The position numbers and the translations under genes are program-made. This document shows, one piece after another, positions 1 through 64,000 of a DNA stretch of 64,000 nt (position 1 is the first letter of the stretch; every line of letters begins with the position of its first letter). The DNA is taken from positions 124,001 through 188,000 of the forward strand of contig NC_037326.1 of assembly GCF_000143535.2 (NCBI RefSeq), written 5' to 3'. Source of the stretch: Botrytis cinerea B05.10 (lineage: Eukaryota > Ascomycota > Leotiomycetes > Helotiales > Sclerotiniaceae). The notes beneath the pieces are model-generated. The model made no database searches. It had not been told where the DNA came from and saw nothing but the letters and a program-made list of their open reading frames with translations.

Positions 1-182
1 CTATCTGTTTTAAATCTAGAATTCCTGAGAAAGTGTTTTTGCATATTCCTCGATTATAAAAGACCTAATTTTTTTTACAGCTAGTTTGTCTAACATTTAT
101 GCGATTACATGACGCCATATGTTCTAGCCGCTAGATTCATGTATGTGATTACTTTTATCTTTATAAGATCGTTAAAGCACTA

Positions 183-935
183 TTATTTCAATACAGAGTT
201 TATGCCCACAGGCAATACTCCTATTGCAACATAATTGATATCCTTTTGACCCATGAGATAATTCTCTATTATCATTACTTGCAGGGCTTGCATTTGGAAT
301 TCAGTTTCTCGGAGACCTATGAGATTATGGTCCTGGTATGCAAACTTGTAAAAGACTGTTTCATTTATCATAAGAACCCCAGCCTCAATTACAACCCACG
401 AATCTCAGAAACAATCTATAGAAGATACTATAGGAGTTTAATCATATTCGTATAAATCAAAGGCAATAGTAATAACACTTTGAAGGAGGTATGCACTTGC
501 TCGTCGTAGGAAAAAACACACCCTACATCACAATGTATTTTCTGAGGGTATAGTTTTTCTCCTATTATTATTGTTTGTACAAGAAGGATACAAGAGATGT
601 AGCACCCACAATATATAGGTTCTAATTATATAATTGTATTCTATTTAGAGAGCTAGCTATGTATAAGAGGTAATAGGCTTTATATAAACCTACTGAAAAA
701 GCTAGTCTCTTCTTTATTCACTTAAGGCTTTATTACAGTAGCCTTACTACAGTAGTAATTGAATTGAAGTCATTCACTTTGTTCACACAATGACAGTTTT
801 TATAGGCAGTAAGTAGGGCCAGAATATAATATAGTTGGCAAAGGGTATGGCATAGTAACAGCCTAAGTTGGAGTGTATATCTAGCTCCAGAAGAAGGCAA
901 CAACAAGCATCGAATACACTTTTGCTTGGTGCCAT
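183..935 (-). pseudogene. Virus-like element gene, split by a solo LTR
   Basis: Unrecognised gene. The ATG at 935-933 lies 3 nt below the motif CTTAAAACA (947-939, minus strand). The frame is open from 935 to 790, where a 218-bp solo LTR (572-789) interrupts it. Removing the LTR and one 5-bp target duplication brings the frame from 571 leftwards into register. A one-base frameshift near 485 and two further stops precede the final TAA at 183. The intact product would be about 175-180 residues, with a Cys-rich N-terminal stretch. I recognise no motif. It runs in the same direction as the ORFs at 971-1105 and 1156-2232. Decay, spacing and the upstream motif are seen directly; membership of the RNA-polymerase-bearing element is inferred. 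Confidence 0.6.
572..789 (+). mobile_element. Solo LTR, copia-like family (copy 1)
   Basis: A 218-bp sequence running TGTTTGTAC...TTCACACA. It matches the reverse complement of the LTRs at 4052-4271 and 26262-26481 over its whole length, with TG...CA ends and near-identical blocks. The flanking 5-mers are ATTAT (567-571) and ATGAC (790-794), a diverged duplication. No internal retrotransposon region is present, so it is a solo LTR left by LTR-LTR recombination. It sits inside the gene at 183-935. The superfamily guess rests only on LTR size, ends and 5-bp duplication. Confidence 0.8.
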
Positions 936-938
936 TAT

Positions 939-977
939 TGTTTTAAGAGCAACTACCAGCTGTGTAAATTTTAAGCT
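939..977 (-). promoter_or_regulatory. Two copies of the junction motif CTTAAAA
   Basis: On the minus strand AGCTTAAAATTTACAC (977-962) contains the TAA stop of the 971-1105 ORF. CTTAAAACA (947-939) lies 3 nt before the ATG at 935. The same core occurs at three junctions in the second block (46847, 47587, 48742). It is probably a promoter or a combined terminator/promoter of the virus-like element. Function is inferred from position only. Confidence 0.5.
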
Positions 978-1105
978 GATCCTATATTGTTATGTATCAT
1001 TGCGTTAATTTTGTTCAGAGCCTCGACAGAAGGGGAGCTAAGAGTGCAGGGTCTGGAGTTTTCTTCTTTCTTACCTAAGATCAAGTGTATTGGCTTGGAC
1101 ACCAT
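971..1105 (-). CDS. Small ORF of the virus-like element (44 aa)
   Basis: ATG at 1105-1103, TAA at 973-971 with the stop inside the AGCTTAAAA motif. It lies between the co-directional genes at 1156-2232 and 183-935. No junction motif precedes its ATG, so it may instead be a frameshifted tail of the upstream gene. Composition is unremarkable and I recognise no family. Confidence 0.3.
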   Translation of the reverse strand: MVSKPIHLILGKKEENSRPCTLSSPSVEALNKINAMIHNNIGSA

Positions 1106-1155
1106 TTTTGCAGCGTATTAATCCACGCAGGTTCTGTTGACGGGTATAGAGGAGA

Positions 1156-2232
1156 TTATCTTTCGTGAAAGTTAAAGGTGCCTAGGTACAAGTTTAGCTC
1201 TACTTCGTTAGCTTTCCTGGGGTAACCATATCCTATATTGAAACCAGCACAGGTAGTGGACCTGGACCAGGGGAATGCATAATGAGAGTGGGAGAACTTA
1301 CCAGATGAAGGAACATATATAGAAGAATTGGATAAGGGGATGTACCAAGAGTCGGAGCCTATAGACGACATCACGTCTATAACATCCTTGTCTATAATAC
1401 AACAATCCGGGGCAATAGAGTTAAGGTAAATCCCTAATAATTTAAGGCACAGGTCAAAGAGCTCTTCTCTAGACATAATATGGAGAAGAAAAGAATTGCC
1501 GTTTACAATAGACTCTACTTGATTAAGATTGTCTCTAGTTATAACACACATCACCATAGCTCCGCGCTGTGACACAGAGGTGGCTATGCTCCTGAGGGTA
1601 GGAAAGAAAGGAAGGGGGGAAAAGACTATGAAAGACTGTTGGAAGCACTCCGTAAAATGCAACAACAAACATGTACAAAAATACCTCGCCATGATAAAAT
1701 AACTTTTTTCGGAACTAATATTCGAGGGGGCTGATGAAAAGAGAGCGTATTGACTGAGACAGTGGGGGTCGGATGAAGAGAGGGTGGGTAATATGGCAGC
1801 GTAGCCTAGTCGGTTGGCTGCACAATCTTTGGGTTCGTAAACACCTGCAGAGAATCTGGATTTTGCCATGGTTGGTGGTTGCTGCAACAATGTTGCTTAG
1901 GTCTTTGAAGAAATTACCATAGGGATAATAGTAGCTGTACAAGTGGGTCCTGTGATCACTACGTCGGACTCTGTCAGGTCTTTTGTTTCTTCATTGGAGA
2001 TAAGTGCTACGTACATAGACATACCCACAACACAATAATCAGAGAACCCATCACCTAACATTTGAGGGACTATAGGTCTCACAGGCATTCTCACAGACTC
2101 TGCATACACTCTGTTGTAGATCTCTCTTATCTTTACAGGAAGGCTGTGAGCCACGTAGGGTTGCTTACAAGATCCGCCTGGGCTCCTGCAGCTTACATCT
2201 CTAATTTTGCAATCTGACACTATTTTCCTCAT
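1156..2232 (-). pseudogene. Virus-like element gene b, long frame with one stop
   Basis: From ATG 2232 to TAA 1156 the minus strand reads in one frame for about 358 codons, with a single internal stop (TAA at 1899-1897). The opposite strand is full of stops, so this is likely the true coding strand. The product is rich in Ser, Cys, Ile and Leu and shows no motif I recognise. It faces away from the RNA polymerase gene that begins by 2244, leaving almost no intergenic space. With no junction motif upstream of 2232, the N-terminus may be missing or fused by rearrangement. Confidence 0.55.
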
Positions 2233-2243
2233 AAACCTGCTGA

Positions 2244-3879
2244 GTACGTGTGTGGCCGCACATAGATGTGGGACAGGAGACGGGAAACAAGGTAAACATT
2301 CTTTATTGTACGGGTCTGGCCTGCAATGTCTCCACGGAGACTGTGTGGGAGTTGGTATACGGCCTTAGAGATCGATCTGCTGATTATTATTATAGCTAGT
2401 TCTCGGCAGGGGGGAACAGGAAGCTCACAGCCCCAACTACTTACACGATATACGAGCAGGAGAAAGTGTTGTACATACAAATATCCTCTGGAACTCTAGT
2501 GAGGTCAACCCCTGGGGGTTCTATGGTAGACAGCTGTATTCTCGGGGATCAAGGCGAGAACTCCATAATAGAACATCAACCTCTCCCGTCTGGAGTTCAC
2601 AATGAAATCGAATACAAGCTCTGTCCCTTCTTTTTGTGTGTGCTATATGTAGAGGAAGACAGACCCCCTCATAATCTCTTTGCTGGAGGACAGAGCACAT
2701 AGGTAGTTGTGTACCCTTGGTCTCCTGCTACTGCTCGAGTTATGCCCACGCATCAAGACCTATAGTAGCCACTAAATTCGTGCGCGAGATAGAAGAGGAC
2801 TTCTTTGCAAACGACGACGTGGTGTGGGATGTGTTCCCTGGAGAAGATATGCTCACGTGCTTCCTGAATTGCCCAGACAATTACGAGGACTCTATGATGG
2901 TATCGAGCAGATTCGCAGATATGGGGGGGTTCTTCATTTTGTCCATATGCACATGCAGGATATCTGACAGAGAGGCTATGCTCCCCAAAGTGGGTGACAA
3001 GCTCTGTAGACGAAACCATAAGTGGTGGAAAGTTGACTGTACCAGTACTTGTATCTGCAAAATGAACCAGACCAATAACAAGCTAGCCTCTGCAAGTAGA
3101 AGAGTGCCATGGGGTACTGTGAGGGAAGTTATGCGCATGGAGGACGGTCGCATATCCACAAAGTGCTAAGCTACTCACAGATCCTCACAGACGACAAGAT
3201 ATCTACCCTCCATGGCCAGAAGGGTATTGTCAAGATTGTACCTATGCACGAGCTCCCTGTCATAGTGATGCCCTATGGTAGCTAGCTTACTGCCGACATA
3301 TATATGGCTGTAGGCTCAGTGATATCTCGTCAGACGAATAGGCAGATATATGAGGCAACTGAGGGTCTTAGAGCTCTATTAGATGGTAAGATGAGGACTG
3401 TAGAGAAAGTTGCAAACATAGACACAGATGAGTGTAGTTATATAATGGATCCCACAATAGGAGAAATTATAATATGAAGACCCCCCCGGAAAGGGTTATG
3501 TCCGGTGAAGGCCACAGTGGGGTGCACGCGCGTAATAAACCAGAGTCAGCTCACTCGGGAGAAACATCAGCTTATACACAAGACGGAGAGTAAGTACAGC
3601 ACTGGAACGAAGTCAGGAAGAGTAGATGGAGGAGGTGTGGCTGTATCGGAAATGAATTTTTAGGTAATATTCTTGTTTGGATTGTACATATATATTTAGA
3701 AGTTGTTCAATTGAGGAGATATATATTTGGTTTCTATATACAGAAATTGTAATGTCATATAAATACTTTATAATTGTATAGAAAATGTATATGTACCTAT
3801 TTTGATATTTAATGAAATTGTAATTCTTAATCAAGTATCTATAATATTAAATGGATCTTGTAATCGATGCATAATATAG
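2244..3879 (+). pseudogene. RNA polymerase second-largest (RPB2/beta-like) subunit, C-terminal half, decayed
   Basis: DNA-directed RNA polymerase subunit remnant. Three frames must be joined: 2244-2702, 2717-3169 and 3169-3879. In order, 2460-2520 has a short beta-strand block ending in SSGTLVR, like the RPB2 stretch before its wall domain. At 2879-2893 is NYEDS, the NxEDS core of the polymerase signature, followed by FADMGGFF. At 3190-3225 are DDK and HGQKG, matching the GDKF..RHGQKG motif. SGRVDGGG at 3613-3636 and the following SEMNF match the GRSRDGGLRFGEME block. At 3790-3850 an AT-rich stretch still reads YVPILIF..., like the RPB2 tail that packs on the clamp. Stops lie at 2397, 3283, 3475 and beyond 3652. 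The N-terminal half is absent. RPB2 homology is firm; viral or plasmid origin is inferred. Confidence 0.9.
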
Positions 3880-3887
3880 TATATTTG

Positions 3888-3900
3888 ATTTTAAAACTTA
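3888..3900 (+). promoter_or_regulatory. Degenerate junction motif before gene d
   Basis: GATTTTAAAACTT lies between the polymerase stop (3877-3879) and the ATG at 3911. It shares the TTAAAAC core with the junction motif at 939-947, 46847, 47587 and 48742. It is a weaker match, in DNA that has drifted towards AT. Confidence 0.3.
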
Positions 3901-3910
3901 TATGTGAGAT

Positions 3911-4390
3911 ATGTTTATAGTCAGATTAGAACATATCTTTTTTATATTCTCCCTCCTTCATTTAGTCAGAATAGGTACTATATCTGAGGCTGACATAGAA
4001 GAAGATACTAGGGGTATATCGTTAAGGTCTATCACGGGCTCTATATATTTGTGTGTGAACGAAATGAATAACTTCAATTCAATTACCACTGTAATATAGC
4101 AACTATAATAAAGCCCTAAGCGAATGCAAAAGAGACTAGTTTTTTTAGTAAGCCTTTATAAGGCTTACTACTTTCAATACGTAGCTAGCTCTTTCGACAG
4201 AATACAATTAGATATACAGGACCTACGATATTCGTGGGTACTACGTCTTCCGTATCCTTATTGTACCAACAATTTGTCGTCCAAGCCTTACTTTACTTTA
4301 ACTACAGCATGTGCCAACTGCTGTCAGTCAAAACACCCTTTCACACCAAAAATCATTATTTCTATGTATAGTTTTTATTATCATTATTAA
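3911..4390 (+). pseudogene. Virus-like element gene d, split by a solo LTR
   Basis: ATG at 3911, 31 nt below the RNA polymerase stop. The frame runs to 4051, is interrupted by an LTR (4052-4271) plus its 5-bp duplication, and resumes in the same phase at 4277. It continues to TAA 4388-4390. The C-terminal part has a Cys cluster, ACANCC, that could be half of a zinc ribbon. The same frame stays partly readable through the AT-rich stretch to about 4570, so the gene may end there, convergent with the capping-like gene. No family recognised. Confidence 0.5.
4052..4271 (-). mobile_element. Solo LTR, copia-like family (copy 2), exact 5-bp duplication
   Basis: A 220-bp LTR; on the minus strand it begins TGTTGGTAC and ends TTCACACA. 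It is flanked by an exact 5-bp duplication ATTTG (4047-4051 and 4272-4276). It has the same family as the copies at 572-789 and 26262-26481, in opposite orientation to copy 1. It splits gene d. Confidence 0.9.
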
Positions 4391-4582
4391 TATAATATAA
4401 TTTTTTCTTCTTATAAATTAATTTTATTTTAAGAAAATTTTAGTAAAAATGAGATCGATTATTTTTTAGATTTTTATTTATCAAGTTATATAAATAGAAA
4501 GTTAGAGTATTATTAAAATAATTTGATTTATTAATAAAATAAGCGAAAATCAAATAATTTTTCTTTGAGAGACTGCAATAGA

Positions 4583-5283
4583 TTACACTACCACGTCCGA
4601 GTTAGTTGTTACCTTGTCTGAACTCTCAAAATGCTTGTGTATACATACCTTTCCGTCACAAATGGAGAAGTGTAGCTTTATTATGGAGCTTACAGGATAT
4701 GAATGAGAACCCGAGACTTTCATGGGTTCAGTTCCTTCGCTTGTAGACAGGATACCTTCTTCTTCAAGCCTCAGCTCCATGGACTTGGTGTCATTAATCT
4801 TCCTTATGCTGTATTGCCGAGAGACATAGCCATTAGACCATCTATAGGGTATACCACAGTGAGGGAGTACTCTCTGGCATCCCATAGTATAGAAAAGAGT
4901 GGCCTGCAATGTATGTTTGAAAGGAAGAGGTACACGCGTGTGAGTTCTTCCATCCTGTCCTTTATCCATTCCACCTTGCGCGTGTGGGGAGACAAATTCA
5001 TATCTCCGTCACAAAGTACATCTATCAATGTTGGATCAAACCCCAGTATTACATCGACGTCTACAACTGGTCCCAGGACTGACTTGGACACAGGGGTTAC
5101 AATAGAATCTACGATCCAGCACACTATAGAGTAGTTTGTCAAGCACCGACAGTAAAACCACATGAACCCACACTTTACCATACACATCCTTTCTCCATCA
5201 AGCTTTGTGCTCAATGTGTGTTGATATTCCTGTACAGAGAATGCATCATATGCAGGTGAATTCATGTTTGACATGGAACCCAA
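4583..5283 (-). pseudogene. Nucleotidyltransferase, mRNA capping guanylyltransferase-like, frameshifted
   Basis: Two overlapping minus frames (5283-4804 and 4969-4583) carry the ordered motifs of the covalent nucleotidyltransferase superfamily (capping enzymes and ATP/NAD ligases). Motif I is KLDGER at 5205-5188, with Lys as the expected nucleotidyl acceptor. A motif-IV-like PIDGLM is at 4848-4831. After a frameshift near 4805-4815, a motif-V-like KSMELR is at 4786-4769. Linked to an RNA polymerase subunit in the same element, an mRNA capping role is more likely than ligation, but the motifs alone do not exclude a ligase. No methyltransferase domain is visible. The stop is at 4583. Confidence 0.65.
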
Positions 5284-5575
5284 ATTTACACTGCTTATTT
5301 ATGAGGGCAAGCCCCTGGGTACAAAGCCTCTTGTATGAGAGCATCTTCCTGGCGCCCTAATATGACCACACCGTAAGACTTTTGGTGATACTCAAAGTGT
5401 GAGTATGCATCCCATAGCTCTACCAAGGAAGAGGATATCTCGAGACTCTTGCTGTATGCATTAAGAGAAAGCCTCTAACCTTTCGTGTCAAGGACACACT
5501 TGCCCTCCCAAAGCCCTGTAGTGTAATATCCAAATATCCTAGATTCTGAATCTAATAAGAGTTCAGGCTATTACT
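5284..5575 (-). pseudogene. Gene remnant upstream of the capping-like domain
   Basis: A minus frame of about 88 codons, read with one TAG near 5480, ends at TAA close to 5300, just upstream of the nucleotidyltransferase frame. It may be the N-terminal part of the same enzyme, since motif I lies only 27 codons from the next frame's start, which is unusually close. It could equally be a separate gene. At about 5575 the sequence passes into AT-rich DNA. Confidence 0.4.
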
Positions 5576-5589
5576 CACTGAACACTAAG

Positions 5590-7250
5590 TGATTTCGAAA
5601 CAAAATCCCTACAAAAATGTAGTTTTATTATGTAGAATCAAAAATCAAATGAATTCAAAATTATTATATTGTGAATTCAAAATTCAATTGTAAGATTTTG
5701 TAATAGATTCAAATTGGAAAAAAATGAGTGAAATATTTTTACTAATTTTAGTTGTCAAGATATATATATAGTCTTAAAGTTGGAACTTTCAAAATCTTTT
5801 AACATATAATGTCTTTATTATATAAAACAATCAATTTTTGGAAAATACTAGAGAATTTATTTTTGAAGTTTTTACTCCAAAAACAAAATTTCTTAAAAAT
5901 ATTTCATTCATTTTTTTTCAAAGAAGTTTATTAATTTTAATTATTAAGTCAAAATTAAATTTTTTTTCATATTCTATGAAATTCATAAAGAATCTAAAAC
6001 CTAAACAAATAACGATTTTTGATATATTTTAACTTAGTATATAATAAGTAATAACCTCAACTCTTATATAAATAGTAAACATAGTCTACTTCCTACTTCT
6101 ATATCAATAATATTCATTAGAAGACAATGTAAGAGTTAAGGCCCCGACTTATCGCATACCATCTTATATTATAATAAAATCCCTATAAAAAAGTCGTTCT
6201 CTTATATAAACTAATTTCTTTTATGATTTATTTAATAAATAAAAGAGTGATTCAAAAATTTCATATATAAAAGGAAATTATAATGTAGTTTAATATCGAA
6301 TGGCCTATATCATCGAGTAGCTCATTTCAAATATATACAAAATTCGTTTGTACGTAATTGTGCACTTTCTTCATTTTTTAATATAATTTTATAAAATCTG
6401 AAAATATAAAATTTACTTATATAATTATTATTAAAATCCAATTTCTAATTAGAAATTAAAATTATTAAAATAATTATTAAAAGAATAAATTTTTTATAAT
6501 GAAAATCATAACAATTTTCACTTTTTTTATAATATAATAGAAATATTTATATAAAAACTAGATTTCTAAAAAGCTGAATTTTTATTATTATTTAATATTC
6601 CTCTCTTTTTTGAAAATAATAATTAGTTATTAAAATTAGAATATTGAAAAAGGCCTAATTTTAGTGTATTTTGAAATGGGCTACTCGGTGATATGGGTTA
6701 CTCCGTGTTAAACTATGTTATATAATATAATAAAAATAAAAAAGATTTTTTTAAATTATAATTTGAATAAAATTATAGATTTTCAAAATTTTATCACATG
6801 TAATACTTCTCCTATATAAAAGAAATCGATTTTTTCGAAAATTTTGAAAATCATTACTTTAAAATCCTACAACTCTTTTCAAAAAAATATTAAAATTAAT
6901 CTATTCTTTTTTTCAAACAATTTCAATTATCATTTACTATCTCTATCAATTTGAATAATTCAATTCATATATTTATTAAAATTTCATATAGTCATTTTCA
7001 ATTGATTATAGCTAGTATATTAATATTATAATAGTATTACTTCATTCTAAAGATACTAAAATAACTGATTCTATCTTTTAATTAAATATATAATCTTATA
7101 AAAATAAGTAATATAATTTCAAAGCGAGTAAAGTAATCAAATCGAAGTCATTAAAGGCTTTTAAGATATATGATCAATTTTAGAGTTAGTTATATAATAG
7201 TTATAGAGTTACTTGAATAAAGATTAAAAGAATTTAATAAAATATAATTT
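5590..7250. other. AT-rich tract without recognisable genes
   Basis: Extremely AT-rich DNA with only short chance ORFs (such as 5838-6032). The left margin may hold mutated continuation of the virus-like element, but no protein motif could be read. Confidence 0.6.
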
Positions 7251-7364
7251 AATAAATATTTGTAAGCAGGTATAAGAATGTTTGAGGCTTCGCCGACTTA
7301 TGCGTTCTAATTCTCGATTCTTCTAATAAATTAAAATTTAAATCAAAATTCAGATATGTATTAA

Positions 7365-7492
7365 ATAAGAATACAAATAAGAATACAAATAAGAATACAA
7401 ATAAGAATACAAATAAGAATACAAATAAGAATACAAATAAGAATACAAATAAGAATACAAATAAGAATACAAATAAGAATACAAATAAGAAT
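7365..7492. repeat. 12-bp tandem array (AAGAATACAAAT)n
   Basis: Roughly ten to eleven near-perfect copies of a 12-bp unit. The long minus-strand ORF across it (7249-7500), with a repeating Phe-Leu-Val pattern, is a by-product of the repeat. Confidence 0.9.
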
Positions 7493-7499
7493 ATAAGCA

Positions 7500-9060
7500 A
7501 TAATTAAAAATAACGACTATTAAATCATTCTACTCTTATATAAAAGTTATTACAAGATTTTTATTAGAAAACTAAAGACAATAGTAAGAAGAATAATTAT
7601 ATTATCGATACATCAAATGAAAGATTTATATTTATAATTTATACTATAATTTATATTTAATAAAGAATTTGTTTTAGAGGCCTAGAATACTTGACTAATC
7701 CTATAATATAGTATTATATAATGTAGTTTTAAATAAAATTTACTCTTTTAGATAGCTTTATTTTAAAGAAATGGAAATCAAATTTTAAAAATACATAATT
7801 ACAATTTTATCGAAAGAATTCAAATAAGTTAAATAGACTAAAAAGCATTTTAAAATCTTTAAATATGATTGACAAATTAATTTAGAAGAAAAGATGTTTT
7901 CAAAATTAAAAAATGGATAATTTTCAATGTAAAAGAAAATACCTTTATATAATATATTTTATAGTTTATAATTATTAAATTCTTTATTACGTATATATTA
8001 ATATAGAAAATAATTAATAAAAGTTTTTCGTAATATATCTAAATTATTTTATTTCGAAGTTCTATTTGAGTATTTTTAATATTTTTAAATTATTTGAATA
8101 GAAATTCTATTTATATATTACAATTTTTTTTACATATTCTAAAACGATATTCAGAACTTAAAATATATTATTCATATTAATCAGAATTTAATAAAACCAA
8201 AAAAGTAATTTTGAAGAATATTTAAATATAATTTAATATATTTCATACATATTTTATTAAAACAAAATACAAATCAACTAATATATATAATAAAAATGGA
8301 ATTAAATTTAAATTTAAATTTATTTACAATATTTATATTAGAATTAATACTCATCAAAAATGAAATTAAAAAACCATAATTTACAAGTAAAAACAAATAA
8401 TAATATTTAAGTGTATTAATCTAATTAAAAAGACTTTGTTATTTACAATTATTTTTATAACTTAAAATCTTTAAATTAATATCAAACAAATTCAAATAAA
8501 TGAATAAATAAAAATCTTTTAATATTAAATTTAATTAGAGCAAATTCAATTTTTCTTTCTAAAAAATCATCTAATATATTAATATTTAACCCTTTTTGAT
8601 AGTTTTTCTATTTTATAAAAAAATCAAAATTCTAATATGATTCTGATTAATAATCATTTTTTATATTATTAATCTATTAATATATCAAAGAAATGATTTA
8701 ATTTATAGAATTTAAAAATATTAAAATAACTGTATTTAGAAAAAAGAAATTAAATTATAAAATTACTTTATTTTTAATATAATCTTTTAAAAAAATATAT
8801 ATATAAAAAGCTATAAGAATGGTTTTATAAATATTCAATTGAAAAAAAAAAAAAAAAAGAATTAGAAAAAAGTTTCAGTAATATAAAATTAAAATTAAAG
8901 AATTATATAGTTTATAGAGTAAATTACATATAAAATGATTAAAAAGATATTCAAGTTCTTTATATATTATATTGTGTTATTTTACTTTTGTCTCTTTACA
9001 TTTTTTTATTTCTTTCATTTCTTTTATATTTCATTTATTTAATTTTGTTTTATTTATTTA
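7500..9060. other. AT-rich tract without recognisable genes
   Basis: Very AT-rich sequence with a poly-A run near 8844. No ORF with protein-like composition, no terminal repeats found. Confidence 0.6.
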
Positions 9061-9078
9061 TGAAACTCTTTAGTATCT

Positions 9079-9560
9079 ATATTCTATATTCTATATTCTA
9101 TATTCTATATTCTATTTTCTATTTTCTATTTTCTATTTTCTATTTTCTATTTTCTATTTTCTATTTTCTATTTCTATTTTCTATTTTCTATTTTCTATTT
9201 TCTATTTTCTATTTTCTATTTTCTATTTTCTATTTTCTATTTTCTATATTTTATATTCTATATTATATATTCTATATTTTATTTTCTATATTACATTTTC
9301 TATATTTTATTTTCTATATTATATATTATATTATATATTTTATATTTTATATTTTATATTTTATATTTTATATTTTATATTTTATATTTTATATTTTATT
9401 TTATATTTTATATTTTATATTTTATATTTTATATTTTATATTTTATATTTTATATTTTATATTTTATATTTTATATTTTATATTTTATATTTTATATTTT
9501 ATATTTTATATTTTATATTTTATATTTTATATTTTTATATTTTATATTTTATATTTTATA
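9079..9560. repeat. Compound microsatellite of TATTC, TTTTC and TTTTATA units
   Basis: Nearly 500 bp of short pyrimidine/AT tandem units, grading from TATATTC through TATTTTC to TATATTT repeats. The 256-codon plus-strand ORF (8988-9758), almost all Phe, Tyr, Ile and Leu, is an artefact of the repeat. Confidence 0.9.
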
Positions 9561-9672
9561 TCATTAATTGTAAATTATATATTATTTTTATATTTATATT
9601 ACCTAATATTTACTTCTATTGTTAATAAATATTTCCTTTGGTTTTTTATTGTTCATTTTAATCCCTATATTT

Positions 9673-11424
9673 TGTTACGGAATGTCAATATAGGACCAAT
9701 ATCGGGCCGATCATTTATTCGATATAGAATTTTCACATTATATATAGCTTCACTTTAAAAAGGATTAAAAGGAATTAATAAAAAGTCTTATATTCTTTTA
9801 AATCCTATTATATATTAATCATTATTTTGTATTAACTTTAACAATTCTTTTTATTTAACCTTTTTAGAGTAAACTGTTAATTAGTTTTCGGGAATAGTTT
9901 TAAAAAAGCTTCGAAAGCTTTAAAACTCTTTTAAATTGTAATATGTCTATAATATATTATTAGTATATGAGCAATAATATTTAAATTATTGAAATAACCT
10001 TTATTTTTATAAGATTGAATTAAAAGAATATTAAAAAAGAAAGTTTTTATAAATCGAACTCTTCAAAAATGCTTATAAAGTATTCTTACAATATATTTTC
10101 GATATTCTTTTGAAATAAAATAAAAGAATAAAAGTTAGAAAAGGAAGGGAAAATATTGAAAAGAAGAATCTCTCTTTTGAAAAGCGAACTTTATTCTAGA
10201 TAATACTTGCAAGATGCTAGCAATGCATTTAAATTTTATTATTGAGATAATAATATTTCTATATAATGCCTCAGGCCTTTTATATAAAAAAAAACCTAAC
10301 TAATTATTATATAACCAATTAGAATCTATTAGTGAAAGCTAATTACAAACAATTGATATTATATCGAATAGCTTATATTTAATAAAAAATAAAAACAATA
10401 TTTATATTAAAGTTATTCATTTAGAAATACAAATAGATTATTTTATAGGATTTCAGATCTTTCAAGTATTCTCTATATTTTATAAGATTTCAGAATTTCT
10501 TTTAGATTTTGAGGATTCAGTAGAAAGTTAATAAAGCTCCGCATTTTATAGGATTTTATAAAATTCTTTATATTTTATAAGATTTTATAGGATTTTCTGT
10601 ATTTTATAAGATTTTATAGAATTCTTTATATTTTATAGAATTTTATAAAATTTTATATATTTTATATATTTTATAGGATTTCAGAATTTCTTTTAGATTT
10701 TGAGAACTCAACAAAAAGCTAATAGAGTTTTACATTTTATAGGATTTTATGAGATTTTCAGGATTTCTATATCCAATTAATTTAATATTAATAAAATATT
10801 ATCAATTCTTAATTTTTTCAGATTTTCAAATTTTCAAAACTTTCAAGCCTTTAAATTTTCAAGTTTTTATAATTTTCGAAAGTAAAAGCTGAAAAGGAAA
10901 AGGTAGTTTTATTAAATATAAATTACTACTTTATCGAAAGCGAATTAATATTAATAGAATAAAAAAAAGGAAATAATTATTTTCCGAATTTTCGAATTTT
11001 GAAGATTTTAAAGATTTTAAAGGGTTTAGTTCTTAATATTCTTATGTTACAATATAATTCTTAGAATTATAAAAAGCTGAATTTTATAAAATAAGAATGT
11101 AAATATTATAATAAGCTTATTGTTATAAAAGTTAATAAAACTTTAATAGTATATTAATATAGTAAAGGGAATTTATTGAATAAGTTTTAAAACTTTTGAA
11201 TTCTTTATAATACTTATGACTTTTGGAAATGAAAGTTTTAAAAGAAAGAGTTCTATTATAGAATATCAATATAGGACTGATATCGGGCCAATCATTTATT
11301 CGATATAGAGTTTTCACATTATATATAGCTTCACTCTAAAAAGAATTGAAAGGAATCAATGAAAAGTCTTATATTCTTTTGGATTCTATTATACACTAGT
11401 CGTCACCTTGCATTGACTCTAACA
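9673..11424. mobile_element. Short gene-less LTR element, copy 1 (TRIM/LARD-like)
   Basis: Direct repeats of 171 bp at 9673-9843 and 11254-11424 bound a 1.4-kb interior. An exact 5-bp duplication TATTT flanks it (9668-9672 and 11425-11429). The left LTR starts TGTTACGG while the right one starts TATTATAG, i.e. G-to-A changes since insertion. The interior has no gag/pol, only a degenerate minisatellite of ATTTTATAGG-like units (about 10440-10760), so it must have been moved by another element's enzymes. A second copy is at 41648-43398. Confidence 0.9.
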
Positions 11425-11429
11425 TATTT

Positions 11430-13230
11430 TATATTCAATAATTTAACTCTAACATTTTTATATTTTTATATTCTTATTTCTATTTTTCAAATTCTTACTT
11501 TTTCTTATCTTTTAAATATTATTTTCTAATTATCATTCTTTAATTTCCATTTTCTAACTCTTATTCTCTAATTCTTATACGATTAATTAGAAAAGGTTTT
11601 ATAAATCTATAAACATAAAAATGATCTATTATATAGATATATAATGATTCAATCTCGAAGATTTTCTTCAACTCTTTGTATTTGATTCTTTCTCTTTAAT
11701 TCAAAGAACTATTCTCTTTATTTTAGATTTTCTATTACTTCATTTTTATTCTTATCTTTATTCATCTTTTCAACTGTAAATGACTATCTCTAATAGCTAT
11801 ATAGTTGATTCGCTATATTCTTTAAATTCTAATAATATTTATATAGATATTAATACAGCTTCCGATAAATAATAATAGTTAATAATAGAGACAGGTAATC
11901 TCTAAAACTAAGTCTTTTTATATTTCAATTCTTTATTAATATTAGTATAAAAAAACTTCATTACTTATAAGAGTTTAGGCCCCGGCTTATCGCACACTAA
12001 GCGAAAACACAGTAAAAACCTTCATTTATTCAACTTTTTAACTATATGAAATTAAGATATGAGAGTAAATTATTTCTGTATTTTAGAGTATGAAAGTAAT
12101 TAAATGACATTTGAGGGGTATGAGAGTAATTTGCTATATATATAAATAGTTTAAATACTCTAGTAGACTATTACATGATAATCTTAATAAAATTTGCGCG
12201 AATGAATTTTTCGATTAAACTCAACAGCTTTTGTAAATAATTATAAATCATTATTTTAATATATCTCTTTCAAAACTCAATGTCCTTATAAATAACTAAT
12301 TTAATTATATAATAATAAATGATTTATAATATTAAAAGATTTCTGAATAGAATTATTTCTAATTATATTACAAAATAGAGATATCGATATCTTGATTTCA
12401 ATTGAATATTAATATTTTTTATTTTATTTTGAATAAGATGAGTTTTAGTGAGAAAAGGGCCATTCGCGTAAAGTTAATACTTAGTACTATATATAGATAG
12501 ATTCTCTTTTAGTAAGAATCATATTGAAACTAAGTTCTATATGTTTTGATTTATAAATCCATTCAGACTAGTTACTTAATTTAAATCTAATATAAAATTT
12601 TATTCAAGTTTATTGTTTTTTTAAAATGATAACTTTTTCGAAATCAATAACTTCTTATTTGATTAACTCATATTCATTTATTTTTATTAATGAAATCATG
12701 ATAAACGTTTCGTCTATTATGAGAGCGAAATGCACGTGACTTTGAGATCACGTGCCATCAACATTTAGTATCTATAGCTTCTCTTCTATAGATCTAAAAT
12801 AATTATCAAATTTTCTATCTTTCAAATTGATTTCTGAAATTTGAATAACTCATTCAACCACTTCCCTCACCTTGTTATTATAATATAATGATTCATCTTA
12901 TTTTATTATATATAGTTACTTGCTTTAATACTAATATATGCAAAAGCTTTTCTTGTATGACCATTATCACCTTCTATTCTTTTACATTTTACAGAAATAT
13001 TGATTTCTTCGTTTTGAATATATCAAAAATCGCTTCCTTTAGAAATCAATATCGATTTGATTATCTATAGCTATTAATAGATAGATTTATAATACAATAC
13101 TTACTCTCTTGAAATTAGTCGCGGTGAGTATGATCTGATTTAGTTAGTATATAAAAGATGGAAATTTAGAAAACGCTTGTCGAAGACTAAAGTATCAATA
13201 ATAGCAAAGTATCTTTAAATAATTCATTTA
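11430..13230. other. AT-rich tract, no recognisable gene
   Basis: AT-rich DNA with short chance ORFs only. It contains a perfect palindromic pair of CACGTG boxes near 12732-12755. GC rises beyond about 13230. Confidence 0.6.
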
Positions 13231-13237
13231 AAGTAAG

Positions 13238-14016
13238 TCAAGCCATCATTAAATACATCGTGAGACCCCATAGACATGTATCTAATAATATAAACTTGTC
13301 AGCTGGCAGTTTCTGCAATCTGAAGTTCAGTAACTCACCATCAAGTCGCTCAAAAGGATCAGTCTTCATGATGGCTTCGTAGAGCCGCAAACATAGTATA
13401 TTCATTCGTTTTATCATAACCGGGTTGTACAATTGTGGACAAATCTGCTAGCGAAGCTCCATCATTTCCAATCTCAGTAAAGCTGCCTGTTTAGCTCACA
13501 AGATCAGAACTATGCGACCAGATATTGATCATGTTAATGTATGTACGAAACACAACTTGTGATATTACCATCGACCTCTCTGATGTAAACGAAGCATCGC
13601 GTCTATAATTATCCTTTAAACCACCATCTAGGTTTTAGCTTATGCCCTACATTGTAATGATCGCTCATTTAACCTGATTTTATTTGACTCGAACCTCGTC
13701 ATGTGACAGTGCACGCCAAAGCTCGCCATTAGCGATCAATGGCGATCAATACAACTATGTCATGTGGTGCACTTGCAGATCTGGGTCCCAGGTCACCGTC
13801 AAGGGAAAAAGCGACTCCTTCTCCATCCTTATTCCTACGAATCGGAAATGGAAAGAAAGAATACCGAACGTTCGACAATTTTGCCGCCAAAACTTCCCCA
13901 ATATATTCTTTGGTTTTTCGAACTGTCTCTTGAAGACCGTCCAGCAATCCCTCCTCTTCAGGATCAACCTGCACTTCTGTTCGAATACCACCCGGAGTCT
14001 TGTCATAGTATTCCAT
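13238..14016 (-). pseudogene. Gene debris, two protein-like minus frames
   Basis: Two minus-strand frames look protein-like: 14016-13729 (95 codons, charged and amphipathic, with an acidic EEEG patch) and 13432-13238 (64 codons). Between them are stops in all frames, and no splice pair restores a long frame. Other ORFs across the same DNA are shadows. I recognise no family; this may be a truncated or decayed gene. Confidence 0.3.
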
Positions 14017-14099
14017 TGAAAGAGGCTGGCATTTCTGTCACATAATAAATCTACGAAGCCATCGATTTGTATCGTTCTCATGTGGCAAGTGCAATCCGA

Positions 14100-16280
14100 T
14101 TTTCTTGTACCATTAGAGACTGTTTTTACTGTTTTCCTTGAACTAGCAATACAATATAGTATTTGTTGTTTTATTCCATGACTTTGCGTTGCCTATTTGT
14201 GTAACAAAATCCCTACTCCACTCTCTCTACCTGCCAAAAACCCTACAAATCTCTCCATTTGAGTTTCATCCTCCCTTTCGTCATTAAGAGGTGCGAGTAC
14301 GAGAATGGAGTTAGCTTGGTGTTCCTTTGATTTTGGGGTACTTGACTAGTAATTGACGGATAACGTGGTATTTTGTATTGTGTATTTTGATGGAAGGGGA
14401 GAACAGAAATGGGAATAGAATAGTAATATTAATGTGTATAAATTTATTTGAATAATATCATTTATTCTTGAATAAAAGCTGTACTATCTCCTGATGACTT
14501 TATTGATTCCCAGTGATTCAAGCGCCGCAATCAGGTGATAAAGTCATATCATGTCCTAAGAAATCTTGTAATATAAATTGCTACCTTCTCATCTACGTCT
14601 TTCTCATGGATGTATTTTAAAGTACAAACTACAACTAATCACTTCCAACACAACCCAATTGAAGCCAAGAAAGGCCGAAAATTCACCCAAAACTCTAACG
14701 TATCTCGTTCAAGTACCCGCTACTCTCCCTTGTTTATAGGAGGATTAGAATACTTCAAAATCCTTTCGGCTTCAGTCTCCAATACTTGAATATTGAAGAT
14801 TGGCCTTGCTAATACTCCAGCACGGATGCTGTTTCATGTTTCATCTTCCAATCCTCATCAATACCAATGCCTTCACTTCAGAGAAAACTCTCACTATATA
14901 TCGAAATTTTTGAGTCGAGGGTCTATCAAATCTCAAGACGATGACATCCAAGGGAAAACTACCGAGGCTTGCTTAGAACATCGCAATGCATCTGCTGTTT
15001 ACTAAACAGTTGCAAATTGTTCTCCGACACATTACTTGTACTTAGCAAGTCAGTGATATGATTTGAGGCATCAACAACTTTAATACTACTGGCATTATTT
15101 TGACGCTTATTACTTAATATACTTTCCAACAATCGTCTCTTCATCTATATACATCTTATCCGGCCAAGTAGCCTAACTTTTTACCTCTACAGATGGCTTA
15201 TAAGTAATTTGGTCCAAGAAATTTATTACCACAGCTGTTCGCGCAAAGTGGAAATGCGAAACCATTGAAACCTCCCCTCTAACTACAGATTTTCAAGCAG
15301 TAACCATCATCTACCGCCACTACGTCTGCACTCCAAAAACGCTAGGTAATAGAGTGGAGTGTACACGAAATGTAATTTTAAATTATAAAGTGCTATAAAT
15401 AAGAGAAAGTACTGAGCCAAGAATGGCGAGATAGTAGGATAAAGTAGTATAAATCTATCTGACCAAAATGCGGGGATATGAGATGTGATTGTTGTTATGA
15501 ATAAGAAATAGTAATGCCTAGTATCATATTCAGATTATCTAGTTGTCTAAACTTTTGCTTTTTGTCTTCAAGATCACTTTAAACCCATCATGAGAGTGAA
15601 GAAAATATTGCAGGGAGTCAAAGTAATAACTGAGCACTCGAAAAGAGTGTGATGCGGCTCCCAAATTATTAGGTACGAAAGTTCAAAACACAAATAATGC
15701 GAACTTTCTACCTGTAACAGCTGCCTCGCAGCATTGAAACATTGAATACTGCTTAAGTCGTGGCAAGGTAAAAGTAGTAAATTACAATAGATGCTAGTGC
15801 AAAGAGGAACTGGGAAGACCTTGAAGCAGTTCATCTTCGTATTCCCAAACTAATCATATAGGGCGCTCTCTGTCTCTCGCCAACTCGCCTTATTTCTCTT
15901 CATTGAGCTTGTTGAGAGGAAGGAATAGACTAAATCATAATTTTCTAATTAAAATAGCTTCATCCAGATAAGTCACAATATCAGCACCAGAAATTTGGAA
16001 GTTATAGCTGCTAATTGACTAGAGTCGAAGATGGATAAGAGTTGTGAGACCATACTTATGATCTCATCAGGTTTGATTATTCCGTACAAGGAAATGAGAG
16101 ATATGTAATGATGACATCTCATTGAGTGATTTGTTGTAAGATTACCAAGAGCATATATGTATTGTCATGTGCCGGCGGTATTGCCATTTATATTTATTCA
16201 TTTACTAATGTCGCAACACGTCGATAAGATTGTCATCATATCATAATCATAAGAAAGAAAGTCTATTTATTTTGTAACTC
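14100..16280. other. Intergenic, no convincing gene
   Basis: Moderate-GC sequence with ORFs up to 86 codons (14793-15005, 15574-15834) lacking protein-like composition or splice structure. Nothing else recognised. Confidence 0.5.
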
Positions 16281-16401
16281 ATACTTGTGTCTGTCCCTCT
16301 ATCTATCTGTTTATTCAATTTAAGTTCATCATATGGCATAGCCCATAACCCAAAACCCATAAACCAAAGCCCAAAAAAGAAATCCATTTATTCATTTATC
16401 A

Positions 16402-18210
16402 TCATGTCCGACTTTTTTTCGCTCTCATTCCGTCACTCACTCTCGAGAGTATCGTCACCCCGCTGGCACTGTCCCTGTCACTCATATCGTCATTTTCTTG
16501 AGTATCGTAAATCTCACTCTCGATATCGCTGGCACTCTCCATCTCTTGAGACTTCGTTTCCTCTTCATCACTGTAATTGATATTGCGTCGGTGCTGTTTG
16601 GATTCACCATTGGGTTTGATTCCATCATCCTCTCCAGTCTTCTCTGCATCAGTCTTTCTCATCAAATCTCTATCCCTCTTCCACGTTCCCATTATACAAT
16701 CTCCTTCCTTCTGCGTCACCTCTCTCTTCTGCGTCACCTCTCTCTTCTGTGTCATTTCTCTCTTCTTCATTTCATTCTTTTTCTTCGTTTCATTCCTTTT
16801 CTTCGTTTCATTCTTTTTCTTCGTTTCATTCCTTTTCTTCATTTCTCTTCTTTCCGGTAGCCATGCCATTACTCTCTGTATCTGGAACTTCCCTTTATCC
16901 TTCAATTCCATGATTACCCACATTCTTTTTCCCAGTACCCATGCCCCCCAAATCAATAGTCCAAGAATGACTATCCCAGGAGACATCAAAAACAACGAAG
17001 AATCCAAAGAAAACAACTCTTCTCCGAGAGTTTCCCACCGAGTATCCGATCTCCTCATCGACCATTTATCTTTTCCTTCACCGATTAATGTATCACCATC
17101 ATTCTTCCCTCCCCTTACTCGAACATCAACTTCAAACATGTTACACCCCTCCCAAAATTGCCATTTCTTTTCCACCAACCCCGTCTCCACTCGTCCACCC
17201 AATCTTCTCCTCTCGGCCATCATCCAAACCCAATCACTGAATTTCTCCGGAAAAAGATTATCCACTACAAAATGTATAGCATTAACCCATCCCATCGTGG
17301 ACGTACTCCTTCTCATCCTCTCGTCTTCAGAGATAAGTTCGTAAGTCGAAAACCAAGGTTTGCGCTGCTCTTCCAATTCTTGATACGAATATGCCATCAA
17401 ATCCCGAGGACTAAGGTTCCCAATTCCTTCCTCTCGTAATGGGTAAGGTAATGGCGATCCATCATCTTCCCATGCAATCCGTCTTCGATTCAATTCATCC
17501 CTCAGTATCGTAGTCCACATCCTCCTCGACATCAACTCCCAACATTTCCAATCACCGAGCTTTTTGGCTCCAATGGTCCAGTTTCGACATGCTATATCGA
17601 TAGGCGAATTGCCGTACGTTTCTAACCAGGGTCCTGTGGTGATTTCCTCATGCTCCTCCTCCTCCTCCTCTATTCCTCCACCTCTCCCATGTTGTCTCTT
17701 TTTGTCCTTATCCCTGCCGTCGCTATTCTCGTCATGTAAGTAATAATTGAAAGACGTATAATGCTTTCTCCGATCTGATGATCCCAACACTTTCCATGCC
17801 AATCGCACAAGTTCGTATGCACGTCTCGCAGCCGCAAGTCGTGTTTCCATATCCCGATCATCAATATCCCGACCGCCATTTTCGGGCTTCCGATTTGTCA
17901 ATTTTCGGTAGTAGGCTGAGAGTTTATCGGGATGTAAGGCTAAGACATGCATTCGGTACGCATGTACGATTTGGGCATGGCTGGCTGTTGGCGCAATGTG
18001 TAGGTTTAGATAGTGGGGTGCGTTGCGGGCGGTGGTGGCAAGATTATTGGTGCATGGGATGGAGGTGTTGATTGGGTGTTCGGTGGTGAGGCGAAAATCG
18101 GTGGGTGATGAATAATGAAAGGAGGTGGATATTCGAGGAATATTAGCTATGATAAGGATGAGGTTGAGGATGCTGATGAGGATAAAAATGAGAATAAACT
18201 TTGAATTCAT
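16402..18210 (-). CDS. J-domain membrane protein (602 aa)
   Basis: Single-exon gene. A hydrophobic segment at residues 4-24 is a signal anchor or signal peptide. A J domain spans about 66-152 with the invariant HPD at 93-95 and a final helix of the type AYELVRLAWKVL; the insert after HPD is longer than usual. A second transmembrane segment lies at about 398-416. It is followed by a strongly basic stretch of five- to seven-residue repeats (KKRNET, KKKNET, TQKREV; about 447-492) and an acidic tail. J proteins stimulate Hsp70 ATPase through HPD, so this is probably an Hsp70 co-chaperone at the ER or another membrane. The substrate is unknown. It is divergent from the gene at 18910, about 700 bp away. 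Confidence 0.85.
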   Translation of the reverse strand: MNSKFILIFILISILNLILIIANIPRISTSFHYSSPTDFRLTTEHPINTSIPCTNNLATTARNAPHYLNLHIAPTASHAQIVHAYRMHVLALHPDKLSAYYRKLTNRKPENGGRDIDDRDMETRLAAARRAYELVRLAWKVLGSSDRRKHYTSFNYYLHDENSDGRDKDKKRQHGRGGGIEEEEEEHEEITTGPWLETYGNSPIDIACRNWTIGAKKLGDWKCWELMSRRMWTTILRDELNRRRIAWEDDGSPLPYPLREEGIGNLSPRDLMAYSYQELEEQRKPWFSTYELISEDERMRRSTSTMGWVNAIHFVVDNLFPEKFSDWVWMMAERRRLGGRVETGLVEKKWQFWEGCNMFEVDVRVRGGKNDGDTLIGEGKDKWSMRRSDTRWETLGEELFSLDSSLFLMSPGIVILGLLIWGAWVLGKRMWVIMELKDKGKFQIQRVMAWLPERREMKKRNETKKKNETKKRNETKKKNEMKKREMTQKREVTQKREVTQKEGDCIMGTWKRDRDLMRKTDAEKTGEDDGIKPNGESKQHRRNINYSDEEETKSQEMESASDIESEIYDTQENDDMSDRDSASGVTILSRVSDGMRAKKSRT

Positions 18211-18909
18211 TATAGAGTGAAGTGATAAAAATGCTGGATTGAATGACGCTTCGTTGGTTCTCTGAAGACTACTATTGTGATGACAGACTAGTTGATGGCT
18301 CGATGTGGTGCAAGCAGCGGAATTGATATGATGAACGGTCGGCTTGATGAACCTATGAAGCGATAGATTGATCTAACGACGCTACGCTGGCTCTATGAGG
18401 GCCACTGTCGTGAAGTATTTCTCGCTCCACTCTGGGGAACGAAGGCGTTGAGAAAGTGGTGAGAAGTCGATGATAGTATTTTGGTGCTTCCTGGGAACCA
18501 CTGTCGTGATGGCAGATTAGATGAATGGTTTTAAGTATTTCATTGATTCGATATGGTATCGTTGCAAAGTTCATTCATTCGTTTGATCTGTCTTTAAAGG
18601 ATAAGGAATCAGGAAAAGACAATTTCTCTCATTTGTTCTAGAAGAATTTATATGGATATAGAACAAAGAAAACACGAAACAATTGTTTCACATTGTCTTT
18701 CATCTTCATTTTTTTATCTTTTCATTCATCCGTTCATTCATCATCTCTAGTTCTATTAATACATCACCGTCAATTCATATCAACAACGACAATCACGGCG
18801 CGAAAGTGAAAACGAAAACGACAACGATAATGACAACAACAACGACAACAACAACAACAACAACGACAACGACAACGATAACGACAAAGACAACGACAAC
18901 AACAACGAC
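18211..18909. promoter_or_regulatory. Divergent intergenic region with degenerate repeats
   Basis: About 700 bp between two divergent genes, so it should carry both promoters. It contains three diverged copies of a short segment around CACTGTCGTGA (18250-18510) and, immediately before the downstream ATG, an (AAC/ACG)n microsatellite (18800-18905). Confidence 0.5.
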
Positions 18910-20448
18910 ATGCCTCGCCGACCTCATCGCCATCCTCAGAAACATTCTCTATTCATCAGATGGTTCATCAAACTCCTGAGACTCTTAGATTCAAATTTTC
19001 ATATTTTGATTGCTATTCTTGCAAGCGTTCTTCTCTACTTCATCCTGTCAAAATTACATACAATCTTTGATCATGCCCTTTACTATTACCATCATCCAGT
19101 TTCCTGTACTTGGGCTCTATTTGAGAGTGCAATCTTTCATCTTGGTCATCCATTGAAATTCCTCTCTTTGGTTTGGTTATTTATTTTCTCCTCCTCTAAT
19201 GCTTTTTCTTCCCCTCCTTTGACGGTTACAATGAACATGACGAATACAATGAATTATACTCTGCAACACCATACTCTAGAGTTTCCATATTCATATGATG
19301 GAAATCGAAAAAGTTGTCATTCTGATTCTCTTTTTAATTCCAATTCCAATTCCAATTCCGTTTTTGGTTCGGGTCTAGATCTTCCGGAGCTTTTGGGTGA
19401 GATCTTCACCAATTCTCTGGTTCCTACGACTTCAAGCTCGATCAAAACTCCAGGAGATCTCAAGAATGCAATCATAGAACTCAGAAAATTATCTATCAAT
19501 CAGACAACAACCCTTCCTCTTACAACAAGTCTTACCCCATTCATCGATTCCGTCATCGTCTTCGAAAAGTCTCTTTCCGCCCTTCAAGCTAGTGAATTGG
19601 CTTATCGTGAACTTTGGCTCCATACCATCTCGACTCTTTCAAATTCTTGGTCTGCTACTCTATCTAAAATCACCACTTCAATCATTACTTTCGAAAATTC
19701 ACTTAAATCTTATCAATCGATTCATTTTAAATTCCCTTACATCGATCCAATTACCGCATATCATCACAGCGCCACCGCAAGAGATATGCTGGGCGAAATC
19801 CAATTGGCGCATTGTGAGCAGATTGTTCGGACGAAAGATACGGTTATGGTATTTCGTAAATCAGGGTTTCGAGTGAAGAGAAACTTGTATCGGTTGAGAT
19901 CATCCATGGTGAGAATGAAGAAGTGGATTGAGATTCTCCAGGAAGATATGGACAAATTAAAGGTTGATAAAGAGAGATCGGAAAAGGAACAACTTCTAAA
20001 ACAGCAGACTGTCATTCACAGCATATTCAGTTATTTCAGAGGGCGAAATTATACGGGTATAATTAATGAAAAAAACCGTGAAGATGGAATATCACCTTTG
20101 GAAACGATCAAGAAAGAATTGAAGACTTTGGAAGGCCAAATGGAGGAGGAATTATTGCGAATGGACAAGCTTATGAAAGCTTGGGAGGCATTAAAAGGGA
20201 GAGAGAAAATGAGTTGTTGGTTTCCTGGCATTTTGACGGGGTGGGGGGAACGTGATGGTGGTGAAAGTCAAGGGATGTTGGGTGGACGAATTGGGGAGTT
20301 CAATCTTGGTTGGCCAATTGAATATGATGAGTGGAGTCGAGATTGGATCTTACAGGTTTGGAGGTGGTGTAATGAGAGAGGGAGATTTGTTAAGGGGGTT
20401 GAGGAGAGGAGGGACATTTACTTGGAGGGGATTCAGGGAAGGGAGTAA
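18910..20448 (+). CDS. Two-pass membrane protein with coiled coil (512 aa)
   Basis: Single-exon gene of unknown family. After a basic N-terminus there are two hydrophobic segments (about residues 28-50 and 82-102), then a mostly polar region. Residues about 330-410 are rich in Lys, Glu and Leu with heptad-like spacing, predicting a coiled coil. The C-terminus is Gly/Trp-rich. Several NxT/NxS sites follow the second membrane segment, compatible with a luminal or extracellular domain. The start is the first ATG of the open frame, directly after an AC-rich microsatellite. Divergent arrangement with the J-domain gene may mean shared regulation, but there is no direct evidence. Confidence 0.75.
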   Translation: MPRRPHRHPQKHSLFIRWFIKLLRLLDSNFHILIAILASVLLYFILSKLHTIFDHALYYYHHPVSCTWALFESAIFHLGHPLKFLSLVWLFIFSSSNAFSSPPLTVTMNMTNTMNYTLQHHTLEFPYSYDGNRKSCHSDSLFNSNSNSNSVFGSGLDLPELLGEIFTNSLVPTTSSSIKTPGDLKNAIIELRKLSINQTTTLPLTTSLTPFIDSVIVFEKSLSALQASELAYRELWLHTISTLSNSWSATLSKITTSIITFENSLKSYQSIHFKFPYIDPITAYHHSATARDMLGEIQLAHCEQIVRTKDTVMVFRKSGFRVKRNLYRLRSSMVRMKKWIEILQEDMDKLKVDKERSEKEQLLKQQTVIHSIFSYFRGRNYTGIINEKNREDGISPLETIKKELKTLEGQMEEELLRMDKLMKAWEALKGREKMSCWFPGILTGWGERDGGESQGMLGGRIGEFNLGWPIEYDEWSRDWILQVWRWCNERGRFVKGVEERRDIYLEGIQGRE

Positions 20449-22640
20449 ATGGGAGACAAAGGACGGGGGGCGGATGACGCGCAGTGCTGGCAATGACTGG
20501 GGTGGGGATTACAAAACAGCCTTTCGTGATTGAACAGTTTGGGTTAGTAATTGGTTAGAAACTCTTATGGGGATATGGATGGAAGATCGTTAGACAGGTA
20601 TTTTGGCCAATATGGTTGAGACTTCGCTTTCAAAACCCTAAATTAAGTATCAAGTTCCCGAAATGAAGACTCAACTTGACACAATACCTTTAAGAATTCT
20701 TCGCAAGGCCTCGTGATGATGTTATGAGTCTGTGATACTATTATATTCTCAGCGGATAGCTATTGGTGAAGATCTTTGTCGCCCCCGTATTAGACGGTCT
20801 GAGGCAGTGAGTTTAAGAAGACTTGCAGCTCCCCAGCCATTGCGAAAGCTGGGAACGAGACACGAGAGATAAGATATGAATGAAAAAGAGTAAGTGATGA
20901 GAGGTGAGTGGGTGCAAGAGATGAATAGAAGAGAAAAGCAAAAAAAAGAAAGAGAATTAGAAATATTTGTGTGGAATATTTAGAAGAGATAGCCAAAGAT
21001 AATAGGTGTAGAGAATGAACAGTAACGGATAAGAAATAGGGATGGGGATGAGTGACTAGGAACGAGAGAATTAGCTTTACAAGAAATCATAAAGGGATAT
21101 ACTTGACTTGTAGTAAAGACACAATTTCTGTTTTCGCTCACTCAACGTCAATTGACTAATTTTCGGCTAATTGACCTTACAGTCAACCACTCCAAGTGGT
21201 TCGTAGTATCAACTTCAATATACAGCAACTTCAATACAATCGATTTTTTCAATAATCAATATTAATTTAGTTATGTAATTAGTTTCGTATTTGAATATGT
21301 CATAATTACCTCGACATAAATATTAATTTCTTTAAATTACATTATTTAAAGTTTTTAATAATTGAATATTAAAGTCATATTATTAATCTTAAAATCAAAG
21401 TTTATACAACATTAGAATTGTTATATAATAATTGTATAAACATCTACTTTTCTTAATTCAAAAACGCAATTCAATTATTCAAAATATCAATTTTATAATA
21501 ATTATGAATGGAGGATATCTAAATAATAAATTTTGATATAAATCAAAAAGATAATTAAAGATTAGAATTCAATGTAAGATTTATTATTGAGAAAATCGAT
21601 CATATCAAAATTAATACTATTAAGGGCTCGTTCAGATCGTTTTTTTAATTTGTTAATTAATAATTTAGCTTAAATTTTATAAATCTATAAAATATAAAAT
21701 AATAAACATTAACAAATGTTATTAAATAATAATAAAAATTATACTACAGAATTAACAAGGCTTAGTAAGATTGTTATACAAATTCTAAAATTTATAGATT
21801 TACATTTGATAGTTTTTTATAGTTTAATATAAGTATTCAGTAAATCACTTTTTTTTTTAATTTTATTATTAATATAAATTGTTGAGTAATATTTGTATTT
21901 AGTAAATGTTCATTTAGATTTATATTGTTAATAAATATAGCTTTATATTATCTAAAAAATGGATCCGAGCCGGCCCTAACTATCTTAAGGTGATTGTTAG
22001 AATTTTTTTAATAGCTCATAAGTAGATAGTATAGGAATATAGTATAATTTATTAAGAAGAGCTTATCTGTGAGGCCTAATGCCTAATATCGTTTGAATGT
22101 TTTTGAATGAGATCCTATTAGGGTTGAGATTCATTTTTGATAGTAATATCCAGCTACTCTAATAAAACCGCTATATATACTCCCTAAGAAGATACTATCC
22201 ACAAACCTATTGAAAGGGGTGATAAGTAGTAAATCAAAAGCCAGTCTGACCAATGAGCGATCTTGAAGGAAGTTAACGCACTGACCTTCAACCGATGAAT
22301 GATCTTACTAGGAAGTAGGATTAGAACGAGGAAAATTAAATAGTTCTGATCCTTCTCTTATATACAGTAAACCTATAAAGATTAATACTCAATAAAGAGA
22401 GCTAGTCCTCAAGGGAATAGGAGTGCTGTGAGTCGTAGTATTATTTCTATTTAAAAACATCTTTATATATAGTACTAATTTATACATTTATTCTACTTCT
22501 TTTAATTTAATTATTATATTAAATCTAGAGCTCTACATATAGAGAGATTCTTATTGAATGAGTTTTATTATAAATTCAAATAATAATAAGATACGTTTAA
22601 ACAAGTAATGAGAATATATAACGATTAAATATTAGATTCC
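20449..22640. other. Intergenic region passing into an AT-rich tract
   Basis: 20449-21200 is moderate-GC sequence with no convincing gene. From about 21200 it is AT-rich with no protein-like ORF. Confidence 0.55.
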
Positions 22641-22641
22641 T

Positions 22642-22795
22642 CCCTGCGGTGATAGAATCAGTAGTTAGCGAAGCGGCCGCTTCGTTAGTACAAGAAAATA
22701 TTCAATAATTTTATAATATATTGAAAATAGTGTTTTCCAAATACTGATTAAATTAATTTTATTTTTATATATAATAAGAGAATTTTATTTTTAAG
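22642..22795. mobile_element. Left-end fragment of the inverted-repeat transposon
   Basis: CCCTGCGGTGATAGAATC followed by the GAAAATATTCAAT block matches the left end of the transposons at 25476 and 61196. No matching right end or duplication was found, and other repeat DNA follows from about 22800. Confidence 0.6.
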
Positions 22796-22803
22796 GGGTT
22801 TAA

Positions 22804-24365
22804 CTAGCCGTCGGGGAAAAAGAATTTTTCAGTCTGTGGATTCATAGTAGCTTTTTTTTTCCTTCTTATTTTTAATATATAAAATTTTAATTTTAATACT
22901 TTGATCTTTATAAAGGCCAGCCCCCAAACCATCAATTATCATTACACTTAAGATTTAATTACAAATAATAAAAATCTGTTTACATAAGAAATTTTAATTT
23001 TTGTTTCAAATATAATTCTTTATAAAATATAATAAAAGATATAAAATAGAATATAAAAGCATTTGTAAATCAATTATATTAAATATAATAAAACTAATTA
23101 TAAGAAGAAGCTTTAATATAAATTAAAGCTTTTATTAATATTATAATATCAATTATATATTCTATGATTGTCTTTATATTTTAAATACAAATTATTAATG
23201 TACCTTATTTCCTATAAATAACACTTCACTTTCTTATAACTCTTATATCGTTATAATATAATATAAGTCTTTATCTATATCATAATAACTAATATTAATT
23301 GAAATCAATTCCCTCTATTTTAATACTTATATAAATCATACTTTTAATAGTTTTCTTTTAATAATATAAATAATAATCTACTTAAATAACCTAACAATTT
23401 ATTAATCAAAAATATTAAGATTTTAATCTAATAACTTATTAATTAGATTTGTAATAAGATATTTATATTAATATATAAATTTATAATTAGAATTCAAAAA
23501 ATAATATAAATAATATATTTGAAAAATATATAATAAATTTTAATAAAACAAGTCTTTAGCAATTAATTTATATATTTTTAAAAAGTTGTATATTGAATTG
23601 AAATTCTATAATTATTTAGCTTTTTTATCAATCGAAACAATCTTACCCTAGTATTAATATATCACTTATAATCAATTAGAAGGGGTTTTAGAAATCTACA
23701 AATATAAAAATAACATACTAGCCATCGGGGAAAAAGAATTTTTCAGATTGCGGATTCATAATAGCTTTTTTTCTTCTTTTCTTGTTTTTGAGATATATAA
23801 AATTTTAATTTTAATTCTTTAATCTTTATGAGGGCTAGTCCTCAACCCTTCGATTCTTATTATACTCGAGATCTAATTAATTAATTACTAATATTATTAT
23901 TATTATTATTAACTTCGATAACCTCTCTCCTCTAGCTTGTATAAAGGCGCCGGAGACGCAATTAAGCTTTAAAACCTCAAACCCTCAAAACCTTATAAAT
24001 CTTATGATTTTCTTCTCTTATTCTCTTCCTAATTTCTCTTCTTATTCTCTTTTCTTATTCTCTTTCTAATTCTCTTTCTAGTTCTCGCTTATATAACCTA
24101 GCAGCTTATTAATCAAGAATACTGAGATCTTAGTTTGATAGTTTCATCGGTTGGAACAATCATACCCTAGTATTGATACATTACTTATAATCAATTAAAA
24201 GGGGTTTTATAAATCTGCAAATATGAAAATGACTTACTATAGAGATATATGATTATATAATATATATATGGAGTATATTTCTACTTCGTTTGCTTCTACG
24301 AATCCACTATAGAGATATATGATTATATAATATATGAAGTAGATTTCTACTTGGTTTGCTTTTAC
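22804..24365. repeat. AT-rich composite of internally repeated segments
   Basis: A segment beginning CTAGCCGTCGGGGAAAAAG recurs at 22804-22975 and 23726-23893 in direct orientation. A second segment with CCCTAGTATT and TATAATCAATTA recurs at 23630-23720 and 24140-24235. A third, TCTACTT(C/G)GTTTGCTT, is duplicated in tandem at 24238-24365. This looks like fragments of nested elements; no coding capacity is visible. Confidence 0.55.
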
Positions 24366-24369
24366 GAAT

Positions 24370-24657
24370 TCATTATATTATAAAATTACAAGTATCATAT
24401 AGTTTTAATTTTTATATTCATATTAAATTCAATTATTAATTGAATTCAATGAAAATAAACTATTGATTATTTTAAACTAAAATTTAAGAATTTCATTAAA
24501 TCCTTTTGGAATAAAATTTTCTAATAATTTATAAAGAAATTATACATCTAATTAATACTTTAAAAAAGCTTTTTTCAATGCATTATAAAATTATTGAATA
24601 TTTTCTTGTATTGACGAAGCGGTCATTTCGTCAACCACAGATTCTACCACCACAAAG
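24370..24657. mobile_element. Left-end fragment of the inverted-repeat transposon, inverted
   Basis: The reverse complement of 24657-24370 starts CTTTGTGGTGGTAGAATC and continues with the GAAAATATTCAATAATTTTATAAT-type block, so it is the same end as at 22642 but inverted. Only this end is present. Confidence 0.55.
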
Positions 24658-24659
24658 TA

Positions 24660-25475
24660 TTGGGGTACGACTAACCCGCAAACCAAGTATACCTTTCACT
24701 CCTTTCCTACACTAAAAGGTTACCTTTTGGCCGCTGATACATATGCCTTCTATATGACTTAGTACCAACTTCAATACTGTCATTTGAACGAAACAACTCC
24801 TAATCCTTGCTACCAATCGCCTATAAAATAATGGCCTTTAAGTAATCTTGAAATTTTGCATCTATAGCCGATGTGGCATAAGTAACGTTTATAAAACATC
24901 CAATGTATTAATTCCTCTAGTATATCTATACCAACAGAACTGCAATGCAGAAGGCGTTTCTCCGCGCCTCTTATAACAGCCATGAGATTCCTAGAGTGGC
25001 ATCAACTCCGATCTTCTCAAATCAATAGTCTTAGAACTTGCCACTAGAAGCATCTCTGTCAAGCAAGAAAAGAAAAAGGGGTTTTGGGAGTCCATTGACA
25101 TCGTCATATCTTCAGAGAACCCATAACATGTCCCAGGATTAAGAAGTCTTGAAATCACATAATTGCAGATTCGAAGCTGTGAATAGAAAAACGAGAGGGG
25201 AGAGGTTTTCAAAGAGTTTTATTTTATTAATCAAAATCATCATCTTTGTGTAATCAATAATCCTTTTTTATGTAGTATACAGTCTCCTGTGCACATTATG
25301 CTAGATATTAATAGCTTCTCTGCAATCTAAAGGCATGGTTTCACAGCTGACACCAATACGGGAATCAGTGTACCAATTTGGATCGCCCTTTGTATTAATT
25401 AATCAAAAAAGCATGAACACCAACTTGATCTTTTGTAAGTTATTGGAAATATTTAAAGGCGGGACAGTACTTACT
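24660..25475. other. Moderate-GC fragment, possibly part of a disrupted gene
   Basis: Holds a minus ORF at 24991-25212 (73 codons) and little else. It is cut off from the similar-composition sequence beyond 26482 by a transposon and a solo LTR, so the two may once have been one locus. No family recognised. Confidence 0.3.
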
Positions 25476-26218
25476 CCCTGTAGTGGCAGAATCCGCGATT
25501 GACGAAGTGGCCGCTTTGTTAGTCCTAGAAAATATTCAATATTTTTATAATACATTGAAAAAAGTGTTTTTAAAGTATTGATTAGGGGACTTTTTCTTTT
25601 GTAAATGATTAAAAATTTTTATTCCAAAGGTATTTAATGAAATTCTTGAATTCTAGCTTGAATTCTAATTTAAAATAATCAATACTTTATTTATATTGAA
25701 TTCGATTAATAGTTGAAATAAATATAAGTATATAGATTAAAGCTAAGTAGATAATATATATAAACAATATATTCTATATAGTATGATATAATGATAAAGC
25801 TTTTGATTGAAGAATAAATTGAAAGTGAAATGAGTGATTATCCCCTTTAAGCTTTTAGCTAATACCTCTCCCTTTCCTCCTAACTCTTATACTCAATTCT
25901 TCCCTTTTTTTAGCTCTTATATTCGTTCCCCTCTTTTCATTTAACTCTTATACTCGCTTCCCTTTTATTTACCTTTCCAATATTTATCGAATTCTGAAAT
26001 CTCTAAAGCCTTTTAGGGCTTTTATTTTCTTTTTTTCTATTAAAAGTCAATACTAAACGAATCTCATTCTGTATTGATTCTATTTGTTATTAATGAATAG
26101 GCTATGTCGTTATTAATGAATTGAATATATTATAAATGTAATGTATGAATGAAAAATTTGTATGGGGATTTATATTGAATTTCTTTTCGTTGAAAATATT
26201 AACTTTGCCACTACAGGG
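25476..26218. mobile_element. Inverted-repeat transposon, copy 1 (743 bp, non-autonomous)
   Basis: Ends are CCCTGTAGTGGCA (25476-25488) and TGCCACTACAGGG (26206-26218), perfect 13-bp inverted repeats. Flanked by an exact 3-bp duplication ACT. The left end is GC-richer with GATTGACGAAGTGGCCGC; the interior is AT-rich without a transposase. Related copies are at 61196-61932 and 41328-43806. The 3-bp duplication fits PIF/Harbinger, CACTA or Academ-type elements, but the ends match none of these well enough for me to assign one. Confidence 0.9.
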
Positions 26219-26261
26219 ACTATCTCGAAACCTGCATAACTCCTGAAATACGATCGGCAAC

Positions 26262-26481
26262 TGTGTGAACGAAGTGAATGACTTTAATTCAATTACCACT
26301 GTAATACAGCTATTGTAATAAAGCCCTAAGCGAATGCAAAAGAGACTAGCTCTTTCAATAAGTCTATATAAGACTTACTACTTTCAACACGTAGCTAGCT
26401 CTTTAGATAGAATACTATTAGACATTTAGTACCTACGCAATTCGTGGGTGCTAAGTCTTCCGTATCCTTCTCATACCAACA
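26262..26481 (-). mobile_element. Solo LTR, copia-like family (copy 3)
   Basis: A 220-bp LTR; on the minus strand TGTTGGTATG...TTCACACA. Flanks GCAAC (26257-26261) and GTAAC (26482-26486) are a 5-bp duplication with one C/T difference. It is closest to copy 2 at 4052-4271. Confidence 0.88.
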
Positions 26482-26486
26482 GTAAC

Positions 26487-27116
26487 ATTCAAATCCAACC
26501 TCTTTGTAGAAGCCTTGCACTTAATCCTCCAGAATGGCGCAGAATAGGAAAGCATGAACTAGTATCTGAGCGACATTATCCTAGTTGTATCCACAAATGG
26601 AATCGCACAGATCCTCAATTCTCGAGTGAGTATACGTCACTCATTTCCATTTTAGACGTACCAAAAACAAATCGAAGATATACAAAATTCAATACCACTA
26701 GTCTTCGGGATTGCAATCGATACAACTACCCGAGAAGCTCGGATCCCAAGAAATAAACTCGGTCGAGCCAGAAATTTTACAGGAGAAGCGTTAGTTTCCA
26801 AAACGATTATTTGAGTCGACATCCAGAGCCGTACAGACCTCTTCATCTTCTCTCTCAGATAATGCCGCTTGGATAATTTTTCATTCGCAACCTCTGGAAT
26901 TTTATAGCATAGTCTTCCATTCAGTATTGGACTCGCCAGACAAAACATCGTATCGATGTAGCCACAAAAGCTGAAATCACATGTTATCAAACTACAACAG
27001 TATCCTTCATTTGTCTCAAAAAAAAAAAGAAAAAAAAAACAGTTTCCCTGATCACCGACGCCTCTAGGCTGGGTAAAGAAGGTTTCCAGTTTGCAGGTTG
27101 CGACAGCCGGTAGCAA
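26487..27116. pseudogene. Possible disrupted gene beside the solo LTR
   Basis: Both strands have long frames here: plus 26448-26756 (its start lies inside the LTR) and minus 27116-26652 (154 codons, with a Lys/Arg-rich segment). I cannot decide which is real. A poly-A/G run near 27020 breaks the minus frame's composition. No family recognised. Confidence 0.25.
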
Positions 27117-27119
27117 AAA

Positions 27120-28400
27120 ATTGCAAATTTCACAACCCTAGATCAGATCTTTTCAAAACCTTTGAACTCACAATGAGAATCCCTCAAACTTGGCATCAAC
27201 TCACACTAAATGGCAGCAGTACTAGCATCTTTTCAGAGATAAACCTCTGGAGTAGTAGTGCAAATTATTCAATATAACAGATTATGAAGCTACAACATCC
27301 GCCTGTCTTTATTGGTAAACACTTCAGGGAATGAAGATTGAACCACTCCAAGAAATCACGCGTTTAGCCGTACGATGTTATATAGGACTAACCCCTCGCT
27401 GAACAGTACGGGAGGATAAAGGCCTCGCCAAAGCATTATCAAGGTCTAATCTTAAAATTCGATCAAGTTGCTGACTTGTGCTCAGGTATTCAGGTCTACT
27501 CCCTTTCATGTCCACTCCGATCATGGTGTTCAACGATAACAGTTCTCTCAACAACATTCCGATTTTTTTTTCTCATGGCATAAATACCGGAAGGAAAGGA
27601 ATATTTCACTATTCAGAAATCAATCCATGCTAGATATCTGTGAGATCTTTAATTCCTGGCCGAAACATATCATTAAAAGCATCCGAAAGCAAGAACCAAA
27701 AGAGAAAAGAAGATACCTTTTAAATACAAATCTATCTATACTAACAGAAACATCTATTAGTCACTCGTACTTGAAAGAACCCATTATATTCGATACGACT
27801 TGTAGAGTAATCTTTGCAAGTTCTATACGGATAAAACAGTTGAACATTCACAACAAAGCGAACGTGGCCTCAGGAGATACTTCAGCAGCAAAGTTAAAAG
27901 CCCTTCGCCGACTTGGGGGAATGCGTCATCTCACAACTACAACGAAACAAAACACAATCACCCAGAAGTCGAGATAATACTCGTGGCAAAAGAGAGAATA
28001 TAAATTTACATACACTATCACAACATCATAACACTTCTAGAAAGATGAACCCTAACCAGATGCAGCATCTCTTATCTCCATCCAAGGAAATCATAAGGTA
28101 AGGGCATGTATGATTAAATAAATCAAGGCAAAGCAAAGCGACAACTACACGGCATGAACCCAACAAGCTACATAGGGCATAGCTCCCAATGAGAAGCTAT
28201 CCATTATATAGCCGACAGCGTTCTCCTTGATGCTGATACTCAAGTACAAAATATTCAAACAAGAAAATGCATATAATGATGCTTCTAGACATGAATGGAA
28301 CTACGATTCAAAGGGTCTTTATGCTTTTGAAGTCTAACTATCTTGATAGACTAAATGGGATAGAGGAGAAGGAACAGATCTAGTTCCTCTACCTTTCTAA
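27120..28400. other. Intergenic, no convincing gene
   Basis: The plus ORF at 27627-27977 (116 codons) has no supporting splice structure or motif. Nothing else seen. Confidence 0.45.
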
Positions 28401-28405
28401 GGATG

Positions 28406-28615
28406 ATTCATTGGTTGGAGGATAATTACCCCACTTCCTTCATTCAAGCTTGCTCATTAATCGGATTGATATTTTAACTTGTTCTTCATTCCTTTCAAAT
28501 ATGTAGATAAAGTCTCTGAAACATACACATGCAGCGGTCTTCATTAGAATAACTTGCTAAAGCTCTTCGAATTAAACGACACTGTATAACCATGCCACCT
28601 TAGCCAATCAACGAA
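28406..28615. repeat. Dispersed repeat, copy 1
   Basis: Shares blocks such as ATTCATTGGTT, CCCCACTTCCTTCA and ACCTTAGC with 36630-36915 in the same order and orientation. The second copy carries an extra inverted-repeat insertion. Confidence 0.7.
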
Positions 28616-28832
28616 GAATAGGCGAAGAAAAAAAAAACATACATATACATGAAAGGCAAAATTTTGGATTGCATTACTATGAAAAAATGATGGAAGAAAA
28701 CTAATGAAGGAAACAAAGAAATGAAAGAAAATACAAATCATCTATTTCATATCGTTCCATCCTATGAAGCCCTATCCCATCCCATTTCAACCCCAAACCT
28801 TCTAACTTAAATACCTACTTACCCTTATCCCA

Positions 28833-31255
28833 TCAGAATGTGTAATCCTCTTCTTCCTCCCCACTAACTTTTACCTCCCCCCCCTGCCTTCTCTCCAAAT
28901 CCAAACTCTTCAATTGCCTTTCAAACCCCTCCCAAAGACCGTCATCAACCAGCCTCCACCATTTTCTAACTATCTCATAATTCTCGAAAGTGATGTCTTT
29001 CATCCTCTGACTAATGAGATCATTCACTTCTTGGATTTGAAGGGGATTGAGTTTTTGTTGTTGTTGTGCTTGGTGAATCGGATTAGTGTGGTGAATTTTA
29101 AGGCTAGGATGCTGATGTTGTTGTTGTTGATGGGTAAAATGAGGTTGTGTTGGTGTAGTTCTGGGTGTGATATCTTTGTCTGAATTCCCTACATCCGAAG
29201 CTACCCAACCGTCTTCCACCGTAGGCGGCTTGTAGTTTTGGTATTGATGTTGAATTTCAGATTGAGATTGTAACCCTGGATGTTGTGATTGATTGTGGAA
29301 ACGTCCTTGTTTTTCAACTCTTGATCTTGGGATTGCTTGGGAGATTGTTGTCTGATACTCTTGTCCCTGATTTATTCGTTGGTCTTGTGTCTTTGGTTGC
29401 ATTGTTTCTTGCAATGCTCGACCTTGAGTCTCCTGGAATTCTTGACCCCGACTTTGATGAGACTGCTCATCTTTGGGTTGATGATTATTGGGTATGCTTT
29501 GTGTATTATTTCTCTTCAGCGCCTCCCCCAGTCTACTTCGAAGCTGATTCCATTTTTGCTGAGTTTCCTCCGGGAATCCCCGACTTTGGATATCCTGGGA
29601 TTTTTGATTCCGAGTTTGGCTCACTCGTAGTTGAGGTTGAGTTATTTCTTGTAAGTCCTGACCTCGTGTCTGATGGGATTGCTGATCTCGAGTTCCCTGG
29701 GATAGTTCATTCCGAGTCCCATCCATTTGTTGCTAAGGTTCAGTATATTAGTATAATTGACCTTGAATTCATGTTCCCAGCCCGATAACACTATGCGAAC
29801 AACAATAGGATTCCATGGTGATGACGTTCCGCTAGGAATTTCGAGCGCAGCGAACTATAGGGGTTTGGGAGCTTGACTCTGAAAATTGACAGCCATGGAA
29901 CTTTCCTCCACTCTTCTTTTCATCGCCTCCCCATTCCGCCCAAGCTTGCCCCGATGAATAAAATCTTTGAAAAACAGGAACGAAAAAAAAAGGCTACTCA
30001 CGTGATTCTGCTCTTGCGCTCGAATTCCAACAGCGATTGAACGATTTTCTCTCTCCCTCTCTACCACTTGTAGCGCTTTCTGTACTCGAACTTTAAAACC
30101 AAGATCACGAGCTCTCTTTCCCATAGCCCTCTCCTTCTCCGCTTCCTTCTCTCGATTTCTTCCCTGTTGCAAAACCCGTTGACTGTTCTCTATTAATTCC
30201 GCAATCTTTTCTGCGTCTATCTCCTCCTCCCTCTCCCTCTCCTCTTCCCTCTCCCTCTCCTTCTCTTTCTCCTTCTTCCTCTCCTTCTCCTTCCTCTCCT
30301 TTTGCTTTCTCTCCTTTTCCTTTCTCTCCTTTTCCTTCCTTATCTCCCTCTCATGTCTCCTCAAATTCCCCTTCGATAATGCACTTCTACTCGAAATCAC
30401 ACTTCCGTCTCTATCCTCACCTGATCTTTGAGAAGTTCCAGTCTCAAACTCACTTCCAGTGCTAGTATTAGTGTAACTCTCACTTCTACTACTGTCAGGA
30501 CTCGTAAGATCTAACCCCAAAACTTCACCAAATTTTTGAAAGTAACCTTTTTCTTTTGTTGGGCAGGAGGAAACCAAAGGTTCGGATTTTGGCCTTGAGC
30601 CGCGTTTACCCTCTGAGTTTCTGGAAATGCGGTCGTGGTTCGATTTGGATTTCGACTGGGACGTGGACTCTTTTGTTGGAGAATGAGACGGTGAGATGGG
30701 AGGTGGTAAAGATCTTGGGCGGTGAGTGGACGAAGAATTTGTTGAATGGTGAGTATGTGAAGAAATAGACGGAGAAGCAGATCCGGACTGGTTGTTGATA
30801 TGGAAATGAATACTTGGTAAGGACGATGGTGGCTGTGATTGCGCTTTAGAATCAGTCTTGACACTGTCTCCATTTCCCTTTCCACCTCCTCCCAACCTAT
30901 CAGACCTTCTAAGTCCCCCCCCTTCCCCGACCCCCTTCTCAAACTTCATCTTTTCTTTAAGATGATTAATCTTACTTTTGACTTTCGTAGCCACAATTTC
31001 CATAACATCTTCACCTTTTTCAGTCAACATCCCATGATAAATGGAGAAACCAAGTTGACGAAGAAGAATTTCGTGAAGTGGCTGTTCTTGAGATGTAGAA
31101 TCATATTGTCTGATGAAAAAGTCGAAGATTTGGATCTCGGGTGGTGTCCATTTGAAGACATTAGAAGAGGTTAGAGTTGAGAGTGGGTGGGTAGAAATGA
31201 TGTTGGGGTCACGGATGGGTATTGGTGGTTCTGGTGGTTCTGGTGGCATTTTCAC
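28833..31255 (-). CDS. Paralog A: two-exon gene with basic/acidic low-complexity regions (717 aa)
   Basis: Exon 1 is 31255-30002 and exon 2 is 29732-28833. The intron 30001-29733 has GTGAGT, an ACTAAT branch-like site and CTTAG, and splicing keeps phase 0. The N-terminal region (about residues 15-110) is a conserved domain shared with the divergent neighbour at 31576. It has an I..HPLSTLT motif, F.WTP, a following F..FI, then an LG...Y block and a KGEDVMEI segment before a basic helix. Residues about 297-375 are a Lys/Glu/Arg-rich probable coiled coil. Exon 2 is Gln-rich and ends in an acidic EEEEDYTF tail. Function unknown; the basic helical domain and disorder suggest a nuclear protein, but that is a guess. 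Confidence 0.75.
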
Positions 31256-31575
31256 GTATTTTTTGAGCGAAGTATCGCGACTAAAGTTGAAGTAGTGAAG
31301 ATGTTTATTGAAGTAAGTACAAAGGTATTGCCATTGGTAAGGTGGGAGGTGCCAGTGTTAATGTCCAGACAGTACTTGTTGATGTTGAAACCAGATGTCT
31401 TAAATGATGAAAGGGAAGACTTAATTGGAAAGTGAGTAAAAGTATAAAAGAGTAAGCGGAAGAATTCTCCAACTCAATCTATTTGATAGTCAACAGTTAC
31501 AATCATTACAATCATTGTAAAAATTCATTCATTGTCGTCGTCGCATCCAATTTCGTTGTTATCGCATCAAATGTT
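31256..31575. promoter_or_regulatory. Head-to-head intergenic region of paralogs A and B
   Basis: 320 bp between two divergent paralog starts, so it should contain both promoters. It includes (TCATTACAA)-like short repeats at about 31495-31520. No specific site recognised. Confidence 0.45.
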
Positions 31576-34017
31576 ATGGCGCCAACATCAAGACCAACGC
31601 TCATCTTCACCTATCCCATCTCAACCCTAACTGCTGGCGCCCGCTTCAACTGGACCCCAATCCATACCTCCGTTTTCGAAAAATTCATTCACGATCACGA
31701 CCTACAATCTGCGCAATGTTCAGAACGTTCGAAGTACCCGATCGATGAGTTGGTAGTTGAGTTGGGACTGAAAAAGTATGAAGATTGTGTGAATCGAAAG
31801 GGTGAAGAGATCATGAGTATTATCATGGGGAAGATTAGAAATAAGTTGCACAGGGTTCAAAGAGACCTTCGGGTAAGAAGAGTGATGGCAGAAGAAGAGG
31901 TGGCGAGGGAAGAGAGAGACGAAGGATCAGGCGAGGGAGAGGGAGAGGGAGAGGCAAGCGAAAAGCTTGGGGGAGGCGAAGGCGGAGGGAACAAATTTGG
32001 GTATAATATTATTTTCAATAATTATACAACCAACAATAACAGCAAACACAGTCGAACTCCTGCTACCGGGTAAGTTTCTACCTTCTTCCTTCTTCCTTCT
32101 TCCTTCTACTCCCTTTTATTATTTACTTATCACCCGTCGGCATATGGTTGTGGGCAGATGCACGCTCATAGGGATGGCAAAATCATTGTGTTCGGACAGC
32201 GGCGAAAAAAGTCCAGAACCCAAACTTTTTTTGAGTTTGCTGCGCTCGGAAAAGGTTTCGCAAGTTCGCAGGTTCGCGTGTTCGTGTGTTCGTGTGTTTT
32301 GCATGTTTACATATTCGCATGTTCGCATGTTCGCAGTCTTGGCACATCTTCAAATTCTCAGATCTTCTCTCTAAAACCTCCAGGGCAATAGCTCCCGGAG
32401 ACCCTTCCTGATTGAGTTTGTCGAGTTTATTGATTTTGCTTCCCTCCATTCTTTTGTGTTTTGGTTGGTGGGGTGAAACGAGGCTGTGAGATTCAAAAGG
32501 CGGGAAGGCTGAATGAAAAACTACAAGGCTAGCATTTACCATCTCCATCTATCTCTTCCCCGCAGTCCTCATGATTTTAATGTTACATCTCATTTCACTA
32601 TCGCATTTGCCTGTACATTACAGTAGTGGGATTGATGTCGAGTTGTCGCATTCATTCTCACTGCCACCACACATTTACTTTACTGCCGCGTTTTCGCCCT
32701 TTCGCATTTATTTCAAACATCGCAATTTTTCCCTCTCACATCAAACCCTCATCCAAAGTCGAACATCTTCCTTCCTCCAAAGCCCTCCAACATATTGAAA
32801 GTCCTACCCATCGAAATACAAATGCTCCTTTTCTTCCTTAGTTCTTCAAGAGCTACTGCCATAGTAGCAGAGAAATAGAGTATCACCATTACTATGCCGA
32901 GACGATTGGAAAGGTGACGGCGGATGAAGTTCTATGACTATCTGCTAGGCCATTGCCGTGGAGGCCTTCTTCGTTTCGCTCTAGGATTCAATACTCTTCA
33001 TCAGATGGGGTTCTTTCTCCCTCTGTTCTAGAGCGAAACGTAAAAGGCCTCCGGAGAACCAGCAGAGCGTCATGTAAGTATAGATGCATTCGTTCAGGTG
33101 TCGCACTGCCGCATTGCCGCATTGTCATTTTACTGTCGCATTTATTTCATTATCTCATTATCGCATTGTCGCCGCTATCATTTCACTATCGCATTGTTTC
33201 CTGCTGTTTATCAAAAGTACTAACGAAATATCGCGAATCAATTAGACCGAGTACGCTCTCATCTAAATCAAGAACCACTACACCCTCATTTAAAGCACAA
33301 ACTACTACGCCCAATTCTACTATATTTGGCAGCAGTAACAACAGTGATGATGGGGAGGAAGATGATGGGTCCAGTAGTGATCAAGGAACAGTTGTTATTG
33401 AAACTGCTAAATGGGCTAAAGAGCAAAGGAAGAGGGTATCGTCAAGGCAGAATAGGAAGGATAGTACTAGTCCAACGGCAATGAGGTAATTTTCCCCCTT
33501 CTTTCCTTCTTCTCACATCTCCTCTTTCCTTCGCAACCCACCAGAGATCCAACTTCATAAGACTAATAATTTTCTTTCCAGTATCGATCTACATCCCTCT
33601 GCTCCATCATCCAGAAGATCAAGCCGGTATTCTTCTTCCAGACAATCGTCATCATCAACAAATTACAGGGAGGAAAATAAGTCGGATATGGATATGGATA
33701 TCGATAATGATTATGAACAGTTGAATCGTCGTCATTATGGTCATTCATCATCACAACCACAACCACAATCACAAACACAACATGAAAATCAACCAAGTCC
33801 ACCACACACTCCCTATGTCACACAAAATCCATCCTTCTCCTCCCCTTCCTTCTTCTCAAATTCAGATGAAGTTCGTGGACCGTCACAAGAACAGGCGCAA
33901 CAAAATGTCCAAATGAGTTTGTATGCATATCTGAGGGGAGTGCATCCGAGGGCTAGTGAGGATGAGGTTAAGGAGTTGGTGATCAGGTACATAGATAGTA
34001 TGGGGATTTTTAGGTAG
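31576..34017 (+). CDS. Paralog B: three-exon gene with a 1.2-kb intron (389 aa)
   Basis: Exons 31576-32069, 33246-33485 and 33582-34017; phase is kept at both junctions. Intron 2 (96 nt) has GACTAAT and TTCCAG. Intron 1 is 1176 bp with GTAAGT, a TACTAAC branch site 24 nt before ATTAG, and contains repeat DNA. The ATG at 31576 aligns with the MAP start of the third paralog near 53613. Residues about 10-110 match the N-terminal domain of paralog A (PISTLT, FNWTP, F..FI, ELGL..Y, KGEEIMSI). The rest is Ser/Gln/Pro-rich, and the last 35 residues form a predicted helix ending in RYIDSMGIF. Family unknown. Exon joins are inferred from splice signals and frame. Confidence 0.75.
32960..33052. repeat. 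Inverted repeat inside paralog B intron 1
   Basis: Imperfect 25-bp arms: GGAGGCCTTCTTCG... (32960-32984) and the reverse ...GTAAAAGGCCTCC (33028-33052). A similar arm occurs at 59288-59310. It may be a small miniature element. Confidence 0.65.
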
Positions 34018-36620
34018 AATGGAAGTGTAGGTGGGAAGAGGAGGGAAGGGCGAGTGTTTGAGGGAGAGCATGATTATACGCTATGAGCAAGCTAGTTCGG
34101 GGAAGTCATAGTAAGCGGGGAAGCCCACGCGGAGGATATGGTGGGCTTGATCGTGGGTCAGGATGGTGGAGAAGGTTATGCATGAGGGAAGGGAGACTCG
34201 TGAAAGGCTAGTGATGTATGCCGGGTGGGAAGATCAATTGATTTGGTGGGGGTGATAGAGGGGATTTTGTTGCAGTTTTTGTTGCAGGCTTTCTTATGTA
34301 CAAGGGAGGGAAAAGAGGGGAGGAGATGGGTGGAGGGATAAATTAGAGGAGTTTAGATTTCATGATTAAATTGGATTAGATTAGATTTGATGGGATATTG
34401 AAATTGCATTTCTAGGGCAACGAATGAATGAATGAATTTTATTATACTCATATATCTCACCATCTCACCATTTCACATCATATCATGAACAAAAGCACAT
34501 ACCCACCCTATTCCATCCCACCTATTTTCTATCTCATCCCACTATACACAAAATATAATATATCTCCACCTCCTCCCATTTCGCTTTTAGAGTCGGACCC
34601 TAGACGGATGATAGTTAGGATACATAATCCACAATAATAAGAGTCAGCAACACAGATTGAGGGATGACGTAGTTAGGTAGAAATCGAAATTTGTATAGAA
34701 AAGACAGAAAATAAAAGATCGGAATCAAAACCTCAACAACTTTACATAGAAAATGGTGAAGCCCAATACCTTCAACATTAATTCAGATTTATATAATAAA
34801 TCGAGCGATAAGGCGATCGATGCCACTAGAAAGGCAGGCAAACATTCTATTGCCGGAGGCCGAAGCTAGAGATTCGACATCTCTCCGGGGATCTTTAGCG
34901 ACGCGGAGGTTGGGGGTTCTTTGCAAAAGTGGGGACAGAAACATTAGAGCCTACCGTATACTCAAGATCGATTGAGGAAGAAAGATGTGAAAAACTCATG
35001 TCCACCGGTTTGTGTCTGACTCGTTCAATCGGATTGAATTCTTTTCACGGCAATAATCTCACACAGCGACATTTGATATGGTAGATTGTATGTGAAACTC
35101 CGAATGTGTTGTAATGTATTTATTTCGGGAGCAAATTTCAGATGAGGGAATGAGAGATGATGATGTGGAACAAATAGTCGACTTGTTGTTGCTAAAATTG
35201 GAATTTTCAGATTGGCTAACGCTGTATTGCAAGGTTTTCGAGTATCTGCCGGAGAAAAGAGACTGAAGATACTTTCTGCGGGGTATAAAAGAAAATGAAC
35301 GCATCCTGGACTACCATCACTGAGGGCAGCAAGCCGTCCACATTTTGCCGGTGGGGTTCAGATTGGAGAGGCAATGGATTTCTGAAAGATTTGAATGCTA
35401 ATGATATTGTTATCACAGGAAAGAAATGCAAGCAGAAAAATGAATTCTTATCTGGTGTCATATGTGGCGCTCGGCAGAAATTGAGGACCTTTACCGAAGC
35501 ATAGGATAGTGTTGCAGTAACCCTCAAGATTGTCTGCCTTGCCTTGTGGAATAATATAGATGTAAAAGGAAATGAATATGATAGATTAAATTAATGAGAT
35601 AAAACTGATTAAATGAAATGAGATGATTTACATAGGATGAATTAGACGGGGTGAACTAGACAGGGTGAATTAGGCGGAGTACGAGTTTGAGGGACACAAA
35701 TTTGGAGAGGACCAAAGTGACAGATGCTAAGCATTTAGCATCACCAGAATGTAATTATGGAAAGAGCAGAAAACTTTAGAGGAAAGATGTAAATGTAGAT
35801 GCAGAAAGTCACCGCGAGGAAAATGATGTAAATTTAATAGAGGCTGTAATTTTACTTGCTATTTCTAACCTGATGCCAAAAATAGCCTCTAAAAAATAAC
35901 CTATCTAGAGTTTTAAGCTGAGAGACCCGAACGATAGCCGCGAAATCCCTGAAACTTCGCCAGCTACTTCCCATATCAATGTAAATTAGAAGTAGAAAAT
36001 TAGCAATTCGTTTTCATAAGCACGTGACCAACCACACCCCCCCTTTAAATTCGGCAAAATTCGTCTGATATCCAAGACGCATGGGCCCTGAGACTCGGCT
36101 AGTGCTCTGGTATTTTTATCTAGGAGAAATGCACCCCAATTGAATCCGATGCTAACAAGATATTGAGAGTATACCAAACGACGACTTTCGTGAAGGAGTT
36201 TTTCTACGGCAATTGAGTTCCTTTCAAAATGATGAGTCTTAGGATTCTTGATCTATTGGAGCTCTCTAACGCAATACGTCACAGGCTCACTAGCGTAATT
36301 AGTCGTGAATGCTTAGTTATCAGTGCTATTGTATGGCAAACTTATCTTCTACTCTTTGTAGAATCTCGCACAACCTATCCCTTGCGCTGTGATACAATCA
36401 GTTCCAGTTTGCCTCTTACAGCACCTTTTCTGCCGTCTCCAAGCCTAAAAATTAATCTGGCTTTGTGATCGACAAGACAATTGACGATCTCTGGAGTGGA
36501 AGTCATAAAACGTTTACGAATAGACATCTCGAGTTTTTCTCTCAAAAGGTTACATTCAATTGGAGTTGATACATTGTTGATAGGATCTCAATATGATGGC
36601 TCAAAATATATGATTGTTTG
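34018..36620. other. Intergenic, no convincing gene
   Basis: Overlapping ORFs on both strands near 35059-35527 and 36229-36468 lack motifs or splice support. Nothing else recognised. Confidence 0.45.
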
Positions 36621-36629
36621 CCATTCATT

Positions 36630-36915
36630 GGTTAAAGGATAATCACCCCACTTCCTTCAAGGTTGTTCATAGGATAGATTAGATTTCTTAACTCACTCTT
36701 TATTCTTTTCAAATTTATAAACAGAGCCTCTCGAGTGAGTGCGTGTGGTGATTGATATCAGAATAGCTAGGAAATTGTAGTTAATTCGGGCCTGAATCCT
36801 AATAATTTCTCGCCCGAATTCATTCAGACAGCACAGGCATTAGGCTTTATAGCTGAAGTTCTTTGAATTAAACTATATTGCATACCCAAACCACCTTAGC
36901 TAATTGATGTAGAAT
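36630..36915. repeat. Dispersed repeat, copy 2 (with insertion)
   Basis: Same block order as 28406-28615, with additional sequence in the middle around CGGGCCTGAATCC...CGCCCGAATTCATTC (about 36788-36828), which is itself an imperfect inverted repeat. Confidence 0.65.
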
Positions 36916-36919
36916 GAGT

Positions 36920-38600
36920 GAGGAGGGGAACTAGGGAGTATCGAGCGAAGTGAATTAAAGCGCAGAGTTTCAATGCGGCAAGAAATGACAAGAATGAAAA
37001 GTAGGATTGTAGAAAGGCGAACTAGAAGCCAATATTTTCATCAAATATGTCCTTGATATTTGATCCTTGGTATTGAGAAGATCACTTGAGGTTGTTTTCT
37101 CAATCCAAGCAGTGTTGATTCCATGCTTCATAGAAAGAAGAACTGGAGTTTGAAGGAGTTTGAAGGAGTCCACGAGAGTTCATGTATTTGATATGTCATT
37201 GTATTAGCAGATCAGAGGGGCGGTTAGTGATCAAGTACTCATATATATTGGGACTGGGAGGAGGAGTAAATCGATTGTACCGCTGCATCATGCGGTGATA
37301 CAGACCGTGGTATTTTCGATAGCGCATCTTGATTCAATGTTTTTTTGATTGTCACACGATTCCTTGCCTTACTATTGTGACATGGACCCAATATATTTTG
37401 TAACCATATATGATAATTTCGGAGAAAGATGTCGGGGGGTATGATAGCTTGAAGTTCCAGCAATGGCTGTGAGAAATCAAATCAGTCATTTCTATATTGT
37501 TATTGAACACTATGCCCCCCCCCCCCAAAAAAAAGAATCCCAGAATAACTTTAGTAAAAAAAGCCGTTATCTTTACAGTGTTTGTCGGTATTAAGTAAGG
37601 TCTATAAATGTGGCTCAATAATTGATGTTTGGTTGATTAATAGACGACCAAATGGTTACTGGCCTTGACCTTATTGAGCAAGAGATGCCAGCTCAGCATT
37701 TCTTCCATATTGCTACAATGGCTTAGAAGTCCGAAGTCTTAATAGGAAATTAGAGGATTGGAAATGCTCATCGATCCCTGGAGATATAAAGAACAACACA
37801 AATGTCGGGATATAGATCATGTAATCATAATCATACAGAGGGAGCTTTATTGACTAGCGCAGGCGCTAGCTTCTAACCTATCTATAAATGTACATAGCTT
37901 TACATAGTAAATGGAGAAGAACAATTACACCACTATAGACTAAAGTACTTTACATTTATCAATCAAGTAGATACCAACAATAAACCTAAGATGTAATTAA
38001 ACCCCCACTTCAAAATTCTTGTACAAACAGAGGGCAGAACTTCAACAGGCTGATTGAGGACTAATGATCGCCTACGATTCTTTGATAAACAGCGGGAAAA
38101 GGGTGTTAGACCTCGGAACAGAAACCGAGCTACTGGAGCAAAAGTTCTAACGCTAATGAAACAGAAACTACGGTATGCAAATAGATCCTCTGTCAAGACA
38201 ACAGAGATCAGGAGTCAGGAGGGTCGCGGCAGTTCTGGAAGTTTGGCATCTTCAGTCATTGTCATCAGCGAGAGTCAAGAATGTAGCGGGGTGATCAGCA
38301 CCAAGCTTTTATTGTGTGAGACATAGAGACAATGCAGCAAGTATTGAAAGAGTTGAATCGTGAGTATATTTTGTCAGGCAGGTTTGAAATTAGATTGTAT
38401 GCAAAATAAACTTTTTCATCATTCTTATATAGCGGCTTAAGAGAAAAGAAAACCCGCATTTGCTATTATGTACGCGATTTAAATTGAATAATCTCTGTCC
38501 TCGCTGCTACTATTCCTGATTTCGATTAAAGGAGATCCTGAAAGTACCTAGATAAGTCTCGCATGGTACGTCTTGAGTCGAGCGAGCTATAATCACTTAA
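36920..38600. other. Intergenic, no convincing gene
   Basis: Short ORFs on both strands; a homopolymer C/A run at about 37515-37535. No gene structure found. Confidence 0.45.
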
Positions 38601-38601
38601 T

Positions 38602-39203
38602 ATGAAGTGTACAATACTTGTAAATTTCCCTGGCCCACCTTTTCCTCAATTTCAAAGAAAATTCCCATTGACAACCAACACCCTAGGTGATATCCTACCG
38701 CCTCCAATTTTTCTTTTGAAAAAAGTTGAAGATCCACTTGCCAGCATCTGCAGACCCTCACCCCCGTCCAATACTGAAAAGAGATGGTGTTTGACCAATA
38801 TAGACACTGAAAAAGTTGGACGAGCCCCCGAACTTAGACGGAAGTCATTGTTGATAATTATTCTTAGTAAAGTTATTGAACAAGAGAAGATTGAAAGCAG
38901 TCGAATCCATGTTGGATTTGCTTCTAAGAGTCTATTTATAGCAGACCGTTGCCAACTGCTCGTAATTTCCGAGGTTCTGTTATGTTGCCGAACTGTCTTG
39001 CCCATGATGTTTCCAGGAGAAGCGGAGTCACAACGACACTGTAATTTACAGAGGTCAGACTTCAAGAAGCGAAACGGAAGTCCCCTGAATATCACTGATC
39101 CATTGTAATAAGCTCTGTAGAAATCTTGGATAAGTGAAAGCGAGGTGCTAAGATGATGGATGCCGTTTTGAGGTGTGGTCGTCGATCTCGATAAGGCAAG
39201 CAA
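38602..39203. other. Overlapping ORFs on both strands, strand undecided
   Basis: Plus 38602-39108 (168 codons) and minus 39203-38652 (183 codons) cover the same DNA. The minus frame is longer and has more protein-like alternation of hydrophobic and polar residues, but I recognise no family on either. One is a shadow of the other; both may be non-coding. Confidence 0.25.
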
Positions 39204-39479
39204 TGAAGCAGTTTGAAGATTTTAACGGGCTTGGCAGATGTTATGGCTTGAGAATCAGATGTAAAAAGCAATGCATAGAGTAGAGTTCTGATTTGAATGA
39301 AAGGAAAGTGGGATTCATGCGTTGAATTGAACGAGACTTGCGTCTTTGCTAGTCATATCCTTGAACGTCTTGTACATTTGAATCTGATATCCTTTTCTTC
39401 GCCCTCAAATGATTGTCGCTTGCGTCTACGTCATATCATATCACCCTAATGTCTCAACATTTTTGTAATTCTCTAGGAC

Positions 39480-41327
39480 AGCTTGATAATGTGTTTTCAT
39501 ATCTTATCCCTAATTATATAAGCTTTATTTACAAATCATTTTCATAATTGTACATATGAACCTCTAAAAATCAGTTTACAAAATCACTTAGTAAGATTTC
39601 ACTAATAAATAACATTATATTATATTCATCTAATATATACAGAGTATTATTTCACGTTGAATTTTTTATTATAGAATTATAAAAGAATAGAATGAAATGA
39701 AATGAAATGAAATGAAATGAAATAAAATTCCATAGAAAATTAGATCTAGTTAATTGAGTTTTCTTTCGATTATATAAATCAACTTTATAAGATTGAACTT
39801 AAGTTAGTCTCGTTTATTAGTCTAGATCTTATCAAATCTCCATTATGAATTATATAAATCTAGAATTTTACATGAAGAAAAACAAAAAAAAAAGTAAACA
39901 AATTTGATTTAAATTGACTTATCTTTATAGTTAGATTTTAATATCATCATTATTTTATATATTCAAATAATCTCTGAGTCTGATGTGACTAAGTCTTCTA
40001 CTATTATCATATTATTAGTAAGAATTTTCCGATTCCAGAATAAGAATCACATGTATCTCTGTGAAGAATTGAGGTGGGTTCACAACTAGAAACGCCCACC
40101 TGGACGTATTTTAGGTCAGACGAAGCCCGTATGTAGAAAAGACCTATTGCTTGTCATTCGGGACCATCCTAACATGACCCTTTGACAACCAGTGCTCGCA
40201 ACGGCTGGAGAATTGTACATTCTTGCAGATATACGCCCCAAACTGTCTAATACGAGATGAAAACTTCGATCCCCAGTAGCTATCCTCTTGAAAACTCCAA
40301 ATACCCCACCATTCGCCACAGATTCCTGTAATGAATCGTTAAAAAGCTGGGGCCTAAGATTCCAACCTCAATTTCCATTTTGAGAATTTTAGGCTTGAGA
40401 TTACCCCTATTTTTGGTACCAGATAGCAGGCTTACGTGATGAAGTAGAATTAGCCCGCTTTATAAGCTTCCTACGCACGCGGGAAGCAGTAGACCGCTTG
40501 AAAACCCGACTATTAAGCCTAGTCTTTAATAAATCGTACGAACTTTCAACTGAATGAAATACTGTATCACTGAAAGGCATCTTTTCTGTACCACCAGCAG
40601 AATCACTATTCAATAATCTTTCACTCACTATCCCTACATTAGTTTTCGAGTAATCATCAACTTAAATTGACTAATCATAGTGAATTCTTTTTCAGTTCCC
40701 ACTCAAAATTGTACTAAAGGTAATCATCACCATCCGCTACCTTCACACTAGCTGTCACTAGCCTCACAATTGCTAATATAATAATAATAATAATAATAAT
40801 TATTATTATTATTTATTATAATATAAGTTCCAACCTCCAATAATATTCTTTTGATATAATGAGTAATATAGAATATATATTAATTTATAAAATTATCGAA
40901 TAGAATAAACATTATTAATTATAAATCAAAATAGATTATATTTTAATAATTAAACTTAAAAGAGAGTGAATTAAGATTAAAAAGATAGAATCGAAAATTC
41001 GAAATATTCTATGAAAAAACTAGTGATTTATTTTAACTTGAAGAGAAAGAAAATCTAAATTTTAAAAGCCTTATGGTTCCTACTAGTAAATGTATAAAAA
41101 TGTAGTTTATAAGTTGTGAAATTGAGCTTCCTTATTAGGTTTAGACTTAAATTAGTTGACGTCATTTCTATCGCTCCTATATAGATAAGCCAAAGGCGTG
41201 ATTGCATATGAAGCAGATTGAATCAATCAGATTCGCTAATTACTTCACATCGATGTATTAAGCCAATCGGTATATGGATTTACAAACCTCCGTCTTGCAT
41301 CTCTTATCTTATCAGTAACCACCAATG
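39480..41327. other. AT-rich tract with gene scraps
   Basis: Mostly AT-rich. Contains an (AATGA)n microsatellite at 39691-39722 and an inverted (AAT)n/(ATT)n run at 40777-40815. Short minus ORFs at 40407-40628 (basic C-terminus) and 40116-40319 lie in a small island of higher GC and may be scraps of one gene. Confidence 0.5.
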
Positions 41328-43806
41328 CCCTGTAGTAACAAAGTTAATACTTTCGATGAAAAGAAATTCAATATAAATTCTTATATAAATTTTCATATAT
41401 ATTTTACAATAATAATATATTCATTTTGTTATTAACAATATAATCAATTCATTAATAATAAATAAAATCAATACAATTTGAGATTTGTTTAGTATTGATT
41501 TTTAATAGAAAAAAAGAAAATGAGAATTCTAAAGGGCCTTAAAGATTTCAGAATTCAATGAATATTAGAATTGTAGAAAAGGTGAATAGAAAGGGAATGA
41601 ATATAAGAGTTAGAAGGAGAAGGGGAGCGAATATAAAAGTTATAAAGTGTTACGAAACGTTGATGTAGAACCAACATCGGACCAATCATTTATTTGATAT
41701 AAAGTTTTCATATTATATATAATTTTATTTTAAAAAGGATTGAAAAAAGTAATAAAAAATCTTATATTCTTTTGAATCTTATTATATATTAATTGTTATT
41801 TTGTATTGATTCTAATAATTCTTTTTATTCAATTTTTTTAAAATAAATTGTTGATTAATTTTTGGGAATAGTTTTAAAAAACTTTGAAAGTTTTAAAACT
41901 TTTTTAGGCTACAATATATTTATAATATATTATTGATATATAAGCAATGATATTTAAATTATTGAAATATCTTTTATTTTTATAAAATTGAATTGAAAGA
42001 ATATTAAAAAAGAAAGTTTTTATAAATCGAATTTTTTAAAAATACTTATAAAGTACTTTTATAATATATCTTCAATATTCTTTCGAAATGAAATAGAATA
42101 ATTGAATAAAAGTTAGGAAAGGAGGGGAAATATTGAAGAAAAGAATCTCTCTTTTGGAAAGCAAACCTTATCTTAAACAATACTTATAAAATGTTAACAG
42201 TGTATTTAAATTCTATTATTAAAATAATAATACCTTTATATAATACCTAAGGCTTTTTATATAAAAAAAAGTTTAGTTAATTATTATATAATTAGTTAGA
42301 ATTTATTAGTGGAAATCAATTGCAAATGGCTAATATCACATCAAATAGTTTGTATTTAGTAAAAGATAAAACAATATTTATACTAGAATCATTTATTTGG
42401 GAATACAAATAGATCATTTTATAGAATTCCAGGCCTCTCAAGCATTCTCCGTATTTTATAGGATTTCATACATTTTACAGGATTCCAGGCCTCTCAAGCA
42501 TTCTCCGCATTTTACAGGATTTTACAGGATTTCAGGATTTCTTTTAGGTTTCGAGGACTCAGCGGAAAGCCAGTGGAGCTCCGCATTTTACAGGATTTTA
42601 CAGGATTTTACAGGATTCTCTGCATTTTACAGGATTTTATACGATTTCATACATTTTATAGGATTCTATATGTTTTATAAGATTTTACAAGATTTTCGGG
42701 ATTTCTGTGTTTGGTTAGCTCAATACTAATGGGACGCCATCGATTCCTAATTTCTTAGATTTTCGAACTTTTAGAACTTTCGAGTCTTCAGATTTTCGAA
42801 TTTTCAGATTTTTGAATTTTCAGATTTTCAAGCTTTTATAACTTTCGAGGGCGAAAACTGAAAAGGGGGAGGCAGCCTTATCAAATATAAATCATTATTT
42901 TATTGAAAACGAAACAATACTAATAAAATAAAGGAAAGGAAATAACTATTTTTCGAATTTTCGAATTTTGAAGATTTTAAAGGTTTTAAAAGATTCAATT
43001 TAGTTTTTAATACTCTTATACTACAATATAATTTTTAGAATTATAAAAAAGCTGAATTTTATAAAATAAGAATATAAATATTATAATAAACTTATTATTA
43101 TAAAATTTAATAAGATTTCAAAAATACATCAATATAATAAAAGAAATTTATTAAATAAACTTTAAAACTTTCGAATTTTTTATAATATTTATAATTTTCA
43201 AAAACAAAAGCTTTGAAAAAAAAAACTCTATTACAAAATATCAATATAAAATCAATATCGAACCAATCATTTATCCGATATAAAATTTTCATATTATATA
43301 TAACTTTATTTTAAAAAGGATTGAAAAAAGCAATGAAAAGTCTTATATTCTTTTGGATCCTATTATACACTAGTTGTCACCTTGTATTGACTCTAACATA
43401 AAGTAAATAAAAGATATTAATTGAAAACTTAAAGAGAAAGGGGAAAAGGAATAAAAAACAAATTATTTATATTATTTTCAATTTATTCTTTAATCAAAAG
43501 TTTTATTATTATACTATACTATATACTATATATATATATTTCCTATTTAGCTTTCAATTTATATATTTATATTCAATTCAATTACTAATCAAATTCAATA
43601 GAAATAAAGTATTAATTATTTTAAACTAAAATTCTAAAAAATTATTAAATCCCTTTAGAATAAAAATTTCTAATTATTTATTAAAAAATTATTCACTTAA
43701 TCAATAATTGAAAAACGCTTTTTTTAATATATTATAAAAATATTGAATATTTTTTTAGGATAATAAAGCGGCCATTTCATCAATCGCGGATTCTGCCACC
43801 ACAGGG
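41328..43806. mobile_element. Inverted-repeat transposon, copy 3, with a nested LTR element
   Basis: The left end CCCTGTAGTAACA (41328-41340) and right end TGCCACCACAGGG (43794-43806) match the transposon at 25476 in reverse orientation. An exact 3-bp duplication ATG flanks it (41325-41327, 43807-43809). Subtracting the LTR element at 41648-43398 and its duplication leaves about 723 bp, close to the 737-743 bp of the other copies. It is inserted in the last codons of the DUF6589-like gene. Confidence 0.9.
41648..43398. mobile_element. Short gene-less LTR element, copy 2 (nested)
   Basis: LTRs 41648-41817 and 43229-43398 (170 bp) enclose a 1.4-kb interior. An exact 5-bp duplication TAAAG is present (41643-41647, 43399-43403). 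Same family as 9673-11424. The interior minisatellite of TTTTACAGGA-like units (about 42420-42720) is better preserved than in copy 1. The plus ORF 42397-42729 across it is a repeat artefact. No gag/pol. Confidence 0.9.
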
Positions 43807-46144
43807 ATGTTCCCTCTTTGACTATCAGTTATGAGATCTTGTCTTCGCACCCTGAGTACTTGGGCTGCATTTATTAGAACTAAAATATCATTACCCTCGT
43901 CGTCGTAGCCTTCATTGTCCTTCTCGACATTATCTGCATTCTCTTCAGCTTCGTCGAAATAATCCGGATCATTATCATAGGCCCCAATGCTATCCATCAT
44001 AACTGGTGAATCTAAAGGAGCATCAATATCTTCTCCAGCAGACCTATCAGTAACATCTATTTCCAACAAATCATCATCTATATCATATTTCTTATTCAAA
44101 ATATATGATTTGGCCTTATTGATATCGTAGGAAACGATGGCCCCAATATCTTTTAGGTAAACATTCGGTCGTACAATTGTCTGCGTTGCAGGCTCTTGAC
44201 GATCCATGATTTTGTCGTGGCGTATCGTATCTGCTATACCCAGAACCTCCCTTTCCATTGAGGGGTAATAATGACGGCCTTTGATATCAATCTCTTTGTC
44301 ACTCAAATGACAATTCAAGAAAGCCATTTTACAGTCGTACAAGGGTCCGGCTGCTAATGCCGTCCACTTTTTAAGTTGCTGAATTTGAAAGGAGCCGCCT
44401 TTCTCTCGATATGCTGTTTTGATAATGCGAACCTCCTGCTCACAGGCTGCATCCACTGTCATAAACCATCCAAGTTTTGCTTTCATAAGAGCCCATCTAT
44501 CATGTTGTCGTATTGGTCCGGAGTACAATCATAGATACTATCTCCCTTGTATACTTATGACTACTAGTTCCGGCCATCCACGGAAGAAGAATCTCAAGTA
44601 TAGGACCAACCTTTCCTACACGACCATGTTTTCCTGTCTCTTTGAGTTCGTTCAAGGTAAATTCCGATGAAGGCTAACAACTCTCCGGTTTGATCTCGTT
44701 GAGAGAGTGGTGTACCATTATCATCTATAGCACTATCTGGATTCCTTTCACACCTCACACTACTACTGAACAGATCATTATATAATGGATCGATAATAGT
44801 CTGTCGAACCTTGTCTTTACCCGTCTTCATCAGTTCCTTCGCTGCGTAGTTTATTCGTTCTTCTTGATCGGCTAGTGGATCAGGGTGAGGCAATCTCTCA
44901 CGTACCCACTCCAAGATATGAGCACGTCGTGTCGTGATCAATAGATCCTCTAGCTTCCGGAAATTAATAATTTTGTCGTCGCCGAACCCCTTCAGATTCA
45001 GATATTGAATACCTGCATCTAAATGTGCGAAATCTTTGCATCTTTTTTGTCGGTAGAGTTCCAGGATAATTATATTAGCCTAACAAATATCAATGGTTCG
45101 GTTATCTATATTCTTTATTCCTTCCAATCTCTTTGAGCTTTTCGGATTGCGCTCTAGCTAATGCCTCGGTGATTTCTGTCGATGCAACAGTACCAATGCA
45201 TATACCTAGTCGTTGTAGGGTTTCTTGAACAATTTGTGGTACACTATATGATTGTAAAGCCATACCAACATGGGTTTGCGTCAACCGGAGAGTCTGATTG
45301 TATGTATATGATAGTATATTTATAGCCATACTAATGGGAAGAGCTTCAGTCTGAAGTCGAGTTGCACGCTTTACTTCTTCCAATTTCGAAGTACTCTCCC
45401 AGTTTTTGCGTACATTGTTTGCAACAAGACTAGTCAAGAACTTCCATGTAGTTGGTAAGTGGACTTGGAATATCTTCCCAGTATTTTCAATAAAATTGTC
45501 CGCAATTGCCTCCGGAACAACATTTGCAGTTTTGAGTGCTGGGAAAGAAAGAACATACTCACCAGAAACAATGGATTAAGTTAGCTTATTACCAGTGGGG
45601 GGGATCTCTTGGTCGATTGTCTGATCTTTATTGAAGCTATCGAACTCCGTTTTAGATATACGTATAAAAGCATCAGTAAGAGCCTCTCTATATGCCCTAG
45701 TTTGGACTATCCACTTGTCGATTTCACGTTTCTTTTTTGCATAAGATTCAACATTCTTTAACAAATTGGGAAGCCCGCGATTCCATTCATAATAATTTGC
45801 CATAGCACATTCTTTTGAAGTATTATCATCTATCTTCCGTGGTGTAGAGTTAGTCGTTAATATAGCACACAAGAAATCCGTAGTACACTCGAAACCAGCA
45901 TTTTTCAGACATTGTAATCCGAATTTGACTTTTGAGCTAGAGTATACTGTGCCATATCGATCAGTGGTATATTGCTTGCCGATGTAGTGAATTGAGGTGC
46001 ATCTTTTGAGGGGGATGAATATACACCAGATCTCATCAACTGTCTGTCAATATGGTTATTTTGGCTAATGGTCCCATGATATAGTGATTGGGATGGTAAT
46101 TCATGCGTTTGCGGTATATATGGCGGCGAACTTGGGGGATCCAA
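43807..46144 (-). pseudogene. DUF6589-like multi-exon gene, frameshifted, with transposon in its tail
   Basis: Minus-strand protein-like segments line up over 2.3 kb: about 46144-45585, then an intron 45592-45539 (GTAATA, GCTAAC branch, CCCAG; phase kept), then 45538 to about 43807. A frameshift near 45120 and a TAG near 45080, another shift near 44650 and another near 44520 must be crossed. The block after 44650 has a PWMAGTSSHKYTREI segment, then GWFMTVDAACEQEV and a Gly-spaced helix. This resembles the C-terminal pattern of fungal DUF6589 proteins (GAG..NY..E, then an end-of-domain EH.N-like helix). The assignment is from memory of the family pattern and is moderate to weak. The final visible codons come from the inserted transposon; without it the frame would stop five codons later. 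Confidence 0.5.
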
Positions 46145-46502
46145 AAAGATTACTAGGTAAGTCTGTACAGCGATGGGGTGTAGTTGGCGACAGAGGTGGT
46201 GTATTGTTCAATCAGACAATAGGAAGAATAAACGAACTTGGTTTAGCAGAATGGAGAGCAGTAGTACTAGAAATACTAGTTAGATGATATCCAAGTGGTT
46301 TTGGAGAAGTTGATGATGGAGAAATTAATGAAGCAATGGTTAATGGGGAAATGAATGACAATATAGAAGGAAAAAAAGGAGTAGCTGTAGGTAATCAATT
46401 TATAAATATAAGTGGTGTTGTATTATTTATTAAATATACAAATATATATTTAAAGTAGCTTCATTGAGCGCGAGATCCCTATTGACGACCCTTCAGCTTT
46501 GA

Positions 46503-46853
46503 TCATGGAGTTGTCTCTGGGTCTGGGTACAGAATTATGTTTCACATTACGAATTTGGCTATTTAATAAGAGGAGATGTTTATCTTCGTAATATCTATGT
46601 GAATGAAATTCTACATAAGCAACTCGTACTCACGAACCAGAATCTGTCTATGGAGATGCTAGATAGGTTTCTGTTCTGTGACTCTATGTTGGTAGATATA
46701 CAGTAGCTCAAGCGTACAGCCGAAAACAAGATGGTTGCACTCAAGGTTCACGCCAGGTACTTTGCCCTACACAACGTATACCAAGCTGTGAAAGCGGGCA
46801 TTCTAAATACATTGTGCTAGACAATGGCGCGCAGACTTATTTGGAGAGCTTAA
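46503..46853 (+). pseudogene. Virus-like element block 2, gene A (C-terminal part)
   Basis: One frame is open from 46503 to TAA 46851-46853, except for TAG at 46704 and TAG at 46818. The product is mostly helical and Lys/Leu-rich and I recognise no family. Its stop codon lies inside the junction motif AGCTTAAAACAC. The 5' end is lost at the join with the flanking AT-rich sequence near 46440-46500. Confidence 0.55.
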
Positions 46854-46858
46854 AACAC
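46847..46858 (+). promoter_or_regulatory. Junction motif AGCTTAAAACAC
   Basis: Overlaps the stop of gene A and lies 2 nt before the ATG of gene B (46861). Identical 12-mers occur at 47587-47598 and 48742-48753. Likely a promoter and/or end-of-transcript signal. Confidence 0.6.
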
Positions 46859-46860
46859 AG

Positions 46861-47588
46861 ATGTCACTACAAAAAAGTTATGATTCTCACCTTACACGTA
46901 AACGGACATCAAGCTGACTACTGAAGGATTTCTAGAAAACGAAAGAGTAAAGGTGTGCAATGTAGAAGTTGAGCATTCGGAGATGGGACCCGTTCGTGCT
47001 ATCTTATCCTGCGTCCTAGATTTAGATCTAGAGGGTGAGCCTCTCAGTGTGTTTATTGGATTTGGTTGCTTGCACTATTACCTGAGTGAGTGGAGATAAG
47101 AAAATCTCTCTACGGTTTCCAAGACTTGCGACGTTCTGGTTAGGATTTACAGAGCAAAGTTTGAGTTGAGGCCTTGTGAGCACAAGTACCGGGAGCTGGA
47201 GACGATTTCTTATACATGTGAGAGTGCAGAGATAATTGGAGTTACGTCCAAAGATCTCCCTCCACCATCTAGTCCTTCTTCCCTCGTGGGCATAATAAAC
47301 GTGGACTGCCCCACAGAGATGCTTTGTACATGTGTAGATACCTACACTCTATCATACGATGTAGTGCTAAGAGAGAGGGTAGAAGGTACGAGTAGGTTTG
47401 TACCCCTCAACATTTTGGAGGGATACCTATTTTACAGAGTTAGACCCATAGAACTACAAAAGTTTGTAGTTGATGTAACAGGTATCTTAGTCACCATCAA
47501 AATCCGAGCGGAGCACAATGCAAGGAATAAGCGCTACGATGTGCTGAGGGCTGATAGCATTAAATTAGCGTCTTTCAAGAGAGAGTAG
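46861..47588 (+). pseudogene. Virus-like element block 2, gene B
   Basis: ATG at 46861 directly below the junction motif. A frameshift within the first 60 nt moves the frame to that of the long ORF ending TAG 47586-47588; one TAA at 47097-47099 interrupts it. The intact product would be about 240 residues. It is beta-rich in appearance, with alternating hydrophobics, several Cys residues and a PPPSSPSS linker, which is compatible with a structural protein, but no family is recognised. The TAG overlaps the next junction motif. Confidence 0.6.
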
Positions 47589-47598
47589 CTTAAAACAC
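47587..47598 (+). promoter_or_regulatory. Junction motif AGCTTAAAACAC
   Basis: Begins within the TAG stop of gene B and precedes the gene C ATG (47641) by 42 nt. Confidence 0.6.
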
Positions 47599-47640
47599 CC
47601 TCGGTACAAGTAACGGGGTTACTTTCTTCGACAAGTAGAT

Positions 47641-47892
47641 ATGATGGTCTCCGCGCCTTCCATTAACGAAGTGGTATTTGCAGACCCAGACATATAATTT
47701 GGGCCCAGGTACGAATCTGTCTCATAATTTGGTAGATTTAAGCGCGACATAGAGAATCCCTTTGATGATGGGGAGGAGACTGAGTATATCTTAGTTGGGG
47801 CGATAGAGGGCGCTGTGATATGCGGACTCATTCCTCTGAATAATGTAAATTCAGGTGAAAGACAAAGAGAGCCCCCCCAAAGCTCTTCTTAG
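47641..47892 (+). pseudogene. Virus-like element block 2, gene C (about 83 aa)
   Basis: ATG ATG at 47641, TAG at 47890-47892, with TAA at 47695 and 47725 in frame. A small acidic protein with a hydrophobic stretch near its middle. No family recognised. The gene D start follows after one base (TAGAATG). Confidence 0.55.
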
Positions 47893-47893
47893 A

Positions 47894-48731
47894 ATGGCCA
47901 TATACTGTTAACAAGATATAAATGTGCCATAGGGTCTATATACTGAAAGATATGCAACCAGTATAGAGACACAGCCCCCTAAATCAGGCCAGGGTGAGCA
48001 ATGAGACTTCTCTGCTCACCAAGCAGCACGATGGAGTACACTAGCGAATACGAGGACTCAGTCTATATAGTATACGTTAGTAAAAACATGGAGCACAGCC
48101 CCAGCAAAGAATGAGTATATGACAATAGGTCTTCAGGTGGAGAAAGACAGAAATTTATACATGAAAGTGAAGACAGCAAAAGGCCCTATCTTCTACGGAC
48201 CTATGATATTGAGCAATAGGACACTCTGTGGTATGAGAGTTATTTCTATTCTCGAGCTTCTAGTATACCGAGAGTTTACAAAGTAAAGGATACCAAGAGG
48301 TACCAGGGCGATAGTTTTGGATATCTATGCGTCTATCTATTAAAGCAAGAAAAGTCTAAAATTCTCACTCCGTAGCATGCCACAGTGTTACTCAGTTAAC
48401 TACAAATATAACTTTCTCAAGCCCCATACGGATGAGAATTGTACCCATTTCTTTGTTCTCCTACTTCCGCCCTGAGCATGGGAATAGGCACCATAGAGTG
48501 ACAGTTGAGTTCTGTAACATCCCCAGAAGTATAGACGACAAGGTAGAGGAATTAGAAATAGATATAACGCAAGGTGCCATATTCTACGATCCTACTCAGA
48601 TGGCTAACAAACAACTGAAAACCACACTCCTGATCAGACCAGCAGAGGCTCTCATAATAGGAAGCGAGACACGTGGAGTGTTCTCCTATAGTGAGGTTTA
48701 TATTTTGAATGTACGAGAAATTTCACTCTAA
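47894..48731 (+). pseudogene. Virus-like element block 2, gene D (about 279 aa)
   Basis: From ATG 47894 one frame runs to about 48470, broken by six stops (47909, 47930, 48002, 48068, 48284, 48341). A frameshift near 48440-48475 leads into the frame ending TAA 48729-48731. The C-terminal 85 residues are intact and beta-rich, with an FRPEHGNRHHRV start and a VFSYSEVYIL end. Six stops but only one shift in 838 nt indicates substitution-driven decay. No family recognised; it follows gene C with 1-nt spacing, as in compact viral or plasmid genomes. Confidence 0.6.
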
Positions 48732-48741
48732 CTCTCTCAGA

Positions 48742-48768
48742 AGCTTAAAACACACATCTTAAAACAAA
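48742..48768 (+). promoter_or_regulatory. Two adjacent junction motifs before a truncated gene
   Basis: AGCTTAAAACAC (48742-48753), 10 nt after the gene D stop, followed by TCTTAAAACAA (48758-48768). A short ORF starting at about 48819 then runs 14 codons, probably a cut-off next gene. Host-like sequence resumes by about 48930. Confidence 0.5.
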
Positions 48769-49077
48769 TTTGCCACACACAGTGTAACAAACATTAGAGT
48801 CTAACCCAAGTACGAGCATGTTACCTCTCCAAAAAGTTCTACATTCAGAACCTGCTTCTTAAATGAAGTCTCATTTTTAACTCTTGAACTGATATCTAGA
48901 AAAAAGGCAGAGAAATAGGGACTCTATCTTTCTTTGTTTTTTTGATTGAGTTTCACCCATTTGATTTAATTCCCATCCTGTTCTTCTCCGTCCCATCTTA
49001 TTTCATCTTTTCCATCTTTCCCATCCTAGTTTATATCATTCTATCTTCCCATATTCCATCCCATCCCACCTCTTCAA

Positions 49078-49311
49078 ATGTCAACGGCCACCACAGCCAC
49101 CACAGCCTGGACCGAACGAACCTCAAACAGCCTCTTCGAAAACGAGCTTCGTAGCCGCTTTCTCCCCGTCTATGGCACAAAAATCGAATCATTAGGACGT
49201 CTCGCTGTTTCCGATCTCAAATTACACGATTTGGTTGCCTCATCCTCATCATCCTCATCAATAGATGAACAATTCATTCAACGCGTAGAATTACGCGCGA
49301 GTGAATTATAG
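49078..49311 (+). CDS. Small hypothetical protein (77 aa)
   Basis: ATG at 49078 follows a pyrimidine-rich leader. Codons are GC-balanced, unlike the surroundings. The protein has a Thr/Ala-rich start, an amphipathic middle and a run of seven Ser. It could be a complete small gene or the first exon of a longer one. No family recognised. Confidence 0.45.
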   Translation: MSTATTATTAWTERTSNSLFENELRSRFLPVYGTKIESLGRLAVSDLKLHDLVASSSSSSSIDEQFIQRVELRASEL

Positions 49312-49448
49312 TGTTTCACTAAAAAATAATTGCGAGATATTTTATGGAAGACAGTAGTGGGAGGTAGATATTGTACTGGAGGTGTGGGTAAGAAGATGCT
49401 TGTGATAGAAATTGTTAGAGGAGGGGAAATTAGAGAAATTGTATGTAA

Positions 49449-49451
49449 TGT

Positions 49452-49502
<51 letters not shown>
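49449..49502. repeat. (GT)n(GA)n microsatellite
   Basis: About 14 GT followed by about 13 GA units, 3' of the small ORF. Confidence 0.95.
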
Positions 49503-49510
<8 letters not shown>

Positions 49511-49699
49511 GACAAAAGAGGGCGGAATAAATGGAGGGGGAAGTATATACTTTTAGGATTAGAGAAGAAAATGCCCCAGTACTTATTCATTTTATTCGAT
49601 TCAATTTCATATCAATCATTTCGTCTTCATGCATATAAATTATTTATCTATAGAATCCAATCCCTACGGTATTTCCAGTCGATTAAAATCTCAATGGAA

Positions 49700-50370
49700 A
49701 TGTACATGCGAATATGCAGCGACAACAACAGCGACAACAAGCTCTAATACTTCCAGTCGGTCAAAAATTAGATAGGAGTGAATATGGGAATGCCAATGCA
49801 CAACAATAGCAACATTCAAATCCACATCTGTAACCCTCAAGACAACTTTTCGAAAGAATAAATATAGTAGGCATCAATAAGAGACAACAACAACAAGATC
49901 ATCAGGGAGCTAGAGGTTTTCCTTCAGATCCTATCATTGAAGAAGATTTGGTTCATTTGGGTCCCTTTATTCAACAACAAGAGCATGTTGCAGCCGCAAG
50001 AATATCCATCTGTTCAACACTCTAGTCTTCCTGTTCAAAATACACCACCATCACTACCACGGAAGCCTTTACCTTTTCAATCCTCTATTCCTCCTATTCA
50101 AAATTCACTACGGCTACAAGATCCTTTACTCTTTCAAAAACAGAATGGGCTATTGTCGTATGAGCCTATGCCCATCCCCGGATCTCCTACCCAGATATCA
50201 AAGAATCCACAAGTCCTTGCTACCGCAATTTAAAAACTCGATCTGATATTTAAAAATAGTGATAAGGAGATGAAAATTCGATTGAACTTTTGATGGCAGA
50301 TGTGGGGAGTGGTACAAGGAGGAGGGTAGAGAGTTCCTTGAGGTATTATGAGGTACGATAGGGTATGATA
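49700..50370. other. Gln/Pro-rich ORF debris
   Basis: Plus-strand frames with CAACAA-rich codons (49710-49990) and a Pro/Gln-rich ORF at 49937-50233 (98 codons). The Gln-rich style resembles exon 2 of paralog A, but no alignment can be claimed. Stops occur in all frames. Confidence 0.3.
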
Positions 50371-50371
50371 G

Positions 50372-50470
50372 GGATGAATGGGATGAATGAGATGAATGAG
50401 ATGAATGAGATGAATGAGATGAATGAGATGAATGAGATGAATGAGATGAATGAGATGAATGAGATGAATG
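50372..50470. repeat. 9-bp tandem array (GATGAATGA)n
   Basis: About eleven units, nearly perfect; on the minus strand it reads as a Ser-Phe-Ile repeat ORF (50543-50346), an artefact. Confidence 0.95.
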
Positions 50471-50479
50471 AAATATTTG

Positions 50480-52320
50480 TTAAAGCTTGGTTAGTGATAT
50501 AGGTCAAGATTTTTATTTCGAGGTATTTATTAGACAGATACATACATACAAATAAATAGATAGAGCGGGTAAAACAAGCTCTGCAAGTGGTCTGAGGCCT
50601 TGCCTTGATATCATATCCTTACAGGACAAGTTTGGCAGTCGCTGTTTGGAAGGTATATCCATGGATTTATGCATCAACTGCCACTTCAATATTTGTTAAA
50701 GTCCCATTACTTTCTCTCACTCCTCAATCTATATCCTCTTCACTTTTTGTATTCAAGGCATGTTAAAAAGAAGAACATGGCGCTCATATCAATGGTGATT
50801 AAGATGAGGCGTCGAAGACCCCAAAATTGAGCCTTAAAAGAAGATCTATGGGTGGATGCATTTTTGGCGGTGGGTGAGAATGAGTGGGAATGGGAAGTGG
50901 CATTTCTTTCCCCTTTTCCCTTCCCTTCCCATGTTCTACTTAATCATGAGTGTAAGCCCTCGAACCTAGGTGAGTGGGGAAAGATGGAGATGATATCTTC
51001 TATCTAATATTAAAACCAATATCGAATCAATATTTGTTCCATGACAGTCTCCAACATCCTCTCAATTCAAATTACTGACTTGTTTTAATATAATTAATAG
51101 CAGAGTATTTCCATATTTTTGGAAACAAAATGGAAAGCAGGTACCTATTGAGATGACCAACTAGCCATTTCTATGTAGTCCTAAAAACAACGGGCTTTCC
51201 AATGATTTGAATATCATGAAACGAGGAATATCGCTGTTGCCGTCGCTTAAAACCCAGATCTAAGCACTCAAATCCAAGGTTCAATACTTTAGATTATATC
51301 CGGACGGGGAAGTTGCCCCTATATTCATTGTTGAATAGGAACTTTATGTACGTCAGATCCTCAGTAATATAGTATCGGCGAGAATAATATTGATGACAGG
51401 ACTAGTGACTCTTTATATGGAGCTTAGACCAGTTATCAAGAATCTAGTAGCTTTTCTTGCTCGCCATCATACCTAGATTAGCATTAATACTACGCGTTGT
51501 ACTATTCGTTTTGTATATTACACCGCCAGCACCTTCATCCTGAAGACTTTTGTTGCTTCTGACTTTTAATATCAACTCTCAGAGAAAGTGAGCAACTGAC
51601 CAGCAAAAGATTACCCAAGAAAAACAGCTTCTGTCTTGTGAATCCGATAATCATCGCGATTATTAGAACACTCGTAACGAATGTGATAGCTGTTGACTGA
51701 AGATTCAGGGTTCATTATACAAATTAGTTTGAATTGAACTATTGTACCTTTCTATTGATGTCCAAAGTAGGAAGTCACTACTTCGCACTTTCACATCAAA
51801 CTCGGAACTAGATTGAATAGCAACCCTAAAATTCCATTGATATTAAAAGTGATATTGATGAACCCAGGACTGATGCGGGAGTATATCAGTTGGCTAAGCC
51901 TATTAAATCCGCTAGTGTTTTGGGGTTTTAAGACTGTGAGAATTGTGTCTCCTATGTATATTCCCAAATTTTTTCAAATTGCCAAGTTTTTTCCTGACAA
52001 GCTCTTCAAGTAGCAAAGTCTCTCGCTTGACCACACTTTCTTTAACTAAGAACCGACTTTTCCAGGCCCGTTATCTACAGCAGTTGCCAAGCGGTACTTC
52101 CTAAGACTAATTAAATTCTCTTGGGAATAGGAACCAGCGGAAAGGACTTCTACAAATTCCTTGATATTTGGTAAAAACCTGGGGTCCGCGGCCATAATTG
52201 TTGACATGTCATCATTAAGAGTTGGTTATACATGATTAAAGTTCCTTATTTTTTTGCTGATAGGATTCTTAATATCTGCAACACAGAGACGTAGATAGAT
52301 ATCCTTGTCGTCTCATGCTC
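50480..52320. other. Intergenic, no convincing gene
   Basis: Short ORFs only (for example 51813-52013). No splice-supported gene or repeat recognised. Confidence 0.45.
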
Positions 52321-52450
52321 CTCTTTGACCTCTCTATCCCCCCCCCCCCTTATAGATCTTCTCTTTTTTAAATCCTACCAAAAATACCCTCCCAAACTTT
52401 CATATTTACTTCCATCCCATCACCACACTACTTCCACCCCCCTCTCCACC

Positions 52451-53264
52451 TCAAAACTCAAGAACCTCTCTTTTAGATCCTTTTACTTCCTCCCTAACAA
52501 CTTCGAGTTTTACGCTCTTTCTCTCAACCACCTGACCGCACTCTTTAATCTTTATCTTCAATTGCTCAATTAAACCACTCGACCATTTCGAAAAAATGTA
52601 TTTTTTTGTTGAGAGGGGAGACAGCGTATTGTTCCACTGTGCATCATCCTCCCCCAAGTAAGTAAGTATTACATTCTCAGTGGAAGTACATACAGAGATG
52701 TTGATAATCTCACTATCAGCATTGCCAGGAGTATATCGAGTTCATATCAATGAGTATAGATTTAGATATTCAAGAATGATGAACGAGTGTATGATTGGAA
52801 GGACATGTGTCGAGTACTCTACTCTCTATTATAAGAGTATGTTAGTTGAATCCCCCCTCACTGTCGATATTCCCTCTAGTGTTGTATTAAGGAGTATGAG
52901 ATTCATTGATGCCAATGTCTATGAGTCTGTTGTTAGTAAGGTACTCTCGGATATTGATGATGGTATTACGAAAACTATGATTGCTCACATGAGGATTGTC
53001 AGTTGCAACCAGTGAAGTGGCGAATCTTGTAGCAGGTAGTGATCTCATAACTACGTCAATACACTTTTAAATCACTGACCTAGTATATATGAAAGTCTAG
53101 TTTCCATGATATTGGAGACCCCTGTCTCATTAACCCTCTTATCGACTATTTCATTAACTCTATCAAATTGATCTAGTATATAACTCAAAACATATTGATT
53201 GAAATATGAAGATCGAGTTTGAATAGGAGTTTTATTATACCCATCTCTATTACTATCCATTACT

Positions 53265-53304
<40 letters not shown>

Positions 53305-53613
53305 ACTTCCTTATTCCTCTTCTCTCTCTTTCTCCCATTTCATTTCGTTTCCAATTTTCAGTTGATAATGAATTATCTGATCTCTCTATACCATCTTCTA
53401 TTTCCATTATGTTATTAATATTCGAACTCTTACTTCTTATATCTTCTTCAGTTACAATATCAAAGATATATCAGAATTTTTTTTCAAACCAACTCGACGA
53501 GCCTTGATGAATGATGTAAAGATGCCGGTTTGTTCTTTGTCCCAGTGAAAACGGTCGCTGGATGGAAAGGTATTGAGATTGTGGCCCATAATTTGGGTGG
53601 GGCGAGGTGCCAT
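52451..53613 (-). pseudogene. Paralog C: degenerate third copy of the A/B family
   Basis: ATG at 53613. The first 45 residues start MAPRPTQ and keep the LNTF, F.WD, IF..FI spacing of the N-terminal domain of paralogs A and B (31255 and 31576). An A8 run near 53475 shifts the frame, after which an acidic region, a stop and a (CT)n microsatellite (53267-53301) follow. A minus frame at 53260-53072 and a Lys/Glu-rich one at 52657-52451 may be later exons. Overall it looks non-functional or strongly diverged. Confidence 0.45.
52680..53015 (+). CDS. Hypothetical ORF (111 aa)
   Basis: Plus-strand ORF with ATG at 52680 and protein-like composition (mixed hydrophobic/charged, several Met and Tyr, no repeats). 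Opposite-strand frames are closed. It overlaps the intron or spacer region assumed for paralog C. Its style resembles the virus-like genes, but no junction motif precedes it. Could be chance. Confidence 0.3.
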   Translation: MEVHTEMLIISLSALPGVYRVHINEYRFRYSRMMNECMIGRTCVEYSTLYYKSMLVESPLTVDIPSSVVLRSMRFIDANVYESVVSKVLSDIDDGITKTMIAHMRIVSCNQ

Positions 53614-53619
53614 TTTGAT

Positions 53620-56080
53620 GAATGGATATCGTGATATTTTTGGGGGCAGTGATAATGAAATGAAGAATAATAGAGTGTAAGAAAAAGAGAGAAAAAGAAA
53701 AAAAATAAGGAGAGAAATGAAGAAGTATGGGAGTGAACAGGATGAAGGGATAAAAGTTTTCAAGTATGTAGAATTATTGCTTCAGATACAAGAACAGGAA
53801 AATGAGGACATGAGAAAGTAGGAAAAAGAAAGTAGAAGAAGAATGCGGAGGGCGGAAGAGTAAATGGATCAAGTAACAAAATTGTTAAATATCTATATAC
53901 ATCGAAAGACTTACGTCTCTTGAAACTCATTTGAATCGATGAAGCTTCTACCTACCTACTTTATCTTGCTCTGAAGCGCAAACTGATGAATCTCTTCAAT
54001 CTTACTGCCCGGGACAAACCATTCCCCACGCTTTAGGAGAATCAAAGTAGCATTCCACTCCTATGTCATCTCATAGCGTTTCCCGGATGTCTTTACATCC
54101 GAGAATCAATCATGATAACAACTACGGCAAAGACAGCATTCTGCTCCTTTTGCTGTTTCTTCGATGTCTTTATCTCCCAAAAACTATGGATGATGGCAAA
54201 CTACTCCATTCAAACCAAACTTGCACGCACATCACGCATGGCTTTCTTGTGTACGAGGATCCTAGAAATTTGTGGACGTGCAATTTCCTTGGTTTTAAAA
54301 CACCAAATCTCCATCCATGTATTGTGCGTTGCGGTATTTGAGAAAGCAAGCAAGTGTTGGTAGGGAGGAATGTTTGTCCATCGCGTGTGGGTTGGATATA
54401 GTGGTGGTGGTGTATTCTTGGTGCAATGAATTAGGACAGTGTGAGGTGGAGTTGTAATAATACGACTCGTACAGCCGCATGCGCCGATATAGCTATCTTC
54501 TTCTCACAAAAGAATTCTCATTTCCCGCACCCACCCACTCGAAGAGAAGGGAGACAAGTTTTAACCCCCGTCCCCACCTCCCCCCCCTACCCATCTTGCA
54601 GTGGAAAGAAAGTCGTTCTCGTAGAAAAGATGGTCTGGGTATAGGTCTGCATGAAAGTTATTTGCATGAAGTTAAGATTAAGAAGATTGTATTAAATGGG
54701 TACTTGTGATGAGTGGATGCTAGTACATAGTCTGGCGCGAGGTGACAGAAATAAGGAGGGAGAACAATCCACAAAACATTCGGCTTTCTTCTTCAATACC
54801 CTTCAAATGCAGACGCGTCTGAAAAGAATTAAAGAGTGAGCAAGAGCCACCATTGATGTTGTGGATGGGTGGATGGATGGATAGATGTCGTTTTGCTGGA
54901 CTCCGACGGCCAGTGGTGCTGGCAGACTAGGGATGAATGGATTTGGGAGCTCAATGAACAAAGATGAAGATAATGTTTATAGAATAGAGTTGAGCTTAGT
55001 GAATTGAAGCAATTGTTGGATTGAGTATCGTGATTATGGATGTATGAAGGATATGTGTATGTATGTAACTGATTGCTACGACGATGTTGTGTCCTGGTAT
55101 ATAAGGCCGCCATAAGAGCCTACCTCAAGCCAAAAACCTTTCCACCACATGCAAGTTAAGACCCCTTCATCCCTATTATTCCAGCCACCATCACATCATG
55201 ATCCTCTCGCTCGGACGCGAATACCATACAACCCAAATCAACCTTTCAGATAATCCCAGCATGATATATTCAACCAGGAATGCATAATCTCCACTCTACT
55301 AGAATTGTTATACGATGGCTTGCTCTCGCATGCAAAAGCGATGCATCTGTGTCGTCGTCGCTCTGCGGTAGAAGTTTCTCGAAATGTCGCGATTCTTTTT
55401 GTCCTGAATGAATGCTGAAGCTGATAGATGCAAATGTCACTCCGAGATCTGATTGGTGTATGAAATGAACGGGTTGAGGTTTATGAGTGTTGGTGCTTGC
55501 ATCGTCTGTCTCGGAAGCGCTTTTGTGGATCAGAGCCAATCAGATCGCGGAGTGATACCCAAAGGTGTCTCTCTACACACTAAGTCTAGAACTTCTACAT
55601 GCCAAAAGCCCAATTCTTATGGGATTATAATCATGAAAACATGAGTTGCGCGGAAAAGGAAACCTTGAATCTTTCTACATCAATCAAACCTCTCATACTG
55701 TTATCAAAGTTTACATTTTTCGCGCTTCATTTACATGCATTTCCTATTAATTGTTTTCAATATTGCACATGGCATCAAAGTGTTTGAGATTATAACTTAC
55801 CAATAGTGTGTAAAATATATAAACATCATTCACATGGTTCAAGGGTTTTGATCATGACAAGTTGGCACTGCATGTCTCCTTCAAAGAAACAAGAGTTTCA
55901 AATCCAGTACATAGATTTTTGCAACCCTTGAGCCAAGTAATTGGCCATATATATGTACAGTAGGCACAAAACAATACTTCTTTCTCTTTTGTATCTTTAT
56001 CTCCTCAACGTTAAAAGTTTGTGTTTAGACATAGCAACCTCGTCATCTTCACATCCTGTGTTTGCTTTTTACATCAGCAA
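53620..56080. other. Intergenic, no convincing gene
   Basis: ORFs at 54063-54363, 54441-54709 and 55270-55644 overlap others on the opposite strand and show no motif. No repeats recognised. Confidence 0.45.
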
Positions 56081-56082
56081 AG

Positions 56083-57179
56083 ATGAGTGACCATTTCCCG
56101 GATGGACTTCCAGGAGAGCACTGGCAGTTTTCACGGCCCCAAAAGCGCGTACGAATCGATAGCCCACCTAGCAGCACGAAAGTCCAACCTCGTGCCCCGT
56201 ATTTTGAGGCTTGTACACCAGACGACCAACCCCATAGCCCATCTTATGAAACTGGTTGTAAACCAGGCAGCCAACCCCATCTCCCACTTTGTGAAGCTGG
56301 TATTAAACGAGCTATTCGTAGCCCATCTTATGAAGCTGGTACACCGAATGTCCAATCACACAGCCCATCTTATGAAGCTGGTACACCAAACTTCCAGCCA
56401 TACAACCCATATCATGAGGCTGGTACACTAAACGTCCGATCACACAGCCTATCTTATGAAGCTGGTACACCAAATGACCAACCACACAGCCCAATGGACC
56501 AAGGACTTCAAGGTTGGATTGTCACCACCCTATTAAAATATTAATCTAATTCCTCCAGATGTCAATGATCTGCAATACATTTGGTGCGATACTCAGCATT
56601 ACAGAGCGCCGTGCAATGCTGATCCCCGCACAATCAATGACATGAAGGAGCCCTCCTTCTGTCGGGATGTTATGTTCGCTTGTCCATTCTTTTCAGGGGT
56701 TAATGAAATTTCAGGAATCTTAGTGCAACCCAACGGTTTGTTTCTCGGCCCTGAAAACACGATTAATCGATTACCCGCAGGCGCTTACCTAGTCGACATT
56801 TCCTCGTGGCGAACAGCCGCCAAGAATGATTTGAAAATCTGGCGTGAGGAGGGACAGTATTTCAAACGCGGCGACCCCAGCCATCGTTTCCGTTACTGCT
56901 ATAATGTTCCGAGAAAGCTTTTGTTTACCAGATTTGGAACATTTCCTAGGATTGAAGGGGCTCTACTTGTTGTAGCACGGGACGAGACGGCAGGCACGTG
57001 GTATTCGGACAAAGTAAGTCAAATCTCAGTTCTCGACAGGTACAGCCTGACTTTCTCCACAGCGTTTGACCTTCGACGATATATGCTACTTCGATGATGA
57101 CCGATACATGCCTATGCTCGGTAATATGTCGCAGTTCCAACCAACCGAGGTGGATAGAATGGTGGCCTTTGTGGTGTGA
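56083..57179 (+). CDS. Three-exon gene with internal 18-residue repeats (333 aa)
   Basis: Exons 56083-56512, 56559-57013 and 57063-57179. Both introns (46 and 49 nt) have GT-AG ends (the first with a TAATCTAAT branch site) and keep the frame. Exon 1 encodes MSDHFPDG, then an 18-residue unit around SPSYEAGTPN repeated about six times, with variants. Exons 2-3 encode a globular domain with Cys, Trp and Asp-rich motifs (a CDTQHYRAPC segment and an FDDICYFDDD segment near the end). No family recognised. The tandem units could be disordered repeats that vary between strains. A start 21 nt upstream of 56083 is possible but less likely. Confidence 0.8.
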
Positions 57180-57603
57180 GGAATTGCATCAAAGATTGTG
57201 CGGGGTATTGGTTATAACGTTAATGATGAATTTCTTTGGATAAACAAGAAATTGAAGTAAGGAATTGACTATTGAAGATGATATAATTTGTTTATTTTGA
57301 GATTCATTCTTTTGGTTATGGATTCGTAGAAGCTAATGAAAGTAAATTGAACCACAGTGTTACGGAATTAAATATCTCTATAATAAGGCTACACCAGGCA
57401 CGCCAGGCCATTTTTGTCAAATGCACACACATAAAACCCTTTTTGATTGGTCATAAGTAATGTGCTGAATTGATTAGAATGATTAATATCGTTCTTCAAT
57501 TCAGTACACAACCTTAAATCAATTAATGAAATGATTAGAAAAGCGAGAGTTAGATTAAGTCAATTCAGAGCTTTCGAATCAGTATTCAAATTTAGGTTAA
57601 GCC

Positions 57604-58016
57604 CTATAATAGTGGTGGAATCAATTGATTGAAGTTCGAAAGGTGCATTTGGGGGTGCATTTGAAGACAGAGGTATTGATGCCTGAGACAAACATAACTT
57701 GGACATTTTTCTGAATTAGAATTAGAATCTGAATTTGGCTGAACCATATCGGTTATATATACCCGATTTTGACAGAGCTGGCCTGGCAGGGTGTGCATGC
57801 TGATGAGGATTCCACAAGTACATCCCAAACTTAATAGGTCCCGGGAGCAGGGATACACCTCATCTGGTGCTCCTTCTCTTGGTAGCGATTTAACACCTGC
57901 TGGCAGACATGCTGATCGATCCGTTTCCAACAGCCGTCGCACCTATCTCCCATGCCTTTTCTCATGATCTTGACTCGATAATGCCAACGTCTATCCGACT
58001 GACATGAACACTTCAA
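57604..58016 (-). other. Cys-rich ORFs, uncertain
   Basis: Minus frames 58016-57831 (61 codons, CxC and CDGC motifs) and 57942-57604 (112 codons) overlap. A small Cys-rich gene is possible, but nothing supports one frame over the other. Confidence 0.25.
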
Positions 58017-58019
58017 GAA

Positions 58020-61000
58020 ATTTGGAATGCACGGTCAATATTCTAATTCCACTCCCGCCACCTCCCGTCACCGCTTTCCGCACGCACCATCCCAACGATC
58101 TACTACACAAACTTTAGGCACTGGATATCATCACAAAGTATGATCTAAATCCCCTCGGAAGAAGAAAAATGCCATTCGCTGACCATTCGCTGATCACACC
58201 AGAGGCGGATATCAGTTTGGGCATCATACATACCTAAATACATATAATTTCTCCTTTCAAATTCTAAAACTCCCATGGTTTCCATAACCATCCAAAAATT
58301 GCCTCTATCTCATCTTAATCCATCAGTTTTGGTAACTCCAGTATCCGGATATCCATTTTCCATATATTTTCCGTCTATCCATCGATGGCATCCACCCTCC
58401 ACCCTCCCCTCTCCGCGATCTCAATCCACATTTAAAATATCTAAAATAAAAATAGAAATAGAAACTTCCATTTTTCATCTTCTATCCACCATCATAAAGT
58501 GTGATTAGTACAACACTCCAAGAAAACAGATAGTATGATACAACGCATCACAGATAGCACCACATCACAACATAGTATAGCACAGAACAGAACAGCACAA
58601 CATAAGAATACATCACATCTCAATATATCTCATCACAATTCAATGAAACTCAATTGCTATCTAATTCTATTCTATCCACCCTCATCATCCAATTCCCTCC
58701 TCCTCCCTTACTAATTCCCCATATCCTTATTCATCACGTGATCCACGCCTCGAACTGGATCTCGTGTCCCCATCCAAGTCCAGCCTACCCGGTCTTCTCT
58801 TTCCATACAGTGTCCCAAAAAGTAAAGTGTGTGTATGTGTATGTAGACGCCGGGGGTTATTGTGTTGTTGTCCACTCTTTCCCAACCAACTCCTGCACAA
58901 TCCATCCCATTAAACAACCATCTGGTGATCCAACCCTCCAGCCTCCACCCCCACACTACAAACCACAAACCAAACCACCGCATACATCCAAACTATCAAT
59001 ACCCAACCAAGGGTTTTGGCTTCTTCCTCGTGTTTTGAGCGAAAATTCCGGCTTGCAGCAGCAGATCAGCATGCATGGCTAGCTCATGGGTTCCTACAGA
59101 GATTGGGAAGCATGCGTACATTCTTCGCCTGAAGCGAGAATTGCGATAATGGTGAAGAGAAATGAGATGGAGAAGAGAAAAAACCAGATGAGGCGCAAAT
59201 GATTATTTCCGGGAGCCAAATGTAATTGAGGGAATAGAATGTAGTGTAGTCGCTGAGTTATTTTTTCTCCTGCTTCCGGACTCAAAATAGAGCGGAGCAA
59301 AAAGGCCTCCACGGCAGTGGGCCCAGTGGAGCAACATCTTTCGATTCAAAATGCTCTTCTTTTTCGCTTCGCTCAAAAGACATTGCCTCCGTGCCCACCG
59401 TCTCTGATGAACGAAATGCAGTCGAGAGAATAAAATGTAACCGCCGCAACGCCAATAAAACTTTCCGTATAGCTGTGTCCCCTTTTTATTCTCGAGCAAC
59501 TGAGATCATCAAAGATAGGGGCAAGTCCCCAAACCCCCTTAGCTCGCTGCGCTCGAGATGTCATACATCCATCTCCCTCCCCGCCTCCCCCATTATATGT
59601 ACGGAGAACTGTAATAGAGAGAACTTTTAGTCAACAGGACTCACAGATAAGATTTGTAGTCGTCCTTGTATCCCCAAGAAGTTTTGAGAAGAGGATACGA
59701 GCAATGAGTTTCCACATATTCGTCTCGCAGAGAGAGTAGAGTAATTTGTAGTTGATGGGACTAGCAGTTAAACATCGCCACTACCATCATTCGTACTTGT
59801 AGCCGATAGGACCAAGAATTTTATGGTGATCGCTGGTACTTGTGGGCGGAGTTCATAGAAGCTCCGTGAGGGGGATGCGTTGACGGAACTGGCAGATTTA
59901 CAGAACTCGCAGGTTGATTTAAATGGCATGACATCGCAATCGCTAGGAATGAATGAAACAGATGAACATAGATCTCTCATTAAGAAAAGCGGACCTCGTA
60001 TGAAGTAAGGTTCAATTGGAATGAATTAATTCTCGATGCATGCACTCATTGGATTTCCTCTCCCTTGCGATAAATTATAAATTACCTGGATGAAGGAAGC
60101 TGACTCTTACACACAGTTGAGAGCTCATTCACAAGACAAAAGCAAGAGATGTAGCAGCAACGATACTTGTAAAGCTGGTAGAAAAAGTAGAAAAGTCATA
60201 ATATAGAGAGGAGGCAAATGTGGTGTATTCCATGCTCGTTATGTATCGTGTGTTGTATCAAAAAGTAACTGAGTCTTCTGATAACGTGGTTTATTAGTGA
60301 GTGGGTTATATTAGTGAATGGGTCATTTGAAAATATATCAAAATTAGACCTTTTTCAATATTCTTATTTTAATAACTAATCATTATTTTGAAAAAAGAAA
60401 AGAATTTTCAATGATAATAAGAAATTAGCTTTTTATAAATCTAGTTTTTTTATAAATATTTCTATTATATTTTTAAAAAAATAGAAATTGTTATGATTTC
60501 TATTATAAAAAAGTTATTTTTATTATAATTATTATAATGATTTGATTTTTTAATAAATAATTAGATTTCTATAATATTTATATAATTAAATTTCAATATT
60601 TTTAGATTTCTTTAAATTATATTATTAAATAAAGAAAGTGTATGATTATGTATAAACGAATTTTATATATAAAATGAGGTGATTTATTTACTAATATAAT
60701 CCGCTTACTGTTAAACTATATTAGTTGTTTAAATAATGTAGTATTTAATATCATTAATGATTGGCTTAATACTTTATCTGTGAATTTTTAAGCCAATCAA
60801 ACTGGCAAAGCTTCTGACTTCTACGAAAAAGACCAGCTATTGGAGCCGGTCACGTGCTTGTGGGATCCGTGCGCTATCGCAGAAACACCGCGAACACCGA
60901 TCCTCCGCAATGTTTGTTATCAAGAACAAACCCCTTTGTTGTGATTGCTAAGCGAGGTTGTGGCTGTGTATGTGGCAAATGACCGAACAATCAAGCGCTC

Positions 61001-61195
61001 GCTGGTCTTGAAAGATTCACGGTACATAAAGATTATTTACTCTATTCAGTTAATTTGTATTTCAAGCGGAATATGGGAGTCAAGGAGGGAATTCGTAGTC
61101 AAGATAGAGCATTTATGAATGTTGACTCTAATTCATTGAAGTTGGAGGGAAATAATGATCTAAAATTGAGAGTAGAGATTGATGGCCATTCCAGA
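58020..61195. other. Intergenic and AT-rich, no convincing gene
   Basis: 58270-59090 is pyrimidine-rich with ORFs of low-complexity composition. 59288-59310 has an arm resembling the inverted repeat of paralog B intron 1. 60300-60760 is AT-rich. A GC-richer patch at 60790-60980 has no ORF. Confidence 0.45.
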
Positions 61196-61932
61196 CCCTA
61201 TGGTAGCAGAATCCGCGATTAACAAAATGGCCACTTTGTTAACCCAAGAAAATATTCAATATTTTTATGATATATTGAAAAAAGCGTTTTTAAAATATTA
61301 ATTAAAAGAATAATTTCTTTATAAATAATTAAAAAAGTTTACTTTAAAAGAACTTAATAAAATTCTTAAATTATGATTTAAAATAATAATCACTTTATTT
61401 CTATTGAATTCAATTAGTAATTGAATTCGATATAAATACATAAATTAAAACTATATAATATTTATATCTTTATAATACATTCTATATAGTATAATATAAT
61501 AATAAAGCTCTTAATTAAAAAACAAATTGAAAATAATATAAGTAATTTACTTCTCACTCCTTTTTAAACTTTCAACTAATATCTTTCATCTATTTTATAA
61601 CTCCTACACTCACTTCCCTCCTTTTCCTAACTCTTATACTTACTCTTTTTCTCCTTTTAATTCTTATACTCACTTCCTTTTTATTCATCTTTTTTACAAC
61701 TCTAATATTTATTGAATTCTGAAATCTCTTAGGCTCTTTAGAGCCCTCATTTTCTTTTTTCTATTAGAAATCAATATTAAATAAGTCCTATTTAAAATAG
61801 TGAATATTCATCAATAATGAAAAAGCTATTTGATTATTAATAAAAAGAATATATAATATATATATTAAAGTTTATATAAGGATTTATATTGAATTTCTTT
61901 TTGTTGAAAATATTAACTTTGTCATTACAGGG
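61196..61932. mobile_element. Inverted-repeat transposon, copy 2 (737 bp)
   Basis: Ends CCCTATGGTAGCA (61196-61208) and TGTCATTACAGGG (61920-61932), diverged 13-bp inverted repeats. Flanked by an exact 3-bp duplication AGA. Collinear with the copy at 25476-26218 along its length. No transposase. Confidence 0.9.
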
Positions 61933-61934
61933 AG

Positions 61935-63299
61935 AAGTTAAGATATATACTAGTGTGGGATCTTTCTTTTTCACAAATATCAACTCAAAACAAAAATAAG
62001 TAGAATAAATAGCTTATCAATGTATTTCACTATATACTGTAGGTGAAAACCTCGGTTGATCTTCCTTTCATGTGCTGGTCAGGATAATTGAGCTATAGTG
62101 GCGAGTTGAAGTTAACATATATGGGAATCAAATGTAAGAGATAAAATTATATAAAACTATCGAATGCGAATATCTCCAGAATCGAACATTAAGATAAAAC
62201 AAAAGTCTTTGTAATAAATATTAGTAGAATCGTAAAGTATCTATTGGCCTAGCAAACACATACTGCAATAAATTTTCTAGTTTCTACCTCAATTATATGA
62301 CTAGATATTATGTTAACGACCACTTTTCATGATAAAATAAATACAGGAGAAGGACATCTGGGAATTTGAAGGCAAAATTTGCTGTTCAAAGGAAATTATA
62401 AAGGATCAATCGTGGCATCAATTCTGTTCGCTGCTCTAGATTCGTATTCGATTGTGTTTCTGGATCAATCAGTCTTCTCATTACTGTAAATCCCATTTAT
62501 AGTGAATAGAGAGAAAGCCTCGAGTAATAAATAATGTGAACTGATTCCTTCTTATCTTCCATCAGATTTTCGATTGAGTCGGATGATAATTTTCATTCAA
62601 CTAAACCTATGGTTCTCAAGTCAAATCCATCTTTCTATGATAAGAAAGATGGCATGTGAGAATCAAGGGAAGCGAGGTAGGAATGAGGATTGCAGATCCT
62701 AAAATGGCATTTAAAGATCGATGACCAAGAAATTCTATCTACATTGATGCGGTGGAGGGTTGGCTCGCAATACTGAAGTTCACAGTTGGTTTAGAGATGG
62801 ATTAGAAGGAGAATGGCTTTATTGACAAAAGAATATCTAGAGACGACGGTTAAGGAGTAGAACTTAATAGTGGTGAAAGGATGGAGGGGAGCGATTAAGT
62901 GGCAACGAGGCTATGTACGGTTGGCCATTTCAAGGAGAAGACCATACTAGACTCATGCATGAAGTAAAGTAACGGTGAAAATCACATTAAACCAAGAAGT
63001 CATCTGGAGGAAAAAAGTCTATCAGTTTATTATATTAACGTCTCACCCTCCCATCTCAGTCACCCCCACTTGTACAGACCAACAGTACTATGCAGAAAGA
63101 AATGAAGAAAAATAGCAGAAGAAAATTCAAAAAAAAAAGAAGATCCAAAAGAAATATCTAAAGTTACAACATGAAAACAATCCCGACCCAGTAAGCAAAC
63201 ATAACTATTCTTCCCCCTCCCTCCCTACCCCCAACCCTTCCACACAATTAATACTCGTCCAGCGCTTACAAATAGCCATACAACAAAGGGGAGACACTT
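61935..63299. other. Intergenic, no convincing gene
   Basis: Moderate to low GC without ORFs over 60 codons. A purine-rich stretch at 63110-63150 precedes the 3' end of the last gene. Confidence 0.5.
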
Positions 63300-63995
63300 T
63301 TATTCTCTCGTATTGAATGCTTGATTCATGAAGATGGCAACTTGCTCTGGAGTTGAACTAAGAGGAGCAATACTAGTCGTAGTAGCGTTTCCACCTATGG
63401 TGGCTAGAGGACTACTTACAATGGTAATAGTGCTGGCTAAATGGTCCGCCAAAGATACTGTTCTATTGGGCTGGTAGTCATCGACTAATTTGGCGGTTGT
63501 GTTGATTACGTTGGTATTTGGGATAGGAATACTGGCAATGTTAGAAGCTGCTAGGTCTGGATCTGACGAGTTCGAGTTGGCTTCACGAAACATCCTGGAC
63601 CAAATACTAGATACCAGGTCCTTCATGAAAATGGAGCCAGAGCCGATGATAAGGCTGTATGAGGTGGATGCAGCCGAATAAATGTCTTCTTGAGTATAGC
63701 CTGCGTAGTATCCAGCTGCTCCAAGCACCAAAACTCCGAAGGCAACCGCGAGCATCTTTTTTACATACCCTTCAGTCTGGTCTTCTGAAGGAGATTCAGA
63801 AGTGGTAGATGAAAGATTCTTGTATTGGTTTCTGGTATGATGGGTGGCATGGTGTTGTTTTCCTCCTCCAGATTCACAGAGATCCTCTTCGTCAATGATC
63901 GCACAGCGAAAGACATGTTTCTGCTCGACTTGCTGAGTCACAATCCAATTCCTAATATCTTTTTCTTGGCCAAATATTCGACAACCACAGAACAT
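63300..63995 (-). CDS. Single-pass membrane protein, may be 5'-partial (231 aa)
   Basis: The frame opens with ATG at 63995-63993, five bases from the window edge, so the true start may lie outside. A polar N-terminal region is rich in His and Ser. One transmembrane segment (about residues 80-101, MLAVAFGVLVLGAAGYY) follows a KK, and a Ser/Thr/Asn-rich C-terminal part has several NxT/NxS sites. The layout suggests a type I or II surface or organelle membrane protein of unknown function. Confidence 0.65.
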   Translation of the reverse strand: MFCGCRIFGQEKDIRNWIVTQQVEQKHVFRCAIIDEEDLCESGGGKQHHATHHTRNQYKNLSSTTSESPSEDQTEGYVKKMLAVAFGVLVLGAAGYYAGYTQEDIYSAASTSYSLIIGSGSIFMKDLVSSIWSRMFREANSNSSDPDLAASNIASIPIPNTNVINTTAKLVDDYQPNRTVSLADHLASTITIVSSPLATIGGNATTTSIAPLSSTPEQVAIFMNQAFNTRE

Positions 63996-64000
63996 TAGGC

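Follow-up and report, generated by a model that had tools for sequence, protein, structure and literature searches.

A GC-richer island at the left edge of the window (the whole 64,000-nucleotide stretch of Botrytis cinerea B05.10 DNA analysed here) holds an RPB2-like RNA polymerase gene adjoining a gene with the motifs of a capping-type nucleotidyltransferase, and both are broken. We consider it probable that the island is a fossil, now nuclear, left by a dsDNA virus or linear plasmid that transcribed its genes in the cytoplasm. The sequence-only reading had proposed a decayed virus-like or linear-plasmid-like element. The adjoining pair, its broken state in nuclear, repeat-bearing DNA, and its distinctness from any recent host copy bear out that proposal, but they do not extend to a choice between virus and plasmid or to a lineage.

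The source would have been a dsDNA element with its own transcription outside the nucleus, either a large DNA virus or a virus-like linear plasmid of the cytoplasm. Its mRNA would have been transcribed there by the RPB2-like subunit and by partner proteins that were not recovered from the island, and then capped by the nucleotidyltransferase. A piece of the element may later have been captured by a dispensable mini-chromosome. There the RPB2 gene would have been cut down to its later half and other genes trimmed at their ends, stops and frame changes would have accumulated, and short dispersed repeats of the host would have inserted. The captured genes would presumably now be without function.

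An RPB2-like gene split over three frames

The RPB2-like stretch runs from 2244 to 3660 on the plus strand, from domain 4 onward. PF00562 (Rpb2_6) matches window positions 3187–3399 (model 223–290 of 373) at 24.2 bits, passing its cut-off of 23.4 bits by 0.8, with an E value of 2.8e-4 across all 42.6 Mb of the genome. The match passes through one TAG, which the search tool itself read through. It is the fourth, weak Rpb2_6 match of a genome with three ordinary second subunits (L003, L002, and L001 for Pol I, II, and III, respectively).

We also compared the region with a profile of second-subunit rows, from which four viral rows containing inteins or partial sequences (L046, L063, L064, and L065) had been left out. 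Nine segments collinear with the model gave a chain score of 83.8, whereas none of 648 other windows exceeded 63.9 and none of 200 resamples exceeded 60.3; the threshold and chain settings had been fixed after a first look. These resamples, as well as those for frame length and for the motif triple described below, were first-order Markov. The first frame (2244–2699, one stop) corresponds to part of domains 4 to 5, and its segments at 2283–2357 (13.5 bits), 2418–2504 (14.8 bits), and 2562–2612 (11.2 bits) fit model columns 79–103, 159–187, and 240–256 in order. The second frame (2750–3166, with a stop-free stretch from 2675 to 3166) carries the NYEDSMMVSSRFADMGGF motif, and its three segments reach 14.1, 22.0, and 11.8 bits over model columns 313–327, 346–363, and 459–468. 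In the third frame (3178–3660, two stops), which contains DKISTLHGQKG, the SRQT block, and GRVDGGGVAVSEMN, three segments score 30.2, 17.5, and 19.3 bits with model order kept. The conserved RPB2 blocks of domains 4 to 6/7 are therefore collinear in the island, and their spacing is compact, with approximately 303 codons from 2283 to 3193 versus 411 model columns.

The gene had been placed at 2244–3879. Its RPB2-like frames stand, but they end near 3660, after which the DNA is AT-rich and repeat-bearing. The Rpb2_7 profile has no match at the island, and no RPB2 N-terminal half was recognised by eye upstream of 2244. Taken singly, the RPB2 pieces score poorly (best 10.5 bits). Against a small set of sequences, positions 3286–3474 match the viral RPB2 L065 with 31% identity over 54 amino acids (E = 4e-4). 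Single small-set matches at the level of E = 0.002 are unsafe, since a stretch read out of frame reached that value against an RPB2 piece by blastp. PDB sequences matched by two of the pieces include no virus polymerase, and a third piece has no match at all. No relative of the RPB2 piece was listed among phages and prokaryote genomes. Among viral contigs, one relative was counted and none listed, in a comparison that may leave out records of the same or near genomes. A pattern for the SRQT block gave two matches in viral contigs, both in stop-filled frames, and an amidase likeness of an RPB2 piece (E = 0.0019 for the whole sequence, with no single good stretch) was taken as chance.

A nucleotidyltransferase-like gene and neighbouring frames

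Capping guanylyltransferases share motifs I (KxDGxR), IV (DGhh), and VI (DKxxxN), and these occur in order on the minus strand of the island between 5298 and 4586. One piece (4807–5298) has motif I as KLDGER from 5205 and motif IV as DGLM from 4842. Its continuation in another frame (4586–4840, stop-free over 4586–5008) has a motif V-like KSMELR at 4786–4769 and a motif VI-like SSDKVTTN, with DKxxxN from 4618 and without the arginine usual before DK. We thus confirm KLDGER, DGLM, and KSMELR where they had been reported and add DKxxxN. A short minus-strand frame upstream (5298–5474) is possibly the start of this gene. The motif triple I–IV–VI occurs once on both strands of the contig and in 0 of 5000 resamples, using a pattern composed after the sequence was seen.

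The 4807–5298 piece matches no Pfam family even at E = 10, and neither piece has a match in Pfam, NCBIfam, or PDB; their best PHROGs match has E = 0.24. No relative was listed among viral contigs and plasmids. Searching the genome with PF01331 returned a single match, the ordinary host capping enzyme on C13. The nucleotidyltransferase chain scored 71.7 against the host capping enzyme and was beaten by 8 of 326 control windows. Because this score is not significant, identification of the gene, which probably once encoded a capping enzyme, rests on its motifs.

A minus-strand frame with a single stop (1159–2364; stop-free over 1159–1896 and 1900–2364) is arranged head to head with the RPB2-like gene. 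At 401 codons it is longer than any frame in 500 resamples, of which the longest had 269. Comparison of its product with Pfam, PHROGs, NCBIfam, and PDB sequences gave nothing better than E = 0.19, no relative of the gene was listed among viral contigs, and a weak match to one chain of a viral glycoprotein (E = 0.2) was taken as chance. The short minus-strand frame at 183–404 (also read as 186–404) is a doubtful gene. Its likeness to the 30K movement protein (PF01107, E = 0.0053, under the cut-off of that family) is of a level expected by chance for one of 83 proteins scanned. The earlier count of at least three further genes is accordingly more than can be claimed, as 1159–1896 and 1900–2364 form one frame and 183–404 is poorly supported. 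Structure predictions made without an alignment had mean pLDDT values of 34.8 and 42.7 and were discarded; two fold searches with the second of these models returned nothing that reached E = 0.001.

Relation to host subunits and possible sources

Like the second subunits of host Pol I, II, and III, the island gene keeps the order of conserved RPB2 blocks and an HGQKG block. In contrast, it has ISRQT in place of the PSRMT of the host and of most viral rows shown, its spacing is shorter, and its identity to the host subunits is 22–27% over chosen columns, indicating that it is no recent host copy. Identity to all 37 reference rows with at least 100 of 202 columns (from 39) ranges from 20.8 to 29.7%. 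Pol III ranks third at 27.2%, and viral rows are no closer to the island than archaea or Pol III.

We built a tree from the element and 26 reference rows picked by hand, leaving out near-copies and short rows. The smallest starred set containing the element has 12 rows (96/100), nine of them viral and three (the element, L102, and L135) in no group, but the element branch measures 7.3 changes per column, which makes its position unreliable. Grouping the element with Pol I, II, or III is disfavoured, with AU test p values of 0.088, 0.077, and 0.083, respectively, that do not reach the 0.05 level. Grouping within the host second subunits, which the sequence-only reading had named as a refutation, is therefore improbable rather than rejected.

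One narrower form of the fossil reading makes the source a member of the Nucleocytoviricota, for example one close to the asfarvirus-like lineage of Rhizophagus; we give it appreciable but clearly less than even weight. In addition to placement on the viral side of the tree, it draws on viruses of this phylum having been inferred in fungi (PMC10640383). That report describes a 1.5-Mb asfarvirus-related endogenous region in a chromosome of Rhizophagus irregularis with five virus markers (PolB, two RNA polymerase subunits, mRNA capping enzyme, and VLTF3), whereas MCP and D5 were not found. Both cases involve a fungal-chromosome insertion with genes for an RNA polymerase subunit and a known or probable mRNA capping enzyme. 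The Rhizophagus region, however, belongs to an arbuscular mycorrhizal fungus, spans 1.5 Mb, and includes PolB and VLTF3 (PMC10640383), whereas the Botrytis island is a broken piece of approximately 6 kb in a filamentous ascomycete. Against such a virus stand the identities to viral rows, the PDB matches, and genome searches without a match for D5 (PF08706) or for VLTF3 and capsid (PF04947 and PF16903; a weak negative, as the control genomes gave no signal anywhere).

In a second narrower form, to which we give slightly less weight, the source was a cytoplasmic linear plasmid of the pGKL kind, with RNA polymerase and capping enzyme, in a filamentous ascomycete. The RNA polymerase of cytoplasmic linear plasmids is a fused RPB2-RPB1-like protein. 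RPB1 (PF00623) has no more than three matches in the genome, the number expected from host Pol I, II, and III. The compact RPB2 spacing and ISRQT agree with a plasmid source. Yeast cytoplasmic virus-like elements are described as having RNA polymerase and capping enzyme on one plasmid, with a polymerase large subunit of 987 amino acids (PMC8472843). Set beside the island by description, linear plasmids such as pDH4C of Debaryomyces hansenii likewise unite polymerase large subunit and capping enzyme in one compact element (PMC8472843). However, these plasmids are free and cytoplasmic, while the island is nuclear and broken in a genome without a match for protein-primed polymerase B (PF03175, DNA_pol_B_2; a weak negative, as one control genome gave a signal, under the cut-off), and the elements covered in PMC8472843 come from Ascomycota yeasts and one basidiomycete species. 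A fragment may simply be without the part encoding a protein-primed B-family DNA polymerase. The hallmark searches without a further match also weigh against the fossil reading as a whole, as do the low scores of single RPB2 pieces, the result of the capping-enzyme comparison, the failure to find a relative for the 1159–2364 gene, and the AU values.

It is unlikely that the RPB2-like stretch descends from an ancient duplication of a host Pol I, II, or III subunit and has since decayed, with nucleotidyltransferase motifs arising by coincidence or from a decayed host ligase or capping gene. The AU values, the rank of Pol III, and an island GC similar to that of other window frames would fit such a duplicate, but 22–27% identity requires near-saturation, yet the frames are long, and the block spacing is shortened. 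Arthropod nuclear large DNA viruses likewise pair an RPB2-like subunit (lef-8) with a capping enzyme (lef-4), but a source akin to them is very improbable, as Pfam includes both families and no scanned piece matched either. Chance likeness from a few short words can be given hardly any weight: although single pieces are weak, settings followed a first look, and an out-of-frame stretch matched, PF00562 reaches its E value genome-wide and the RPB2 chain lies approximately 20 bits above all windows and resamples.

For a fossil of a cytoplasmically transcribing element, the wider context is given by PMC10640383, according to which dsDNA viruses that infect fungi are so far not known; as evidence for such viruses it cites genes in basal fungi and virus genomes from Ascomycota-dominated eukaryote settings. 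A fossil with an apparently non-host polymerase subunit and a capping-type enzyme in a well-studied ascomycete would carry this evidence into filamentous ascomycetes, hinting that a DNA virus or virus-like plasmid not yet described was formerly present in the cytoplasm of such a fungus. Only tentatively, at about one chance in three in our judgement, might the island be the first trace of a new lineage of dsDNA viruses or plasmids that transcribe in the cytoplasm of filamentous ascomycetes, outside yeast linear plasmids and known nucleocytovirus families. Its sequence would serve as a query for living relatives, and it bears on the gathering of foreign DNA by a dispensable mini-chromosome.

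Setting of the island and its repeats

The contig holding the window (C17) is a 247-kb telomere-to-telomere mini-chromosome, and a genome search placed the RPB2-like and nucleotidyltransferase pieces at the island only. Scanning the window for Rfam families and tRNAs gave no match. The island extends from approximately −720 to 5570 and is surrounded by AT-rich DNA. Of the earlier limits, 183 and 5575, the right one agrees with this extent but the left one does not, as the island passes the window edge and includes a 195-codon minus-strand frame at C17:123295–123879. The GC contrast that had been noted is real (41–50% in coding parts versus 15–27% immediately outside), but long frames elsewhere in the window mostly have 37–48% GC, and a foreign origin therefore does not follow from GC by itself.

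A partly palindromic repeat of approximately 220 bp, dispersed in the genome, occurs twice in the island, at 570–789 and, inverted, at 4052–4273. The best match elsewhere is 91% for the first copy. The second reaches 95% to copies on C6 and C5, and among the 40 of 151 candidates scored for it the repeat has at least 38 full-length places outside C17. A misassembled contaminant is an unlikely source, because the contig around the island runs from telomere to telomere and the island contains copies of this repeat of the genome itself. The 174-nt arms at 616–789 and 4052–4225, considered as terminal inverted repeats, are 79% alike, against the 91% and 95% reached elsewhere; they are thus separate copies of the dispersed repeat rather than element ends. 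Another repeat, at 4309–4564 and adjacent to where the nucleotidyltransferase-like gene ends, matches C8:838977–839231 at 89%. The insertions near the genes are these three short repeats, nested in the island.

The RPB2-like gene

We searched the genome (42,630,066 bases in 18 contigs) in all six frames for the Rpb2_6 family (PF00562) and obtained four matches. Three are host subunits, assigned by inspection of their frames to Pol III on contig C4, Pol II on C14, and Pol I on C3, and the fourth lies at window positions 3187-3399 (24.2 bits, E 2.8e-4). Scored with a profile made from subunits of the host and of viruses, the DNA contains nine ungapped segments that are collinear with the model and run from domain 4 (2283) as far as the GGLRxGEME block (3657). 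Their chain score was 83.8. Among 648 other 1.5-kb windows of the contig (C17, both strands) the highest score was 63.9, among 200 first-order Markov resamples it was 60.3, and the reverse strand reached 40.7. This margin is somewhat flattering, because the segment threshold was fixed once a preliminary pass had been run at a lower value. The family match and a chain above all controls bear out the sequence-only reading of an RPB2-like polymerase subunit on the plus strand. Piece by piece, the likeness in sequence is weak: the best single piece scores 10.5 bits, yet ranks first among 6989 C17 frames. One piece matches a viral RPB2 (L065; 31% identity over 54 amino acids, E 4e-4) in a small search set, where an out-of-frame stretch also matched an RPB2 piece at E 0.002.

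The gene carries stops and frame changes, and its first half is absent. The opposite strand at that position is occupied by a minus-strand gene (2364-1159), a single frame with one stop spanning 401 codons (maximum in 500 resamples, 269), for which neither family nor fold was found. The element's own RPB2 pieces were not found elsewhere in the genome. A viral catalogue includes one contig that encodes a relative of the RPB2 piece and perhaps derives from the present genome or one very close to it; the catalogue may already contain the island.

Derivation of the RPB2-like piece from host Pol I, II, or III is disfavoured. Identity to these subunits is 22.3%, 23.3%, and 27.2%, respectively (20.8-29.7% across all 37 listed rows), figures that are if anything high because the 202 columns were picked for fitting. 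In a 27-row tree, the element has an end branch of 7.3 and falls on the side of the viral rows. Forcing it into a clade with Pol I, II, or III costs 6.3, 2.9, and 6.3 log units, with AU p values of 0.088, 0.077, and 0.083, which make a host origin less likely without rejecting it. Since the frames are still long, decay alone is unlikely to account for the distance, and by its sequence the element's RPB2 is no recent host copy. Among the comparison sequences, the Pol II-like subunit of L101, a sheep rumen MAG titled Acholeplasmatales, groups with the fungal one (100/100), and L101 is therefore probably a contaminant contig.

The putative capping-type enzyme and other possible genes

On the minus strand, KLDGER is followed 121 codons later by DGLM and then, in a different frame, by DKVTTN. 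This triple occurs once on C17 (both strands) and in 0 of 5000 resamples (motif I in 19), with a pattern written after the sequence had been seen. DG in place of EG in motif IV presumably favors a capping enzyme over a ligase. The pieces match no Pfam family and no PDB chain, and their chain against the host capping enzyme (71.7) is not significant, with 8 of 326 controls scoring higher; of the proposed capping-type enzyme, the ordered motifs stand, but the Pfam, PDB, and host-enzyme comparisons lend it no support. The capping-type pieces of the island were not found elsewhere in the genome.

A minus-strand frame of 195 codons (C17:123295-123879), basic and of low complexity in its first half, lies on the island's left margin and is possibly another gene of the element. 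Its matches are weak and far below cut-offs, the best (E 0.0015) probably reflecting low complexity. Searches for VLTF3, the capsid N-domain, RPB1, protein-primed B-family polymerase, and D5, several with no good positive control, yielded no extra copy.

Insertions, composition, and proposed origin

Two copies of a partly palindromic, dispersed repeat of about 220 bp lie in opposite orientation at 570-789 and 4052-4273. They are 79% alike, while their best matches elsewhere reach 91% and 95%, indicating that they arrived separately. The family, which by its sequence looks like a MITE family, occurs in full length at no fewer than 38 sites on other contigs, 88-95% identical to whichever window copy is nearer (loci L008-L017 and L019-L026 among them). 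A third repeat (4309-4564) sits near the end of the capping-type gene. With repeats inside it, the island is nuclear DNA that has been resident long enough to take insertions; the small number of lesions in each gene points to decay that is not ancient.

Island GC (about -720 to 5570) rises to 41-50% from below 30%, dipping at and around the repeat insertions. The contrast with the flanks noted in the sequence-only reading holds, but most long frames in the rest of the window have 37-48% GC, so a foreign source is not proven by composition. The TpA/ApT ratio is 1.02 (1101-3660) and 0.90 (4581-5560), compared with three long frames assumed to be host genes, which give 0.47, 0.48, and 0.67. The second index, 1.12 and 1.19 for the same stretches, lies outside the range associated with repeat-induced point mutation. 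Most gene-rich stretches of C17 contain more CpG than the island does.

An element making usable mRNA outside the nucleus requires both a polymerase subunit and a capping-type enzyme. The island resembles in this pairing the yeast virus-like elements, which carry an RNA polymerase subunit and a capping enzyme according to PMC8472843, and an asfarvirus-like insertion in Rhizophagus, among whose markers PMC10640383 counts both. The island would be a piece, now dead, captured from an extranuclear-transcribing element of the yeast virus-like, asfarvirus-like, or some third kind. Among the open-licence papers listed by the literature searches, no title or abstract opening describes it.

The chromosome setting

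The window corresponds to C17:124001-188000. C17 (247,158 bases) has TTAGGG-type repeats at either end and is therefore a whole mini-chromosome. PMC9861337 describes B05.10 chromosomes 17 and 18 as minichromosomes with 18 and 16 genes, respectively, one chromosome 17 gene being NRPS-like. In our scan of 83 C17 frames, 21 families had matches at E 0.01 or below, chance hits among them; frames elsewhere on the contig match UbiA, AMP-binding (two frames) with a phosphopantetheine site, a fungal rhodopsin domain, and protein kinase. Left of the window, 34 kb at an even 21% GC (C17:78001-112000; longest frame 111 codons), in which masked megablast at E 1e-20 found no internal repeats, is by sequence a candidate centromere. 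At window positions 43758-46046, four successive minus-strand frames of 156-257 codons, without a Pfam match at E 0.01, look like one long broken gene.
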